Translations under genes and position numbers: made by a program
Shown: piece after piece, positions 1 through 53,062 of the stretch
How the letters are laid out: each line of letters opens with the position of its first letter
Numbering within the stretch: position 1 is the stretch's first letter
Notes under the pieces: model-generated
What the model saw: the letters and a program-made list of their open reading frames with translations, nothing else
Databases searched by the model: none
Told to the model about the DNA's origin: nothing
From: Candidatus Stackebrandtia excrementipullorum
GTDB taxonomy: Bacteria; Actinomycetota; Actinomycetes; Mycobacteriales; Micromonosporaceae
Direction of reading: 5' to 3'
Assembly (NCBI GenBank): GCA_019113825.1
Contig: DXGR01000033.1
Coordinates: 1-53,062 of the forward strand
DNA length: 53,062 nucleotides

Positions 1-1
1 G

Positions 2-421
2 AACGGGCGACCGATGTGGCCGCTGAGGGTCGCCCGCGCGTTCCCGGACGCGGCTGCCGGGGCCGAAGCGGCGGCATATGTGGCACCGACCGGCCAACCC
101 CCACGACCGGACCCGCCGGAGACACCGGAGACGGTTGGGGCGACACCGCCGGAGACACCGGAAACGGTTGGCATGGCACCGCCGGCGACCCCCGAGCTCG
201 TTCACACCGACCGGGCAACCCCCGCGACCGAACCCGCCGGAGACACCGGAAACACTTGTGCTGCAACGCTAAGAACCACACCCGTGGTTTGTTCCTCGTC
301 GGTTGGGTCCCGCCTCATAGACAAGAGGTTTCGCCTCCTCAAGCGACGGCAGTTCCTCCCCCCGGAATCGTCGGCGTCCGCCGCCGCATCAGAGCCCGCC
401 ACGACGCAGCAGCGGTGTTGA
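2..421 (+). CDS. Possible 3' end of a Pro/Thr-rich protein, low confidence
   Basis: This frame is open from the window edge to a stop at 419-421, so any gene here may start outside the window. The first ~190 nt encode a Pro/Glu/Thr-rich tract with repeated PPETPETVG units and codons mostly ending in G or C. The following ~200 nt look less protein-like and match no family I recognise. A second frame (about 16-447) is also open across the same DNA and also shows repeats, because the repeat unit length is a multiple of three. I cannot tell which frame, if either, is translated. It could be a surface-protein tail or non-coding low-complexity sequence. Confidence 0.25.
   Translation, partial: NGRPMWPLRVARAFPDAAAGAEAAAYVAPTGQPPRPDPPETPETVGATPPETPETVGMAPPATPELVHTDRATPATEPAGDTGNTCAATLRTTPVVCSSSVGSRLIDKRFRLLKRRQFLPPESSASAAASEPATTQQRC
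84..258. repeat. Imperfect direct repeats, two ~54-bp copies plus short internal repeats
   Basis: A ~54-bp unit starting CACCGACCGG and ending GGAGACACCGGAGACGGTTG occurs at about 84-137 and again, with several substitutions, at about 205-258, so the copies start 121 bp apart. Between and inside them the core CCGGAGACACCGGA is repeated further (around 116-130, 149-163 and 237-251). I see no transposase or CRISPR-like spacing, so this looks like local tandem expansion. Confidence 0.6.
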
Positions 422-477
422 ACCCGGCCCGACGCCCCGGCGAATAACCTCGGCTGCCGCCCCTACCCGGAGGTGCC

Positions 478-621
478 ATGACCGTTGACGTGTCGAAGTC
501 AATCCATTTTGGTGTTAGCGGTGTTGGTGAACCGGTGGAGACGCCCCGAAGCGGCTCCACCTCGGAAAGACAGCACCTCGGCTTCGGGATTCACACGGCC
601 GACCGGGAAACGGCGATGTAG
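478..621 (+). CDS. Very small ORF (47 aa), unknown
   Basis: An ATG at 478 is preceded at 469-473 by CGGAGGT, a credible ribosome binding site, and the frame runs 47 codons to a TAG at 619. The peptide begins MTVDVSKSIHFGVSGVGEP and ends DRETAM. It has no signal peptide, membrane segment or domain I recognise. Codon third positions are less biased than in neighbouring genes. Two Ser/Thr-rich patches are present, but there is no modification enzyme nearby, so I do not call it a RiPP precursor. The strong ribosome binding site is the only argument for translation. Confidence 0.3.
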   Translation: MTVDVSKSIHFGVSGVGEPVETPRSGSTSERQHLGFGIHTADRETAM

Positions 622-687
622 TCGCGCGGGAGGGCGATCGTCAAACACTCGTATCCCCACTGGGGCAACGGCAGGCACTTATTGACC

Positions 688-712
688 GTTCACGATATTC
701 TGCCGTGGGTAC
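688..712 (+). promoter_or_regulatory. SigB/SigF-like promoter upstream of M23-like gene
   Basis: GTTC at 688-691 and GGGTAC at 707-712 are separated by 15 nt, matching the GNNT-N14-16-GGGTAY pattern known for actinobacterial SigB/SigF-family sigma factors. It lies ~150 nt upstream of the M23-like gene. Similar sites occur at 12738-12761, 12805-12830, 15409-15434 and 51243-51268. Use is inferred. Confidence 0.45.
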
Positions 713-860
713 GGAATCGCACGCCCGCAAGATTTCGGGCACCGCGATTCGCCGACGACCGTCTGCCCCGGTCGTCGCTTGTAACGACGCATCGTCGAGC
801 TCCGTACGGCGGACCGAAACCGTCGACGACGATCGTCGTCTCCCAGAAAGGACACACCCC

Positions 861-1784
861 GTGTCAACGACAATGCCCATCCGAACAACCCGGTCACCCG
901 CCAGAGCCCTTTTCGCGCTGTTGGCGGGTCTGGCGTTGGCCTTCACCGTCCTGGTGGCCCCTGGAACGGCGGCCGCCGAAAGCGACTTCGAGGCGACGGC
1001 CAAACCGAACTTCAAAGTCCCGTTCCCATGCGGACAAACCTGGGCGGGGCAAACCCGCACCAACCACAATCCCCAACCGTCGATCGACTTCAACCGCGCC
1101 AACGACCTCGGAGACCCGGTCGTCGCCAGCGCCAAGGGCACGGTGAGCGTCGTCGGCAACACCGGCAACACCAGCTACGGCCGGTACGTGATCATCAACC
1201 ACAGCGGTGGCTGGTCCACGGTCTATGCGCACCTGCAAAGCGTCAACGTGTCGAAAAACCAGTCCGTCGCACTGGGCAAGGTGATCGGCAAGGTCGGATC
1301 GACCGGCGGCTCGAGCGGACCGCACCTGCACTACGAACAGCGCCTCAACGGCTCGGCGACAACCATCCACTTCGATGGCGCCAAGGCCTACTACTGGGGC
1401 ACGAAGAACTACAAGAGCACCAACAAGTGCGGCGGCAACGGAGGAAACCCCTACACCGCCAAGCAGGTGTGCGGCAGCGACTTCACGAAGATCAACTCAA
1501 AGGTCCTGAAGAACGGCAACGGCAAAAACGTCGCCCGCGTCGTATTGATGTACAACTCCAAGACCAAGCAGAACTGCGTCGTGACGTTGAAGCTGACAAA
1601 GCTCAACACCAAGTCCAAGACGGTGGCGTTCCTGCGAGTGCAGAACGGACCGCGCGGCAACGACACCGGTCAATTCCAGTACTACGCGGGACCGGTGAAG
1701 TTCAAAGCCGAGAAAACCTGCGTGAAGTGGGGCGGCAAGCACGCCGGCGGCTCCTTCACCAGCAAATGGGGACACTGCGGTTAA
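861..1784 (+). CDS. Secreted M23-family (LytM-like) peptidase domain protein
   Basis: A 307-residue exported protein starting at GTG 861, which follows an AAAGGA ribosome binding site. The N-terminus has Arg residues and then a hydrophobic core ending ...PGTAAAES, a Sec signal peptide likely cleaved near residue 40. Residues ~60-165 form a peptidase M23 (lysostaphin/LytM) fold with the SIDF segment (D76) and the HLH zinc motif (H155, H157). The first zinc motif is unusual: HxxxD reads QPSID, with the nearest His at H69, so activity on peptidoglycan cross-links is likely but not certain. A C-terminal Lys- and Cys-rich domain of ~120 residues, perhaps for surface binding, is unidentified. It appears monocistronic, with a hairpin right after the stop. 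Confidence 0.85.
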   Translation: MSTTMPIRTTRSPARALFALLAGLALAFTVLVAPGTAAAESDFEATAKPNFKVPFPCGQTWAGQTRTNHNPQPSIDFNRANDLGDPVVASAKGTVSVVGNTGNTSYGRYVIINHSGGWSTVYAHLQSVNVSKNQSVALGKVIGKVGSTGGSSGPHLHYEQRLNGSATTIHFDGAKAYYWGTKNYKSTNKCGGNGGNPYTAKQVCGSDFTKINSKVLKNGNGKNVARVVLMYNSKTKQNCVVTLKLTKLNTKSKTVAFLRVQNGPRGNDTGQFQYYAGPVKFKAEKTCVKWGGKHAGGSFTSKWGHCG

Positions 1785-1791
1785 CCCCGTA

Positions 1792-1820
1792 GCGGGGCCG
1801 GGGGTTCGCCTCGGCCCCGC
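1792..1820 (+). terminator. Hairpin after M23-like gene
   Basis: GCGGGGCCG (1792-1800) pairs perfectly with CGGCCCCGC (1812-1820) across an 11-nt loop, 7 nt after the stop codon. A competing 5-bp stem, CCCCG/CGGGG, sits at 1785-1797. There is no T-run, as is usual for actinobacterial terminators. Confidence 0.6.
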
Positions 1821-2280
1821 CTCGAGGTTCACCGCCGCGTTCTTTTCTTGACCGTCCGGGCCGGCCCGCTGCGGCGGTGGAGGTTGCCGGCTCACACCGA
1901 CATGGCCGACGGTGAGGCCTGCGCCGGGGTTCGGAAACGTCCCGCGACGCTTCGGTAAAGATGCTGCGGCATGCCGCCCCGTGCCGGGCTGCCGCTTCGG
2001 TGGCGATACGGGCCTCGATGCCCGGATCATGGCTTGAGGACGCGTTTTCGGTCGGACGGTCGGTCGTGGTCTTTCTTCATCTGCGCCGACTCGCGCGAGG
2101 CCAAAGGGGCGAAATCGCCCACACCCCAATATGCCGACAGAGCCCTAAACCGCCACGAAATGCCCGCTGACCGGCGCAAACTGTCACTTTCACCAGTCGC
2201 GCCGCCGCCGCGGAGAGGCAAACATGAGGCATATCACTCAACCTCATGCTCCGCCGAGCAGCCACGTCAGCGAGGCTCCC
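1821..2280. other. Gene-free interval before the transporter
   Basis: No convincing gene on either strand. Open frames here are short, lack ribosome binding sites and show no recognisable domain. The last ~60 nt hold two possible starts for the transporter (ATG 2224 after GGAGAGG, ATG 2281 after GCGAGG). Its promoter presumably lies here, but I cannot pick out a clear -10/-35. Confidence 0.5.
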
Positions 2281-3603
2281 ATGACGCAAAAAGAACAGCC
2301 CACCAAAAGTGCGTTGCGACGTGTAGTCGCCGCATCCATCATCGGTTCCACGCTTGAGTGGTACGACTTCTTCCTGTATGCGACGGCGTCGGCTCTTGTG
2401 CTTGGACCGGTTTTCTTCCCCACCACCGACCCCGCGATGGGGACGTTGTTGTCGTTCGCGACGTTCGGCGTCGGGTTCGCCGCACGGCCGATCGGTTCGG
2501 TCATCTTCGGCAACATCGGTGACCGATACGGTCGTCGGCCCGCGCTGGTCGCCACATTGATCCTGATGGGTATCAGTACCGCCCTGATCGGTCTGGTTCC
2601 CGGATACGCGACACTCGGCATCGCCGCGCCGATCCTGCTCGTCCTCCTGCGCCTGCTCCAAGGTCTGGGCGCCGGTGCCGAACTGGCCGGTGCAACGATC
2701 TTCGCCGCCGAGTACGCCCCACCGCACCGCCGTGGCCTCTTCGGTTCCATCGCCACGATCGGCACGTACTCCGGTACGGTCCTCTCCTCCGCGATCTTCG
2801 CGCTGTTCGCGATGATGCCGGAAGAGGCGTTCCTCAGCTGGGGTTGGCGTATTCCGTTCCTGCTGAGCGTTTTCGTCATCATCGTCGGCATCTACATTCG
2901 TATGCGCCTGGACGAGACTCCCGAGTTCAAGGAAGCCGAACGTACCGAGCGCACCAGTAAGACCCCGCTTTTGGACATGTTCCGTTACGAGTGGCGCAGT
3001 GTCCTGCTGGTCATCGGCATCGTCGCGGGTGCCTTCACCGCGACCTACGCCTACCAGACCTACTCGCTGTCGTACATGGCCACCGAGCTGGGCATCACCG
3101 GCGCGACGGGAACCCTCGCGGTCGCGGTCGCCGCGTTCATCGCGATGTTCGTCGTTCCGTTGATGGGTGCGTTGTCCGACCGAGTGGGTCGACGCCCGAT
3201 CCTTATCGCAGGCTGTTCGATTTCAGCGCTGTTCGCGTTCCCGTTCTTCATGTTGATCAACACGGGCAACGACGGGTTGATCATTCTGGCCATGATCGGC
3301 GGTATCGGTATCGGTGTACCGACCATCCTGGGTGTACAGGGTGTCCTGCTCAGTGAACTGTTCTCCACAAGTAACCGGTTCACCGGGTTCTCCGTCAGCC
3401 GTGAGCTCGGTTCGATCGTGTTCGCCGGTGCCACCCCGTTTGTCGCCGCGAGCCTGGTGTCCGCCGCCGACGGCCAGTCGTGGCCCGTGTCGTTGTACGT
3501 CATCGGGGCCTGTCTGATCACGCTGATCACCGGCATCGTCATGAAGGAGCCGGCCCCCGCCGGCAGCCAGAAGGCGATGCCTCAGACACCGGTGAACAAC
3601 TGA
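2281..3603 (+). CDS. MFS transporter, metabolite:H+ symporter (MHS) type
   Basis: A 440-residue, 12-helix permease. The N-terminus ALRRVVAASIIGSTLEWYDF is the MHS signature (ProP, ShiA, KgtP, CitA and tricarballylate permease TcuC group). GDRYGRRP in the loop 2-3 region and SDRVGRRP in the loop 8-9 region are the conserved MFS motifs. Known MHS substrates are organic acids and betaines taken up with protons. ATG 2281 gives the usual short N-terminal arm. ATG 2224, in frame and with a stronger ribosome binding site, would add 19 residues. It ends 29 nt before an acyl-CoA ligase, so the likely job is uptake of the acid that the downstream enzymes activate. The substrate cannot be read from sequence. 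Confidence 0.88.
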   Translation: MTQKEQPTKSALRRVVAASIIGSTLEWYDFFLYATASALVLGPVFFPTTDPAMGTLLSFATFGVGFAARPIGSVIFGNIGDRYGRRPALVATLILMGISTALIGLVPGYATLGIAAPILLVLLRLLQGLGAGAELAGATIFAAEYAPPHRRGLFGSIATIGTYSGTVLSSAIFALFAMMPEEAFLSWGWRIPFLLSVFVIIVGIYIRMRLDETPEFKEAERTERTSKTPLLDMFRYEWRSVLLVIGIVAGAFTATYAYQTYSLSYMATELGITGATGTLAVAVAAFIAMFVVPLMGALSDRVGRRPILIAGCSISALFAFPFFMLINTGNDGLIILAMIGGIGIGVPTILGVQGVLLSELFSTSNRFTGFSVSRELGSIVFAGATPFVAASLVSAADGQSWPVSLYVIGACLITLITGIVMKEPAPAGSQKAMPQTPVNN

Positions 3604-3632
3604 CAAACCACCTCTTGCGACAGGACCCCGCC

Positions 3633-5207
3633 ATGGCATTTCGCGCCACCGACCTACCCGAGCGACTTCACGACGACGAAACTCTGCTGCTGCCGACGTT
3701 GCTGAGGCGACGCGCCGAAGCCGACCCGGACCGGGTGTTCCTACAGAACACCGACGGGACGGAGTTGACCTACGGTCAACTCGACGACCGGGTACGGCGC
3801 TGGATGTCGGAGTTGGCGTCAGCGGGCGTGTCGTCCGGAGACCGTGTCGCCACCCTCTTGCCGCCGTCGTTCGACGCGGTGGCGGTGTGGATGGCGACAG
3901 CGAGGCTCGGGGCGATCGAGACGCCGATGAACACCGCTCTGCGGGGCGAGTTTCTCGCTCACGTGCTGCGCGACTGCGAGCCGCGCTGCATCGTGACGGT
4001 GAGCAGGTTCGCCGACGCGCTCGACGACCAGGACGTGACCTGTCGCGTCCTGGTGGTCGACGGTGAGGATTCGCATGCGAGAAACGGCTTCTCCGTGCCG
4101 TCGCTGACGACGGTTCACGACGGCACGGAGGCCGTCCTACGTCCCCACGACGTGGCCACGATGGTCTACACGTCCGGCACCAGTGGACGCTCCAAAGGGG
4201 TTGTCGTGCCGTGGGCACAGGAGTACGCGACGGCGCGCTGGCTCATGCCGCTGGACGACCGGGAGGGCGACGTCTGGTACGGCCCGTGGGCGATGCACCA
4301 CGTGTCCGGCAAGGTCGGCCTGTACGGTTCGGCGTTGCTGGACGGTCGCCTCGTCATCCGCGACGGATTCAGCACCTCGAACTTCTGGACCGATGTGCGT
4401 CGCTTCGGTGTCACCTCGACCATGATCGTGGCATCGACGGTCACGTTCCTCACTCAACAGCCGCCGTCCGACGCCGACCACGACCACACGCTGCGCAACG
4501 TGTGTGCCGCGCCGATGCCGAGCGACCCGGCCGAGTTCGCGAAACGATTCGGGGTTCGACTGTCGACGTTGTTCAACATGACCGAGACCGCTTCCCCGAT
4601 CGTCACCGGTTGGGACGACTTCCCCGCAGGCTCGTGTGGGCGGTTGCGGCCGAACGTGGAGGCCCGAATCGTCGACGACGACGGCAACGACGTCGAGCCC
4701 GGTCACATCGGCGAACTGCTGCTGAGGTCGACGGTGCCGCACGAGATCATGGCCGGTTACTGGCGGGCGCCGGAGACGACCGTGGAGGCGTGGCGGGACC
4801 TGTGGTTCCACACCGGTGACGCCGCCAAACGCGACGCCGACGGGAACTATTTCTTCGTTGACCGGCTCAAGGACACGATCCGGCGCGGTGGCGAAAACAT
4901 CTCGTCGGTCGAGCTTGAGGAAGCGGTCAACCGGCATCCGCTCGTGAAAGAGTCGGCAGCGGTCGGTATGGCGACCGCATGGGCGGACGTCGACGTGAAA
5001 CTGTTCATTGTGCCGATGGCCGGTTTCGAGGCCGCCGAGTTGGCCGATTACCTGGATCGGCACCTTCCCAGGTACATGCGTCCGACCGCGATATCGGTGG
5101 TGGACGAACTCCCGAAAACCCACACCGCCCGCATCAAAAAGGCCCAGTTGAGGGCGTTGAACGATGAACCGGTGTGGGTGCGACCCAAACGAAAGGACAC
5201 TAAGTGA
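3633..5207 (+). CDS. Acyl-CoA ligase (AMP-forming), CaiC-like
   Basis: A 524-residue ANL-superfamily enzyme that should convert a carboxylic acid, ATP and CoA to acyl-CoA via an acyl-adenylate. Visible motifs are the P-loop YTSGTSGRSKGVV, MTET of the A5 region, HTGD, the hinge DRLKDTIRRGGENIS and a C-terminal Lys-bearing HTARIKKAQL. The overall pattern (FWTDVRRFGVT, LFNMTETASP) is closest to crotonobetaine/carnitine-CoA ligase CaiC and its relatives. The start at ATG 3633 follows CAGGACC. Its last 4 nt overlap the next gene (GTGA), implying translational coupling to the citryl-CoA lyase-like protein. The true substrate is unknown. Confidence 0.85.
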   Translation: MAFRATDLPERLHDDETLLLPTLLRRRAEADPDRVFLQNTDGTELTYGQLDDRVRRWMSELASAGVSSGDRVATLLPPSFDAVAVWMATARLGAIETPMNTALRGEFLAHVLRDCEPRCIVTVSRFADALDDQDVTCRVLVVDGEDSHARNGFSVPSLTTVHDGTEAVLRPHDVATMVYTSGTSGRSKGVVVPWAQEYATARWLMPLDDREGDVWYGPWAMHHVSGKVGLYGSALLDGRLVIRDGFSTSNFWTDVRRFGVTSTMIVASTVTFLTQQPPSDADHDHTLRNVCAAPMPSDPAEFAKRFGVRLSTLFNMTETASPIVTGWDDFPAGSCGRLRPNVEARIVDDDGNDVEPGHIGELLLRSTVPHEIMAGYWRAPETTVEAWRDLWFHTGDAAKRDADGNYFFVDRLKDTIRRGGENISSVELEEAVNRHPLVKESAAVGMATAWADVDVKLFIVPMAGFEAAELADYLDRHLPRYMRPTAISVVDELPKTHTARIKKAQLRALNDEPVWVRPKRKDTK

Positions 5208-5962
5208 CCCACCAGACGATGGGTGAGGCGACCCGCGACGCGGTGACGGTGCGGGGACACGACCTGACCGGTGACCTGATCGGTCGCATCGGCTTCACCG
5301 ACATGGTGCTGTTGGAGTTGACCGGCACGTTGCACGACGACGCCGCGAAAACGGTGTTGGACGCCGTCCTGGTGGCGTTGACCGAACACGGGCTGACCCC
5401 GACCGCCGTCGTAGCGCGACTGACGGACCTGGGTGCGCCGGGCGCGATGCAGTCGGCGGTCGCGGCGGGCCTGTTGGGGGCCGGGGACCGTTTCCTGGGT
5501 GCGCTCGACGGGTGCGCCCGGCTGTTGCAGGAATGGCCGGACGACGTCGACGACACCGAGCACGCGGCGACGCTGGTGGCGCGCATGCGTGCCGACGGTC
5601 GGCGCGTCCCCGGATTGGGGCATCCGACCCATACCGACGGCGACCCTCGGACACCGGCCCTGTACCGGGTGGCCGACGCCGCGGGCCAGGCCACGACCGC
5701 GCGGGACCGACTCGAGATGGTCCGTGCGGAGGTGGAACGCACCACCGGACGGTCGCTGCCGGTGAACGTGGACGGTGCAGCAGCGGTGTTGCTGACCGAG
5801 CTGGGTCTGCCGTGGCAGGTGTGCCGCGGGGTGGCTCTCGTGGCACGTAGCGCCGGCCTTGTGGGGCACCTGTTGGACGAACAGCGACGCCCCACGGCCG
5901 CCGCGATCTGGGCATCGGCCGAACAGACCGCCCCGTATCAGCCGCCTGACGTGCCAAAATAG
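5204..5962 (+). CDS. Short citrate-synthase-fold protein, citryl-CoA lyase-like
   Basis: A 252-residue protein covering only the C-terminal catalytic half of citrate synthase, the size of stand-alone citryl-CoA lyases. It keeps PGLGHP (H140, equivalent to citrate synthase H320) and NVDGA (D190, equivalent to D375). The third catalytic His is absent: where citrate synthases have GPLHGG it reads GDRFLG. That pattern fits a lyase cleaving a citryl-CoA-type thioester to acetyl-CoA and a 2-oxoacid rather than a synthase. The GTG start overlaps the upstream ligase stop by 4 nt. With an acyl-CoA ligase in front and crotonases behind, it plausibly performs the carbon-carbon cleavage of the pathway. 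Substrate is inferred only. Confidence 0.75.
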   Translation: MTHQTMGEATRDAVTVRGHDLTGDLIGRIGFTDMVLLELTGTLHDDAAKTVLDAVLVALTEHGLTPTAVVARLTDLGAPGAMQSAVAAGLLGAGDRFLGALDGCARLLQEWPDDVDDTEHAATLVARMRADGRRVPGLGHPTHTDGDPRTPALYRVADAAGQATTARDRLEMVRAEVERTTGRSLPVNVDGAAAVLLTELGLPWQVCRGVALVARSAGLVGHLLDEQRRPTAAAIWASAEQTAPYQPPDVPK

Positions 5963-5989
5963 AGATCACGACGACGGGGCGGAGGCGCC

Positions 5990-6613
5990 ATGACCGACAT
6001 CCTGGTGGTGGACGATCACGAGATCGTGCGTGAAGGCCTCAGCGCGTCGCTGTCCGGCCCGACCACGAACGTGGCGGCCGCGGTCGGTCGAGGTGACGAA
6101 GCGCTGGCGATGTTGGCCGAACGTCCCGTGGATGTCGCCGTCGTGGACCTGCGGCTACCCGACATGTCGGGACACGACCTGATCAGGCGTCTCAAGAAAC
6201 ACCATCCCGATCTGCGCATCATCGTGTTGAGCACCTATTTGAGCGAGGAGTCGGTGCGTCAGGCGCGGGAGGCCGGCGCCGACGACTACGTCGCGAAGTC
6301 GGCCGGTATGGCCGAACTGCGGGCATGTCTGGAGCGGGTGGTCGCGGGCGGTTCATCGGCCGAAACGCCCGCGCAACTGGTGCGACGGCAGGGCGGCGGC
6401 GACACGCTCCGTTTGACTCCGCAGCAGGAGAAGGTCCTCGTGTTGGCGGCGTCGGGCGCGACCGACCGGGAGATCGCCACAACGTTGTTCCTGTCGGAGT
6501 CGACGGTGCGTTTCCATCTGCAACGGTTGAAGGTGCTGTTGGGGGCGAGGTCGAAGACGCAGGTCATCGCCGAGGCGTTTCGACGTGAACTGATCAGGCC
6601 GGAACCGCTGTGA
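5990..6613 (+). CDS. LuxR/NarL-family response regulator
   Basis: A 207-residue two-domain regulator. The receiver domain (~1-120) has the acidic pair D8/D9, phospho-acceptor D53 in VVDLRLPDMSG, the conserved Thr/Ser in VLSTY and the switch Lys in VAKSA. The LuxR-type HTH (~140-200) has LTPQQEKVL and STVRFHLQRL. The ATG at 5990 follows GGCGGAGG. It starts 27 nt after the lyase gene, and its stop overlaps the GTG start of the sensor kinase by 4 nt, so the pair is made together. It sits inside a catabolic operon, so it probably activates the locus in response to the imported acid or its CoA ester. DNA target unknown. Confidence 0.92.
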   Translation: MTDILVVDDHEIVREGLSASLSGPTTNVAAAVGRGDEALAMLAERPVDVAVVDLRLPDMSGHDLIRRLKKHHPDLRIIVLSTYLSEESVRQAREAGADDYVAKSAGMAELRACLERVVAGGSSAETPAQLVRRQGGGDTLRLTPQQEKVLVLAASGATDREIATTLFLSESTVRFHLQRLKVLLGARSKTQVIAEAFRRELIRPEPL

Positions 6614-8571
6614 CCGCCGGGGCGCAGCATCGTGTGGTCGCCGATTCCGACCTTGATCCGCTGTGCCACATGGTGCGTCGGTTCCTGGACACCGACGCCG
6701 TCGTCATCGCCCTGTGGGGCGAGGAGGACGACACCGTCTCGGTCGGTGCCGTCGGTGTCGGACACGCCGAGGCGGGTGGGCTGGCCACGCGTTTCCATCC
6801 CGACCAGGCCGCGTCGTCGGCGGCCTCCCCGGCCGTTACCGACCCCATCACTGTTGACCGGCCGTCTACGCGGTCGTTGATCGGACGCATCGGGTTCGCG
6901 TCGCTGGTACGGTCGCCGCTCACGCTGCGCGGCCGCGCCGAAGGTCTCCTGTTCGTGTTGTCACGCACGGACCCGGGCGAAGACGGCCACGATCTGCGGC
7001 TTGTTCACGCTCTCGTGCGAAGCTGCGAATCGGCCTTGGAGTTCGGGCGTGACACCGCCTCGGCGACGACACTGCCCGAGGTGGACTCGCTGGCCCTGCG
7101 TGCGTCGTCGTTTCCCACACTCATCCCGGCGATCCGCAACGTCGTTTCCGAGGCGGTCGGAGCGGTGTCCGTGGGACTGTCGATACAGGACGAAGAGTCG
7201 GGTCTGCTGCTGACCGCCGACGGGTCGTTCGGGCTGCCGCGTGAGGTGACCTCACGGTATTTCATCGACCCGAACGATCTTCACAGCAACGCGGCGCGCG
7301 TGTACGAGACGTTGCGGCCGTTCGTCAGCAACCACGTCATCGGCGACCCGGCCGTTCTACAGAGCTATCCCATCGCCTTCGGCATCGAGTCCATGATCGC
7401 GCTGCCCTTGAGCGTGTCCGGTCGTCCCATCGGGGTTCTCATGGTCGCCAACAAACCCGGCGGGTTCGCTGCCGGCGACGTCGACAGGGCGACGACCCTG
7501 ACCCCGCGTATCGCGATCGCCGTGGAGTTGGCGAAGCTCGGTGAGGCCGGCCGTTTCGAGCTCGTCGCCGACCATGTCCTCTCCGATCTGGGGATCGCCA
7601 CCGTCGACCCGATTCTGGACGTGAACCGGTTCGAACCGATCCTTCGGTCGTTGGCTCGGATCGTGCAGGCCGACCACCTCGCGATCTTTCACTCATCCGA
7701 CACGCTCATCGAGATCGGACCGGTGGCGGAGGCGCCGCAGTTCACCGTAGAGAAGCACTGTGGAGTGTTCCAGGGGCGACCGTTGACGTTGCGGGTGACG
7801 CGGGAGTTCGGTCGCACGTTCTCCCGTGGCGAGCGTCGCCTGGTGCACGAGGCGGCGCGCTTGCTGGCCGAAGGTCTGGCCCGCACGACCGCCGTACGGC
7901 AGGAGACCGAGCTGGCCCAGCACCGGGAACGGCAACGCATCGCCGACGACCTCCACGACGACGTCTCACAACTGTTGTTCTCGGCCCAGATGACGCTCGA
8001 CGCGTACACGGCCGAAGAGGGCCCCGCCGGGGACGCCGCGCGTAAGGCGTCGGACCTTGTGGGGCGCGCCGAAGCCGCGCTCCGTGACGCGATTTTCGTC
8101 CTGAACGAGTCGCAACGAAGCCTATCGGACGCGTTGGGTGAAGTCGTGGCCGAACTCGAGGCGAACTGGGACATGGACATCACCCTGCACCAGGATCTTG
8201 CAGCCGACCCCCTCGTTCCGGCCGACATCGGGACCGTCCTGACCCGCGCCGCACGCGAAACCCTCGTCAACGTCGCCAAACACGCACACGTTCACCGCGC
8301 CGAGGTCACGACGCGGTTGTCGCCCGACCACGGCCACATCGAGCTACGCGTCGTCGACGACGGTGTGGGCACCGGTGCGGACACCTCGACCACCGGCGGC
8401 CACGGCCTGCGATCGCTGAGCCGCCGCGTCGCCGAATTCGGCGGCCGCGCGACCGTCCAGGGCCGCGCCGGCGCCGGTACAACGGTCACCGTGACCGTAC
8501 CTCTGCCGACTCCACACGACCGACTATCGGTTTCGGCAGTTGAAACCTCCACGCCTGATCACGACAATTGA
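6610..8571 (+). CDS. GAF-domain histidine kinase (NarX/DevS-like HisKA_3 class)
   Basis: A 653-residue cytoplasmic sensor kinase with no membrane segment. Residues ~170-310 look like a GAF domain, and a second GAF-like stretch covers ~330-430. HisKA_3 follows with RIADDLHDDVSQ; H449 is the expected phosphorylation site. The HATPase_c domain (~520-640) has ETLVNVAKHA (N box), VVDDGVGTG (G1) and GGHGLRSLSRRV (G2). The GTG start overlaps the regulator stop by 4 nt. With no periplasmic domain, it should sense an intracellular cue, plausibly the transported acid, its CoA ester or redox/gas status through GAF. The GAF sequence shows no haem ligand I can assign. Confidence 0.9.
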   Translation: MTAGAQHRVVADSDLDPLCHMVRRFLDTDAVVIALWGEEDDTVSVGAVGVGHAEAGGLATRFHPDQAASSAASPAVTDPITVDRPSTRSLIGRIGFASLVRSPLTLRGRAEGLLFVLSRTDPGEDGHDLRLVHALVRSCESALEFGRDTASATTLPEVDSLALRASSFPTLIPAIRNVVSEAVGAVSVGLSIQDEESGLLLTADGSFGLPREVTSRYFIDPNDLHSNAARVYETLRPFVSNHVIGDPAVLQSYPIAFGIESMIALPLSVSGRPIGVLMVANKPGGFAAGDVDRATTLTPRIAIAVELAKLGEAGRFELVADHVLSDLGIATVDPILDVNRFEPILRSLARIVQADHLAIFHSSDTLIEIGPVAEAPQFTVEKHCGVFQGRPLTLRVTREFGRTFSRGERRLVHEAARLLAEGLARTTAVRQETELAQHRERQRIADDLHDDVSQLLFSAQMTLDAYTAEEGPAGDAARKASDLVGRAEAALRDAIFVLNESQRSLSDALGEVVAELEANWDMDITLHQDLAADPLVPADIGTVLTRAARETLVNVAKHAHVHRAEVTTRLSPDHGHIELRVVDDGVGTGADTSTTGGHGLRSLSRRVAEFGGRATVQGRAGAGTTVTVTVPLPTPHDRLSVSAVETSTPDHDN

Positions 8572-8606
8572 CCTACGCGTTCACCTGGGCTTTCGAAAGG
8601 ATGGCC

Positions 8607-9428
8607 ATGGCCAACGACAACGGTCACGAAGAACTCGACGGCGCTGTGGACCTGGGCACGACGACGGTCACGATGAACGTCGACGAGCACGTCGCCACCA
8701 TCACGTTGAACCGCCCGGAACGGCTCAACGCGTTGACCTTCGAACTGCTCAACGGCCTCGAACGGGCGTGGCGTATCGCCGCCGAACGCGACGACATCCG
8801 GGCCGTGGTGTTCACCGGGGCCGGACGGGCGTTCTGCGCCGGTGCCGACATCGGCGAGTACCTGTCCAGTCCTTCCAGTGTGGGACGTCTTCTGATACCG
8901 GACGTCGACCAACGGCCGGACCGGGGCCTGGAATTGCGCAAGCCCGTGGTCGCCGCCGTCGACGGACCGTGCCTGGGCGGCGGAATGACGTTGCTGATGG
9001 CCACAGACATCCGGTTCGCATCCCCTCGGACACGGTTCTCCATGCCGGAGACCGGCTGGGGAATTCTTGCCAGTTTCGGTGGTACACAACGACTCCTGCG
9101 GCAACTCCCGCACAGTGTCGCCATGTCGATGCTGCTGGGCGGAGAAGAGTTGGACGCGGAACAGGCACACCGGTGGGGCCTCGTGTCACACCTGGTCGAC
9201 GAGAACGTCGTCGAGGCCGCGACCGCCTACGCGCACCGGATAGCCGCCCGTGCGCCACTGGCCACGCAGGCGACCAAGGAACTCGCCTTGCGTTCCTACG
9301 ACATGACCGTGGCCGATGGAGTCCGCATGGAGGACATCATGGTCCGGCTCCTTCAAGACACCGACGACGCCGCCGAGGGCATTCAGGCCTGGCGGGAGAA
9401 ACGCACACCTCGATACACCGGGACGTAA
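8607..9428 (+). CDS. Enoyl-CoA hydratase/isomerase (crotonase) family protein 1
   Basis: A 273-residue crotonase. The oxyanion-hole segments GAGRAFCAGADIGEY and DGPCLGGGMTLL are intact. Hydratases use two glutamates 20 residues apart (rat E144 and E164). Here the second is present (E148 in MPETG), but the first position is T128 in GGGMTLLM. The enzyme therefore may not be a standard hydratase; crotonases with one acid include isomerases, dehalogenases, decarboxylases and C-C hydrolases. I chose ATG 8607 because GAAAGG at 8595-8600 is correctly spaced from it; in-frame ATG 8601 is possible. The next acyl-CoA ligase follows 2 nt after its stop. Confidence 0.85.
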   Translation: MANDNGHEELDGAVDLGTTTVTMNVDEHVATITLNRPERLNALTFELLNGLERAWRIAAERDDIRAVVFTGAGRAFCAGADIGEYLSSPSSVGRLLIPDVDQRPDRGLELRKPVVAAVDGPCLGGGMTLLMATDIRFASPRTRFSMPETGWGILASFGGTQRLLRQLPHSVAMSMLLGGEELDAEQAHRWGLVSHLVDENVVEAATAYAHRIAARAPLATQATKELALRSYDMTVADGVRMEDIMVRLLQDTDDAAEGIQAWREKRTPRYTGT

Positions 9429-9430
9429 CC

Positions 9431-11119
9431 ATGAGTCGACTGTCCAAGGCCGTGACGCCTCCGCTCCCGAGGGAGCCTCTCGATGCCGCCATGAGCCGGT
9501 TGGACATCCCCGGTGAGTACGCATCCGGGGAAGTGGATCGTGCACGCGCCCTCGGTCTTGCACCGCTTCCTCGGATGACGTACCACAGTCTTCTCCAATT
9601 GGCGCGGCACCGCTTCGGTGACCACCACGTCCTGTTCGAGTTTCCCGACTCCGATCACCGCTTGAGCGTGGGTGACCTGGCCGGTGCCGCCGATCGGTTC
9701 GCCCGCGCACTGCTGGCGGCAGGTTTCCAGCACGGCGACACCCTGTGCGTCTGGTCGCCGCCTGCACCGTTGTGGCCGGTAGCCATGTTCGGGGCCGCGC
9801 GGATCGGTGTTCGGGTGTGCGGAGTCAACACGCGTTACCGGCGCGAGGAACTGCGACATCTCATGCAGGTGTGTCGGCCACGCGCCGTCATCGTGGCGAC
9901 CGGGTTCGGCGGGGTCGACGCACTCGAGTTGATCACCGACGCCGTCGAGGGGCGATGTCGGGTCGTGGCGACTCTGGTCGGTGAATGCTCCGACGACGCC
10001 GCCGCCTTCCTGTCCGCAGGGCGCAGCGTCACCGACGGTCGGTTGGCCGCCGCCACCGCAAAGGTCTCATACGACGACGACGCGTTGATCCAGTTCACCT
10101 CCGGCAGCACCGGGGCTCCCAAGGGCGTCCGGATCAGCCAGTCCGCATCGGTCGCGGCCGGACACTACGGCGCCGAATGCGTGGGACTGGACCCGAGCGA
10201 CCGCCTGTACAGTCCCCTGCCGTTCTTCCACATCGGAGGAACGATCTCGACGGCTCTCGCCGCCGTCGCCGCCGGCTTCCGTGTCGTGGCGCCTCAACGA
10301 TTCGACGCGGCGACGGCACTGCGATCCATCGCGAAGGACTGCACCGCCTTCCACGGGCACGGTGCACTGTGGCGGATACTCCTCGACGAGCACCGCAAGC
10401 AACCCGTGTCGTTGCCGCACCTACGCAAAGGCTGGGCCAGTGGCGACGTCGACTTCATGCGAGCCCTACGGGACGAGCTGGACGTTGACGACCTGGTCAA
10501 CATGTACGGCTCCAGCGAAGCCGGGACCATCGCATGCACACTCCCGCGCGATCCCGACGCCATCCGCCTCGGAAGCCTCGGTCACCCCACACCGGGTACG
10601 AGAATCAGCATCCGCGACGAAGACGGCAACGAAGTACCCGACGGCGACATCGGTGAACTTCACCTGACGGGAGTCATGGGCATGACCGGATACCTGGGCG
10701 AAAAACCACGTGGCGAGGCCTGGATGGCGACAGGCGACCTCGTCAGACGCCACAACGACGTCCTCGAATACCGGGGCCGCACAGACGATCGACTCAAACC
10801 AGGAGGGGAGAACGTCTCGGTCGCCGAAGTCGAGGCGTTCATCGCCCGTGACCCGGGCGTGGAGGAGGTCGTGGTGGTCGGTGTCCCCGACGAACGGTTC
10901 GGTGAAGTTCCCGCAGCCGTCGTCCGGCCCGCCCTACCGTGTGTCAGCGAAGTCTCCGTCATCGCGCGATGTCGCTCCGACATCGCCGGTTTCAAGGTTC
11001 CCCGGTACGTCCGGATCGTGGAGAAACTGCCCACCCTTGACACCGGAAAAGTAGACCGCCGCCGGGTCCGCACCGAACTGCTGGAACACCTGCGTGAAGA
11101 GAGAGGCGTCAACCTGTGA
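9431..11119 (+). CDS. Second acyl-CoA ligase (AMP-forming)
   Basis: A 562-residue ANL ligase. Motifs: FTSGSTGAPKGVR (P-loop), MYGSSEAG (A5), ATGDLV, the hinge YRGRTDDRLKPGGENVS and the catalytic Lys in DTGKVDRRRV. It is ~40 residues longer at the N-terminus than the first ligase in this locus and differs from it throughout, so the two probably activate different acids or successive intermediates. It starts 2 nt after the first crotonase stop, and its own stop overlaps the second crotonase by 4 nt (GTGA), placing it firmly in the same transcript. Relatives include fatty-acid, cyclohexanecarboxylate and aromatic acid ligases. I cannot narrow the substrate. Confidence 0.85.
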   Translation: MSRLSKAVTPPLPREPLDAAMSRLDIPGEYASGEVDRARALGLAPLPRMTYHSLLQLARHRFGDHHVLFEFPDSDHRLSVGDLAGAADRFARALLAAGFQHGDTLCVWSPPAPLWPVAMFGAARIGVRVCGVNTRYRREELRHLMQVCRPRAVIVATGFGGVDALELITDAVEGRCRVVATLVGECSDDAAAFLSAGRSVTDGRLAAATAKVSYDDDALIQFTSGSTGAPKGVRISQSASVAAGHYGAECVGLDPSDRLYSPLPFFHIGGTISTALAAVAAGFRVVAPQRFDAATALRSIAKDCTAFHGHGALWRILLDEHRKQPVSLPHLRKGWASGDVDFMRALRDELDVDDLVNMYGSSEAGTIACTLPRDPDAIRLGSLGHPTPGTRISIRDEDGNEVPDGDIGELHLTGVMGMTGYLGEKPRGEAWMATGDLVRRHNDVLEYRGRTDDRLKPGGENVSVAEVEAFIARDPGVEEVVVVGVPDERFGEVPAAVVRPALPCVSEVSVIARCRSDIAGFKVPRYVRIVEKLPTLDTGKVDRRRVRTELLEHLREERGVNL

Positions 11120-11799
11120 CGGTCGACCTGTCCACGACCGGAGGCGTCGCGACTCTGACCCTTGACCGGCTCGAGAAACGCAACGCTCTCAACCTCGAGT
11201 TCGCCACCGACATCGCCCGGGCGCTTGACGAGGCGGCCGCATCCGCGTCGATTCTCGTCCTACGGTCGAGCGGTCCGGTGTTCAGCGCCGGAGTCGACCT
11301 GTCCGAGCCGATGAGGCTCGACGCGTCCTCGCCGGAACTCGTCATCGCCGACGCGCTACTCGGCACCCCCCTGTTCGTCATCACGGTGGTCGAAGGGCCG
11401 GTCCTCGCCGGTGGGCTCATCATCGCCGCGGTAAGCCCGATTGTCGTGGCCTCCCGGGACGCCCGCTTCTGGCTACCGGAACGAAAGATCGGTGTGTTCC
11501 CCGGCCGCGTACTTGCGTTTCTGGAGCAGGTGTTTCCACCTCGGCAGGCGTTCTGGTACGGCGTGACCGAACAACACATCACCGCCGACGAGGCCGTCAC
11601 CCTGGGCCTTGCCAGCGTGGCCACCACCGACGTCGACGCCGAGGTGACACGCCTGACCGGTGAACTCCGTGACGCCGATCCGGCGTTTCTGCGCGCCGCC
11701 CGCGACGGCTGGCGTACCCGGTTCACCACGCGCGAGCACCACACACGCCGTCGGGTACTCGACGATCTTTTGACCGCCAACGTCGCCGACCGCGGCTAA
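11116..11799 (+). CDS. Crotonase family protein 2 (short)
   Basis: A 227-residue crotonase-fold protein, shorter than the usual ~260 because the C-terminal helices are reduced. The first oxyanion-hole segment is SSGPVFSAGVDLSEP and the second EGPVLAGGL. At the two catalytic glutamate positions it has I102 and E122 (LPERKIG), so like its neighbour it lacks the first glutamate. The GTG start overlaps the ligase stop by 4 nt. It is the last gene of the locus; a weak hairpin and a convergent SDR gene follow. It could be an isomerase, a lyase or a non-catalytic partner. Confidence 0.8.
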   Translation: MTVDLSTTGGVATLTLDRLEKRNALNLEFATDIARALDEAAASASILVLRSSGPVFSAGVDLSEPMRLDASSPELVIADALLGTPLFVITVVEGPVLAGGLIIAAVSPIVVASRDARFWLPERKIGVFPGRVLAFLEQVFPPRQAFWYGVTEQHITADEAVTLGLASVATTDVDAEVTRLTGELRDADPAFLRAARDGWRTRFTTREHHTRRRVLDDLLTANVADRG

Positions 11800-11837
11800 C
11801 CACCGGAGCGGCTTCCCACGCACGCACGCCCCGGTGG
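11800..11837. terminator. Possible bidirectional terminator between convergent genes
   Basis: CCACCGG (11800-11806) is complementary to CCGGTGG (11831-11837) across a 24-nt loop, in the gap between the convergent crotonase and SDR genes. The loop is long and there is no T-run, so the call rests mostly on position. Confidence 0.3.
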
Positions 11838-11859
11838 CTCCCCACGGCCGCCGCGCCGG

Positions 11860-12714
11860 TCAGCCGCGCACGATTTCGCCGCCGACCGGCGCCAAAACCT
11901 CACCGGTGTAGTACGACGAGAACCGGTTCGACGCGAAGAAGATGTAGCTGGGCGCGATCTCATCGGGCTGAGCCTCACGTCCCGCAGGCGCCTGTGTCCC
12001 GAACTTTTCGACCTTTTCGGCCGGGAACGTCGCCGGAATCAACGGCGTCCACACCGGGCCCGGCGCCACACAGTTGACGCGAATTCCGCGGTCGAGCAAC
12101 GCCTGCGCCATCGAATACGTCCAGACGTGCACGGCGCCCTTGGTCGCCGAATAGTCGATCAACGACGCGTTGCCGCGCAACCCGTTCACCGACCCCGTGT
12201 TGACGATCGACGCGCCCGACTCCATATGAGGCAGCGCCGCCGCCGTCACGTAGAAGAAACTGTGAATGTTGACGTCGAAGGCACGATGCCACTGTTCGGG
12301 CGTGATGTCCTCGAGTTTGTCGACCGGCTGCTGTGTCGCGATGTTGTTGACCAGAACGTCCAGTCCACCCAGTTCTCTGACCGCGGTGTCCACGACATGT
12401 TCGCAGTGTTGCGGATCGGCCATGTCGCCCGCGATCGTCGTGCAGCGTCGGCCCTGCTTCTCCACGAGTTTCCGGGTGTGGTCGGCGTCGTCGTCCTCCG
12501 ACAGGTACGCGATCGCCACGTCGGCACCCTCCTTGGCGAAACCGATCGCGACCGCGCGGCCGATGCCGGAGTCTCCGCCCGTGACTAGCGCACGTTTACC
12601 CGCCAACAGGCCGCTGCCTCGGTAGGCGCGCATCTCGTCGTCGGGTTCGGGCCGCATCCGGGCGGTTTCGCCGGGCGGCTGCTGTTCCTGTTGCGGACGT
12701 CGTGATTCGGTCAT
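11860..12714 (-). CDS. Short-chain dehydrogenase/reductase (YghA/GsiB-type stress SDR)
   Basis: A 284-residue classical SDR with an extended Gln/Pro-rich N-terminal arm (RRPQQEQQPPGETARM), typical of the YghA/general-stress 'oxidoreductase' group. Motifs: TGGDSGIGRA (NAD(P) binding), NNIA, the active-site Ser in NTGSVNG and YSATK (Tyr/Lys). The likely reaction is NAD(P)-dependent alcohol/carbonyl interconversion; substrate unknown. I chose ATG 12714; in-frame GTG 12723 is an alternative. A SigB/SigF-like promoter at 12738-12761 reads into it. It lies divergent from the Cys-rich zinc-ribbon gene, suggesting joint stress control. Confidence 0.88.
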   Translation of the reverse strand: MTESRRPQQEQQPPGETARMRPEPDDEMRAYRGSGLLAGKRALVTGGDSGIGRAVAIGFAKEGADVAIAYLSEDDDADHTRKLVEKQGRRCTTIAGDMADPQHCEHVVDTAVRELGGLDVLVNNIATQQPVDKLEDITPEQWHRAFDVNIHSFFYVTAAALPHMESGASIVNTGSVNGLRGNASLIDYSATKGAVHVWTYSMAQALLDRGIRVNCVAPGPVWTPLIPATFPAEKVEKFGTQAPAGREAQPDEIAPSYIFFASNRFSSYYTGEVLAPVGGEIVRG

Positions 12715-12737
12715 GTCCGTCACCCCCGTTTGTTGCG

Positions 12738-12761
12738 TTACCCCGAGCGCGGCCTCCGAAC
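12738..12761 (-). promoter_or_regulatory. SigB/SigF-like promoter for the SDR gene
   Basis: On the minus strand GTTC (12761-12758) and GGGTAA (12743-12738) are 14 nt apart, ending 23 nt from the SDR start codon. This fits the GNNT-N14-16-GGGTAN pattern of SigB/SigF-type promoters. Confidence 0.5.
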
Positions 12762-12804
12762 ACGTCGATCGACCGGACACCGCGGATGTGCCGGCTCCGA
12801 GTGC

Positions 12805-12830
12805 GTTCACATGACGCCGACGGCGGGTAT
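12805..12830 (+). promoter_or_regulatory. SigB/SigF-like promoter for the zinc-ribbon gene
   Basis: GTTC (12805-12808) and GGGTAT (12825-12830) with a 16-nt spacer lie 58 nt upstream of the ATG at 12889. It is back to back with the matching promoter of the divergent SDR gene, 43 bp away. Confidence 0.55.
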
Positions 12831-12888
12831 ATCGCCTATACGACAGTTGAGTTCCCGCCGAGGGAACCCGATGCGAGGGGGCTGCAAC

Positions 12889-13143
12889 ATGGCTGATGTA
12901 TGCGACGTATGTGGCAACACGTACGCGATGGCGTTCGAGGTGCGCACCGTCTCCGGTGAGACCTACACCTTCGATTCGTTCGAATGCGCCATCCACAAGC
13001 TGGCGCCGGTGTGTGAACACTGCGGCTGCAAGATCATCGGACACGGCGCCGATGTCTCGGGCCGCTTCTTCTGTTGCGCGCACTGCGCCCGATCCAGTGA
13101 ACTGCCCGAAGGGTCCGCGATCAAGGACGCCGTCGGGGTGTAG
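12889..13143 (+). CDS. Small Cys-rich zinc-ribbon / metallothionein-like protein
   Basis: An 84-residue protein with metal-binding clusters CDVCGN, FECAIH, CEHCGCK and CCAHC, nine cysteines and several His in all, arranged like a treble-clef or paired zinc ribbon. Homologous small proteins are common in actinobacteria and sometimes annotated as prokaryotic metallothionein. The function is not established; metal storage, or redox or protein binding, are options. ATG 12889 is favoured by GAGGGGG at 12875-12881; an upstream in-frame ATG (12871) is less likely. A SigB/SigF-like promoter precedes it and a strong hairpin follows it. Confidence 0.75.
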   Translation: MADVCDVCGNTYAMAFEVRTVSGETYTFDSFECAIHKLAPVCEHCGCKIIGHGADVSGRFFCCAHCARSSELPEGSAIKDAVGV

Positions 13144-13172
13144 GAGGTTTTGCCGCTTTCCGCGGAACGTCG

Positions 13173-13202
13173 AGTGCCTGCTCCGCAACGGGAGCAGGCA
13201 CT
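13173..13202. terminator. Strong bidirectional terminator
   Basis: A perfect 12-bp stem, AGTGCCTGCTCC (13173-13184) with GGAGCAGGCACT (13191-13202), and a 6-nt loop. It lies between the stop of the zinc-ribbon gene and the stop of the convergent catalase gene, serving both. Confidence 0.8.
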
Positions 13203-13210
13203 TCGGCGGC

Positions 13211-15307
13211 TCAGGCGGGCACGCTGTCCGTCTGGCGTTCCCACACCCGGTGCCTGGCCAACACCTCGGTGACCATGTCGACGAAATCGTCGCTCAGTTC
13301 GGTCGCGTGGCCGGTCGTGGAGACGACACCGAGCCGATTGTGAACATCGGTCGAATCCGACAGTTCCGCGGTGATCCCGGCCGTACGCAGCAGATCGACC
13401 CCGGTGCCGAACGCGGCCACGAGCTTCGCGTGCTTGTAGGCCTCCATGATGAAGTGCAGCGCATAGCCGTCCACCGACAGTTTCGCCACGCCCGGTTCCC
13501 CGGCCGCGACGATCACCCCGTCGTACAGAACCGAGGCCATCGTGTTGATCGCCCGATCAACCTCCACCGACTGGCCACCATCCAGACCGGACACCGAACC
13601 GTCCGTCGGAGCCAACAGCTCCGGGATCACGCCCCGACTCCGCAGCCCCACGCGAACCCGCTCCACACCGACGAGATCGGTGCCGTCGGCAACGAGGACC
13701 GCGACCTTTCGCCCTTTCGCGGTCCCGACCGAATTGAGCTGGGACAACGCCGGCGACACGCGATCGTGATGCGCTATCTCCTCGGTAGGCGGCTCCACGC
13801 CGACACCTTCGGCCACACGCCGAGCAAGCTGATGATCGACGTTGTTGAGCTCGGCCACCGTCCGAGCCCGGATACCACGGTCGTTGACCTTGCCGAGCTC
13901 AAACCGGAAGGCAGCCACAACGTGTTCTGCCTCGACCTCCGACATGGAGTTCCAAAACAGCGTCGCCTGACTGTAGAAGTCCTTGAAACTTTCACTGCGC
14001 CGACGAATCTTGGCGCCGTCGACCTTCTCCGCGTAATGGCGATACACCCCCGTATCGGCCAGTGCCGGGCACCCGCCGCTCAGACTGTTCTTCGAATACG
14101 AGGTCTTCGCGGGATGAATCCGGTGTTGCCCATACCCGTCGCGCTGGTCGTTGTGGACCGGGGCGATCGGTTGATTCACCGGCAACTGCGCGAAGTTGGG
14201 GCCGCCCAGCCGTATCAACTGCGTGTCCAGGTACGAGAAGTTGCGTGCCTGTAGGAGCGGGTCGTTGGTGAAGTCGATACCGGGCACCAGATTGGCCGTG
14301 TGGAAGGCGACCTGCTCGGTCTCCGCGAAAAAGTTGTCCGGGTTGCGGTCAAGGGTCATACGCCCCACGGGCCGCACCGGCACCTGCTCCTCGGGAATGA
14401 TCTTGGTGGAGTCGAGAAGGTCGAAGTCGAACGCGAACTCGTCGGCCTCGTCCACCAACTGCACACCGAGTTCGTATTCGGGGAAGATGCCCGCCTCGAT
14501 CGACTCCCACAGGTCACGCCGGTTGAAGTCGGGGTCCTTTCCCGCGATCTTCTGCGTCTCGTCCCACATCAACGAGTGGGTCCCCGCCAGCGGCGTCCAA
14601 TGGAACTTGACGAACGTCCCCTTCCCGTCGGCGTTGACGAACCGGAACGTGTGCACACCGAAGCCCTGCATCATCCGGTAGCTGCGCGGCAAAGCACGGT
14701 CCGACATCAGCCACATGATCATGTGGAGCGTCTCCGGCTGCAACGACACGAAGTCCCACAGGGTGTCGTGAGCCGACGCCGCCTGCGGAATCTCGTTGTG
14801 GGGCTCGGGTTTCACCGCGTGCACAAAGTCGGGAAACTTGATGCCGTCCTGAATGAAGAACACCGGCATGTTGTTTCCCACCAGGTCGTAGTTGCCCTGA
14901 CGGGTGTAAAACTTCGTGGCAAACCCGCGCACGTCGCGCACGGTATCGGCCGAACCGCGCGACCCGGCGACCGTCGAGAACCGGACGAAAACCGGAACCT
15001 CCTGGTCGGGAGTGGTGAGAAAATCCGCGACGGTGTAGTCGCTCAGCCAGTTGTCGTACACCTGGAAACGTCCGTACGCACCCGCACCACGCGCGTGCAC
15101 GACACGCTCGGGGATACGTTCGTGGTCGAAATGCGTGATCTTCTCGCGAGCGTGGAAATCCTCCAACAGGGTCGGGCCACGCTCCCCGACGGTCAACGCG
15201 TCGTCGGTGTGGTCGACCTTCACGCCCTGCTGCGTCGTCAAATGTTGATGATCGTCGCGTATCCGGTATTGATCGAGTTGCGCGTTCTTCTCGTCTTTTC
15301 CAGGCAT
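13211..15307 (-). CDS. katE: Large-subunit catalase (HPII/KatE type)
   Basis: A 698-residue clade II haem catalase that splits hydrogen peroxide into water and oxygen in the cytoplasm. The distal His is H71 in [19 protein letters not shown] carries the catalytic Asn, and the proximal Tyr is in [16 protein letters not shown]. The catalase core ends near residue 510 and is followed by the DJ-1/class I amidotransferase-like C-terminal domain (starting near [11 protein letters not shown]), diagnostic of the large-subunit class. ATG 15307 follows GGGGGAG at ideal spacing. A weak SigB/SigF-like site (GTTG-N15-GGGTGG, 15376-15352) precedes it. It is divergent from the alcohol dehydrogenase and lies in a stress block. 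Confidence 0.95.
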
Positions 15308-15408
15308 GATGCTCCCCCGTGTAACTTGGCTCGGCCCCGGCTCCTGCGCGGCCACCCTATGGCGACCGGCCTCAACGCCGATGAGCTTTGAACCGAAATG
15401 GCCCACCG

Positions 15409-15434
15409 GTTTCGACAACGACGGCGCCGGGTAA
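15409..15434 (+). promoter_or_regulatory. SigB/SigF-like promoter for the alcohol dehydrogenase
   Basis: GTTT (15409-15412) and GGGTAA (15429-15434) are separated by 16 nt, 37 nt upstream of the ATG. The site matches GNNT-N14-16-GGGTAN. Confidence 0.5.
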
Positions 15435-15471
15435 CGCATCGATCGGGACTCGGCTACGGGGGGGGGAAATC

Positions 15472-16662
15472 ATGAAGGCGGTTACATGGCAGGCGCCGAA
15501 GAAGGTTCAGGTCGACGAGGTACCGGAGCCGCGGCTCCAGGAACCGACGGACGCGATCGTCCGTATCACGTCGTCCGGTCTGTGCGGGTCCGATCTACAC
15601 CTGTACAACGTGCTCGGCATGTTCTTGGAACCGGGCGACATCCTCGGGCATGAACCGATGGGCATCGTCGAGGACATCGGCCCGGGCGTGAACCACATCA
15701 AACCCGGCGACCGCGTCGTCATCCCGTTCAACGTCTCGTGTGGCAGTTGCTGGATGTGTCGACGCGGGCTCATGTCCCAGTGCGAGACAACGCAGATGAC
15801 CGATCAGGGCAAGGGCGGCCAGCTGTTGGGCTACACCTCCCTGTACGGGTCGATACCGGGAGGGCAAGCCGAGTACCTGCGGGTTCCACAGGCCCACTTC
15901 GGACCGATCAAGGTCCCGCCGACACACCCCGACGAGCACTATCTCTTCCTGTCGGATGTTCTGCCCACCGCGTGGCAGGGCGTCGCCTATGCCGACGTGA
16001 CCGAGGGCGGCACCTGCACCGTCATCGGGCTCGGACCGGTCGGGCAGATGGCTGCCCGCATCGCCAAACACTTCGGCGCCCGCCTGGTCATCGGCGTCGA
16101 CAGGGTCCCCGAGCGCCTCGAGATGGCGCGTCGAAACGGGATCGTGACGATCAACAGCGACGAGGTGGACGACGTCGGCGACGTGGTCAGGGACCTCACG
16201 GACGGGCGTGGCACGGATTCGGTGGTGGAGGCCGTCGGTATGGAGGCGCACGGCGCCCCGGTTCAGGAGTTGGCACAGAAGGCGACACGTCTCCTGCCCG
16301 ACAAACTCGGTCAACGCGCCGCCGAAACCGTCGGCGTCGACCGCATGGCGGCGTTGACGATGTCGTTCGACGTCGTGAGGCGCGGCGGCGTCATCTCACT
16401 TCTGGGCGTCTACGGTGGACAGGCCGATCCGTTTCCCATGATGGACCTGTTCGACAAACAGATCGACCTGCGCATGGGGCAGGCCAACGTCAAACGATGG
16501 ATAGACGACATTTTGCCGGTGCTCGAACGCGTTGACGACCCACTGGGTGTCGCCGACCTGACAACGCACCAGATGCCTCTGGAAGAGGCACCACACGCCT
16601 ACGACATGTTCGAGAAAAAACAAGACGGCTGCATCAAAGTGGTGCTGAAACCCGGAGGCTGA
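15472..16662 (+). CDS. Zinc-dependent alcohol dehydrogenase (formaldehyde dehydrogenase-like MDR)
   Basis: A 396-residue medium-chain dehydrogenase. Catalytic zinc ligands are C38 (GLCGSD) and the His-Glu of GHEPMG. The structural zinc loop is CGSCWMCRRGLMSQC. The Rossmann motif is VIGLGPVGQMAARIA, followed by an Asp (GVDRVPERL) suggesting NAD preference. The length and the long insertion around KATRLLPDKLGQ place it with the glutathione-independent formaldehyde dehydrogenase (FdhA)/threonine dehydrogenase-like group. ATG 15472 follows an eight-G ribosome binding site. Downstream is a small acidic protein 1 nt away. The SigB/SigF-like promoter and the flanking catalase suggest aldehyde detoxification under stress. 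Confidence 0.88.
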   Translation: MKAVTWQAPKKVQVDEVPEPRLQEPTDAIVRITSSGLCGSDLHLYNVLGMFLEPGDILGHEPMGIVEDIGPGVNHIKPGDRVVIPFNVSCGSCWMCRRGLMSQCETTQMTDQGKGGQLLGYTSLYGSIPGGQAEYLRVPQAHFGPIKVPPTHPDEHYLFLSDVLPTAWQGVAYADVTEGGTCTVIGLGPVGQMAARIAKHFGARLVIGVDRVPERLEMARRNGIVTINSDEVDDVGDVVRDLTDGRGTDSVVEAVGMEAHGAPVQELAQKATRLLPDKLGQRAAETVGVDRMAALTMSFDVVRRGGVISLLGVYGGQADPFPMMDLFDKQIDLRMGQANVKRWIDDILPVLERVDDPLGVADLTTHQMPLEEAPHAYDMFEKKQDGCIKVVLKPGG

Positions 16663-16663
16663 C

Positions 16664-16894
16664 ATGGCGACGTACACGGTGCGGGTCGAACGCTGGAAAG
16701 ACGAGGAGCGTGTCTGGCGCATCGAAACACCCGATACACAGATCAGTAGCGACCTCGACGCCGACGACGTCGCCGCCGAGACGGCGCTGTTGCAGACCGT
16801 CGCCGACGGCAACCGTTGGCGCGTCCAGGTCTGGGACGGAGAATTCGCCGCAGGCGAACCGGCGGCCGAACAAGACGCTCGACGCGACCCGTAA
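16664..16894 (+). CDS. Small acidic hypothetical protein (76 aa)
   Basis: It begins with an ATG at 16664 inside TGACATG, 1 nt after the dehydrogenase stop, so it is probably co-transcribed and reinitiated. The product starts MATYTVRVERWKDEER and is rich in Asp, Glu and Ala, with no Cys, signal peptide or membrane helix. The alternating pattern at the N-terminus (TYTVRVERW, RVWRIETP) and near RWRVQVWDGE suggests a small beta-sheet protein. I recognise no family. A possible weak hairpin spans its stop codon. Confidence 0.6.
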   Translation: MATYTVRVERWKDEERVWRIETPDTQISSDLDADDVAAETALLQTVADGNRWRVQVWDGEFAAGEPAAEQDARRDP

Positions 16895-16899
16895 CCGGC

Positions 16900-17640
16900 T
16901 CACACCGGTTTGACCGCGGTAATGACGGCGGCGTGCATGCCGGCGGCCACCTCATGGGTTAGCTGGATTTCGACGGCGGTGAGCCCGACCGCCGTGAGGC
17001 CGGAACGATATTCGCCGACGGACAGGGCTCCCGCGATACATCCGGCCCAGTCGCCCCGTTCGGCCCGTTCATCGAGGCTCACATGGTCTTCGGCTACCAC
17101 ATCGGACACCTGAATCCGGCCGCCCGGCTTGAGCACGCGGTGGATCTCCGCGAGAACCCTGCCCTTGTCCGTCGAGAGGTTGATGACGCAGTTGGAGATC
17201 ACCACGTCCACGGCGCCGTCGGGCAACGGGATTGACTCCATCTCGCCCTTGAGAAACTCGACGTTCGACACGTCGGCTTCGGCGGCGTTGCGTCGCGCGA
17301 GCTCCAACATCTCGTCGGTCATATCCAGCCCGTAGACCTTCCCGGAGGGCCCGATCTTCTTGGCGGAGAGCAACACGTCGATACCGCCGCCCGAACCCAG
17401 GTCGAGCACGGTTTCGCCGAATCCGAGGTCGGTCACTCCGAGTGGGTCGCCGCACCCGAGTGAAGCCTCGACCGCAGCTACGGGCAGGCCCGACCGGTCG
17501 GCGACGCTGTAGAGGGTGGATCCGAACCGGCCGTCTCCCCCACCACAGCATGCTTCATCCGGTGTTTTGGTGGCGTCCATGACGCCGGACGCCGCTTCGG
17601 CGTATCGGGATCGAACTTCTTCTTTGATGTAGTGAACCAT
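16900..17640 (-). CDS. arsM: Arsenite methyltransferase (ArsM-type)
   Basis: A 246-residue SAM-dependent methyltransferase that should convert As(III) to methylated arsenicals. Motif I is VLDLGSGGGIDVLL. Arsenic-binding cysteines typical of the family are visible in DEACCGGG, LGCGDP, ISNCVINLS and WAGCIAGAL. ATG 17640 is preceded by a perfect AAGGAGG-like site; an in-frame upstream start at 17694 would run through the operator and is unlikely. It is divergent from an ArsR repressor with a 24-bp palindrome between the two starts, a classic arsenite-responsive arrangement. Confidence 0.92.
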   Translation of the reverse strand: MVHYIKEEVRSRYAEAASGVMDATKTPDEACCGGGDGRFGSTLYSVADRSGLPVAAVEASLGCGDPLGVTDLGFGETVLDLGSGGGIDVLLSAKKIGPSGKVYGLDMTDEMLELARRNAAEADVSNVEFLKGEMESIPLPDGAVDVVISNCVINLSTDKGRVLAEIHRVLKPGGRIQVSDVVAEDHVSLDERAERGDWAGCIAGALSVGEYRSGLTAVGLTAVEIQLTHEVAAGMHAAVITAVKPV

Positions 17641-17648
17641 GACCCTCC

Positions 17649-17672
17649 TTGATTCGATACTTATCGAATCAA
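17649..17672. promoter_or_regulatory. ArsR-type operator palindrome
   Basis: Perfect 11-bp arms, TTGATTCGATA and TATCGAATCAA, around a 2-nt centre lie between divergent arsM and arsR, immediately beside the arsM ribosome binding site. A second smaller repeat, TTGAC-AACC-GTCAA, lies at 17688-17701 near the arsR start. ArsR-SmtB repressors bind such AT-rich dyads at promoters. Confidence 0.8.
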
Positions 17673-17710
17673 AGGTTGCCACTTGTTTTGACAACCGTCA
17701 AGATGGCGGC

Positions 17711-18067
17711 ATGGCCGATTCCGAGCGCTGCACGCCGCCCATGCCACCTGAGAGGGCAAGCGATCTGGCGACGGCATTCAAGGCCCTGGGAGACCCGGTG
17801 CGGCTGCGCCTCCTGTCGATGATCGCCGCCCGGAACGGTGACGAGGTGTGCGTCTGCGAACTGACGATCGCCTTCACTCAGTCCGACGCGACCATCTCCC
17901 ACCATCTGAAAGTCCTACGCAAAGCGGGCCTCGTGACGTCCGAACGACGCGGAACCTGGGTGTACTACCGGATCGCTCCGGACCGATTGACGGAGCTGTC
18001 TGCACTCCTCGCCTTCGCGCAGCCGGGCGGGCCCGAACCCGTCGTCACGCGCCACTCAACCGCGTGA
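17711..18067 (+). CDS. arsR: ArsR-family arsenite-responsive repressor
   Basis: A 118-residue winged-helix repressor. The DNA-binding core reads SDATISHHLKVLRKAGLV. The metal site CVC is at C47 and C49 in EVCVCEL, the alpha-3 As(III) site of classical ArsR proteins. Low Cys content elsewhere fits the simple two-coordinate plus one type. ATG 17711 is the natural start; its ribosome binding site is weak (AAGATGG). It is divergent from arsM and presumably represses both genes through the palindrome at 17649-17672, releasing on As(III) or Sb(III). No arsenite efflux pump or arsenate reductase lies in this window. Confidence 0.93.
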   Translation: MADSERCTPPMPPERASDLATAFKALGDPVRLRLLSMIAARNGDEVCVCELTIAFTQSDATISHHLKVLRKAGLVTSERRGTWVYYRIAPDRLTELSALLAFAQPGGPEPVVTRHSTA

Positions 18068-18082
18068 CTTATGTCACCGCGG
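18060..18082 (+). terminator. Hairpin overlapping arsR stop
   Basis: CCGCGTGAC (18060-18068) pairs with GTCACCGCGG (18073-18082) with one bulged G and a TTAT loop; the arsR stop codon is inside the left arm. It probably ends arsR transcription. Confidence 0.5.
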
Positions 18083-18105
18083 GAACTTCACGGCCCCCAC
18101 CGTCG

Positions 18106-18143
18106 ACTTCTATGAGACGTAGAAGTTTGGGTGATCGTCACCC
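18106..18143. promoter_or_regulatory. Two inverted repeats upstream of PCu(A)C/DyP operon
   Basis: ACTTCTA-N7-TAGAAGT (18106-18126) is a perfect 7-7-7 dyad. Immediately after it comes GGGTGA-TCG-TCACCC (18129-18143). They end 19 nt before the GTG start of the copper-chaperone gene. They look like operators for a dimeric regulator; I cannot assign the regulator. Copper or iron control would suit the genes. Confidence 0.5.
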
Positions 18144-18162
18144 ATGACGACAAGGAGCCCTT

Positions 18163-18756
18163 GTGGCAATCAGCAACAGCCGAGTGCGCGGTTCACTGGC
18201 CGCACTCGGAATGGCCGCGGTCCTCACACTGTCGGCGTGTGGAGGAGCCGAGACGGAGGCGGCCGCCGACGAGCCCACCGAGGCCGCCACGCTGACCGTC
18301 GAGGACGCGTGGGTCGTCACCGCCGACGACGGCATGACCGCCGCGTTCGCGGTGTTCAACAACCCGTCGGACACCGACATCGTCATCGCGTCGGCAGAAT
18401 GCGCGCTGTCGCCCATGGAGCTTCACGAGATGGACATGTCCAGCGGCGACATGGTGATGCAGGAGAAGGAGGACGGCTTCACCATCCCCGCCGGAGAGAG
18501 CCACATTCTTGAGCCCGGGGGCGACCATCTGATGCTGATGGAACTGTCGGAACCGATCCTGGCCGGCGACGAGGTCGAGATCACGCTGCACCTGGTCGAC
18601 GGTGAGCAGCTCGTGTTCACCGCCGTGGCCAAGGACTTCGCCGGCGCCGACGAGGAGTACAACCACGACGACCACGGCGACCACGGCGACCACGGCGAAG
18701 ACGAGCACGACGACCACGGCGACCACGGCGACCACGGCGACCACGGCGAGGAGTGA
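18163..18756 (+). CDS. PCu(A)C-type copper chaperone lipoprotein with His-rich tail
   Basis: A 197-residue lipoprotein. The signal peptide ends with lipobox LSAC (C26). Residues ~42-160 match the periplasmic copper chaperone PCu(A)C fold with the H/M motif: ELHEMDM...MVMQ, then SHILEPGGDHLMLM. The family binds Cu(I) outside the membrane and delivers it to cuproenzymes. The last ~30 residues are a His-Asp-Gly repeat, likely an extra metal-binding tail. The GTG start at 18163 follows AAGGAG. The stop is within 3 nt of the DyP peroxidase start. This pairing resembles the Streptomyces lividans ecuC/dtpA locus, but no Sco gene is present here. Confidence 0.88.
   Translation: MAISNSRVRGSLAALGMAAVLTLSACGGAETEAAADEPTEAATLTVEDAWVVTADDGMTAAFAVFNNPSDTDIVIASAECALSPMELHEMDMSSGDMVMQEKEDGFTIPAGESHILEPGGDHLMLMELSEPILAGDEVEITLHLVDGEQLVFTAVAKDFAGADEEYNHDDHGDHGDHGEDEHDDHGDHGDHGDHGEE
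18670..18747 (+). repeat. Tandem 9-bp repeat encoding Asp-His-Gly
   Basis: GACCACGGC occurs as three tandem copies (18670-18696), a 15-bp interruption, then four tandem copies (18712-18747), identical at every base. The copies encode DHG units at the chaperone's C-terminus. Exact nucleotide identity implies recent expansion and a slippage-prone length. Confidence 0.9.
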
Positions 18757-18758
18757 CG

Positions 18759-19952
18759 ATGACCGACCCGTCGCCTCGCCTGTCCCGGCGAGGAATGCTC
18801 ACCGGTGGGCTGGCCGCCGTCGGTGGTGCCGCCGTCGCCTCCACCGCGACGCTGGCACTGACCGGCGACGACGGGCCGTCTGCCGCAGCGGAACCGTCGG
18901 CCACGACCGTGCCGTTTCACGGCAAACGCCAGGCCGGCGTGGCCACCGCTCCGCAGGCCCACGGCACGTTCGTCAGCCTCGCGATGAAGCCCGACGTCGA
19001 CGTGGAACGTTTCGCGTCGGTGCTGCGTCTCCTGAGCCAGGACGCCGAACGTTTGACCGAGGGACTGCCGGCGTTGGGCGACACCGAACCCGAGTTGGCG
19101 AAACCGGTCAACCGGTTGACCATCACCTTTGGATTCGGGCATGCGTTGTTCGACAAGCTCGGTATCGCCGACCGCCGACCCGCGGACTTCACGCCCGTTC
19201 CCGAGTTCGAACACGATCAGCTCGACGAGGCGTGGAACGGTGGGGACGTTCTGTTGCAGATCTGCGCCGACGACCCCACGACGGTCAGCCACGCCGTGCG
19301 AATGTGCGTCAAGGACGCCCGCTCGATAGCGGAGGTCAAGTGGGTCATGCGGGGGTTCCGGCAGGCGCCACCGGTCGTCGAACCGGGGGCGACTCCTCGC
19401 AACCTGATGGGCCAGTTGGACGGGACGGCCAACCCCGACCCGGACGACGAGGGGGTCGTCTGGCGCGACGGGTCGGATTCCATGGCCGACGGCACGACAC
19501 TGGTGATTCGACGTATTCGCGCGGAGATGGAAGCGTGGGACGCGGTTCCACCGGTGTCGAAGGAGCAGATCATGGGCCGTCGGCTGGACACCGGAGCTCC
19601 GTTGACGGGCGAGAGCGAACACGATGAACCGGATTTTTCGGTGACCGACCATCTTCACCTGCCGGTGATCGCGCCGAACTCGCATATCAAGCGGGCACGT
19701 CTCGACGACGGACGCCGCATCTTCCGTCGGGCCTACAACTACGACGATCACATCTTGTCCGACGGGACGGGCGATGTCGGCCTGATCTTTGCGGCCTATC
19801 AGGCCGACATCGGCACGTTCGTCGACATCCAGGCTCAATTGGACGCGGCGGACATGTTGAACGCCTATGTGACGGCGGTGGGGTCGGCGGAGTTTCTCAT
19901 CCCACCGGGCTGCGAAGAGGGCGGCTGGGTCGGCGAGACCTTGTTCGGCTAA
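18759..19952 (+). CDS. Tat-exported DyP-type haem peroxidase
   Basis: A 397-residue class A (EfeB/DtpA-like) dye-decolorising peroxidase. The N-terminus carries a twin-arginine signal, LSRRGMLTGG, followed by an Ala-rich hydrophobic core. GQLDGTANP is the GXXDG haem-pocket motif with the catalytic Asp, and NSHIKRAR contains the proximal His ligand. It would oxidise substrates with peroxide outside the cell. ATG 18759 follows GAGGAG; in-frame GTG 18753, overlapping the chaperone stop, is an alternative. Coupling to PCu(A)C suggests linked copper/haem metabolism, as in Streptomyces DtpA. Its 3' end overlaps the convergent MarR gene by 4 nt. Confidence 0.92.
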   Translation: MTDPSPRLSRRGMLTGGLAAVGGAAVASTATLALTGDDGPSAAAEPSATTVPFHGKRQAGVATAPQAHGTFVSLAMKPDVDVERFASVLRLLSQDAERLTEGLPALGDTEPELAKPVNRLTITFGFGHALFDKLGIADRRPADFTPVPEFEHDQLDEAWNGGDVLLQICADDPTTVSHAVRMCVKDARSIAEVKWVMRGFRQAPPVVEPGATPRNLMGQLDGTANPDPDDEGVVWRDGSDSMADGTTLVIRRIRAEMEAWDAVPPVSKEQIMGRRLDTGAPLTGESEHDEPDFSVTDHLHLPVIAPNSHIKRARLDDGRRIFRRAYNYDDHILSDGTGDVGLIFAAYQADIGTFVDIQAQLDAADMLNAYVTAVGSAEFLIPPGCEEGGWVGETLFG

Positions 19953-20509
19953 CCGTCACGTGACGGGGGTGAACCCTCGTCGAGGAGTGTGGCCTCCATA
20001 TCGTCGGCCGTCGCGGCAAGGAACCGAGTCACGATCTTGATCTCGGATTCGGTCAACGCCGCGGCGGCCGCGAAGCGCGCCGCGTGATGGCGGCCGACCG
20101 CGTTCATTGCCGCGAGCCGCGTGTGCGGTGTGACGGTGACGGTGACCGTCCGACGGTCGAGATTGCTGCGAGACCGCACGACGTGCCCGCTGTTTTCCAG
20201 GCGGTCGAGCAGTTTGGTCGTCGAAGCGGGGGTGATACGCAGGTGCGCGGCAAGCATGCCGGGGGTCGCGTCGACGTTCTGATGGAAACAGGCGATGAGG
20301 AACTGGATGGCGAGCATGTCGGTTTCCTTGAGGCGCATGTACTGTTGCCCGGCCTCGAAGACCTTCCGTTCGACGGTCCGAAGCCGTCCCATCGCGGTCA
20401 TGAGACGCCCGATGCGTTCCAGTTGTTCGGGGCCGACGCCAGTGCGGTCGACCAGCTCGCCATGAGGATCGTTGGCCTCAACGCTGTACAACTCGACGCG
20501 CCGGGACAT
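19949..20509 (-). CDS. MarR-family transcriptional regulator
   Basis: A 186-residue winged-helix regulator. LAAHLRITPASTTKLLDRLENSGHVVRSRSNLDRR holds the recognition helix and the Asp-Arg wing tip (given here only as the family landmark at ~90-125). ATG 20509 follows AAAGGAGGGTG. It is divergent from an MMPL transporter with an 8-8-8 inverted repeat in the 99-bp gap, so it most likely represses the transporter and itself, relieved by a small hydrophobic ligand. The N-terminal ~40 residues before the helical core are longer than in minimal MarR proteins. Confidence 0.9.
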   Translation of the reverse strand: MSRRVELYSVEANDPHGELVDRTGVGPEQLERIGRLMTAMGRLRTVERKVFEAGQQYMRLKETDMLAIQFLIACFHQNVDATPGMLAAHLRITPASTTKLLDRLENSGHVVRSRSNLDRRTVTVTVTPHTRLAAMNAVGRHHAARFAAAAALTESEIKIVTRFLAATADDMEATLLDEGSPPSRDG

Positions 20510-20568
20510 CGGTCACCCTCCTTTTTCGGATCATGCCCGGAAAACTATAGTAACGTCGATCAGTACGC

Positions 20569-20592
20569 TTAGCCAACTATTAGCTTGGCTAA
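20569..20592. promoter_or_regulatory. Candidate MarR operator
   Basis: TTAGCCAA (20569-20576) and TTGGCTAA (20585-20592) form a perfect inverted repeat with an 8-nt spacer, 16 nt before the MMPL start and 60 nt before the marR start. Its size and position are typical of MarR sites. Confidence 0.7.
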
Positions 20593-20608
20593 TCACCGAA
20601 GGAGTCTC

Positions 20609-22738
20609 ATGACCGGGAGCACCAAACAACCGAAACGGATCCTACGGATCCTGCTCCCGGCGGTATTGATCCTGGCATGGCTGGCCGGTGCCGCCATCGG
20701 AGGACCATACTTCGGAAAGATCGACGAGGTCTCGTCCAACGACAACGCCACATACCTTCCCGAGAGCGCCGAGGCCACGCAGGTACGCGACCGTCTCGAC
20801 GAATTCCTCGACGCCGACACGATTCCCGCCGTCATCGTCATCACCGGCGACACGGAATTGTCCGAAGAGGACCTCACTGCGACCCAACAGGTCGTCGACG
20901 ACATCGGCACCCTCGACGAGGTACACAGCGGAGTGTCTCCGCCCATCCCCTCCGAAGACGGTCTGGCGGTTCAGGTCTTCGTCCCCATGGACGCCGGAGC
21001 CGACATCCCCACAACCGTGGACGAGATCCGCACGATCATGGCCGACGACCTCCCCGGCAACCTCACCGCGCACGTCACCGGACCCGCCGGATTCTCCGCC
21101 GACCTCCTGGAGGGCTTCGCAGGCATCGACGGACTCCTTTTGGGTGTGGCGCTCAGTGCGGTCCTGTTGATCCTCCTGTTCGTTTACCGCTCGCTTCTCC
21201 TCCCGATCGTCGTCCTGTCCACCAGCCTGTTCGCGCTGTGCGTCGCGCTGCTGACCGTGTGGTGGCTGGCCAAGATCGACCTACTCGTCCTCACCGGACA
21301 GACACAGGGCATCCTGTTCATCCTCGTCATCGGCGCCGCCACCGACTACGCGTTGCTCTACACCGCTCGATACCGCGAAGAGCTACGGCGCAACAAGGAC
21401 CGCGGCGCCGCCACGCGAGCCGCCGTCAAGGGATCCGTCGAACCGATCCTCGCCTCCGGCGGAACCGTCATCGCCGGTCTGCTGTGTCTACTGCTCAGCG
21501 ACCTGGGTTCGAACAAGTCGCTGGGCCCGGTCGCCGCGATCGGCATCGTCTTCGCCATGGCGTCGGCGTTGAGCCTGCTCCCGTCGCTCCTGTTCGCCAT
21601 GGGGCGGGTCGCCTACTGGCCGCGCCGTCCACGCTACGAACCCGAACGCGGCGACGACATCGCCGTCAACACCGGCGCCTACGCGAAGATCGGCACCTGG
21701 ATCGAGCGTCGTCCTCGGGTCGTGTGGATCGCCTGCACCCTGCTGTTGGTGATCGGAGCGGCGTTCATCACGCAGCTACGGGCCGACGGTGTCCCACAAA
21801 GCGAATTCGTGCTCGGCACCTCCGATGCCCGCGACGGCCAGGAGGCGCTCGCCGACCACTTCGCGGCCGGTTCCGGAACCCCCGTCTATCTGATCGCGTC
21901 CGAAGCCGACTACCCCGCCGTCGTCGACGTCCTGGTGGCCGACGACGGCGTCGCCTCCATATCCATTACCGCCGACACACCCAGCGGCAGCATCCCCATA
22001 GGCGACGACGGTGCCCCCGCCGCACCGCCGGGCATGGAGGGTTCACCGACGATCGTGGACGGTGACGTGCTTCTACAGGCGACACTGTCCGACGCAACGG
22101 ACAGCGACGCCGCGGCCGACACGGTTCGGTCACTGCGGGCCGAGTTGGACACCACAGCGCTCATCGGCGGCACCACGGCCATCGACGTCGACACCAACGA
22201 CACGGCCGCAGCCGATCGCGACCTCATCATTCCGGTCGTTTTGGTCGTCATCCTCCTGATTCTCATGGCGTTGTTGCGGTCGATCCTCGCTCCGGTGCTG
22301 CTGATCGCCACCACGGTGCTCTCATTCGGCACGGCCATGGGAGTGTCCGCGCTGGTGTTCAACGAACTGTTCGCCTTCCCCGGCGCAGACCCGAGCGTCC
22401 CGCTGTACGGATTCATTTTCCTTGTGGCACTGGGGATCGACTACAACATCTTCCTCATGACACGGGTACGTGAGGAGTCCCTTCACCACGGGACCCGCGA
22501 AGGAATCCATAGAGGCCTGGCGGTGACCGGCGGTGTCATCACCTCCGCCGGAATCGTCCTGGCCGCGACGTTCGCGGCGTTGGCGGTCATCCCCATCCTG
22601 TTCCTGGTGCAGCTGGCGTTCATCGTCGCCTTCGGCGTCCTCCTGGACACGTTCCTCGTCCGAACGCTGCTCGTCCCCGCCCTGGGGTTCGACATCGGCC
22701 GGCCCATCTGGTGGCCGTCCCGCCGGATCAACCGGTAG
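20609..22738 (+). CDS. MMPL/RND-family membrane transporter
   Basis: A 709-residue RND-superfamily pump of the actinobacterial MMPL type, with two repeats, each an N-terminal helix, a large extracytoplasmic domain (~35-180 and ~395-530) and a five-helix bundle. Characteristic motifs are GAATDYALLYTARYREEL in repeat one and ALGIDYNIFLMTRVREE in repeat two, which carry the proton-relay Asp-Tyr pairs. Substrates in the family range from lipids to drugs and pigments. ATG 20609 follows GAAGGAG. The adjacent MarR gene and operator indicate ligand-induced expression. A strong hairpin follows the stop. Confidence 0.9.
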   Translation: MTGSTKQPKRILRILLPAVLILAWLAGAAIGGPYFGKIDEVSSNDNATYLPESAEATQVRDRLDEFLDADTIPAVIVITGDTELSEEDLTATQQVVDDIGTLDEVHSGVSPPIPSEDGLAVQVFVPMDAGADIPTTVDEIRTIMADDLPGNLTAHVTGPAGFSADLLEGFAGIDGLLLGVALSAVLLILLFVYRSLLLPIVVLSTSLFALCVALLTVWWLAKIDLLVLTGQTQGILFILVIGAATDYALLYTARYREELRRNKDRGAATRAAVKGSVEPILASGGTVIAGLLCLLLSDLGSNKSLGPVAAIGIVFAMASALSLLPSLLFAMGRVAYWPRRPRYEPERGDDIAVNTGAYAKIGTWIERRPRVVWIACTLLLVIGAAFITQLRADGVPQSEFVLGTSDARDGQEALADHFAAGSGTPVYLIASEADYPAVVDVLVADDGVASISITADTPSGSIPIGDDGAPAAPPGMEGSPTIVDGDVLLQATLSDATDSDAAADTVRSLRAELDTTALIGGTTAIDVDTNDTAAADRDLIIPVVLVVILLILMALLRSILAPVLLIATTVLSFGTAMGVSALVFNELFAFPGADPSVPLYGFIFLVALGIDYNIFLMTRVREESLHHGTREGIHRGLAVTGGVITSAGIVLAATFAALAVIPILFLVQLAFIVAFGVLLDTFLVRTLLVPALGFDIGRPIWWPSRRINR

Positions 22739-22759
22739 AAGGCTCACCGCCTCCGACTG

Positions 22760-22796
22760 CGGCTGCACGAACTCCCGACGCGGAGTCGTGCAGCCG
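22760..22796 (+). terminator. Strong hairpin after MMPL gene
   Basis: CGGCTGCACGAACTC (22760-22774) pairs with GAGTCGTGCAGCCG (22783-22796) with one bulged A and an 8-nt loop, 21 nt past the stop. No T-run. Confidence 0.8.
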
Positions 22797-22816
22797 CCGT
22801 GCAATCCACCGCCATA

Positions 22817-22841
22817 GTCGACTCGAAACCGAAGAGTCGAC
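22817..22841. promoter_or_regulatory. Inverted repeat at the 5' end of the ESX-like cassette
   Basis: GTCGACTC (22817-22824) and GAGTCGAC (22834-22841) form a perfect 8-bp dyad with a 9-nt spacer. The right arm abuts the AAGGAG ribosome binding site of the next gene, so it could be an operator or an RNA hairpin that hides the ribosome binding site. Confidence 0.45.
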
Positions 22842-22853
22842 CAAGGAGCAACG

Positions 22854-23381
22854 GTGGGTTCGATCATCGACCGCATATCTCAGCTGAACATCGAGGTCAC
22901 CTCACCGGATCGAACCGTGAGCGGGCAATTGACCATGCGCGCCGGAATGAGCATCCGGTTTGCCGAGGACATACGCCGGTGGCACGACGAGGACACGTTG
23001 GCCGCGCAAGTCGAGGCGGTGCTTCGGGGCCTGGTCGCCGGGCAGCGGCGCGCAGCGCACATGCTCCGAGGAACGACCGAGCCGGACCCGTCGGAGAAAC
23101 CGCGCACGCCCGCAGCAGAACGCGCCGCGAAACTGGCCGAGGCCATCGCCGAGCAGGACGTGTCCGCCGAGTCCACCGATGGCAATGTCCTCATACGACA
23201 AACCGGTGCGGACGACTTCATCGTCGTCATCGTCCCGGGATCACTCCATCGGATTCCGCAGGACGCACTGCGGGCCGAGGTGCAATCGGCGTTGTTCACG
23301 GTGCGACGCGAGTTCGGCAGAAACGCACGGCAACTCAACGAACAGTTTTATTCCTCCAGGGGCACAGGAGCACGGAGATGA
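22854..23381 (+). CDS. YbaB-like protein of an ESX-like cassette
   Basis: A 175-residue soluble protein from GTG 22854 (AAGGAG upstream). The start, IDRISQLNIEVTSPDRTVSG, and the later stretch STDGNVLIRQTGADDFIVVIVPG each resemble the sheet part of YbaB/EbfC-like proteins that accompany type VII secretion genes in actinobacteria. The region ~45-75 and the C-terminus are helical. A disordered, charged linker (EPDPSEKPRTPAAE) separates the halves. Its stop overlaps the following gene by 4 nt. The similarity is a pattern judgement; the function is unknown. Confidence 0.55.
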   Translation: MGSIIDRISQLNIEVTSPDRTVSGQLTMRAGMSIRFAEDIRRWHDEDTLAAQVEAVLRGLVAGQRRAAHMLRGTTEPDPSEKPRTPAAERAAKLAEAIAEQDVSAESTDGNVLIRQTGADDFIVVIVPGSLHRIPQDALRAEVQSALFTVRREFGRNARQLNEQFYSSRGTGARR

Positions 23382-23845
23382 CCGAAGAACTGACAGCAGA
23401 CCTCGTCGAACTGCGCAAGATCGGCGAGTACCCCATCCCCGACATCGCCGAGGATTTCCTGGCGACGGCCAACGCCTTGGCCAACGTGAGCTACTCCGCG
23501 TCCGGCTTGTTCACCAGCCCCGCGTCCGGGGGCGCCGAAAGCCGGGTACGGCGCGAATGGCTGGCCCTGTTCGAGCTGACACAGAACGCCGCAGCCACCA
23601 CCTGCACGAACCTCCGCGACATAGGCATCGGCATCGTCAACGCGGCCAACAGCTTCGCATCCGACGACGACAACAGCGGGACCACGTTGGACGCGCTCAA
23701 CGCCGAGATGGAGATCTACGAGCACGGCGATCCGGATCGCAATATGGGCAGCAACGAGAAGCCGGGTCCGGTAGACGATCCGGACGTCGTGGACGTGCCC
23801 GATGACGAAGTCGCCAAGATCATCCCACCCGGCGAATACATGTAG
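23378..23845 (+). CDS. Hypothetical protein, possible WXG100/ESX-associated partner
   Basis: A 155-residue protein whose ATG overlaps the previous stop (ATGA). The first ~110 residues are predicted helical with small-residue heptads (ATANALANVSYSASGL, NLRDIGIGIVNAANSF), like the helical hairpin of ESX-secreted or EspC-like proteins, though no clear WXG is present (REWLALFE is the nearest). The last ~40 residues are acidic and Pro-rich, ending PPGEYM. No signal peptide. It sits between a YbaB-like protein and a larger helical protein, so a chaperone or secreted-partner role is inferred. Confidence 0.5.
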   Translation: MTEELTADLVELRKIGEYPIPDIAEDFLATANALANVSYSASGLFTSPASGGAESRVRREWLALFELTQNAAATTCTNLRDIGIGIVNAANSFASDDDNSGTTLDALNAEMEIYEHGDPDRNMGSNEKPGPVDDPDVVDVPDDEVAKIIPPGEYM

Positions 23846-23862
23846 TAGAGGACGGACCATTC

Positions 23863-24921
23863 ATGATCACCCCATCGGATGTACGAGACAAAGCCGACTA
23901 CGTTCGCAGGCTCGCCACGGACCTCCGAGCCTTGGAACTGTTCGCCGACTTGACCCCCGAAGACGTCAACGGCCTCCATGACACCGTTGACCCCGGCTTT
24001 TACGATTCCATGAACGTCGCCCACGATCGCCTCGATTTCGTCAGAGAGCAGGGCGTCGATCTCGGCAACGAGTTCGACTACCTCACCGAGATGTTCAACG
24101 GACTCACCGATTACCACTCGGGCCCATACGAGACGGTCGTAGCCGAACTTGAAGCCGCCGCGGCCTGCCTCAACGCCTCCACCGGGCTGAGCACGGCGTT
24201 CTCCGCCGTGGAAGCGGGGGCTCCCGATTCGGTGGACGTCACCATTCCGGACGAATGGGCCGGTGACTTCGTCACCACGCTGAGGGACCACGTCGTCAAC
24301 CTACTGCCATACCACCGGCTCTACCACCTGGCGCTCATATCGCAGTTGGTCGACATCACCAACGCACACATGGTCCTCCACCAGATGGTCATCGACGGTC
24401 TGTACGACATACTCGAAACCACCCGACAGAAACTGCAGGCGACCATCGACGCGGCAACGGGTGCAGAACTGTCCGTATTGCACTACAGCCAGATAGCCGT
24501 CGCCCTGTTGCAGGTCGGCGCGGCGCTCACCGGTGTCGGGGTGGCGGCCACAGTGGGTCTGGCCGTGTTGAACGCGGGAGTCGTCGCCGCCTCGGCCGGC
24601 GCCAGTGTGGCGACGCTGACCGACGAGGCCAAAAGTCAGGCCTCCTCATCGAAGGTGGAAATCACCGGCGACACCAGCTTCGACATCATCGACTCGATGC
24701 ACGAGGCCGTCAACACCTTGACGTCGAACATTCCCGACGAGGAGTTCGAACTCGCCGACAGCATCTCCGATGCCACGCTTAGCCTGACCCGAGTCCTTAC
24801 CGCGGGCGACACCGTCAACGCCACCGAGGCCAGCAAGTTCGCCTGGCATATCGTGCCGATTCGACCCGCGATCGCCGACGGTCCACCGAGCAGCGACACC
24901 GACTTCAGATACAAGGGTTAA
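23863..24921 (+). CDS. Large helical protein of the ESX-like cassette, putative type VII substrate
   Basis: A 352-residue protein 17 nt after the previous gene; the ribosome binding site is GAGGACGG. The N-terminal ~240 residues are almost entirely helical and amphipathic. Residues ~215-250 form a glycine/alanine-rich hydrophobic stretch (LLQVGAALTGVGVAATVG) able to cross a membrane once or twice. The C-terminal ~100 residues are polar. There is no Sec signal. The layout resembles N-terminal targeting regions of type VII-secreted proteins, but there is no recognisable toxin domain or immunity gene. The last 276 nt of this gene are also open on the opposite strand as the tail of the AfsR-type regulator. 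Confidence 0.55.
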   Translation: MITPSDVRDKADYVRRLATDLRALELFADLTPEDVNGLHDTVDPGFYDSMNVAHDRLDFVREQGVDLGNEFDYLTEMFNGLTDYHSGPYETVVAELEAAAACLNASTGLSTAFSAVEAGAPDSVDVTIPDEWAGDFVTTLRDHVVNLLPYHRLYHLALISQLVDITNAHMVLHQMVIDGLYDILETTRQKLQATIDAATGAELSVLHYSQIAVALLQVGAALTGVGVAATVGLAVLNAGVVAASAGASVATLTDEAKSQASSSKVEITGDTSFDIIDSMHEAVNTLTSNIPDEEFELADSISDATLSLTRVLTAGDTVNATEASKFAWHIVPIRPAIADGPPSSDTDFRYKG

Positions 24922-27861
24922 CCGTCTCATCGCGATGCCGATGTCGCCGAGGATGTTCGTCGCCTCCCGGCGGCGTTCGTCGGCGCCGACACGATCGTCC
25001 AGGCCCAGGTGTGAAACGGCCAGTGCGTCGAGCGCCCGGGCCTCCCGCAACGGTTCCGGCATCGCCGCATACAGATCGCGGGCCATTTCACCGTGAGAAA
25101 CGGCCGAAGCGAAGTCGGCGAGTTCGTTGTAGACGTGACACATCAGCAGGTGCCCGGCCGCACGGTCGTGCACCTGCTGATGCTCCACGCCGGACCTCAA
25201 ACACTCCTGCGCCACATCGTGAGCCTCGTCGATTCTTCCGAGCGACAACAGGCTCTCGGCCAACGGTTGCAACAGGGTGGCCACACTCGCCCCATGGCGA
25301 TTGGCTCGTTTGTCCTCATGGACCGCCATGAGCTCGGCGTGCCCGTTCGCGATGTCGCCGACGGCCAGCTTCACACGCGCCGACAGAATGCGCGCGTTAC
25401 GATGCCGAGCGCGGTTGGGTGAGGCCAGCGCCTGGTCCACATACCGCCGACACTCCTCGTAACGGCCCTGGTCGAAACACAGTTCCGCCGTCTGCAACGG
25501 CACCACGGTGGGGTGGTAATCCCGGTCGGAGCCACGGAAACTCCAGTCGAGACCGTCCAACAGGTCACGGCGCGCCTGCTCGTACCTTCCCAACCTGCGG
25601 CGTACGTCTCCCAGCGCGCCCAGACGAGCCGCGACTGCGTACACGCTCCCACTACGACGCGAGATCTCCAACGCGTCGCTCAACATCCGCTCGGCCGACA
25701 GGTTGTCTCCACGCATGATCGACAGGTGAGCCAGGTTGTTCAGGTGCCGCCCCAGAAGTACGTCGTCGTCGGCTGCGCGAGCGAACCGCACCGCAAGTTC
25801 TGCGGACTCACCCGCCCTGTCAAACCTTCTTTCCGCCCAGAACGTGCCGGCAACGAGATTGTGCATCGCCGCCCGCCCCCGGTCGTCGTCGTTCTCGTCG
25901 GCCACGGCAAGGCACGAGCCCGCGACCTCCCTGATGAGAGCGGTGTCCTCACCACCGTGGACCAGCCGTTCCAGGCCCATCGCCGCGTGCCACACCGCCG
26001 GGTGTGTCTCGAAGGCCGCGATCACGGTCATGATGTCCTCGTAATCGTCGTGAGCGTTCGGAGCCCGATACCACTTCAGGATCCGAGCTCGGGCGTCGTG
26101 CATCTCGCCACGACCGAGTTCCTCCGTCGCCTGCCGTTCGCCGTAGAGACGCACCAGGTCGTGAAAACGCAGCCTGCCACGACTGTGGCGCTGCATCAGA
26201 TGTGCATCCACCAACAGTTCGATGTGACGCCGCGTCTCGCGCTCCTCCACCGCGTTGACCGCGCCGGCCAGCTCCTCGGAAAAGGTCGGCGCCGGGATCA
26301 ACGACGACAACAGGAAAAATCGTTTCGTATCCGGGTCGAGCGTCGCCAGGGACAGGCCGATACCGTCGGCGACGGTGGCTCGCGAATCGCCGGGGATCGT
26401 CAGGCGTTCCAGACGGTCGGTGCCGGCAAGTTCGTCCGCAACGTCCGACATGGTCAAATGAGGACGCGCGGCCACATGCGCTCCCACGATGCGCAACGCC
26501 AACGGCAGACGATCGCAAAGGTCGACGACGCGCCGGGCGGCGGCGGTATCCCGCACTCGCTCGGCGCCGACCATGCCGCTCAACAACTCCAGCGCCCGGT
26601 CTCGCCCGAGCGAACCCAGGGGGACCACCGGTACCCCGTCGACGGCGGTCAACCCGGTCATACCGCTTCGACTCGTGATCAGTGCGAAGCTTCCTCCCGA
26701 CGGCAGCAACGAGCGCACCTGATCGGCGGACCCTGCGTTGTCCAACACCATCAGGACACGTCGACCGTTGAGTGTGGAACGCAACAGTGCGGCGGCCTCA
26801 TCGTGATCGGCCGGAACCTGGTCGGGTGCATATCCCCAGGCCCGCAACGACCTGTGCAGTACCTCGTCGGCCGTCAACGGGCGCTGCCGATCGTACCCTC
26901 GCAGGTTGACGAACAGCTGCCCGTCGGGAAAGCGGCTCATGTGCCGGTGGCCCCAGTGAAGTGCCAACGCGGTCTTGCCCACCCCGGCGGCGCCGGTCAC
27001 CACGGCGCTGTTCACGCCTTCGGCAAAGAGCCGGTCCAGTTCGGCCAACGAGCCACGGCGGCCGACCAGCGGGTTGTCGGCGGGCAGTTGTGTGGGCACC
27101 GGCATCGGCGCCGTCCGAGGCGATTCGGGATGGACGTGTCCACGCAACATACTTCGGTGAAGATCCTGCAAGGACTCGTCCGGATCGATGCCCAGGTCCT
27201 CGGCGAGCCGAAGACGCAGTCCGTCATATGCGGTCAAAGCCTCGGCTGTGCGTCCACTATGGTGGAGCGCCGACATCAACAGTCCCACCAGGTCCTGTCG
27301 GTACGGGTGGACGTCGACCAGGGCACGCGCCTCACTCACCACTCGGCCCGGCTGCCCCATCGCCAACTCGGTCTCCATACGCATCTTGAGCGCGGACGAC
27401 CGCTGTTCGTTCCACCGTTCGGCGCCGGAGGCGATCAACCGCCCCGGTATACCCGCCAACGCCGTCCCTCGCCACAACTCCAACGCTCGACACAACACGG
27501 AGTGAGCCGCCGAGTGGTCACCGCCTTCGACGAGGCCGCGTGCCCGGTGCATCTCGTCGGTGAACAGGCGCGCATCGAGCCGGTCGGTCGTCAGCCGATA
27601 GCCGTCCCCCACCGACTCGACGGGATCGTCTCCGTGTGCGGCGAGCAGCCGCCGAAGCGCCGCCACTCCGTTCTGCACCTGACGTCTCGCCGTGCCGGGC
27701 GGGTCGTCGTCCCACAACGCGTCGACCAACCGGTGTATCGGAACGACCTGCCCCATCTCGAGCAACAGGGTCGCCAACAGCTTCGGCTGATGACGACCCT
27801 GTAGTTGCACAACGACGTCGTCAACGACAACCTCGAGCGTGCCAAGGATTCGAAACCACAC
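24646..27861 (-). CDS. AfsR/SARP-family regulator with NB-ARC and TPR domains
   Basis: A protein of up to 1071 residues: OmpR-type winged helix (~1-95), bacterial transcriptional activation domain (~95-240), NB-ARC ATPase (~270-560, P-loop GAAGVGKTALAL, Walker B LMVLDN) and C-terminal TPR repeats (~650-970). AfsR-type proteins bind direct repeats near -35 and activate secondary metabolism or development. The start is GTG 27861, 34 nt after the methyltransferase stop, so the two are likely co-transcribed. The expected end is near residue 980 (GDIGIAMRR), but the frame stays open for 92 more residues antisense to the convergent gene. A lost stop or a small indel is likely. Confidence 0.88.
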   Translation of the reverse strand: MWFRILGTLEVVVDDVVVQLQGRHQPKLLATLLLEMGQVVPIHRLVDALWDDDPPGTARRQVQNGVAALRRLLAAHGDDPVESVGDGYRLTTDRLDARLFTDEMHRARGLVEGGDHSAAHSVLCRALELWRGTALAGIPGRLIASGAERWNEQRSSALKMRMETELAMGQPGRVVSEARALVDVHPYRQDLVGLLMSALHHSGRTAEALTAYDGLRLRLAEDLGIDPDESLQDLHRSMLRGHVHPESPRTAPMPVPTQLPADNPLVGRRGSLAELDRLFAEGVNSAVVTGAAGVGKTALALHWGHRHMSRFPDGQLFVNLRGYDRQRPLTADEVLHRSLRAWGYAPDQVPADHDEAAALLRSTLNGRRVLMVLDNAGSADQVRSLLPSGGSFALITSRSGMTGLTAVDGVPVVPLGSLGRDRALELLSGMVGAERVRDTAAARRVVDLCDRLPLALRIVGAHVAARPHLTMSDVADELAGTDRLERLTIPGDSRATVADGIGLSLATLDPDTKRFFLLSSLIPAPTFSEELAGAVNAVEERETRRHIELLVDAHLMQRHSRGRLRFHDLVRLYGERQATEELGRGEMHDARARILKWYRAPNAHDDYEDIMTVIAAFETHPAVWHAAMGLERLVHGGEDTALIREVAGSCLAVADENDDDRGRAAMHNLVAGTFWAERRFDRAGESAELAVRFARAADDDVLLGRHLNNLAHLSIMRGDNLSAERMLSDALEISRRSGSVYAVAARLGALGDVRRRLGRYEQARRDLLDGLDWSFRGSDRDYHPTVVPLQTAELCFDQGRYEECRRYVDQALASPNRARHRNARILSARVKLAVGDIANGHAELMAVHEDKRANRHGASVATLLQPLAESLLSLGRIDEAHDVAQECLRSGVEHQQVHDRAAGHLLMCHVYNELADFASAVSHGEMARDLYAAMPEPLREARALDALAVSHLGLDDRVGADERRREATNILGDIGIAMRRLTLVSEVGVAARWTVGDRGSNRHDMPGELAGLGGVDGVARGKDSGQAKRGIGDAVGEFELLVGNVRRQGVDGLVHRVDDVEAGVAGDFHLR

Positions 27862-27895
27862 GGTTCAAACGTACGTCGACCGTGCGCGTCCGGTA

Positions 27896-28729
27896 CTACG
27901 GCTTTCGGCCCACACAGGCGACGATGCACTTCGCGGCGGCGGCCAACGGTTCCAGATGCGGCCCGTCCGGCCACCAGTCGTCGTTGACGACCAGGCCGGG
28001 GTCCACAAGGTCCAGTCCCTCGAGCATTTCCATGATCTCGGAGCGCTTCCTGAAGTAGCCGCGGTTGATCCCGGCATTCAAGATGGACTGAACGCGTTGC
28101 GCCGTCTCGGAGTTCTCGTCTTCTGGATCGAAGAAGTGGCTGAAGGCGACAAACGAACCCGAGGGGATCGCATCGATGTAGGCCCGCATGACGTCGACCG
28201 GCGAGTTGCCGTTCTCACCGCCGTGGTGATGCAGTGTGGCCACCTGCAACAACGCCAACGGGCGGGTGAAGTCCAGGTTCTCGGTGACGGTTTCGTTCTC
28301 GAGAACCTGCGGCGGGTCGAAGATGTCGGCGGCGAGGAAGTTCGTGTTCTCGTTCTCCTCCAGCAGCGCACGGCCGTGCGCTACGACGACGGGGTCGTTG
28401 TCGACGTAGACGACCTTCGCCTCCCGGTTCAGCCGCTGAGCGACCTGATGTGTGTTCTCCGCCGTCGGTAGACCCGAGCCACAGTCCAGGTACTGATCGA
28501 TTCCCGCCCGATTCGCGAGGAAACGGACCGCTCGAATGAGGAACGTCCGGTTGGTCACGGCGATGAGTCCGACCTCGGGAACGGCCGCGTTCAACTGCCT
28601 CAGCAGTTCACGGTCGACTGCATAGTTGTCCTTGCCGCCCAGGGCGTAGTCGTATGCTCGAGCGACACTCGGTTTGGTCGTGTCGATCATCGGAGCCTGG
28701 GAACGCTCGGATGTGGGGGACGTCGTCAT
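27896..28729 (-). CDS. SAM-dependent methyltransferase, Methyltransf_19 (DUF574) family
   Basis: A 277-residue protein with the family hallmarks: SVARAYDYALGGKDNY near the N-terminus, LDCGSGLPTAENTHQV as the SAM-binding loop, VVYVDNDPVVVAHGR and a DDWWPDGP segment near the end. This family is greatly expanded in Streptomyces-like actinobacteria, often next to regulators or secondary-metabolite genes, and its substrates are largely unknown. ATG 28729 is used; ATG 28690 is possible. Upstream lie repeated TTAAC elements on the minus strand (28755-28800) that may contain the promoter. The AfsR-type regulator follows it directly. Confidence 0.9.
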   Translation of the reverse strand: MTTSPTSERSQAPMIDTTKPSVARAYDYALGGKDNYAVDRELLRQLNAAVPEVGLIAVTNRTFLIRAVRFLANRAGIDQYLDCGSGLPTAENTHQVAQRLNREAKVVYVDNDPVVVAHGRALLEENENTNFLAADIFDPPQVLENETVTENLDFTRPLALLQVATLHHHGGENGNSPVDVMRAYIDAIPSGSFVAFSHFFDPEDENSETAQRVQSILNAGINRGYFRKRSEIMEMLEGLDLVDPGLVVNDDWWPDGPHLEPLAAAAKCIVACVGRKP

Positions 28730-28804
28730 CCTACGACCTCACAGTACTGCTGGAATTGTCATGGTCACATTAAGGTTAAGCCACGTTAAAGCCGGATGAA
28801 ACCC

Positions 28805-28854
28805 ACCCGTGTGGTTGCGGCCTCGGCCTTTCCGGGACGTCCACAACCACGGGT
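28805..28854 (-). terminator. Hairpin downstream of prpR-like gene
   Basis: ACCCGTGTGGTTG (28805-28817) pairs with CAACCACGGGT (28844-28854) with a 2-nt bulge. Reading the minus strand, it follows the regulator stop at 28912 and separates it from the methyltransferase promoter. Confidence 0.5.
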
Positions 28855-28911
28855 CTATATGACCCACTTCGGACGTCCCTCCACACACCACACAGGACCC
28901 GCTCACGGCCG

Positions 28912-30321
28912 TCACTTTCGAATGGTCGGGTAGGGAATGAACGTACCGGCCCGTTCGTCGACGCGCAGCGATCCGCCCACCGGTGGAAACGCGCGTTGTG
29001 CACAGTCGACCCGTTCACACACCTTGCAGCCCATGCCGATCGGTGTCGCCGCGTCGGGGTCGTTCAAGTCCAGCCCTTGCGAATAGACGAGCTTGCGCGC
29101 ATGCCTCAGTTCGCAACCCAACCCGATGGCGAACTCCTTACCCGGACTGCGATAACCGCCTCGCCGATAGCGAACCGTTTTCGCAAGCCACAGGTAGCGA
29201 CGGTTGTCGGGCATTGCAGCCACCTGGACCAGCAGACGGTCCGGCATGGCAAACGCCTCGTACACCGTCCACAACGGGCATGTACCACCGGCTTTGGAGA
29301 AGTGGAAGCCGGTGGCGGACTGGCGTTTCGAGATGTTTCCGGCACGATCGACCCTGATGAACGAGAACGGAACACCACGCTGCCTGGGCCGTTGCAGAGT
29401 GCTCAATCGGTGGCAGATCGTCTCGAAACCGACCTCGAAATGTTCGGCAAGCCGCTCGACGTCGTATCGGTACTCCTCGGCACGTGCACGTATTCGTCCA
29501 TAAGGAAGGATCAACGCCCCGGCGAAATAGTTTGCCAACCCTATACGAGCCAGCTGCTTCGCCGTGTCCGTCGCGAAACCCGCTGCGTCGGCCAACCGGG
29601 CTATCAGGTCACGGTGTTCCAACAGCGCCAGCTGTGTCGCCATACGAAACGCCTGCTGGCCGGGCGCCAACCGCGCCGCCAGATACAGCACTCGTTGCCG
29701 AACATCGAGACGATGCTGGATCGCGTCGTCGTCGACCGATACGACCCGGACACCGTGCCGGTGAGCCAACTCCGCCACGAGCCGCTCCCGGGCGTTCTCC
29801 GGCTCCAATTCCCACCGGGCCGCAGTTTCCTCCGCGATGTCGTCAAGCTCGGCCACGTGGTTGTGTCTGGCGTAAAAGAAGTCTCGGACCTCTTCATGCG
29901 GCTGCGGACCCACCGAAACGGCGCCGTGACCAGCGTGGCTTTCCAACAGGGCCGCCGTCTGATCAACCGTGTCCTGCTGCCGGCGGTGCATCGCCACCAT
30001 GGCCGCGGCGATCTCGGGCATCTGCGAGGTGAGTTCGGCGATGTCGGTCTCGCTGACCTTTCCGGTCGCAATGTGTTCACGCAACGCGGTCCTGACGTCT
30101 GCCGCCAGTCTCGCGGCGTCACGGGTCGCGAAAAAGTCGGCGTCGACTCCGAACTCCTCGGTAACGCGAATGAGCACCGATACGGTGAGGGGGCGTTTCC
30201 CGCGTTCCAGCTGGTTCAGGTAGCTCGCCGAGATACCGAGACGGTCGGCAAGCGCCACCTGTGAAAGCCGATGGCTTTCACGGAGCCTGCGAAGGTGCGA
30301 GCCCACATACGTCTTCGCCAT
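28912..30321 (-). CDS. prpR: PrpR/RamB-type (ScfR family) transcriptional regulator
   Basis: A 469-residue regulator: XRE helix-turn-helix (~8-62, SQVALADRLGISASYLNQLE), a central IrrE/ImmA-like region (~155-300) and the ScfR C-terminal domain. Conserved cysteines occur in GGTCPLW, GLGCELRH and GCKVCERVDCAQ; in mycobacterial PrpR such cysteines are reported to hold an Fe-S cluster. It is divergent from prpDBC across a 148-bp gap, the position of PrpR (Rv1129c) in mycobacteria, where it activates methylcitrate-cycle genes in response to propionyl-CoA. RamB of Corynebacterium is the closest alternative name. Length and domain order are complete. Confidence 0.88.
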   Translation of the reverse strand: MAKTYVGSHLRRLRESHRLSQVALADRLGISASYLNQLERGKRPLTVSVLIRVTEEFGVDADFFATRDAARLAADVRTALREHIATGKVSETDIAELTSQMPEIAAAMVAMHRRQQDTVDQTAALLESHAGHGAVSVGPQPHEEVRDFFYARHNHVAELDDIAEETAARWELEPENARERLVAELAHRHGVRVVSVDDDAIQHRLDVRQRVLYLAARLAPGQQAFRMATQLALLEHRDLIARLADAAGFATDTAKQLARIGLANYFAGALILPYGRIRARAEEYRYDVERLAEHFEVGFETICHRLSTLQRPRQRGVPFSFIRVDRAGNISKRQSATGFHFSKAGGTCPLWTVYEAFAMPDRLLVQVAAMPDNRRYLWLAKTVRYRRGGYRSPGKEFAIGLGCELRHARKLVYSQGLDLNDPDAATPIGMGCKVCERVDCAQRAFPPVGGSLRVDERAGTFIPYPTIRK

Positions 30322-30352
30322 GATCGGCAGACTACGGCATCAATTCTTCACA

Positions 30353-30452
30353 ACATTGGCAAAGCGCCCCCCAAACCTTCGCTTTATTGGATAAATGGGC
30401 CTGTTGACCTGCAATGCCCGCCTCGTGACCATGACCATTGTTGATTCGCAAA
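30353..30452. promoter_or_regulatory. prpR-prpD intergenic region with repeated ATTnGCAAA boxes
   Basis: ACATTGGCAAA (30353-30363) and ATTCGCAAA (30444-30452) lie in the divergent control region. They resemble the TTTGCAAA-containing boxes described for RamB/PrpR. The second is 18 nt before the prpD start and could act as a repressor or roadblock site. A related inverted element, TTCGCTTTATT, lies at 30378-30388. Confidence 0.45.
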
Positions 30453-30469
30453 AGTTGGATGGAGTCGGT

Positions 30470-31966
30470 ATGCCCGAATTCGAGGTCCGCACCCGCCCCA
30501 GTGCCGACGCGTTGGCCGAAGACGAACAGTTGGCCCATCGGCTGGCCAAGGTCGCCGTCGACGTTGTCGATATCGACAACGACGTCATCGAGATGATCAT
30601 CAACCGCGTCATCGACAACGCGGCCGTCGCCGTGGCCTCACTGCGGCGCTCACCGGTGGCCGCGGCTCGAGACCAAGCACTGTCGGCGCGGACACGACCC
30701 GGGGCGCGTATCTTCGGAATGCCCACCGACGTCACGGTGTCACCGGAATGGGCGGCGTGGGCCAACGGCGTGGCCGTACGGGAACTGGACTTCCACGACA
30801 CTTTTCTGGCCGCCGACTATTCACACCCGGCCGACAACATTCCGCCCGTTCTCGCCGTCGCCGAACACACCGGACGCAGTGGTGCCGACGTGATCCGTGG
30901 CCTGGCGGCCGCCTACGAACTTCACATCGGCCTTGTCAGGGCCATCTGCCTGCACGAACACCGCATCGACCACATCGCGCACCTGGCACCGGCCGCGGCC
31001 GGCGGTATCGGCGCGTTGCTGCAACTCGACGTCGACACGGTGTACCAGGCGATCGGGCATGCCGTGCACACCACGACCACGACACGACAGTCCCGCAAGG
31101 GACGTATCTCGACGTGGAAGGCGTACGCGCCCGCCTTCGCCGGAAAACAAGCGGTCGAAGCCGTCGACCGCGCGATGCGTGGCCAGACGTCACCGGCACC
31201 GATATACGAGGGTGAGGACGCGGTCATCAGTCGCCTGTTGAGTGGGCCCGAAGCCGTGTACCACGTGGCGCTACCGGCGCCGGGGGAGCCCAAGCGGGCC
31301 ATTCTGGATAGTTACACCAAGCAGCATTCCGCCGAATACCAGGCACAGGCGTTGATCGACCTGGCCATCGACCTGGGGCAGCGTATCGAGGACCTCGAAA
31401 CAGTGGAAAGCGTGGTCATCCACACCAGCCATCACACCCACCAGGTCATCGGTTCCGGGTCCGGCGATCCCCAGAAATACGACCCGGCGGCGGGTCGCGA
31501 AACATTGGACCATTCGATCCCGTACATCTTCGCCGTCGCGTTGCAGGACAGCCGGTGGCACCACGTCGACTCCTACACTCCCGAACGCGCCTCTCGTCCG
31601 GACACCGTGCGACTGTGGCAAAAGATCACCACCGTCGAGGACGACGCGTGGACCCGCCGATACCGGCACCCGGATCCGGCGAAGCGGGCATTCGGTGGAC
31701 GCGTCGTCATCACGTTGTCCGCCGGGCAACAGATCGACGGGGAACTGTCGGTGGCTCACGCCCATCCGGCCGGCAAACGCCCGTTCGGACGCGACCAATA
31801 CGTCGAGAAGTTCCGCACCCTCGCCGACGGCGTGATCTCACCGGACGAACAGGACCGGTTCCTCGAGGCCGCTGCGGGTCTGCCCGACCTGTCCGCCGGC
31901 GAGATCTCGCTCCTCGGTATCGACGCCGGGCTCAAGCCGGTCCCGTCAACGAAGGGAATCCTGTGA
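30470..31966 (+). CDS. prpD: 2-methylcitrate dehydratase
   Basis: A 498-residue MmgE/PrpD-family enzyme that dehydrates 2-methylcitrate in the methylcitrate cycle for propionyl-CoA. Family segments visible: REVDFHD-like [22 protein letters not shown], the active-site stretch [18 protein letters not shown] and [11 protein letters not shown] chose ATG 30470, with GGAG upstream and the conserved [19 protein letters not shown] start; earlier in-frame ATGs at 30395 and 30431 lack conserved sequence. First gene of an eight-gene overlapping operon; its stop overlaps prpB by 1 nt (TGATG). Confidence 0.93.
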
Positions 31967-32874
31967 TGCTGTACTCGCGTGTCGGCATCGCCGACAAACG
32001 CGCCGCACTACGGACCGGTCTCGCCGGCACCGAACTGCTGCGTTACCCGGGAGCATTCAGTCCCCTCGTCGCCCGGGCCGTCCAAAGGCAGGGCTTCGAC
32101 GGCGTGTATGTCTCGGGCGGGGCGTTGGCGGCCGACCTGGGGCTGCCCGACATCGGGCTGACCACGTTGACCGAGGTGTCACAGCGTGCCGCGGCCATCG
32201 CCCGCATGGTCGACACTCCAACCATTGTGGATGCCGATACCGGATTCGGTGAGCCGCTCAACGCGGCCCGCACCGTTCAGACGCTGGAGGACGCCGGAGT
32301 CGCCGGCTGCCACATCGAGGATCAGGAAAACCCGAAACGCTGCGGCCACCTCGACGGGAAGTCGATAACAAACCTGGCGACGTCGGTCCGGCGTATCAGG
32401 GCCGCCGTGGAAGCACGCCGAGATCCCGGCTTCGTCATCTGCGCCCGCACCGACGTGCGCGCCGCCGAAGGGCTGCGGGCCACCGTAGACCGGGCCAAGG
32501 CGTACGCCGACGCCGGCGCGGACCTGCTGTTCCCCGAGGCGCTCGCCGACGCGTCCGAATTCGAGGCCGTCGCCGCAGCGGTGGACATCCCGGTGCTGGC
32601 CAACATGACCGAGTTCGGCAAATCCACGCTACTGACCGCCGACGAGCTGCGCAACGCGGGCGTACGGGTCGTCATCTACCCGGTGACAATGCTGCGTGTC
32701 GCGATGGGCGCGGTCGTCACAGCGCTATCCGAACTCGACGACACCGGCACGCAGGCCGGTTTCGTGGAAGGCATGCAGACACGAACCGAGTTGTACGACC
32801 TTCTCGACTACTCCGATTACACCTCGTTCGACACCGACGTCTACGACAGCGGAGCAATTCATGACGATGCATAA
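31966..32874 (+). CDS. prpB: 2-methylisocitrate lyase
   Basis: A 302-residue isocitrate lyase/PEP mutase-family enzyme cleaving 2-methylisocitrate to pyruvate and succinate. Key motifs: YVSGGALAA, the Mg-binding DADTGFGEP, the catalytic loop KRCGHLDGK with its Cys, and CARTDVRA. Length is normal for PrpB. The start ATG 31966 shares one base with the prpD stop. The end overlaps prpC by 14 nt, so translation is coupled. A succinate-yielding lyase plus prpC and prpD completes the core cycle; the methylaconitate isomerase step would rely on a PrpD and aconitase as in other actinobacteria. Confidence 0.94.
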   Translation: MLYSRVGIADKRAALRTGLAGTELLRYPGAFSPLVARAVQRQGFDGVYVSGGALAADLGLPDIGLTTLTEVSQRAAAIARMVDTPTIVDADTGFGEPLNAARTVQTLEDAGVAGCHIEDQENPKRCGHLDGKSITNLATSVRRIRAAVEARRDPGFVICARTDVRAAEGLRATVDRAKAYADAGADLLFPEALADASEFEAVAAAVDIPVLANMTEFGKSTLLTADELRNAGVRVVIYPVTMLRVAMGAVVTALSELDDTGTQAGFVEGMQTRTELYDLLDYSDYTSFDTDVYDSGAIHDDA

Positions 32875-34000
32875 GGGCCTGGCGGGGGTTGTGGTCGACG
32901 AGACCGCGATCTCCTATGTGAACCAGGAAACGAACTCGCTGACCTATCGCGGTTATCCGGTTCAACAGTTGACGAAACGATGCTCGTTCGAAGAGGTCGC
33001 CTACCTGATCCTGCACGGTGAACTGCCCGACGCCTCGCAACTTGAACGCTTCACCGCCGCCGAACGTGCCGGTCGTGGACTGCCGCGCAGCCTTACCGAC
33101 ACCCTGCGTCGCCTACCCGAATCCAGTCATCCCATGGACGCGCTGCGCACCGCGGTCAGCCACATCGGTGCCGAGGATCCTCTGGAGGACAGCAACCGGC
33201 CCAAACACAACGTCGCCAAGGCGGTGAGTCTGTTCGCGAAGCTTCCGACCGTGGTCGCCGCCGAACAGCGCCGCCGAAACGGGCTGGAGCCGATCGCGCC
33301 GGACCCGGCGCGCGGCTTCGCGGAGAACTTCCTGTACATGTGCGGCCACACGTCGCCGGCCACAGAGATCGTCGACGCCTTCGAGACCTCGCTGATCCTC
33401 TACGCCGAACACGGTTTCAACGCCTCCACGTTCACCGCACGAGTCGTCACGTCGACTCTGTCCGACTTCTACAGTTCCGTCATCGCCGCAATCGGAGCCC
33501 TCAAAGGCCCACTCCATGGTGGAGCCAACGAAGCGGTTATGCACATGATGGAGGAGATCGGCGACCCGTCCCGGGTGTCGGATTGGCTCGACGAGGCACT
33601 GGCGAAACGCCGCGTCATCATGGGTTTTGGCCATCGTGTCTACAAACACGGTGACTCGCGGGTGCCCATCATGAAGCAGGCGCTGTGGGAGGTTGCCGGC
33701 CACCACCGCGACGGCGCACGGCTAACGGAGATCTACCGCATTCTGGCCGACCGCATGCTGACGGCCAAAAACCTCCATCCGAACCTCGACTATCCAGCCG
33801 GGCCCGCTTACCACCTGATGGGCCTGGACATCCCGATCTTCACACCTGTCTTCGTGATGTCACGGATCACCGGCTGGTCTGCGCACATCATCGAGCAGCT
33901 GGAAGCCAACACGCTGATCCGTCCTTTGAGTCATTACAGCGGCGTCGCCGAACGCTCCATACCCGTGATGACTCGCACCCACAGGAAGGCAACGACATGA
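32861..34000 (+). CDS. prpC: 2-methylcitrate synthase
   Basis: A 379-residue citrate-synthase-family enzyme joining propionyl-CoA and oxaloacetate. The three catalytic residues are present: His in GPLHGGANE, His in GFGHRVYKHGD and Asp in NLDYPAG. Its compact size and GLAGVVVDETAISYVNQ start match actinobacterial PrpC rather than the larger GltA. ATG 32861 follows GGAG and lies inside the prpB 3' end. The stop overlaps the aldehyde dehydrogenase start by 4 nt (ATGA). Unlike the short citrate-synthase-like protein at 5204-5962, it is full length. Confidence 0.94.
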   Translation: MTMHKGLAGVVVDETAISYVNQETNSLTYRGYPVQQLTKRCSFEEVAYLILHGELPDASQLERFTAAERAGRGLPRSLTDTLRRLPESSHPMDALRTAVSHIGAEDPLEDSNRPKHNVAKAVSLFAKLPTVVAAEQRRRNGLEPIAPDPARGFAENFLYMCGHTSPATEIVDAFETSLILYAEHGFNASTFTARVVTSTLSDFYSSVIAAIGALKGPLHGGANEAVMHMMEEIGDPSRVSDWLDEALAKRRVIMGFGHRVYKHGDSRVPIMKQALWEVAGHHRDGARLTEIYRILADRMLTAKNLHPNLDYPAGPAYHLMGLDIPIFTPVFVMSRITGWSAHIIEQLEANTLIRPLSHYSGVAERSIPVMTRTHRKATT

Positions 34001-35559
34001 CGTCGGCGCAACGCGTCACGTACGCAACACTCACCAGCGACAACGAGGACCTGCACCGGTCTTACGAGGCCGGGGCCGTCGTGGCCGGCGGCCTGCTCGG
34101 CCGCGAGATCACCGGTCACCGTGCACCGCGCTCGACCAAGTCGACGCTTCACGAGGTGACCGGGCCACACGACCCGAGCGTGGTGATCTCGCGAGTCCGC
34201 GAGTCGACCGCCGCCGACGTGGCCGACGGCATCGCCACCGCCAAGGCGGCGTCACTGCGTTGGGCGACAACGGACTGGCGGGAACGTGTAGCGATCCTCG
34301 ACCGAGTGGCCGACCTGATCAGCGATCGGGTGTACGAGCTGGCGGCCCTGATGAGTCTGGAGAACGGCAAAAACCGTCTCGAGGCTCTCGGCGACGTCGA
34401 AGAGGCCGCGGACATGATCCGCTACTACTGCACCCAGATGGTCGACAACAACGGTTACAACCATCCCATGGGGACGATCGTCGACACCGAACGTACCCGC
34501 AGTGTCCTGAAACCGTACGGGGTGTGGGCGGTGATCGCACCCTTCAACTTCCCGGCGGCGCTTTCGGCCGGACCCACGGGAGCGGCACTGGTCACCGGAA
34601 ACACCGTGGTCCTCAAGCCCAGCCTGACCGGGGCCTTCACGGCCGCGAAACTGTTCGAATGCTTCACCGAAGCCGGACTGCCGCCCGACGTCGCCGTGCT
34701 ACTGCCCGGTGGCGACGAGGTCGGCAAAGCCGTCGTCGACGACGAACGCATCGGCGGCATCACGTTCACCGGGTCGTCACAGACCGGGTTCGACATCTTC
34801 AACGGATTCAGCCGCCACTACCCGAAGCCGGTCATGGCGGAAACGGGTGGAAAGAACCCGACAATCGTTTCGGCCAACGCCGACCTCGACGCCGCGGCAC
34901 TGGGAGTGGCACGGTCGGCTTTCGGTTACGCCGGTCAAAAATGTTCGGCATGTTCGCGGGTCTACGTCGACGCGTCGGTGCACGACGACTTCGTCGCGCG
35001 ACTCGTGGAGACGACCCGGGGCCTGACCATCGGCTCGCCCATCGAGAGGGACACCTTCGTCGGTCCCGTCGTCGATCGCGAGGCCGTGGAACGGTACCGA
35101 CGCGCGGTCGAACACGCGAAGAAGTGCGGCACCGTGGCCGTCGGCGGCCGGTTCCTGGGCGGCACGGCCGAGCTGCCCGGGCACTATCTCGCCCCCACGG
35201 TCGTGACCGGTGTGGACGTCTCCGACGACCTGTTCGTCACCGAGCTGTTCGCGCCGTTCGTCGCCGTCGCGGCCGTTTCGTCGTTCGACGAGGGCTTGAG
35301 GCTGGCCAACGCCGGGCATGCCGGTCTGACCGCCGGGTGTTTCTCATCCGACCAGGATGAGATCGACCGGTTCCTCAACGAGATCGAAGCCGGCGTCGTG
35401 TATGTCAACCGACCCTCCGGCGCCACCACCGGGGCCTGGCCCGGCGTTCAGCCGTTCGGTGGCTGGAAGGCGTCCGGCAGCACCGGCAAAGCCGGCGGCG
35501 GCCTGTATTACCTGCCCGAATTCCTACGTGAACAGTCTCAAACGGTGGTGACAGCATGA
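33997..35559 (+). CDS. NAD(P)-dependent aldehyde dehydrogenase, P5C-dehydrogenase-like
   Basis: A 520-residue aldehyde dehydrogenase. The catalytic Cys region, FGYAGQKCSACSRVYV, is the signature of L-glutamate-gamma-semialdehyde (P5C) dehydrogenase and RocA/PutA relatives, not of methylmalonate-semialdehyde dehydrogenase. The general base is in MAETGGKNP and the NAD loop in FTGSSQTG. The Asn of the active site is in IAPFNFP. It overlaps prpC and the following aminotransferase by 4 nt each. The family oxidises semialdehydes made by omega-aminotransferases, so it likely works with the aminotransferase next to it. Exact aldehyde unknown. Confidence 0.85.
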   Translation: MTSAQRVTYATLTSDNEDLHRSYEAGAVVAGGLLGREITGHRAPRSTKSTLHEVTGPHDPSVVISRVRESTAADVADGIATAKAASLRWATTDWRERVAILDRVADLISDRVYELAALMSLENGKNRLEALGDVEEAADMIRYYCTQMVDNNGYNHPMGTIVDTERTRSVLKPYGVWAVIAPFNFPAALSAGPTGAALVTGNTVVLKPSLTGAFTAAKLFECFTEAGLPPDVAVLLPGGDEVGKAVVDDERIGGITFTGSSQTGFDIFNGFSRHYPKPVMAETGGKNPTIVSANADLDAAALGVARSAFGYAGQKCSACSRVYVDASVHDDFVARLVETTRGLTIGSPIERDTFVGPVVDREAVERYRRAVEHAKKCGTVAVGGRFLGGTAELPGHYLAPTVVTGVDVSDDLFVTELFAPFVAVAAVSSFDEGLRLANAGHAGLTAGCFSSDQDEIDRFLNEIEAGVVYVNRPSGATTGAWPGVQPFGGWKASGSTGKAGGGLYYLPEFLREQSQTVVTA

Positions 35560-36884
35560 CCCTCGACACCTGGCTCGATCCGAACCGGACCGTACCGGAT
35601 CTGCGGACGAAACTCCCCGGTCCGTTGGGGACCAAACTGCTCGAAGAGGACCTTTCGATCACCAGTCCCTCACTGCCGAGGGCATACCCCATGGTTCCGG
35701 TACGGGGCAGCGGTGCCGCCGTCGAGGACATCGACGGGAACCTCTTCCTCGACTTCAATGCCGGTATCGCCGTCAACTCGACCGGACACGCACACCCCGC
35801 GGTCGTCCAGGCGGTGCGTGACCAGGCCGAGAACCTGCTGCACTACTCCGCCAGCGACTTCTATCTGCCGATCTACTCGCAGATGTGCCGCCGACTCGCC
35901 CGGACCGCACCGATGTCGGGGCCGACACGGGTGTTCCTCACCAACTCCGGCGCCGAGGCCGTCGAAGGCGCCATGAAGCTGGTGCGGCATGCGACCGGTC
36001 GCCACGGCATCATCAGTTTCTTCGGCGGGTTCCACGGCCGCAGCTACGGCGCAGTAACTTTGACGGCGTCAAAATCCAAGTACCACAAGGGTTTCGGCCC
36101 GCTCGTGCCCGGCGTTTACCACGCCCCGTACGCTGACGCCGCCCGCGATAACCCCGCAGAGGGCCTCTGGCACACGATCGAGCACCTGGAGAACGTGCTG
36201 TTCCGTCACCAAGTCGATCCAAGCGAGATCGCCGCGGTTTTCGTCGAACCGATCCAAGGGGAAGGCGGCTACATCGTTCCGCCACCGGGTTGGATGACTG
36301 CGCTTGCCGACCTGTGCCGGTCACACGGCATCCTGCTGGTCGCCGACGAAGTACAGTCCGGGGCCGGCCGCACTGGTCGCATGTGGGCGATCGAGCACAC
36401 CGGCGTCGAACCCGACATCCTACTCAGCGCGAAGGGCCTCGCTTCAGGGCTTCCGTTGGGCGCGTTCATGGCGCGCGCCGACATCATGGAGTCGTGGGGC
36501 ACCGGGGCACACGGTTCGACATACGGCGGGAGCCCGATCCCGTGCGCGGCCGGCATCGCCACGCTCGACGTCATCGAGTCGGAGAAACTGCTGGACAACG
36601 CGACCGCACGCGGTGAGCAGATCACCACCGGATTGTCCGGGATCGCCACACGATCCGGCAGCATCACCGACGTGCGCGGGGTCGGATTGATGATCGGTGT
36701 CGAGTTCACCGACGGCGACACCGCCGCCAAGGTCCAGGAGGCGTGTTTCAGGCGCGGCCTTCTGGTCCTGGAGGCCGGGGAGAACGTGATCCGCATGTCT
36801 CCGCCGCTGGTTATCGACGCCGCGCAGGTCGACGCCGCCCTGGAACTGTTCGAGGCGGCCGTCATCGAGGTCGAACATGTCTAA
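35556..36884 (+). CDS. Class III (omega) aminotransferase, GABA/ornithine-type
   Basis: A 442-residue PLP aminotransferase similar to GabT-type enzymes. FLTNSGAEAVEGAMKL binds the phosphate, EPIQGEGGYIVPP and VADEVQSGAGRTG carry the PLP Asp, and LLSAKGLASGLPLGA the Schiff-base Lys. The N-terminus (LPGPLGTKLLEED) matches actinobacterial 4-aminobutyrate or related aminotransferases. It should move the terminal amino group of an omega-amine to a 2-oxoacid, leaving a semialdehyde for the adjacent dehydrogenase. It overlaps its upstream neighbour by 4 nt and the CoA-transferase A start by 8 nt. Confidence 0.87.
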   Translation: MTLDTWLDPNRTVPDLRTKLPGPLGTKLLEEDLSITSPSLPRAYPMVPVRGSGAAVEDIDGNLFLDFNAGIAVNSTGHAHPAVVQAVRDQAENLLHYSASDFYLPIYSQMCRRLARTAPMSGPTRVFLTNSGAEAVEGAMKLVRHATGRHGIISFFGGFHGRSYGAVTLTASKSKYHKGFGPLVPGVYHAPYADAARDNPAEGLWHTIEHLENVLFRHQVDPSEIAAVFVEPIQGEGGYIVPPPGWMTALADLCRSHGILLVADEVQSGAGRTGRMWAIEHTGVEPDILLSAKGLASGLPLGAFMARADIMESWGTGAHGSTYGGSPIPCAAGIATLDVIESEKLLDNATARGEQITTGLSGIATRSGSITDVRGVGLMIGVEFTDGDTAAKVQEACFRRGLLVLEAGENVIRMSPPLVIDAAQVDAALELFEAAVIEVEHV

Positions 36885-37782
36885 AGTGGTATCGATGGCG
36901 GAGGCGATCGCGTGGGCCGTATCCGACGGCGACTGCGTCGCAGTCGAGGGGTTCACCCACCTGATCTCTTTCGCCGCCGGCCACGAGATCATCCGGCAGG
37001 GGCGCAGAAACCTCACCCTCTGCCGGATGACCCCCGACGTCGTCTACGACCAACTCGTCGGGGCCGGCGTCGCGAGAAAACTCGTGTTCTCGTGGCTGGG
37101 CAACCCCGGCGTCGGATCGCTACACGCGATCCGACGCCGCGTCGAAAACGACGGAGACCTCGAACTCGAGGAGTACTCGCACTTCGGCATGCTCGGCCGC
37201 TACATCGCCGGGGCCGCGCGGTTGCCGTTCTACCCGGTGCGCAGCTTCACCGGCAGCGACCTGGCCGCCGCCAATCCGCGCATCGCCTCGGTGACATCGC
37301 CGTACGACGGTGAGACCATCCCCGTCGTACCGCCGCTCAACCCCGATGTGACCGTCGTCCACGCCCAGCGCGGCGACTCCGAAGGCAACATCCAGGCGTG
37401 GGGACTGCTCGGGTGTCAGAAGGAGGCCGCCTTCGCCGCCGACCGGGTCGTCGCCGTGGTCGAGGAGCTCGTCGACGAGTCGGTCATCCGGTCCGACCCG
37501 AACCGAGTTCTCATTCCCGGCGTCAAGGTCGACGCGGTCGTCGTGTGCCCGATGGGAGCGCACCCCTCGTACGCGCAGGGCCATTACGACCGCGACAACG
37601 ACTTCTACGTCGCGTGGGAGCGGATCAGCCGCGACCCCACCGCACTGGAATCCTGGTTGGACGAATGGGTTTACAGCACTCGGGACCATTCCGCGTACCT
37701 GGCCAAGCTCGGTGACGACCACTGGAAAACATTGACACCGGGCCCGAAATTCGCATACCCCGTCAACTACGGAGAGTACTGA
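36877..37782 (+). CDS. CoA-transferase subunit A (family I)
   Basis: A 301-residue alpha subunit related to glutaconate/3-oxoacid CoA-transferases. Visible landmarks: DGDCVAVEGFTHL (beta-strand and turn), FSWLGNPGVGS, HAQRGDSEGNIQAWG and an Asn-Tyr end typical of the GctA-like branch. The subunit alone lacks the catalytic Glu, which is in subunit B encoded next. The start lies within the aminotransferase end, and the stop shares one base with subunit B. Its role is to place CoA on an acid made by the operon using a donor such as acetyl- or succinyl-CoA. IpdA-like hydrolase function is less likely given the B subunit Glu. Confidence 0.85.
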   Translation: MSKVVSMAEAIAWAVSDGDCVAVEGFTHLISFAAGHEIIRQGRRNLTLCRMTPDVVYDQLVGAGVARKLVFSWLGNPGVGSLHAIRRRVENDGDLELEEYSHFGMLGRYIAGAARLPFYPVRSFTGSDLAAANPRIASVTSPYDGETIPVVPPLNPDVTVVHAQRGDSEGNIQAWGLLGCQKEAAFAADRVVAVVEELVDESVIRSDPNRVLIPGVKVDAVVVCPMGAHPSYAQGHYDRDNDFYVAWERISRDPTALESWLDEWVYSTRDHSAYLAKLGDDHWKTLTPGPKFAYPVNYGEY

Positions 37783-38519
37783 TGACGTCGTGGACCCGAT
37801 CGGAGATGCTCGTCGTCGCCGGCGCCCGCGCACTGGCCGGAACCCGCGTCTGCTTTGTGGGCGTGGGCCTGCCCAACCTGGCGGTGACACTGGCGCAGCG
37901 AACCGTCGCACCGGAGCTGGAACTCGTCTACGAATCAGGCGTTTACGGCTCGCGGCCGTCCCGCCAACCACTGTCCATCGGAGACCCGTGCCTGGTGACC
38001 GGGTCGGGCGCCGTAACCCCGATGCCGGAACTGTTCCAGTACTACCTGCAAGGCGGACTCGTCGACGTCGGGTTCCTCGGAGCCGCGCAACTCGACCGAC
38101 ACGGCAACGTCAACACCACCGTGATCGGAAACGACTACGGGAACCCGACGGTGCGGTTGCCGGGCTCCGGCGGCGCTTGCGACATCGCGCTCAACGCCGG
38201 TGAAGTCCTGCTGCTCATGCGGCAGTCGCGGCGCTCGTTCGTCGAACGCGTGGACTTCATCACGACCCCTGGACGCATCGACGACCCTTCCCGCAAAGGC
38301 CTCACCCGGGTCGTCACCGACCTCGGCGAGTACCGGTTCGACGGCAACGAACTGGTGTTGACGTCGCTGCACCCCGGTGTCGACGTCGACGAGGTTCACG
38401 AGGCCACCGGTTGGCCGCTTCGAGTCGCCGACGACCTGACACACACGGAACCACCACGCGAGGAGGAGCTGAGCCTGCTGCGTGACGAGCTGGATCCTGG
38501 ACGGGTCTACCTGAAATGA
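37782..38519 (+). CDS. CoA-transferase subunit B (family I)
   Basis: A 245-residue beta subunit. The catalytic Glu is in LVYESGVYG, where the enzyme-CoA thioester forms. GSGAVTPMPELFQYYLQGG and VNTTVIG are also typical. It starts in TGATG, sharing a base with the subunit A stop, and overlaps the second aminotransferase by 4 nt, so equimolar synthesis with subunit A is likely. Together with A it is a family I CoA-transferase, complete in length. The acid substrate is not readable from sequence. Confidence 0.87.
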   Translation: MTSWTRSEMLVVAGARALAGTRVCFVGVGLPNLAVTLAQRTVAPELELVYESGVYGSRPSRQPLSIGDPCLVTGSGAVTPMPELFQYYLQGGLVDVGFLGAAQLDRHGNVNTTVIGNDYGNPTVRLPGSGGACDIALNAGEVLLLMRQSRRSFVERVDFITTPGRIDDPSRKGLTRVVTDLGEYRFDGNELVLTSLHPGVDVDEVHEATGWPLRVADDLTHTEPPREEELSLLRDELDPGRVYLK

Positions 38520-39850
38520 CACTTTTCTCCCGATCCCCCGACCCTCTCCCCGCGGCGGTAGCCGCCGACGGAGCACAAATCTGGGACGCCGACGGAAACC
38601 GGTACCTCGACGGCGGAAGCGGCGCGCTCGTCGTCAACATCGGACACGGCAACACCGCCGTACGGGATGCCGTTGCACGGCAACTGACCCGGGTCCCCTA
38701 TGTACATGCGACGAAGTTCACGACGGACGCTCTGATCGAGTACACGCACCGCCTGGCGCCGCTTCTACCGGTCGACGACGCACACGTCTACCCGGTCTCA
38801 GGTGGCGGGGAAGCCGTCGAAACCGCGCTGAAGCTCGCCCGCGCGTACCATCTCGCCCGTGGCGAAGACCGCGACATCGTGATCAGTCGCCAAGGCTCGT
38901 ACCACGGCAATGTCCGCGGTGCGCTCGCCGTGTCGGGTAGGCCCGGTCTACGCCGACCGTACGAACCCTGGCTCGACCACACCGTGTTCGTCCCGGCCGC
39001 TTACGAGTACCGCTGCGAGTTCCCACAGCATCCGCACGGCTGCGCCATGGCACACGCCCAGGCGCTGCACGAGGCCGTTGAAACGGCCGGCCCGGAGCGG
39101 GTCGCTGCGTTCATCGCCGAACCGGTCTCAGGTGCCTCGCTAGGCGCGTGCGTACCGCCGGCGGCCTACTGGCACCTGATGAGCCGGGTTTGCGACCGTT
39201 ACGGGATTCTGCTCATCATCGACGAAGTCCTGACAGGGTTCGGCAGAACCGGTCGCTGGTTCGCCTCCGACCACTTCGGTCTCCGGGCCGACATCGTGGT
39301 CATCGGGAAGGGCGCGGCCTCCGGTTACTGGCCGCTGGGCGCTGCAGCATGCTCACGTCAAGTGCACGAGACCGTGGGAGGAGCCGCCTTCACCCACGGC
39401 TTCACGTTCTCGCACCACCCGGCCGGTGCTGCTGCCGGGCTGGCCGTCCTCGATGTCATGCATGCCGAGGGCCTCGTTGAAGCCGCCGAGGTCAACGGAC
39501 GGATCCTGGGCTCCGAACTGATCGGCCGTCTCGGTGACCATCCGTTCGTCGGTGACATCCGGGGGGTCGGGATGCTGTGGGCGATCGAACTGGTCGCCGA
39601 CCGCACCGACCGGGCACCGTTCCTGCGTAGCAGTCGTGTGGTCGAACGGGTCGTGCACACCGCTCGACACAACGGCCTGGCGACCTACTCGTCCACCGGT
39701 TGCGCCGACGGCACCAACGGTGACCTGATCGTCCTCGGCCCGCCACTGTGCTCGACCCCGGCGGAGGTCGGTGAGATCGCCGACATCACCGCCACAGCAA
39801 TCACCGATTCTCTTCCAGAGTCGGGCCGACGTCGGCGACGTCCTGAATGA
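38516..39850 (+). CDS. Second class III aminotransferase
   Basis: A 444-residue PLP aminotransferase distinct from the first. Motifs: YPVSGGGEAVETALKLAR (phosphate site), RQGSYHGN, IIDEVLTGFGRTGRW (PLP Asp) and VVIGKGAASGYWPLGA (Lys). The SYHGN/FSHHPAG pattern resembles BioA- or taurine/beta-alanine-type omega-aminotransferases. It is the last gene of the operon. Its final 50 nt are antisense to the 3' end of the lipoprotein gene on the other strand. Two different omega-aminotransferases in one transcript suggest a diamine or amino acid deaminated at both ends, or two substrates entering one route. Confidence 0.87.
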   Translation: MTLFSRSPDPLPAAVAADGAQIWDADGNRYLDGGSGALVVNIGHGNTAVRDAVARQLTRVPYVHATKFTTDALIEYTHRLAPLLPVDDAHVYPVSGGGEAVETALKLARAYHLARGEDRDIVISRQGSYHGNVRGALAVSGRPGLRRPYEPWLDHTVFVPAAYEYRCEFPQHPHGCAMAHAQALHEAVETAGPERVAAFIAEPVSGASLGACVPPAAYWHLMSRVCDRYGILLIIDEVLTGFGRTGRWFASDHFGLRADIVVIGKGAASGYWPLGAAACSRQVHETVGGAAFTHGFTFSHHPAGAAAGLAVLDVMHAEGLVEAAEVNGRILGSELIGRLGDHPFVGDIRGVGMLWAIELVADRTDRAPFLRSSRVVERVVHTARHNGLATYSSTGCADGTNGDLIVLGPPLCSTPAEVGEIADITATAITDSLPESGRRRRRPE

Positions 39851-40280
39851 TCTCGACGATTTCCTGCGCGGGCTCGCTGTTCACACAACCGTTGTTGGCG
39901 TTGGACACGACGTCGACACCGACCTCAAGGCTCCACACATACGGCGGCAAGACCGTGGCGCATTCCATCTCGTTCTCGTGGTCGTGTGGAAAATCCTCGG
40001 CCTCGACGAGTTGGGCGATCCGCAGCACCTGGTCGTCGGCGAGTTGACCGGTCGCAGTGACATCGCCGGAACGGTCCCATGTGCCGTCTTCGGCCACCTT
40101 GACGACGGCCTCCATGACCATGTCGCCGTCGGAGTCGGTTTCGGAAACCGTGTAAATAATTGCCGGCATCATCACGGGCTCGTCCGAAACCGGCTCCGCG
40201 ACGTCGTCGCCGGTAGATCCCGCCTGGCCACAAGCCGTCAACGCAAACGCGGCGACCGCCACAACAATCGTCTTCTTCAT
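39801..40280 (-). CDS. Secreted lipoprotein, unknown function
   Basis: A 159-residue lipoprotein from ATG 40280 (CAGGGG upstream). MKKTIVVAVAAFALTACGQ is a signal peptide with lipobox LTAC. The mature part is acidic with a short low-complexity linker, then a mixed alpha/beta domain with two Cys (ECATV, NNGCVN) that could form a disulphide, and a DFPHDHENE patch. It resembles small extracellular protein-inhibitor-like actinobacterial lipoproteins in shape, but I recognise no family. It overlaps the end of the convergent aminotransferase by 50 nt. Confidence 0.75.
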   Translation of the reverse strand: MKKTIVVAVAAFALTACGQAGSTGDDVAEPVSDEPVMMPAIIYTVSETDSDGDMVMEAVVKVAEDGTWDRSGDVTATGQLADDQVLRIAQLVEAEDFPHDHENEMECATVLPPYVWSLEVGVDVVSNANNGCVNSEPAQEIVEIIQDVADVGPTLEENR

Positions 40281-40283
40281 GCC

Positions 40284-40325
40284 CCTGTGACGCGCCACAG
40301 GCGCATGCGGTTCACCACCGTGAAC
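40284..40325. promoter_or_regulatory. Two inverted repeats before the lipoprotein gene
   Basis: CCTGTG-ACGCGC-CACAGG (40284-40301) spans the lipoprotein ribosome binding site, and GTTCAC-CACC-GTGAAC (40310-40325) lies just upstream. The second has a T-run on the wrong side to terminate the kinase gene, so both may be operators or a leader structure. Confidence 0.4.
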
Positions 40326-40348
40326 AAAAGGCCTACCGGCTGCGACGG

Positions 40349-40888
40349 CTACATCGACGTCACGGTTCTCGCAATCGCCCGCGCGCACGCCAACGGCTCG
40401 GCGTTCGTCGTGTCGACCTCGACGTCATAGGCGACACCCTCGTGTACCGACAACGCCTGCAACTTCGCCATGCCGGACACTCGATCACCGCGAGCAATTT
40501 CCCGACCGGCCGCCGTCTCCGGATCACACCGCACACCGACCCACAGCACGTCAAGCCCGTCGAGCGCGTCACGCCACCGTTGTTGAGAAGCGGCGCCGCC
40601 GAGAAACACGTCGTCGACGACGATTCGCGCGCCCGCCCGCGCCATCGTGGCCACCCCCGCCATCCACGCCGCCTCGAGCCTGCGAAAGTCGGCCCCGATG
40701 GTCACCGAACCGTCGGGGGCAAACTCGACTCCGCCCGCTGAATCCTGCATGGACTTCGGCAACGCATCGACGAACACGTCGACCCCGACGGCGAGCCACG
40801 GTTCGGGCAGAACCGCCTGTAGACATCGGATGATCCCCGTCTTTCCCGAACTGGAACCGCCGTTGAGCACCATCAGCTGAAAGGTCAC
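40349..40888 (-). CDS. Chloramphenicol phosphotransferase-like P-loop kinase
   Basis: A 179-residue kinase, the normal size for chloramphenicol 3-O-phosphotransferase (CPT, Pfam CPT). [13 protein letters not shown] is the Walker A motif, and [10 protein letters not shown] carries the CPT catalytic Asp position. [12 protein letters not shown] resembles the Walker B-like strand and [12 protein letters not shown] the lid. The chosen start is GTG 40888, matching the family's VTxQxxVLNGG start; ATG 40873 is possible. CPT inactivates chloramphenicol in its producer. In other actinobacteria relatives are of unknown role, so resistance is an inference. Confidence 0.8.
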
Positions 40889-41065
40889 GCCGTGACGGTA
40901 TGCAGCCTCGACGGGTAGGTCAACGCGTTTACGACCACGGCGTCGTCCCGCCCGTGACGGCAACCGTCGAAAGTCACGCAATCGGGTCCGGACACACATC
41001 CGGCGCCCGGAATGTCCGAACAGCACACCCGTTCGGGTGATTGTGGCCCGTTTCCCGTCAGGGCT

Positions 41066-41091
41066 GCGTATCTCAACCGTTGCACGGGTAT
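41066..41091 (+). promoter_or_regulatory. Weak SigB/SigF-like site
   Basis: GCGT (41066-41069) and GGGTAT (41086-41091) are 16 nt apart. The -10 is perfect and the -35 fits only the loose GNNT form. It lies 25 nt upstream of the DUF6907-like start. Confidence 0.3.
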
Positions 41092-41115
41092 AGGCACCCA
41101 TCAAGGAGGCACCCC

Positions 41116-41640
41116 GTGAACCACGCCGTCACCCCGCCCTCGCAACGTCGCCGCGACGGCTTCGCGACCGTCGTCGATCTCGCCTCACGGTTCGACCGGC
41201 CGTCCCCGACCGTCCCCAACCACTGTTGGCGTTGCGGCGCCACCGGTGTACCCCTGGTCCGTGACCAACACGTGTCACGCCGCAAACGCTGTCGGCCGGG
41301 ACTGCCGTGCGTGGACCGTCCGACCGACGTCGCCGACCATCACTGTCCCCCGTGGTGCACCGAAAACCACTCCCGGTCGCCCGTCGACGGTCGGACACAC
41401 CGGTCCGCCGTGTTCGAGTCGACGGTGGTGACCGAAACGGGACGCATCAACCGCGTCGACGCCCGGCTCGTCGCGTGGGAAAGTCCCGACGGTGTTCGAG
41501 AACCGGTCGAGATGTCCATCGACGGCGGGTCCTTCAGGTTCCGTGTGACACCGGCGCAGGCCCGGCGCCTGTCGAACACACTGGGAGGCCTTGCGGAACT
41601 GGCCGACACCACGGACACGGGCCTCCTCAAATCGGCGTGA
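41116..41640 (+). CDS. DUF6907-like protein with Cys/His motif
   Basis: A 174-residue protein from GTG 41116, preceded by AAGGAGG. Near the centre, [11 protein letters not shown] is the metal-binding-looking signature of the DUF6907 family, common in Streptomyces-like actinobacteria. An extra CWRC with nearby Cys ([10 protein letters not shown]) in the N-terminal half could form a zinc site. The C-terminal ~90 residues look like a beta-rich domain ([25 protein letters not shown]) ending in a helix, [12 protein letters not shown]. Function is unknown. It may be read from the weak stress-like promoter just upstream. Confidence 0.65.
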
Positions 41641-41909
41641 CCGTGCAACCGGTCTCCTACACGAGGTGCGGAGCCCGGTCACCGGGAGCGACGACGCGCC
41701 GGTCTTTACCGTCGACGGAACCCGAAAACGCCCGTGACGGTGTGCGATCCGCGGTCGACGCGGATGTGGCCGTTGCGTGGCATGATCGCCCCGAATACGA
41801 GTCGCCTCAACAATGCCGCCTGCTCATCGACGACGGGCAAATCGGCAGCCGGTCGATTGTGTGGACACCGACGTTTCCCGCGACCGGCACGACGACACGG
41901 CCGGTGCGT
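41641..41909. other. Intergenic stretch without a recognisable gene
   Basis: I see no supported gene in these 269 nt between the DUF6907-like gene and the convergent glycosyltransferase. A 6-bp stem, ACCGGC/GCCGGT (41883-41905), just beyond the glycosyltransferase stop may be its terminator. Confidence 0.4.
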
Positions 41910-43091
41910 TCACAGGGTCTGCAGCCAGTCGCGCATCGATGCCGTCCCGTCTTCTCGAGCGAGTGCGGCACCGACCGTCGCAGCGCCGGCACGCAACCGG
42001 TTCCCGTCCGTGGCCTCCCTTATCGCCGAGGCCAGCGCGGCGCCGTCGGCACGCCTCATCGGTATCGGCGAGGTGGCGGCGTCCAGTGCCACGAGCCGAC
42101 GCGCCCAAAAATGCTGGTCCGTGTGCATGGGCATCGGCACCGAGGGCACTCCGGCGCGAAGTGCCGCCGAGGTGACGCCCGCACCGGCGTGATGCACCAC
42201 GACACTCGCCTGCGGCAGCAGAAGACTGTGCGGTACGTCGCCGACATGGAGAACGTTTCCGCTGTCGATGTCCAGGTTTCCCTGTACAACGGCACGGGCG
42301 CCGGTCATCTTCAACGCCGCAGCAACCGCCTGCACGACATCGGATTCCGGGCTCATACTCCCCAGGGTTACAACGACGGGCGCGGGCCCGTCGGCGAGGA
42401 ATGCGGTCACCTCGTCCGGGATGCCCGCCCCGGGCGGTTCGTGCGGCCACCAGAAACCGTCCAGCCGTAGATGATCGGGCCAGTCGGCCGGGCGCGGTAG
42501 GACGACGGGGCTGATGCCGTGATGCACCGGAACGCCCCGGTCGTGTCGGAGCCGCTGCCCCGCCGCACGGCTACGCGGGGGCAGCCCGAAGCCCGCGCGG
42601 ATCCGTGCGGCCGGTGGGTCGTACGGCGCCCGCACTCGGGCGGCCAGCCGCCCCGCCCACCGGTTACCGAAACCCCCGAGGTCCTTCGCACCGGCGATCA
42701 TCGGCGGATAGGCGGCGCTGGGGTACCACGGCTGCAGCAGCATGTCGGCGGACGGAACTTTTACGGCTTCCGCGATGTCATGACCGTACGGCGATATCGC
42801 GTTGGCCAATATGACCTCGGTGCCCTGCGCAGCATCCAGCGCGACGGCCGCCGCCGCATCCATATAGCTTCTCAACGCGGCGAGATGAGCCCGGACCCCG
42901 GACGCCTCCGGCGGCGGTGACAACGACGCGTCCACAGGCGCAACGGTGCATCCGGCGGCTTCGATCAGGTGGGTGTATTCGGTGTTGGCGACGATCGTGA
43001 CGTCGTGCCCATCGGCGGTGAAGGCCGCCCCGAGCCCGGTCGCGGGTGCGACGTCGCCTCTCGTTCCGGGGCTAAGCATCAGAATCCGCAT
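41910..43091 (-). CDS. GT1-family glycosyltransferase (UGT/macrolide-type)
   Basis: A 393-residue GT-B enzyme. The N-terminus MRILMLSPGTRGDVAPATGLG is the acceptor-binding start of the UGT/MurG-like GT1 group. The C-terminal donor-binding part has VVTLGSMS, LLLPQASVVVHHAGAGVTS (the GT1 signature with HHAGAG) and PMPMHTDQHFWARRL. Such enzymes add nucleotide-activated sugars to lipids, antibiotics or other small molecules. ATG 43091 is clear from the conserved N-terminus. The next upstream gene on the strand is a small SDR 78 nt away, so they may be co-transcribed. Confidence 0.87.
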   Translation of the reverse strand: MRILMLSPGTRGDVAPATGLGAAFTADGHDVTIVANTEYTHLIEAAGCTVAPVDASLSPPPEASGVRAHLAALRSYMDAAAAVALDAAQGTEVILANAISPYGHDIAEAVKVPSADMLLQPWYPSAAYPPMIAGAKDLGGFGNRWAGRLAARVRAPYDPPAARIRAGFGLPPRSRAAGQRLRHDRGVPVHHGISPVVLPRPADWPDHLRLDGFWWPHEPPGAGIPDEVTAFLADGPAPVVVTLGSMSPESDVVQAVAAALKMTGARAVVQGNLDIDSGNVLHVGDVPHSLLLPQASVVVHHAGAGVTSAALRAGVPSVPMPMHTDQHFWARRLVALDAATSPIPMRRADGAALASAIREATDGNRLRAGAATVGAALAREDGTASMRDWLQTL

Positions 43092-43169
43092 AGGCTCTCC
43101 GATCCACGGCGTGCGGTCCAGGGAGGATCGCCACCCCACACTATGGCACGTACGGCCGCCCCGACCGGT

Positions 43170-43769
43170 CTACGGCACCTCGACCACCTGCCCGGTGGCG
43201 GCCCCCTCGATCGACTTCACATAAGCCCGCGCGACGTCCACCAAATCCGCAGGTTTGTACCCGGGGAAAAGGCCCCCCAGGTCGTTCAGGCTCTCGGTAA
43301 ACACCGAAGGACTGACCGCGTTGATCCGCTGCGGCGTCATCTCCAACGCAGCCGCACGCACGAAAGCCTCGACCGCACCGTTGGCGACCGCCGCCGCGGC
43401 GCCGGTCACGATCGGTTCGCGCGCAAGAATGCCGGTGATCAACGTGAACGATCCACGGTCGGCCACATGAGACAAACCGGTACGTACCAGGTTTATCTGG
43501 CTCAGTACCTTGCCCTCGAACGCGTTGACGTATTCCGCCTCATCCAGTTCGGGCAGGGGCGCGAACGGCACAGCGCCGGCGGTGATCGCCACCGCGTCCA
43601 CCCGTCCCACCGACTCCCACATCCGCTGAAGCTGTTCCGGTTTCGTGACGTCGCACCGGATGTCCCCGCTGGTGCGGCCCACGGTCACGAGATCATGCCC
43701 TCGACGGCCCAGGGCGTCGCATACCGCCGTACCGAGTGTGCCGGCTGCGCCGACGATCAGAATCCTCAT
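43170..43769 (-). CDS. Small SDR-like NAD(P)-binding protein
   Basis: A 199-residue SDR-fold protein with the Rossmann start MRILIVGAAGTLGTAVCDAL and RTSGDIRCDV as the cofactor-selective strand end. The classical YxxxK is replaced by AAAAVANGAVEAF, as in a compact SDR subgroup of ~200 residues that keeps TGILAREP and RINAVSP. Catalysis may therefore use other residues or be absent. ATG 43769 has no strong ribosome binding site. It lies upstream of the glycosyltransferase on the same strand. Confidence 0.8.
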   Translation of the reverse strand: MRILIVGAAGTLGTAVCDALGRRGHDLVTVGRTSGDIRCDVTKPEQLQRMWESVGRVDAVAITAGAVPFAPLPELDEAEYVNAFEGKVLSQINLVRTGLSHVADRGSFTLITGILAREPIVTGAAAAVANGAVEAFVRAAALEMTPQRINAVSPSVFTESLNDLGGLFPGYKPADLVDVARAYVKSIEGAATGQVVEVP

Positions 43770-43811
43770 GGCGCAACGGTAAACGAGGCGTATCGACTTC
43801 GTGGAGGTTCC

Positions 43812-44123
43812 ATGTCACGGCCTGGACGGGATCTGCGTTACACGGAGACGCTCCATCCGTCGTCGTCGCATGAGGGTTCCCAACCGTGGGTTCGAGTCGT
43901 GACCGTTCTCGTCGTCGACCACGACGTCGATAACCAGACGCGACGACGACCCGGTGACGTCGGCGGCCGGGCACGCGTGCCTCAACCGCCGCAACATTCG
44001 GCAATCTGGACCGTGACACACTTCCCCGTCACGTTTGTATGGGAACGTCACATTCCGGGTGCCCGAACGATCGCATCGCACCCCGCCTGGAGGCCGTTTA
44101 CGGCGGAGCCCGCAACACGTTGA
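43812..44123 (+). CDS. Hypothetical protein (103 aa), weak call
   Basis: An ATG at 43812 preceded by GGAGG (43803-43807) opens a 103-codon frame to a TGA at 44121. The product begins MSRPGRDLRYTETLHPSSSH and contains a short hydrophobic stretch, VRVVTVLVVDHDVD. Third-position G/C is moderate. No domain recognised. The good ribosome binding site supports it, but it lies in a decayed stretch and could be spurious. Confidence 0.35.
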   Translation: MSRPGRDLRYTETLHPSSSHEGSQPWVRVVTVLVVDHDVDNQTRRRPGDVGGRARVPQPPQHSAIWTVTHFPVTFVWERHIPGARTIASHPAWRPFTAEPATR

Positions 44124-44708
44124 CCGGCGGCTTCACGGGCCTTACAGCCGACCCGAACGGTTGCACTGGTCGAAAGGCTTGTCCACAGATCCGCCGCGAC
44201 CGAAACCGTGGTTGTCAACACGCGGCCGAGACAGCGCTCCACGGGCACCACCGACCCGTCTCACCGGGCCAACACCGTTCGCAACGCATCCTCCAAAATG
44301 TCCACACCCGAATACAGGTCGTCCACGCTGATGGTCAACGGAGGTGTGGTCACCTGCACGTTCGGGGGCTGGTTGCGCATGCGACATGCTCGATCACGGA
44401 CTCGAACGCTCGCATGGGAATTTCGCCGTGCCGCACTGTGAGCCTTCGGTTCGGGTCTCGTCGACCAGGCCGTAGACGGCATGCACAGGCCGTGTTCGAA
44501 GACGTACCCGCCTGCGCCGCTGCGGCGAGATCGGACGGTGGTCTGTCGAGATACCCCGACGTTGCTCGGCCTCTGCTGACCGCGGCACGACGATCACGAC
44601 GCCCACACCGGTGAGCGGCACAGCCTGTGGCAGCGGATCAGCATAACGATCGGTTTCGGATCTTCTGTGCACCCGCGATTCACGTGCGTTGTGTCGGCTC
44701 CATCCCGG
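44124..44708. other. Gene-poor, decayed interval
   Basis: Open frames here are short and switch between strands and phases. Codon bias is weak. The only recognisable signal is an aminotransferase-like C-terminus on the minus strand at 44261-44382. I see no insertion element. Confidence 0.5.
44261..44460 (-). pseudogene. Remnant of a class III aminotransferase C-terminus
   Basis: On the minus strand the last ~40 codons before a TGA at 44261 read NQPPNVQVTTPPLTISVDD and then YSGVDILEDALRTVLAR. That is the typical end of class III aminotransferases (PPLTI followed by DxGLDILEDAL). Just upstream the frame must change near 44382 to continue into a plausible stretch, LTVRHGEIPMRAFESVIEHV, so at least one frameshift is present and everything further 5' is unrecognisable. 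I read this as a nearly erased gene. A chance match is possible. Confidence 0.4.
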
Positions 44709-45377
44709 TCACCCCGTGAAGTCGTCCAACAGGCCGTTGACAAACGCACGCAGACCGCGACGGTAGGTGTCCTCTGCCGACAGTGACACCCATCGTGGAC
44801 CGATGGCGGCCAGTTGCGGGGCCGTGTCGGCGTCCACCGTGTCGAAGATGCGGGTACGGTCGTCGACCGGACGCGCCGATCGGTGCGTGTTGGTGCGCAC
44901 AAGCATCTCACCGACGGTGTAGTACCACAGGTCACGGATGAAGTAGACGGCCTGATCCGGTGTGCAGCCACAGTCGACGGCCGCGGCCAGGGCCTCGTCG
45001 ACGAGTCCCAGACCGAACGGACCCAGACCGGGAAGAAATCCGTCGGTGGTCATGAATTCGACGGTCCACGGCCAGGCGATGAGCCAGTCGTGAAACGCGG
45101 CGGTGGCTTCGACGATGCGTTCACGCGGGTCGTCGGGCAGTTCAAGGGGCGGCATCTGCTCGATGTATTCGCGCACGATCAGCAGCTGGAGATCCTCCTT
45201 GTCCCGCACATAGTGGTAAAGGGTCGTCGGGCCGATGCCCATTTCTCCGGCCAGTCGACGGATCGTGAGTTTCTGTGGACCTTCTCGGTCGATGAGTGCG
45301 CGGGCGGCGGCCAGGATCTGCGTGCGGGAGGTCACCGGCGGGCGCCCGATGCGGCCACTTGATGCAGGTCGAGACAT
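44709..45377 (-). CDS. TetR-family transcriptional regulator
   Basis: A 222-residue TetR repressor. The N-terminal HTH is ILAAARALIDREGPQKLTIR then EMGIGPTTLYHYVRDKEDL. The C-terminal ligand domain resembles the TetR_C class with FHDWLIAWPWTVEFM. It is divergent from a two-gene ABC transporter operon across 117 bp and most likely represses it. I could not find a clean long palindrome in the gap; GTACATGTTC at about 45461-45470 contains the small dyad ACATGT. The inducer is unknown. Confidence 0.9.
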   Translation of the reverse strand: MSRPASSGRIGRPPVTSRTQILAAARALIDREGPQKLTIRRLAGEMGIGPTTLYHYVRDKEDLQLLIVREYIEQMPPLELPDDPRERIVEATAAFHDWLIAWPWTVEFMTTDGFLPGLGPFGLGLVDEALAAAVDCGCTPDQAVYFIRDLWYYTVGEMLVRTNTHRSARPVDDRTRIFDTVDADTAPQLAAIGPRWVSLSAEDTYRRGLRAFVNGLLDDFTG

Positions 45378-45494
45378 TTCCCCATCTTCCTGTTAGCCGT
45401 TTCGGGGGTGTATCCGACCCGTGGCGTTCGATGGTGGGGGCGTCCAGTGCTAGTTTCGGTACATGTTCGTAAAGTCCGGCCGAAAAGGATCCCG

Positions 45495-47267
45495 ATGAGA
45501 CCCGAAGAAACACCGGCCCCAGGCCTGCGGGAACTACTGCACCCGGCCCGCAGACGGTTGACGACCGCGATCTGCCTGCAGGCGATCGCCGCAGTCATGG
45601 CCGTCGTGCCGCTCGCCGCAGTCGCCGAACTCGCCCGCACACTGTTGACCGACCCCGTCGTCCAGGCACGTGCCTGGACCGTCGCCGCCGTGGCGGCCGC
45701 CGCGCCGGTGGCGTGGCTCGTTCTGTCCACGATCGCCGGAGGTCTGGCACACTACGCCGACCTCGACGTCCAACTGTCGGTGCGCCGGCAGTTGATCGAC
45801 CGCCTCGGCCGAGTCCCGCTGGGGTGGTTCACCAACCGCGGCACCGGCGGCATCGGAAAAGCCGTCCAGCACGATGTGGACGCCATGCACCACATGGTCG
45901 CGCACGCCCTGCCGAACCTCACCAGCAGCGTGATCACCCCCTTGGCGACACTGGCATACCTGTTCTGGGTGGACTGGCTGATGACACTGGTTCTTCTCAT
46001 CCCCGTCGCCATCGGTGTCGGCCTGTTCGTGCGAGCGGGTATGACCATGGAGTCGCACACGTCCGCCTTCGACGAGGCACAGCGCCGGCTCAGCGACAAG
46101 ATCGTCGAATTCGTCGAGGGCATCGCCGTCGTGAAGATGTTCAGCGAAGCCAAACGGGCACACCGTCAGTACGCCACCGCCGCCGACGCCTTCGCCACAT
46201 CGTTCCTGTCCTGGGTGTCCCACGCGTTCAGAACCAGTGCGGTCTCCGAACTGGCCCTCAGCCCCGTCACCATGCTGTTGACCATCCTTATCGGAGGAAT
46301 GACTCTGGTCTCGAACGGACATTTCGCCGCGGTCGACCTGCTGCCCTTCGCGGTTGTCGGCCTGGGCCTGTCCGGTCCCCTCCAGGCGCTGCACTACTAC
46401 AGCCACGACATCGAGAACGCCGGCGCCGCCGCCACCCGCGTCGGCCGACTCCTGGCGACACCGGTGCTGCCCCTTCCGACGCACCCCCGGCGCCCGGAAA
46501 GCCTTACGGTGCAGCTGTCGGGTGTCGCATACGCCTACGACGACAACCGGACGGTGTTGAACGGCATCGACCTGACACTCAAGCCGGGCACCATCACCGC
46601 CGTGGTCGGTCCGTCCGGGTCCGGAAAGTCGACGGTGGCCAAACTGCTGCCGCGCTTCTTCGACCCCACCGCCGGTACCGTCACCATCGGTGGTGTCGAC
46701 CTTCGTGACATCGCCCCGGTTGACCTGTACCGGATGGTGTCGTTCGTACTCCAGGACGCCCAACTGCTCGACTCCACCGTGCGCAACAACATTCGACTAG
46801 CCAAGCCCGAAGCCGACGACGACACCGTGCGCCGCGCCGCCCAAGCCGCCGCCGTCCACGACCGCATCGAGGCGGCCCCGCACGGATACGACTCGGTGAT
46901 CGGCACTGACGTGCGGTTCTCCGGAGGAGAGGCGCAACGTATCTGCATCGCCCGCGCGCTACTCGCCGACGCGCCCATTGTGGTGCTCGATGAGGCAACC
47001 GCGCACGCCGACGCCGAATCGGAGGCGCTGATCCAGGACTCTCTGTCGCTGTTGGCCGCCGGCCGGACGGTGCTCGTTGTCGCACATCGCCTGGCGTCGA
47101 TCGTCGGCGTCGACCACATCGTCGTGCTCGACGAAGGGCGCGTGGCCGAACAGGGCGCCCATGCCGAACTGTTGACAGCCAACGGGCGATACGCGGACAT
47201 GTGGCGGCTGCAGGAACAGAGCGACACCTCCCTCGTCGCCGCAAATATCACAAAGGAGGCGCCATGA
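45495..47267 (+). CDS. ABC half-transporter, siderophore-importer-like (IrtA/YbtP class)
   Basis: A 590-residue fused permease-ATPase. Six membrane helices span ~20-310. The ATPase has Walker A VGPSGSGKST, signature FSGGEAQRICIARALL, Walker B IVVLDEATAHADAESE and the H-loop VVAHRL. FSGGEAQR with the DEATAxADxESE pattern is characteristic of the IrtAB/YbtPQ branch, type IV-fold ABC proteins that import Fe-siderophores, rather than of ordinary drug exporters (LSGGQ, DEATSALD). There is no FAD-binding SIP domain at the N-terminus, unlike mycobacterial IrtA. ATG 45495 follows AAAAGGA. It overlaps the next gene by 4 nt. Confidence 0.87.
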   Translation: MRPEETPAPGLRELLHPARRRLTTAICLQAIAAVMAVVPLAAVAELARTLLTDPVVQARAWTVAAVAAAAPVAWLVLSTIAGGLAHYADLDVQLSVRRQLIDRLGRVPLGWFTNRGTGGIGKAVQHDVDAMHHMVAHALPNLTSSVITPLATLAYLFWVDWLMTLVLLIPVAIGVGLFVRAGMTMESHTSAFDEAQRRLSDKIVEFVEGIAVVKMFSEAKRAHRQYATAADAFATSFLSWVSHAFRTSAVSELALSPVTMLLTILIGGMTLVSNGHFAAVDLLPFAVVGLGLSGPLQALHYYSHDIENAGAAATRVGRLLATPVLPLPTHPRRPESLTVQLSGVAYAYDDNRTVLNGIDLTLKPGTITAVVGPSGSGKSTVAKLLPRFFDPTAGTVTIGGVDLRDIAPVDLYRMVSFVLQDAQLLDSTVRNNIRLAKPEADDDTVRRAAQAAAVHDRIEAAPHGYDSVIGTDVRFSGGEAQRICIARALLADAPIVVLDEATAHADAESEALIQDSLSLLAAGRTVLVVAHRLASIVGVDHIVVLDEGRVAEQGAHAELLTANGRYADMWRLQEQSDTSLVAANITKEAP

Positions 47268-49075
47268 TCAGGCGACTGTTCACCGCACTCGGTCGCGAGC
47301 ACGATCGGGCGCTACGCACACTCTTGGCGCTGCTGTGCAGTGCCGCGCTGCTACAGGGTTTCGCGTTCGTCCTGCTCGTACCCGCCCTACGCGAACTGCT
47401 CGGCGAGCAGCCGGAAGGGGCATGGCCGTGGGTGGCGGCACAGGCGGTACTGTGGCTCGGTTTCGCGGCTGTGAGCTACTCGGCGACGTTGGCCGGGTTT
47501 CGCACCGGAGCCAACCTCAGCAAGGACCTGCACCACCGCATCGGCGACAAGGTCGCGCAACTTCCACTGTCCTGGTTCAACTCCGACCATGTCGGCACAT
47601 TGACCCGACTGACCTCGCAACGCGTGATCGACATCATGGGAGTGCCGGCACACCTGCTACGACAGTTGGTGGACTCCGCGGTCACCCCGTTGGTCGTGGT
47701 GGCGGCCATGTTCCTGTTCGACCCGCGTCTGGGCGTGGCCATGACGATCGCGGCGGTCACCGCCGCCGTGACCTACCGGGTAGCCGGTCGCAGCAGGCAG
47801 ACCGTCGACGAGGAGTCCGACCGTGTGCACGCCGAGGCGGCCGGGCGGATCGTCGAATTTGCTCGCGCTCAACCCGTCCTGCGAGCGTTCGGTCGCACCG
47901 TTGACGGCCACGCGGAACTTGACGCCGCGCTCACGGCGCAGCATCGGGCCGGGCGACGCATGCTCCGCGCCGGGCTGCCGGGCATCGTGGGTCTCGGCTT
48001 TGTCGCGCAAGCGGCCTTCATCGCGCTGCTGGCCATGGGAACCCACTTCGTTATCGACAATTCGCTCGGGGCCGTGGAAATGATCGTCCTGCTGGTGCTG
48101 GGCGCCCGGTTCGTGGAACCGGTGATGCTCACCGCGGAACTCGGTGGGGCACTGCGGGCCGCCGAGAACGCCTTGATCGAGATCAACGCCCTGCTCGACA
48201 CCAAGACGCTCCCCGAACCGGAGGTGAGTCAACAGGTCTACGGGGCCGACATCGATGTGGACGATGTGCATTTCGGTTATGACGACGTCCCGGTGCTGCG
48301 CGGGTTGGCCATGCGGATGCCGCACGGTCGAATGACCGCACTGGTGGGTCCGTCCGGGGCCGGAAAGACGACCGTGATCAAGTTGATCGCGAGGTTCTTC
48401 GACACCGACTCCGGTGCGGTGCGAATAGGAGGCGCGGATGTGCGGGAATTGCGTACAGAGGACCTCACGTCGATCGTCTCGGTGGTCTTTCAAGACGTGT
48501 ACCTCTTTGACGGCTCCATTATCGACAACATAAGGGTCGGTAAGCCGGACGCCACCGATACCGAGGTGTACGAAGCCGCTCGAACCGCGCGGGTGGACGA
48601 CATCGCCGAGCGTCTGCCGGGTGGTTGGGACGCTCCCGTCGGTGAAGGAGGCGGTCGGCTCTCCGGTGGGGAGCGGCAACGCATCTCGATCGCGCGGGCC
48701 CTGCTGAAGAACACCCCGGTCGTGTTGTTCGACGAACCGACCGCGGCGCTGGACGCCGAGAACGAGTATGCACTGCGCCAGGCGATGACGGCGTTGGCCC
48801 GCGACCGGACCGTGCTGGTGATCGCGCATCGGTTGCATACGTTGCAGGAGGCCGACCACATCGTGGTCCTGGACGACGGTCGCGCGGTCGAGCAGGGTTC
48901 TCACGACGCGCTGATGGCGTTGGACGGTCACTACGCCGAGTATTGGCGCGCGCGCCGACGAGCGTTCGGATGGCGGCTCGCCTCAGACACGGCCGACGCC
49001 GTAGCGATGCGGCCGCCCGTCCTCGATCAGACGGACACACAACCGGCTCGCGTCACACCAGGTCACGCGGGATGA
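47264..49075 (+). CDS. ABC half-transporter partner (IrtB/YbtQ class)
   Basis: A 603-residue fused permease-ATPase that should pair with the upstream half. Walker A is VGPSGAGKTT, signature LSGGERQRISIARALLK, Walker B VVLFDEPTAALDAENE and the H-loop VIAHRL. The permease start, FVLLVPALRELL, and FNSDHVGTLTRLTSQRV match IrtB/YbtQ relatives. ATG 47264 overlaps the first gene's stop (ATGA) with AAAGGAGG upstream. A 30-residue polar C-terminal tail extends past the usual end. No siderophore synthesis or binding protein lies nearby, so import of a scavenged siderophore, or an export function, remains open. Confidence 0.87.
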   Translation: MIRRLFTALGREHDRALRTLLALLCSAALLQGFAFVLLVPALRELLGEQPEGAWPWVAAQAVLWLGFAAVSYSATLAGFRTGANLSKDLHHRIGDKVAQLPLSWFNSDHVGTLTRLTSQRVIDIMGVPAHLLRQLVDSAVTPLVVVAAMFLFDPRLGVAMTIAAVTAAVTYRVAGRSRQTVDEESDRVHAEAAGRIVEFARAQPVLRAFGRTVDGHAELDAALTAQHRAGRRMLRAGLPGIVGLGFVAQAAFIALLAMGTHFVIDNSLGAVEMIVLLVLGARFVEPVMLTAELGGALRAAENALIEINALLDTKTLPEPEVSQQVYGADIDVDDVHFGYDDVPVLRGLAMRMPHGRMTALVGPSGAGKTTVIKLIARFFDTDSGAVRIGGADVRELRTEDLTSIVSVVFQDVYLFDGSIIDNIRVGKPDATDTEVYEAARTARVDDIAERLPGGWDAPVGEGGGRLSGGERQRISIARALLKNTPVVLFDEPTAALDAENEYALRQAMTALARDRTVLVIAHRLHTLQEADHIVVLDDGRAVEQGSHDALMALDGHYAEYWRARRRAFGWRLASDTADAVAMRPPVLDQTDTQPARVTPGHAG

Positions 49076-49452
49076 TTCTGTGCCAGTTTCCCGAGTAGAC
49101 ACGCGGGTCACCGCTTTGATGATCGAGTTCGTACGCGTCCAGTTGCGCGGTGATGATGAAGTCGGTCGCCGTGCAGGTCAACACGGTCCGCGTCTCCACT
49201 TCGATGCGCCAGTCGTCACGCGTATACCGACGGACGGTCCGTGTCTCACCCCTGGCGGACTCCACTTCGTTCCACCGGAAGCTGTACCACTCGCGAGTGC
49301 TACGCGTGACGTCCGTTCCGGTGTCGACGATGCGGAAACCGCCCTGGTCGTTCACGATCTCCAATGTGGAAACGTCCGTGGCCAGATCGCGAACAACACG
49401 CCAACTGTGCTCCCCGTCGCTCAGTGGCACGACCTCCGTGGGTGGAGCGGCC
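49053..49452 (-). pseudogene. C-terminal fragment of an S15/CocE-type peptidase
   Basis: The minus-strand frame reads PPTEVVPLSDGEHSW, then VSTLEIVNDQGGFRI, SREWYSFRWNEV, RDDWRIEVETRTVLTCTATDF and ends WHRIIPRDLV. This is the end of the X-Pro dipeptidyl-peptidase C-terminal domain of S15/CocE hydrolases (usually ~650 residues). Everything before it, including the alpha/beta-hydrolase catalytic domain, is missing. A GTG at 49430 could start a 125-residue product, but without the catalytic domain it would be inactive. Its 3' end overlaps the ABC gene by 23 nt. The break lies between 49453 and 49488, where a truncated glycosyltransferase begins on the other strand. Confidence 0.7.
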
Positions 49453-49488
49453 TCCCGACGGCCAACTCGTCGATGTCGGCGGAGACCA

Positions 49489-50298
49489 CAGACGTTTCAC
49501 GCGCTCGGCACGGTCAAGCGGCGACATCAGGGAGCCATGGACACCAGTCCACCGTCCCGCATCAACGTGGAACGTCGGTTGGGGAGAAAGGTGGACCGGA
49601 TCATCGCCACGTGCAACGACGAGGTCGACGAACTTGACGACATGGGCATTTCGCGGGAACGCGTCGACGTCGTTCCGTGCGGTGTCGACATCGAACGGTT
49701 TCGCCCGGACGGGCCGATCGAGCCACGTGACGGGCTCGCACGCATCGTCACCGTCGGCCGTGTCGTGCCTCGCAAGGGGTTCGCCGACATCATCGAGGCG
49801 ACGGCCCTGGTGGAAGACACCGAACTGGTCGTTGTGGGCGGCTCGCCCGACGAGTCGGGTGCCGAACTGGCCCGGCTGCGCGGCGTCGCCGCCGAGCACG
49901 GTGTCCGAGACCGGGTCCGGTTCGCCGGGATGGTTCCCCGGACCCGTATGCCGGGGCTGCTGCGGTCGGCCGACGCGGTGGTGTGTGCGCCCTGGTACGA
50001 ACCGTTCGGCATCGTCCCGTTGGAGGCCATGGCATGTGGTCGGCCGGTGATCGCCAGCGAGGTGGGAGGCATGCTCGACACCGTGATCGGTGGTGTCAAC
50101 GGCTTGCACGTGCGTCCACGCGATCCCGACTCGATAGCGGCGGGGATCGCGATGCTGTTGCGTGATCCGGCCCTGGCGCAACGTTTCGGCGAGGCGGGCC
50201 GCGAGAGGGTGTGTCGCGACTTCACGTGGCGTTCGGTGGCGAGACGGACCGAGGCGGTCTACCAAAGTCTGTTGACGCGCACCCTGGTCAGCGGGTGA
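49489..50298 (+). pseudogene. 5'-truncated GT4 glycosyltransferase
   Basis: The plus frame starts abruptly at QTFHALGTVKRRHQG, a mid-protein motif of MshA-like GT4 glycosyltransferases, and continues through VVPCGVDIERF, VTVGRVVPRKG, WYEPFGIVPLEAMACG (the GT4 donor-binding EX7E region) and VGGMLDT to the normal end. The N-terminal acceptor-binding Rossmann domain (~150 residues) is absent. An ATG at 49536 could give a 253-residue product, but a GT4 enzyme without its first domain should not work. The retained part has no frameshift, so the truncation is probably recent. It meets the S15 fragment at the same breakpoint. Confidence 0.75.
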
Positions 50299-50312
50299 GG
50301 GCCGCTCACCGC

Positions 50313-51138
50313 TCAGCCGACGTAACGGCGGGCGACGGAACGCCGCTGTGAGGATTCGAGCAGTTTCAGGCGCGCCTCCACGTGATGCGGCAGGACACGA
50401 CGCCGCCGGATCACCCAGCCGAGTCCGGCCAATGCCGCCAACGCGGCCTCGACGGTGTCCCGGTCACGTGGTGCGGACCGCAGGACCGCAACGCTGTGTC
50501 CAATGGCCGCGCGCCATGGGCGACGCAGCCACGACGTCCACAGCGTGTTGCGGATACCCAGACGTCGCCGACGGGTGCTCTCCCGTCGGGTGGAGGGCTG
50601 ATGAGCGGTGGCGCGACCAGGACGTTCACCGTCGCACCGACAACGACACCGATACCGCTCTCCACCACACGAAACAGCAGATACGTGGGCTCGTCCGCGG
50701 TCCCGGACGCAATCATGATCAGTGCCAGGGCCCCACCCAGACACCGCTGTCCCCGAACCGACGCCACCGCCCCAACAGCATGCCCGCCAACACGGAGACG
50801 AACAGCGCCGATACGGGATCCGGCAAGACCGCAACCGCGACGAACGCCAACCCGATACCGCTGAGGACGGCCGCCATCTGTTGCACCAGCCCTATAACCG
50901 AGCGGTAGATCGTCGCGCTGATCACGAAGACGGCCGTATACGGGGCGATAAAGGACTGAGGCGCATGAACACGTTCGGTGATAAGCCACGCGATGACAGC
51001 CGCCAGCGCCATTTTGAGCGCCTGAAAGACGGCATGACGTTCCGGCTCGGCTCCATGGAACACCCGGCGCAGCCAATGCCAAGGAGCCGCCGGTCGTTCC
51101 CGCCCGGCGGCCGATGACTTCGGTCGTCCCATTCCCAT
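50313..51138 (-). pseudogene. Frameshifted FUSC/aromatic-acid-exporter-like membrane protein
   Basis: From ATG 51138 the frame gives a soluble start, then membrane segments KMALAAVIAWLI, FIAPYTAVFVISATIY, AAVLSGIGLAFVAVAV and VSVLAGMLLGRWRRFGDSGVW, and stops at 50719. The FUSC-like continuation GALALIMIASGTADEPTYLLF and ESGIGVVVGATVNVLVAPPLI is in another frame starting around 50750, so an indel lies near 50735. A third frame, entered near 50600, carries the end (AALAGLGWVIRRRRVLPHHVEARLKLLESS). Two frame changes in ~830 nt indicate decay or sequencing errors. The intact family has 6-12 helices and exports aromatic acids. Confidence 0.65.
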
Positions 51139-51242
51139 AGATCGAATCCGTCGCTTTCACGTGAAGGTGTCGGCGCCGTTTACCCATCCCGGCTGATCCC
51201 CACTCGGCGGATGCGCCCTCGGAGGAGATGTCGGCGCGACCG

Positions 51243-51268
51243 GTTTGCCGTCGCAATGGTCGGGGTAT
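51243..51268 (+). promoter_or_regulatory. SigB/SigF-like promoter for SDR/SRPBCC pair
   Basis: GTTT (51243-51246) and GGGTAT (51263-51268) with a 16-nt spacer match the consensus at every specified position, 46 nt before the ATG. This is the best match in the window and lies ~1.7 kb from a SigB/SigF-type sigma gene. Confidence 0.6.
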
Positions 51269-51314
51269 CGCCACGATGTGTAGAGCCGTCCGCGACAACG
51301 GAAGGAGCCCACGG

Positions 51315-52253
51315 ATGCCGATGGCACGCACTCTCGACAATTCGGTGGTGGTCCTGACCGGTGCCACCAGCGGCTTGGGGGCGGCAACCGCCCTACGCCT
51401 GGCCGCGCGTGGCTGTCGGTTGGTTTTGGTTGCCCGCGACGGACGAAAACTCGAACACATGGAACGCCTGTGTCGCCGACGGGGCGCCACGGCGATCACC
51501 GCGGCGATGGACGTGTCGGACCCCGACGCCGTGTCCCGGCTGGCCGACAGAACGGAGACCCTTTTCGGTCACATCGACGCCTGGGTGTCCAACGCCGCGG
51601 TCACGGAGTTCGCCAAATTGGTCGACGTTCCCGTCGAGGACCTACAGCGCGTCCTATCGGTCGACCTTCTCGGACCCGTATACGCCTGCCGCGAGGTGAT
51701 ACCTCGCATGGTGCGCGGTCGAGGCGGAGTCGTCCTCCTCGTCGGGTCGGTTCTGGGGGAAACCACCGTCCCGTTCAAAGGCGCGTACGCGATGGCCAAA
51801 CACGGCCTGTCGGCCGCCGCAGCGACGATGCGGCAGGAGCTGAGGGCCGCCGGCCATCGGAACACATCGATCAGCGTGGTCATGCCGGGCTATATCGACA
51901 CCCCGCTCTTCGGCCACGCCGCGAACCGCACCGGACGCAAACCCCGACCGCTCACGCCCAGAGCGTCGACGGCTCGCGTGTCACGGCACCTCGTTCGCCT
52001 GCTCGAAGCACCCCGGCCACGGGTTTACCTGGGGTGGGAGGCCAAGGCGATCGGGTGGGGAACACGTATCTCCCCCACCGTGTCCGAACGGTTGCTGGGC
52101 TATTGGGGCCGGCGTCAACTCGGTTCGCGGGACAAGGACGCGCAGGGGGCGGGAAACCTGTATCGGTCCGCCCCCACACCTGCGCGAATATCCGGCGGTT
52201 GGACCAATCCGTGGTTTTTCCGCACCGTACGCGGCGGCCGCCGGGCCGGATGA
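51315..52253 (+). CDS. Short-chain dehydrogenase/reductase
   Basis: A 312-residue classical SDR with a C-terminal extension. TGATSGLGAATA is the cofactor motif and NAA the structural Asn. VVLLVGSVLGE holds the Ser, YAMAKHG the Tyr/Lys pair, and VMPGYIDTP follows. The end contains a membrane-peripheral-looking stretch and a basic tail (FFRTVRGGRRAG). It resembles DltE/'SDR family NAD(P)-dependent' stress proteins; the substrate is unknown. ATG 51315 follows GGAG. A SigB/SigF-like promoter precedes it, and the SRPBCC gene starts 14 nt after its stop, so the pair is an operon. Confidence 0.87.
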   Translation: MPMARTLDNSVVVLTGATSGLGAATALRLAARGCRLVLVARDGRKLEHMERLCRRRGATAITAAMDVSDPDAVSRLADRTETLFGHIDAWVSNAAVTEFAKLVDVPVEDLQRVLSVDLLGPVYACREVIPRMVRGRGGVVLLVGSVLGETTVPFKGAYAMAKHGLSAAAATMRQELRAAGHRNTSISVVMPGYIDTPLFGHAANRTGRKPRPLTPRASTARVSRHLVRLLEAPRPRVYLGWEAKAIGWGTRISPTVSERLLGYWGRRQLGSRDKDAQGAGNLYRSAPTPARISGGWTNPWFFRTVRGGRRAG

Positions 52254-52267
52254 TGGAGGGAACGAAC

Positions 52268-52711
52268 ATGGCCGAAGTGACACGAGTCGTCAACGCACCC
52301 GTCGATCGGGTCTTCGCTGTCCTGGAGGACGGCTGGTCCTACAGTGACTGGGTTGTCGGTACAGCCCACATCAAAGGGGTCGAGGCCGACTGGCCACAAG
52401 AGGGCAGCAACCTGTGGGTCCGAACCGGTATATGGCCGTTCGACGTGCCCGGTCACACCCTTTCCCTTGAATGCGATCCGCCGACCCGTCTGGTACTGCG
52501 CCCGACACTGTGGCCGGCCGGGGAGCTCACGGTCACACTGCAACTGTCGGAAATCTCGGACACGAAGACCCGGCTGACTTTGGAAGAACACCCGAAAGCC
52601 GGCCCGCTTCAGGGCATGCGGGTCAAACTCAACGACCTTGTACTGCACAAACGCAATGTGGAGAGCGTCCGTCGTCTGGCCGACATCGCCGAACGACGCC
52701 GGTCCGACTGA
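52268..52711 (+). CDS. SRPBCC (START-like) superfamily protein
   Basis: A 147-residue protein of the polyketide cyclase/START-like fold. It begins MAEVTRVVNAPVDRVFAVLEDGWSY-like (a typical beta1-alpha1 entry), then has WVVGTAHIKGVEADWP, a sheet (TLSLECDPP, ELTVTLQLSEI, TRLTLEE) and a long C-terminal helix ending RRLADIAERRRSD. Such proteins bind hydrophobic ligands in a cavity. ATG 52268 has GGAGGG at 52255-52260; the overlapping ATG 52250 is less well spaced. Co-transcribed with the SDR, so it may present or sequester a lipid-like substrate of that enzyme. Confidence 0.82.
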   Translation: MAEVTRVVNAPVDRVFAVLEDGWSYSDWVVGTAHIKGVEADWPQEGSNLWVRTGIWPFDVPGHTLSLECDPPTRLVLRPTLWPAGELTVTLQLSEISDTKTRLTLEEHPKAGPLQGMRVKLNDLVLHKRNVESVRRLADIAERRRSD

Positions 52712-52905
52712 TCGTTTCCGGTCACGTTCAGCTCCAACACGCCGAAGAACCGCCACATATATGGGGACTGTCTTATCCTCCGGTGCAGGGGGTACACGTG
52801 AGGCGGTGCTTCGGAGAGTTCACGCCCTCCGGAGACCGGACGGTGCACCTCCACAACGAATTCGGCGGCTACCCGCCCGTTCTGGCCGACGGCGAGGGCA
52901 GCACG

Positions 52906-53062
52906 TTAACCACGTCGCCCGTCGGCGCCGGCTTCGGCGGGGACACGCCCCCATTCGCTGCGCATGTCACGCACCGCCTGTTCGATCAGCCGCGAAACCT
53001 GCATCTGGGAGACACCGACGTCCTTGGCGATGTCGACCTGCGTGAGGTTCTTGAAGTACCGC
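52906..53062 (-). CDS. C-terminus of a SigB/SigF-family RNA polymerase sigma factor (partial)
   Basis: The minus-strand frame enters the window at 53061 and ends at a TAA (52908-52906). The 51 visible residues start RYFKNLTQVDIAKDVGVSQ, then MQVSRLIEQAVRDMRSEW: the region 4.2 helix-turn-helix of SigB/SigF/SigG-type sigma factors (family form LTQxEIAxxLGISQMQVSRLLxxxLxxLR). The 5' part lies outside the window. A short Ala/Gly-rich tail follows the HTH. This class drives GNNT-N14-16-GGGTAY promoters in stress and development. No anti-sigma gene is visible on this side. Confidence 0.88.
   Translation of the reverse strand, partial: RYFKNLTQVDIAKDVGVSQMQVSRLIEQAVRDMRSEWGRVPAEAGADGRRG

What the first reader, a model, noticed from the sequence alone, without database searches (positions are those of the whole stretch)
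2281..11799. Possible undescribed acid-degradation pathway: MHS transporter, two acyl-CoA ligases, citryl-CoA lyase-like protein and two odd crotonases with their own two-component system
The gene order suggests uptake of an organic acid, activation to a CoA ester, rearrangement or hydration by crotonases and carbon-carbon cleavage by a lyase that keeps only the two citrate-synthase residues expected of a citryl-CoA lyase. MHS relatives include citrate and tricarballylate permeases. One hypothesis is a tricarboxylate or alkyl-succinate/itaconate-like acid converted to a citryl-CoA-type ester and split to acetyl-CoA plus a 2-oxoacid. The CaiC-like first ligase also allows a betaine. I know of no characterised pathway with this exact set.
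Basis: inference. Interest (0 to 1): 0.75.

Follow-up and report, generated by a model that had tools for sequence, protein, structure and literature searches.

The report
Acid-cleaving operon with altered CoA ligase
A compact eight-gene bacterial operon probably imports an organic acid, attaches coenzyme A to it and splits it, and it pairs a ligase and a lyase whose altered active-site residues suggest unusual chemistry that can be tested directly.

Summary
The operon is real: eight tightly packed plus-strand genes at 2281-11799 (MHS transporter, ligase LIG1, citryl-CoA-lyase-like CCL, response regulator, histidine kinase, crotonase CRO1, ligase LIG2, crotonase CRO2). One congener carries all eight in order; 76% DNA identity spans 2177-11753 and stops at both ends, and all genes are under purifying selection. 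It is rare: close CCLs in 2 of 397 order genomes, own included.
The acid-degradation idea is partly supported. CCL keeps all three citrate-synthase catalytic residues (H62, H140, D190). The Asp is missing in 51 of 57 family sequences, and the window clade is nested among Asp-less relatives.
New: AMP ligases within 1 kb of a CCL carry Arg for the A10 catalytic Lys (10 of 11 readable); of 15 others with a residue there, 12 have Lys and none Arg; in a control 39 of 42 have Lys. LIG1 has Arg, LIG2 Lys. Each crotonase keeps one of two catalytic Glu.
Best reading: uptake, CoA activation, isomerisation or hydration, cleavage to acetyl-CoA plus a 2-oxoacid. Substrate unproven; transporter scores do not favour tricarboxylates; carnitine is unlikely.

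The parts
2177..2280 (+). Leader conserved with the congener's operon; similarity to that genome begins at 2177. Possible promoter/operator region.
   Evidence: blastn boundary; MAFFT of window, L035 and L036 leaders. Function inferred.
2281..3603 (+). MHS-family metabolite/H+ symporter (440 aa)
   Evidence: TIGR00883 413.9 bits (cut-off 443.45); 91% identical in L035, dN/dS 0.07
3633..5207 (+). LIG1: ANL-type AMP-forming acyl-CoA ligase (524 aa) with Arg500 (codon 5130-5132) at the A10 catalytic-Lys site
5204..5962 (+). CCL: citryl-CoA-lyase-like short citrate synthase homologue (252 aa, GTG start); H62, H140, D190, R149, R215
   Evidence: NF004868 287.6 bits over cut-off 193; 6hxp E 6.7e-28; residues
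5990..6613 (+). NarL-type response regulator (207 aa), receiver Asp53
6610..8571 (+). Sensor histidine kinase (653 aa), GAF domains plus HisKA_3/HATPase_c, His449
8607..9428 (+). CRO1: crotonase; Thr128 at the first catalytic Glu site, Glu148 at the second; start codon uncertain (8568-8673)
9431..11119 (+). LIG2: ANL-type acyl-CoA ligase (562 aa) with the normal A10 Lys540
11116..11799 (+). CRO2: short divergent crotonase (227 aa); Ile102 at the first catalytic Glu site, Glu122 at the second
   Evidence: found in 2 of 354 family genomes at E 1e-30, own included

Best explanation
An inducible catabolic operon for one organic acid. The MHS symporter imports it (inferred from family). LIG1 and/or LIG2 make its CoA ester with ATP (inferred from family). 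CRO1 and CRO2, single-Glu crotonases, shift the double bond and/or add water to give a 3-hydroxy-3-carboxyacyl-CoA, i.e. a citryl- or citramalyl-CoA-type tertiary alcohol (inferred). CCL cleaves this C-C bond to acetyl-CoA plus a 2-oxoacid by citrate-synthase-type chemistry (catalytic residues shown, activity inferred). There is no oxidoreductase in the operon, so the substrate should already be unsaturated or hydroxylated; an itaconate-, citramalate- or aconitate-like acid is my best guess. The GAF histidine kinase and NarL-type regulator sense the acid or its CoA ester and switch the operon on (inferred). LIG1 and CCL, with overlapping genes, look like the functional core pair.
For: Conserved compact operon as one block in different surroundings, under purifying selection. 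CCL assigned over cut-off, nearest solved structure is a citryl-CoA lyase, catalytic triad complete. CCL relatives lie beside a CoA-activating gene in 45 of 52 loci versus 1 of 40 controls, and in 17 of 24 annotated plasmid regions within 2.5 kb by my count of the tables. LIG1, CCL and CRO1 homologues also stand together in Pseudonocardia sp. CNS-139 behind a different (SSF-family) transporter, marking them as the core. The genome has no CitE-type lyase over cut-off. An Asp-type CCL sits with TctCBA and a two-component system in Ruegeria.
Against: No substrate or activity is shown. The whole set was found in only two genomes; three other genomes of the genus lack close CCL and CRO2. MHS model scores favour ShiA/ProP-like over tricarboxylate carriers. 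LIG1 lacks the Lys described as the key adenylation residue (PMC8388817 passages). The Arg matching the citrate-synthase residue that holds the distal carboxylate (R229; role recalled) is Gln in L035. Two crotonases and two ligases exceed what a simple itaconate- or aconitate-type route needs. A second copy in the congener has CCL broken over frames and lacks RR, LIG2 and CRO2, yet keeps MHS, LIG1, HK and CRO1, so those four may have another role.
Confidence: 0.55

Rival explanations
1. LIG1 is not an ordinary ligase. The A10 Lys-to-Arg change weakens adenylation, and LIG1 works with CCL in another way (thioester-forming half reaction, product channelling, or escape from lysine acetylation), while LIG2 does the ATP-dependent activation.
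For: Arg in 10 of 11 readable CCL-adjacent ligases; Lys in 39 of 42 control domains (L174 counted as Lys by eye); three changes forced on the tree; LIG2 has Lys540.
Against: In L116-L118, L125, L053 and L054 the Arg-type ligase is the only ligase found in the stretch, so there it presumably has to activate the acid; the other ANL motifs shown are intact. One Arg ligase (L203) has no CCL near, and one CCL-adjacent ligase (L076) has Lys.
Confidence: 0.25
2. Betaine/carnitine-type route: LIG1 activates crotonobetaine, CRO1 hydrates it, CCL splits carnitinyl-CoA into acetyl-CoA and betaine aldehyde.
For: LIG1's best NCBIfam model (PRK06155, 408.2 bits, below cut-off 722) was formerly labelled carnitine-CoA ligase (recalled); ProP-like MHS score; PDB chains named carnitinyl-CoA dehydratase (3r9s, 3r0o) are among CRO1's relatives; a LIG1 relative in Rhodococcus is annotated putative crotonobetaine/carnitine-CoA ligase.
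Against: CaiC model 233.8 bits against cut-off 651; no carnitine model among CRO1's 25 best; no aldehyde dehydrogenase in the operon; carboxylate-site Arg149 and Arg215 are invariant in 57 of 57 relatives.
Confidence: 0.08
3. Aromatic or fatty acid side-chain degradation: ligase, hydratase and retro-aldol cleavage of a 3-hydroxyacyl-CoA by CCL.
For: LIG1 and LIG2 nearest solved structures are FadD5, FadD13, oxalate- and benzoate-CoA ligases at low similarity; many CCL relatives lie with ring-cleavage dioxygenases and hydroxylases.
Against: No oxygenase, acyl-CoA dehydrogenase or thiolase in this operon; the CCLs aligned from those loci lack the Asp that the window CCL has.
Confidence: 0.17
4. 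CCL runs in the condensing direction and the operon builds rather than degrades a compound.
For: Citrate-synthase chemistry is reversible; crotonases and ligases also occur in biosynthetic clusters (general knowledge, no call).
Against: A carrier of a mostly uptake family and a sensor system in the same transcription unit, no tailoring genes among the eight.
Confidence: 0.08

Closest known systems
Stand-alone citryl-CoA lyase of Hydrogenobacter thermophilus (PDB 6hxp; organism name recalled)
   Same: Short citrate-synthase homologue, His/His/Asp positions and NVDGA motif shared; E 6.7e-28
   Different: 31% identity; Phe97 where 6hxp has His; partner is an AMP-forming ligase, not an ATP-grasp citryl-CoA synthetase (that partner recalled)
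Itaconate degradation cluster (CoA-transferase, itaconyl-CoA hydratase, citramalyl-CoA lyase; PMC12290011, abstract and outline seen)
   Same: Logic: activate a branched dicarboxylate, hydrate, cleave to acetyl-CoA and pyruvate
   Different: Ligases instead of a CoA-transferase, crotonases instead of a MaoC-type hydratase, CS-type instead of CitE-type lyase (the two known classes recalled)
ATP-citrate lyase (citrate synthase homology module)
   Same: NVDG motif, and Phe at the same site in the bacterial alpha-subunit (GPRFGGA / GDRFLGA)
   Different: No ATP-grasp half; the role of the Asp in ACLY itself is disputed (PMC10115795, passages)
Ruegeria sp. THAF33 CCL cluster (L212)
   Same: Two-component system, carrier, CoA-activating enzyme and Asp-type CCL
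   Different: TctCBA carrier and CoA-transferase; a bifunctional hydratase/phosphate acetyltransferase instead of separate crotonases; CCL 30% identical
IclR - amidohydrolase - CaiB - CCL - extradiol dioxygenase operon of the same bacterial family
   Same: A CCL family member next to a CoA-activating enzyme
   Different: CoA-transferase and ring-cleavage enzyme; its CCL has NGAG, lacking the Asp

Membership tests
Citryl-CoA lyase (NCBIfam NF004868, CS-type) | Profile score over curated cut-off | tested here: met
   287.6 bits, cut-off 193
Citryl-CoA lyase (NCBIfam NF004868, CS-type) | Citrate-synthase catalytic His, His, Asp | tested here: met
   H62, H140, D190 aligned to 6hxp and 6qcl; catalytic roles recalled
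Citryl-CoA lyase (NCBIfam NF004868, CS-type) | His in the GxxHGGA substrate loop as in 6hxp | tested here: not met
   Phe97; the ATP-citrate lyase alpha chain also has Phe there
[quoted passage not shown]
   Needs enzyme assay
ANL acyl-CoA ligase (LIG1) | AMP-binding and C-terminal domains, P-loop | tested here: met
ANL acyl-CoA ligase (LIG1) | A10 catalytic Lys | tested here: not met
   Arg500
ANL acyl-CoA ligase (LIG2) | A10 catalytic Lys | tested here: met
   Lys540
Two-Glu enoyl-CoA hydratase (CRO1, CRO2) | Both catalytic Glu | tested here: not met
   Thr128/Glu148 and Ile102/Glu122
Itaconate degradation pathway | CitE-type citramalyl-CoA lyase | tested here: not met
   No PF03328 match over cut-off in the own genome (99.4% complete), best 20.8 bits, cut-off 25
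Itaconate degradation pathway | Itaconate CoA-transferase | tested here: not met
   The operon has AMP-binding ligases only; the rest of the genome was not searched for CoA-transferases
Carnitine (cai) pathway | CaiC-type ligase over cut-off | tested here: not met
   233.8 bits, cut-off 651
ATP-citrate lyase / citryl-CoA synthetase pair | ATP-grasp, SucCD-like synthetase half | tested here: not met
   No such domain in the eight proteins

The most novel reading that the evidence does not exclude
A recurring ligase-lyase pair: an ANL enzyme whose A10 Lys has become Arg, encoded directly beside a citrate-synthase-type lyase, forms a two-protein functional analogue of ATP-citrate lyase for branched hydroxy-acids. 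The Lys-to-Arg change arose more than once because the pair needs it (altered adenylation, direct hand-over of the acyl-CoA, or immunity to lysine acetylation). In the window the lyase has also regained the catalytic Asp that most of its sampled family lost.
Probability: 0.25. Interest if true: 0.75.

Novelty: new variant of a known kind. Interest (0 to 1): 0.55.

Why it matters
Proteins labelled 'citryl-CoA lyase' are common (145 of 354 genomes of this bacterial family have a match at E 1e-20), yet the listings of our paper searches showed no characterised member of this wider group. Most sampled members lack the catalytic Asp, so the label is doubtful, and the window gives a rare member where canonical chemistry is plausible and testable. 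The Arg-for-Lys signature in CCL-adjacent ligases gives a concrete, cheap test of how this group works and could help assign function to many unexplained clusters.

Tried and rejected
Search for more full operons: close CCL (E 1e-57) in 2 of 397 (order, own included) and 1 of 394 (class, own only) genomes; in 396 phylum genomes 14 have a match at E 1e-45, the best after the own being 1.2e-58, 47% identical, in another setting. CRO2 in 2 of 354, own included. No match for CRO2 in plasmids at E 1e-15. Four LIG1 relatives without CCL (L097-L100) lie in varied clusters and gave no substrate clue. The LIG2 and MHS plasmid searches were uninformative. A search of 90 genomes around G1054 for more ligase-CCL pairs gave only loci already held (5 of 90 with a match).

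Structure prediction of CCL from a single sequence failed (mean pLDDT 42.1); no fold search was made with it. Promoter and terminator scans gave chance-level counts. Paper searches gave no characterised relative in their listings; one search found one paper naming isohexenylglutaconyl-CoA hydratase, not opened.

Rejected: transporter as evidence for tricarboxylates; carnitine as main reading; the idea that Phe97 speaks against citryl-CoA (an ATP-citrate lyase chain also has Phe).

Rows dropped: the 57 aligned CCLs include the frame-broken L036 row (Ser at the Asp column; without it 50 of 56 lack Asp); L005 is not among them. For the CCL tree L036 and three short or wrong-frame citrate-synthase pieces were removed and 71 sequences thinned to 46; its bootstrap had not settled. 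For the A10 count 35 ligase ORFs were found. No residue at the column: three L005 ORFs, L081, two L092 pieces, L082, L136. The duplicate L085 of the window was left out. Three rows more than 1 kb from a CCL (L087, two of L088) show Phe, Phe and Glu there, probably misaligned (the two Phe rows read 'GAAKV' just before). L036 is counted as CCL-adjacent although its CCL is broken. L081, CCL-adjacent, ends before the Lys. L005's LIG1 shows Arg ('TPTQRVQK') only in a second frame of a draft assembly; it is counted in the 11-of-12 Fisher table but not in the 10 of 11. The control holds 12 domains of this genome and 30 of the 92 matches (those given loci), and includes LIG1 itself, one other CCL-adjacent ligase and one unexplained Arg (L203). 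In one search the seven loci without an activator are L039 (its CCL was not classed, though a CaiB stands there), L047, L055, L062, L063, L067 and L120.
Full report
WHAT IS THERE. The window (contig C6 of a 4.17-Mb, 99.4%-complete genome; an actinomycete near Pseudonocardia, inferred) carries eight + strand genes between 2281 and 11799, with overlaps of 4 bp or gaps of at most 35 bp: MHS symporter, LIG1, CCL, NarL-type regulator, GAF histidine kinase, CRO1, LIG2, CRO2 (domains; family models). A peptidase M23 gene lies upstream and an SDR and a catalase on the other strand downstream, so the operon ends are clear. The only named close relative is Pseudonocardia sp. CNS-139; the genomes of the search tool are unnamed.

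CONSERVATION. A second genome of the same genus (G346, L035) has all eight genes in the same order. One blastn alignment, 76% identical, spans window 2177-11753; the flanks do not align with the 6.5 kb and 3.4 kb held of L035 apart from one 35-bp piece. The unit therefore sits in different surroundings in the two genomes. dN/dS is 0.07 (MHS) to 0.28 (CRO2), rough because synonymous sites are near saturation; the L035 kinase ends about 16 residues earlier. Three further genomes of the genus have no close CCL or CRO2. G346 holds a second, reduced copy (L036): MHS, LIG1, HK and CRO1 are intact, CCL is split over frames, and RR, LIG2 and CRO2 are missing. CNS-139 (L005) has CCL, LIG1 and CRO1 homologues behind an SSF-family transporter gene, plus another ligase and a crotonase-like stretch; its CCL and LIG1 are frame-broken in that draft. 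Close CCLs are otherwise absent from what was sampled: 2 of 397 order and 1 of 394 class genomes at E 1e-57, own genome included; CRO2 in 2 of 354 family genomes, own included.

CCL. It scores 287.6 bits with NCBIfam 'citryl-CoA lyase' NF004868 (cut-off 193), and its nearest solved structure is the citryl-CoA lyase 6hxp. In 57 family sequences His62, His140, His143, Asp147, Arg149, Arg215 and Glu226 are invariant. The column of the citrate-synthase catalytic Asp is Ala 32, Thr 13, Asp 6, Ser 6 (recounted); none of 12 further phylum members has Asp. Asp is found in the window, L035 and a distant subfamily (L057, L058, L060, L061, L212-L214) that also keeps the loop His; CNS-139 reads INVDG too. 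On the tree the window pair is nested in a 40-row group (96/94 support) otherwise without Asp, and three changes of the label are forced, citrate synthase and 6hxp rows included (bootstrap not settled). So Asp was regained, or lost several times around it. Sequences are partly redundant. In ATP-citrate lyase the role of this Asp is disputed (PMC10115795, passages).

CONTEXT OF THE FAMILY. A CoA-activating gene (CaiB, ligase or CoA-transferase) lies within 2.5 kb of CCL in 45 of 52 loci (40 of this bacterial family, 12 of the phylum), against 1 of 40 stretches taken 1 Mb or more away in 18 of the family genomes. Many of the 52 belong to one operon type (IclR, amidohydrolase, CaiB, CCL, extradiol dioxygenase), so they are not independent, and the gene classes rest on BLAST to a small reference set of mine. 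A hydratase-type gene was within 2.5 kb in only 4 of 52, so the ligase/transferase link is general but the hydratase link is not. Of 24 annotated plasmid regions (of 123 records, chosen by me from best and spread lists; a 25th, L216, has no annotation there), 17 have an activating gene within 2.5 kb by my reading. In Ruegeria an Asp-type CCL follows a two-component system, TctCBA and a CoA-transferase and precedes acetate kinase.

LIGASES. LIG1 has Arg500 where ANL ligases have the A10 Lys, described as the key catalytic residue of adenylation and highly conserved (PMC8388817, passages). Ligases within 1 kb of a CCL with a readable site: 10 Arg, 1 Lys (L076). Of 15 ligases farther away or without CCL that have a residue in that column, 12 have Lys, none Arg, and 3 other letters that I take as misaligned. 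Control domains from this genome and part of four others: Lys in 39 of 42 (one, L174, read by eye), Arg only in LIG1, the CCL-adjacent ligase of G1054, and L203, which has no CCL within about 7 kb. Three changes are forced on the ligase tree of 23 rows; LIG1's nearest relative there, L097, has Lys. Fisher tests give 2e-9, and 1e-5 for the smaller comparison, without correction for relatedness. LIG2 has Lys540.

CROTONASES. Against crotonase 5xzd, CRO1 has Thr128 for the first Glu and keeps Glu148; Thr and Glu are the same in L035, L036 and L005. CRO2 has Ile102 and Glu122; its second-best solved relative, 'putative isohexenylglutaconyl-CoA hydratase' 4zu2, also lacks the first Glu in the printed alignment. 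Single-Glu crotonases include double-bond isomerases (recalled), so both isomerisation and hydration to a tertiary alcohol remain open.

MECHANISM. Taken together: uptake, CoA activation, isomerisation/hydration, CS-type cleavage to acetyl-CoA and a 2-oxoacid. Shown: gene order, conservation, residues, family context. Inferred: every reaction and the substrate. The genome has no CitE-type lyase over cut-off (best 20.8 bits, cut-off 25), which leaves CCL as the candidate for that role. Against a tricarboxylate: MHS scores (ShiA 326.5, ProP 310.7, TcuC 242.9 bits, all below cut-off), and Gln in place of Arg229 in L035.

COMPARISON. It works like the itaconate route (PMC12290011, abstract) or a split ATP-citrate lyase, but belongs to neither: different activating enzyme, hydratase and lyase class. 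No paper in the listings of our searches describes the set; the library holds open-licence papers only.

VERDICT. A real, rare, selected operon; the acid-degradation class is likely, the substrate unknown. The unexpected part is the paired active-site changes in ligase and lyase.

Noticed in passing
L037-L046, L048-L052, L059, L064-L066, L068-L074, L121, L123, L124; also plasmids L089, L094: A widely conserved operon IclR - amidohydrolase - CaiB CoA-transferase - 'citryl-CoA lyase' without the catalytic Asp - extradiol dioxygenase; looks like an aromatic ring-cleavage route with a CoA step, unknown to me (some of these loci miss one or two of the genes).
   Followed up: partly
L212:1-9306 (Ruegeria sp. 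THAF33 plasmid): Two-component system, TctCBA, CoA-transferase, Asp-type CCL, acetate kinase and a phosphate acetyltransferase fusion: looks like a citrate-lyase substitute.
   Followed up: partly
L087 and L088 (Roseibium, Pseudosulfitobacter plasmids): CCL inside a leucine/terpene-like set: ligase, biotin-dependent carboxylase, HMG-CoA lyase, SDR, acyl-CoA dehydrogenase, MaoC.
   Followed up: no
L036:5992-12652: Reduced second copy of the operon in the congener's genome: CCL broken over frames, RR, LIG2 and CRO2 absent, histidine kinase without its regulator.
   Followed up: partly
L203 / L211 (G335 C1 near 2716770): An AMP ligase with Arg at the A10 site but no CCL found nearby; the one exception among the controls.
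   Followed up: partly
window 33359-33907: A further citrate synthase homologue lies in the same window (L004, 437-aa frame, 25% identical to CCL).
   Followed up: no
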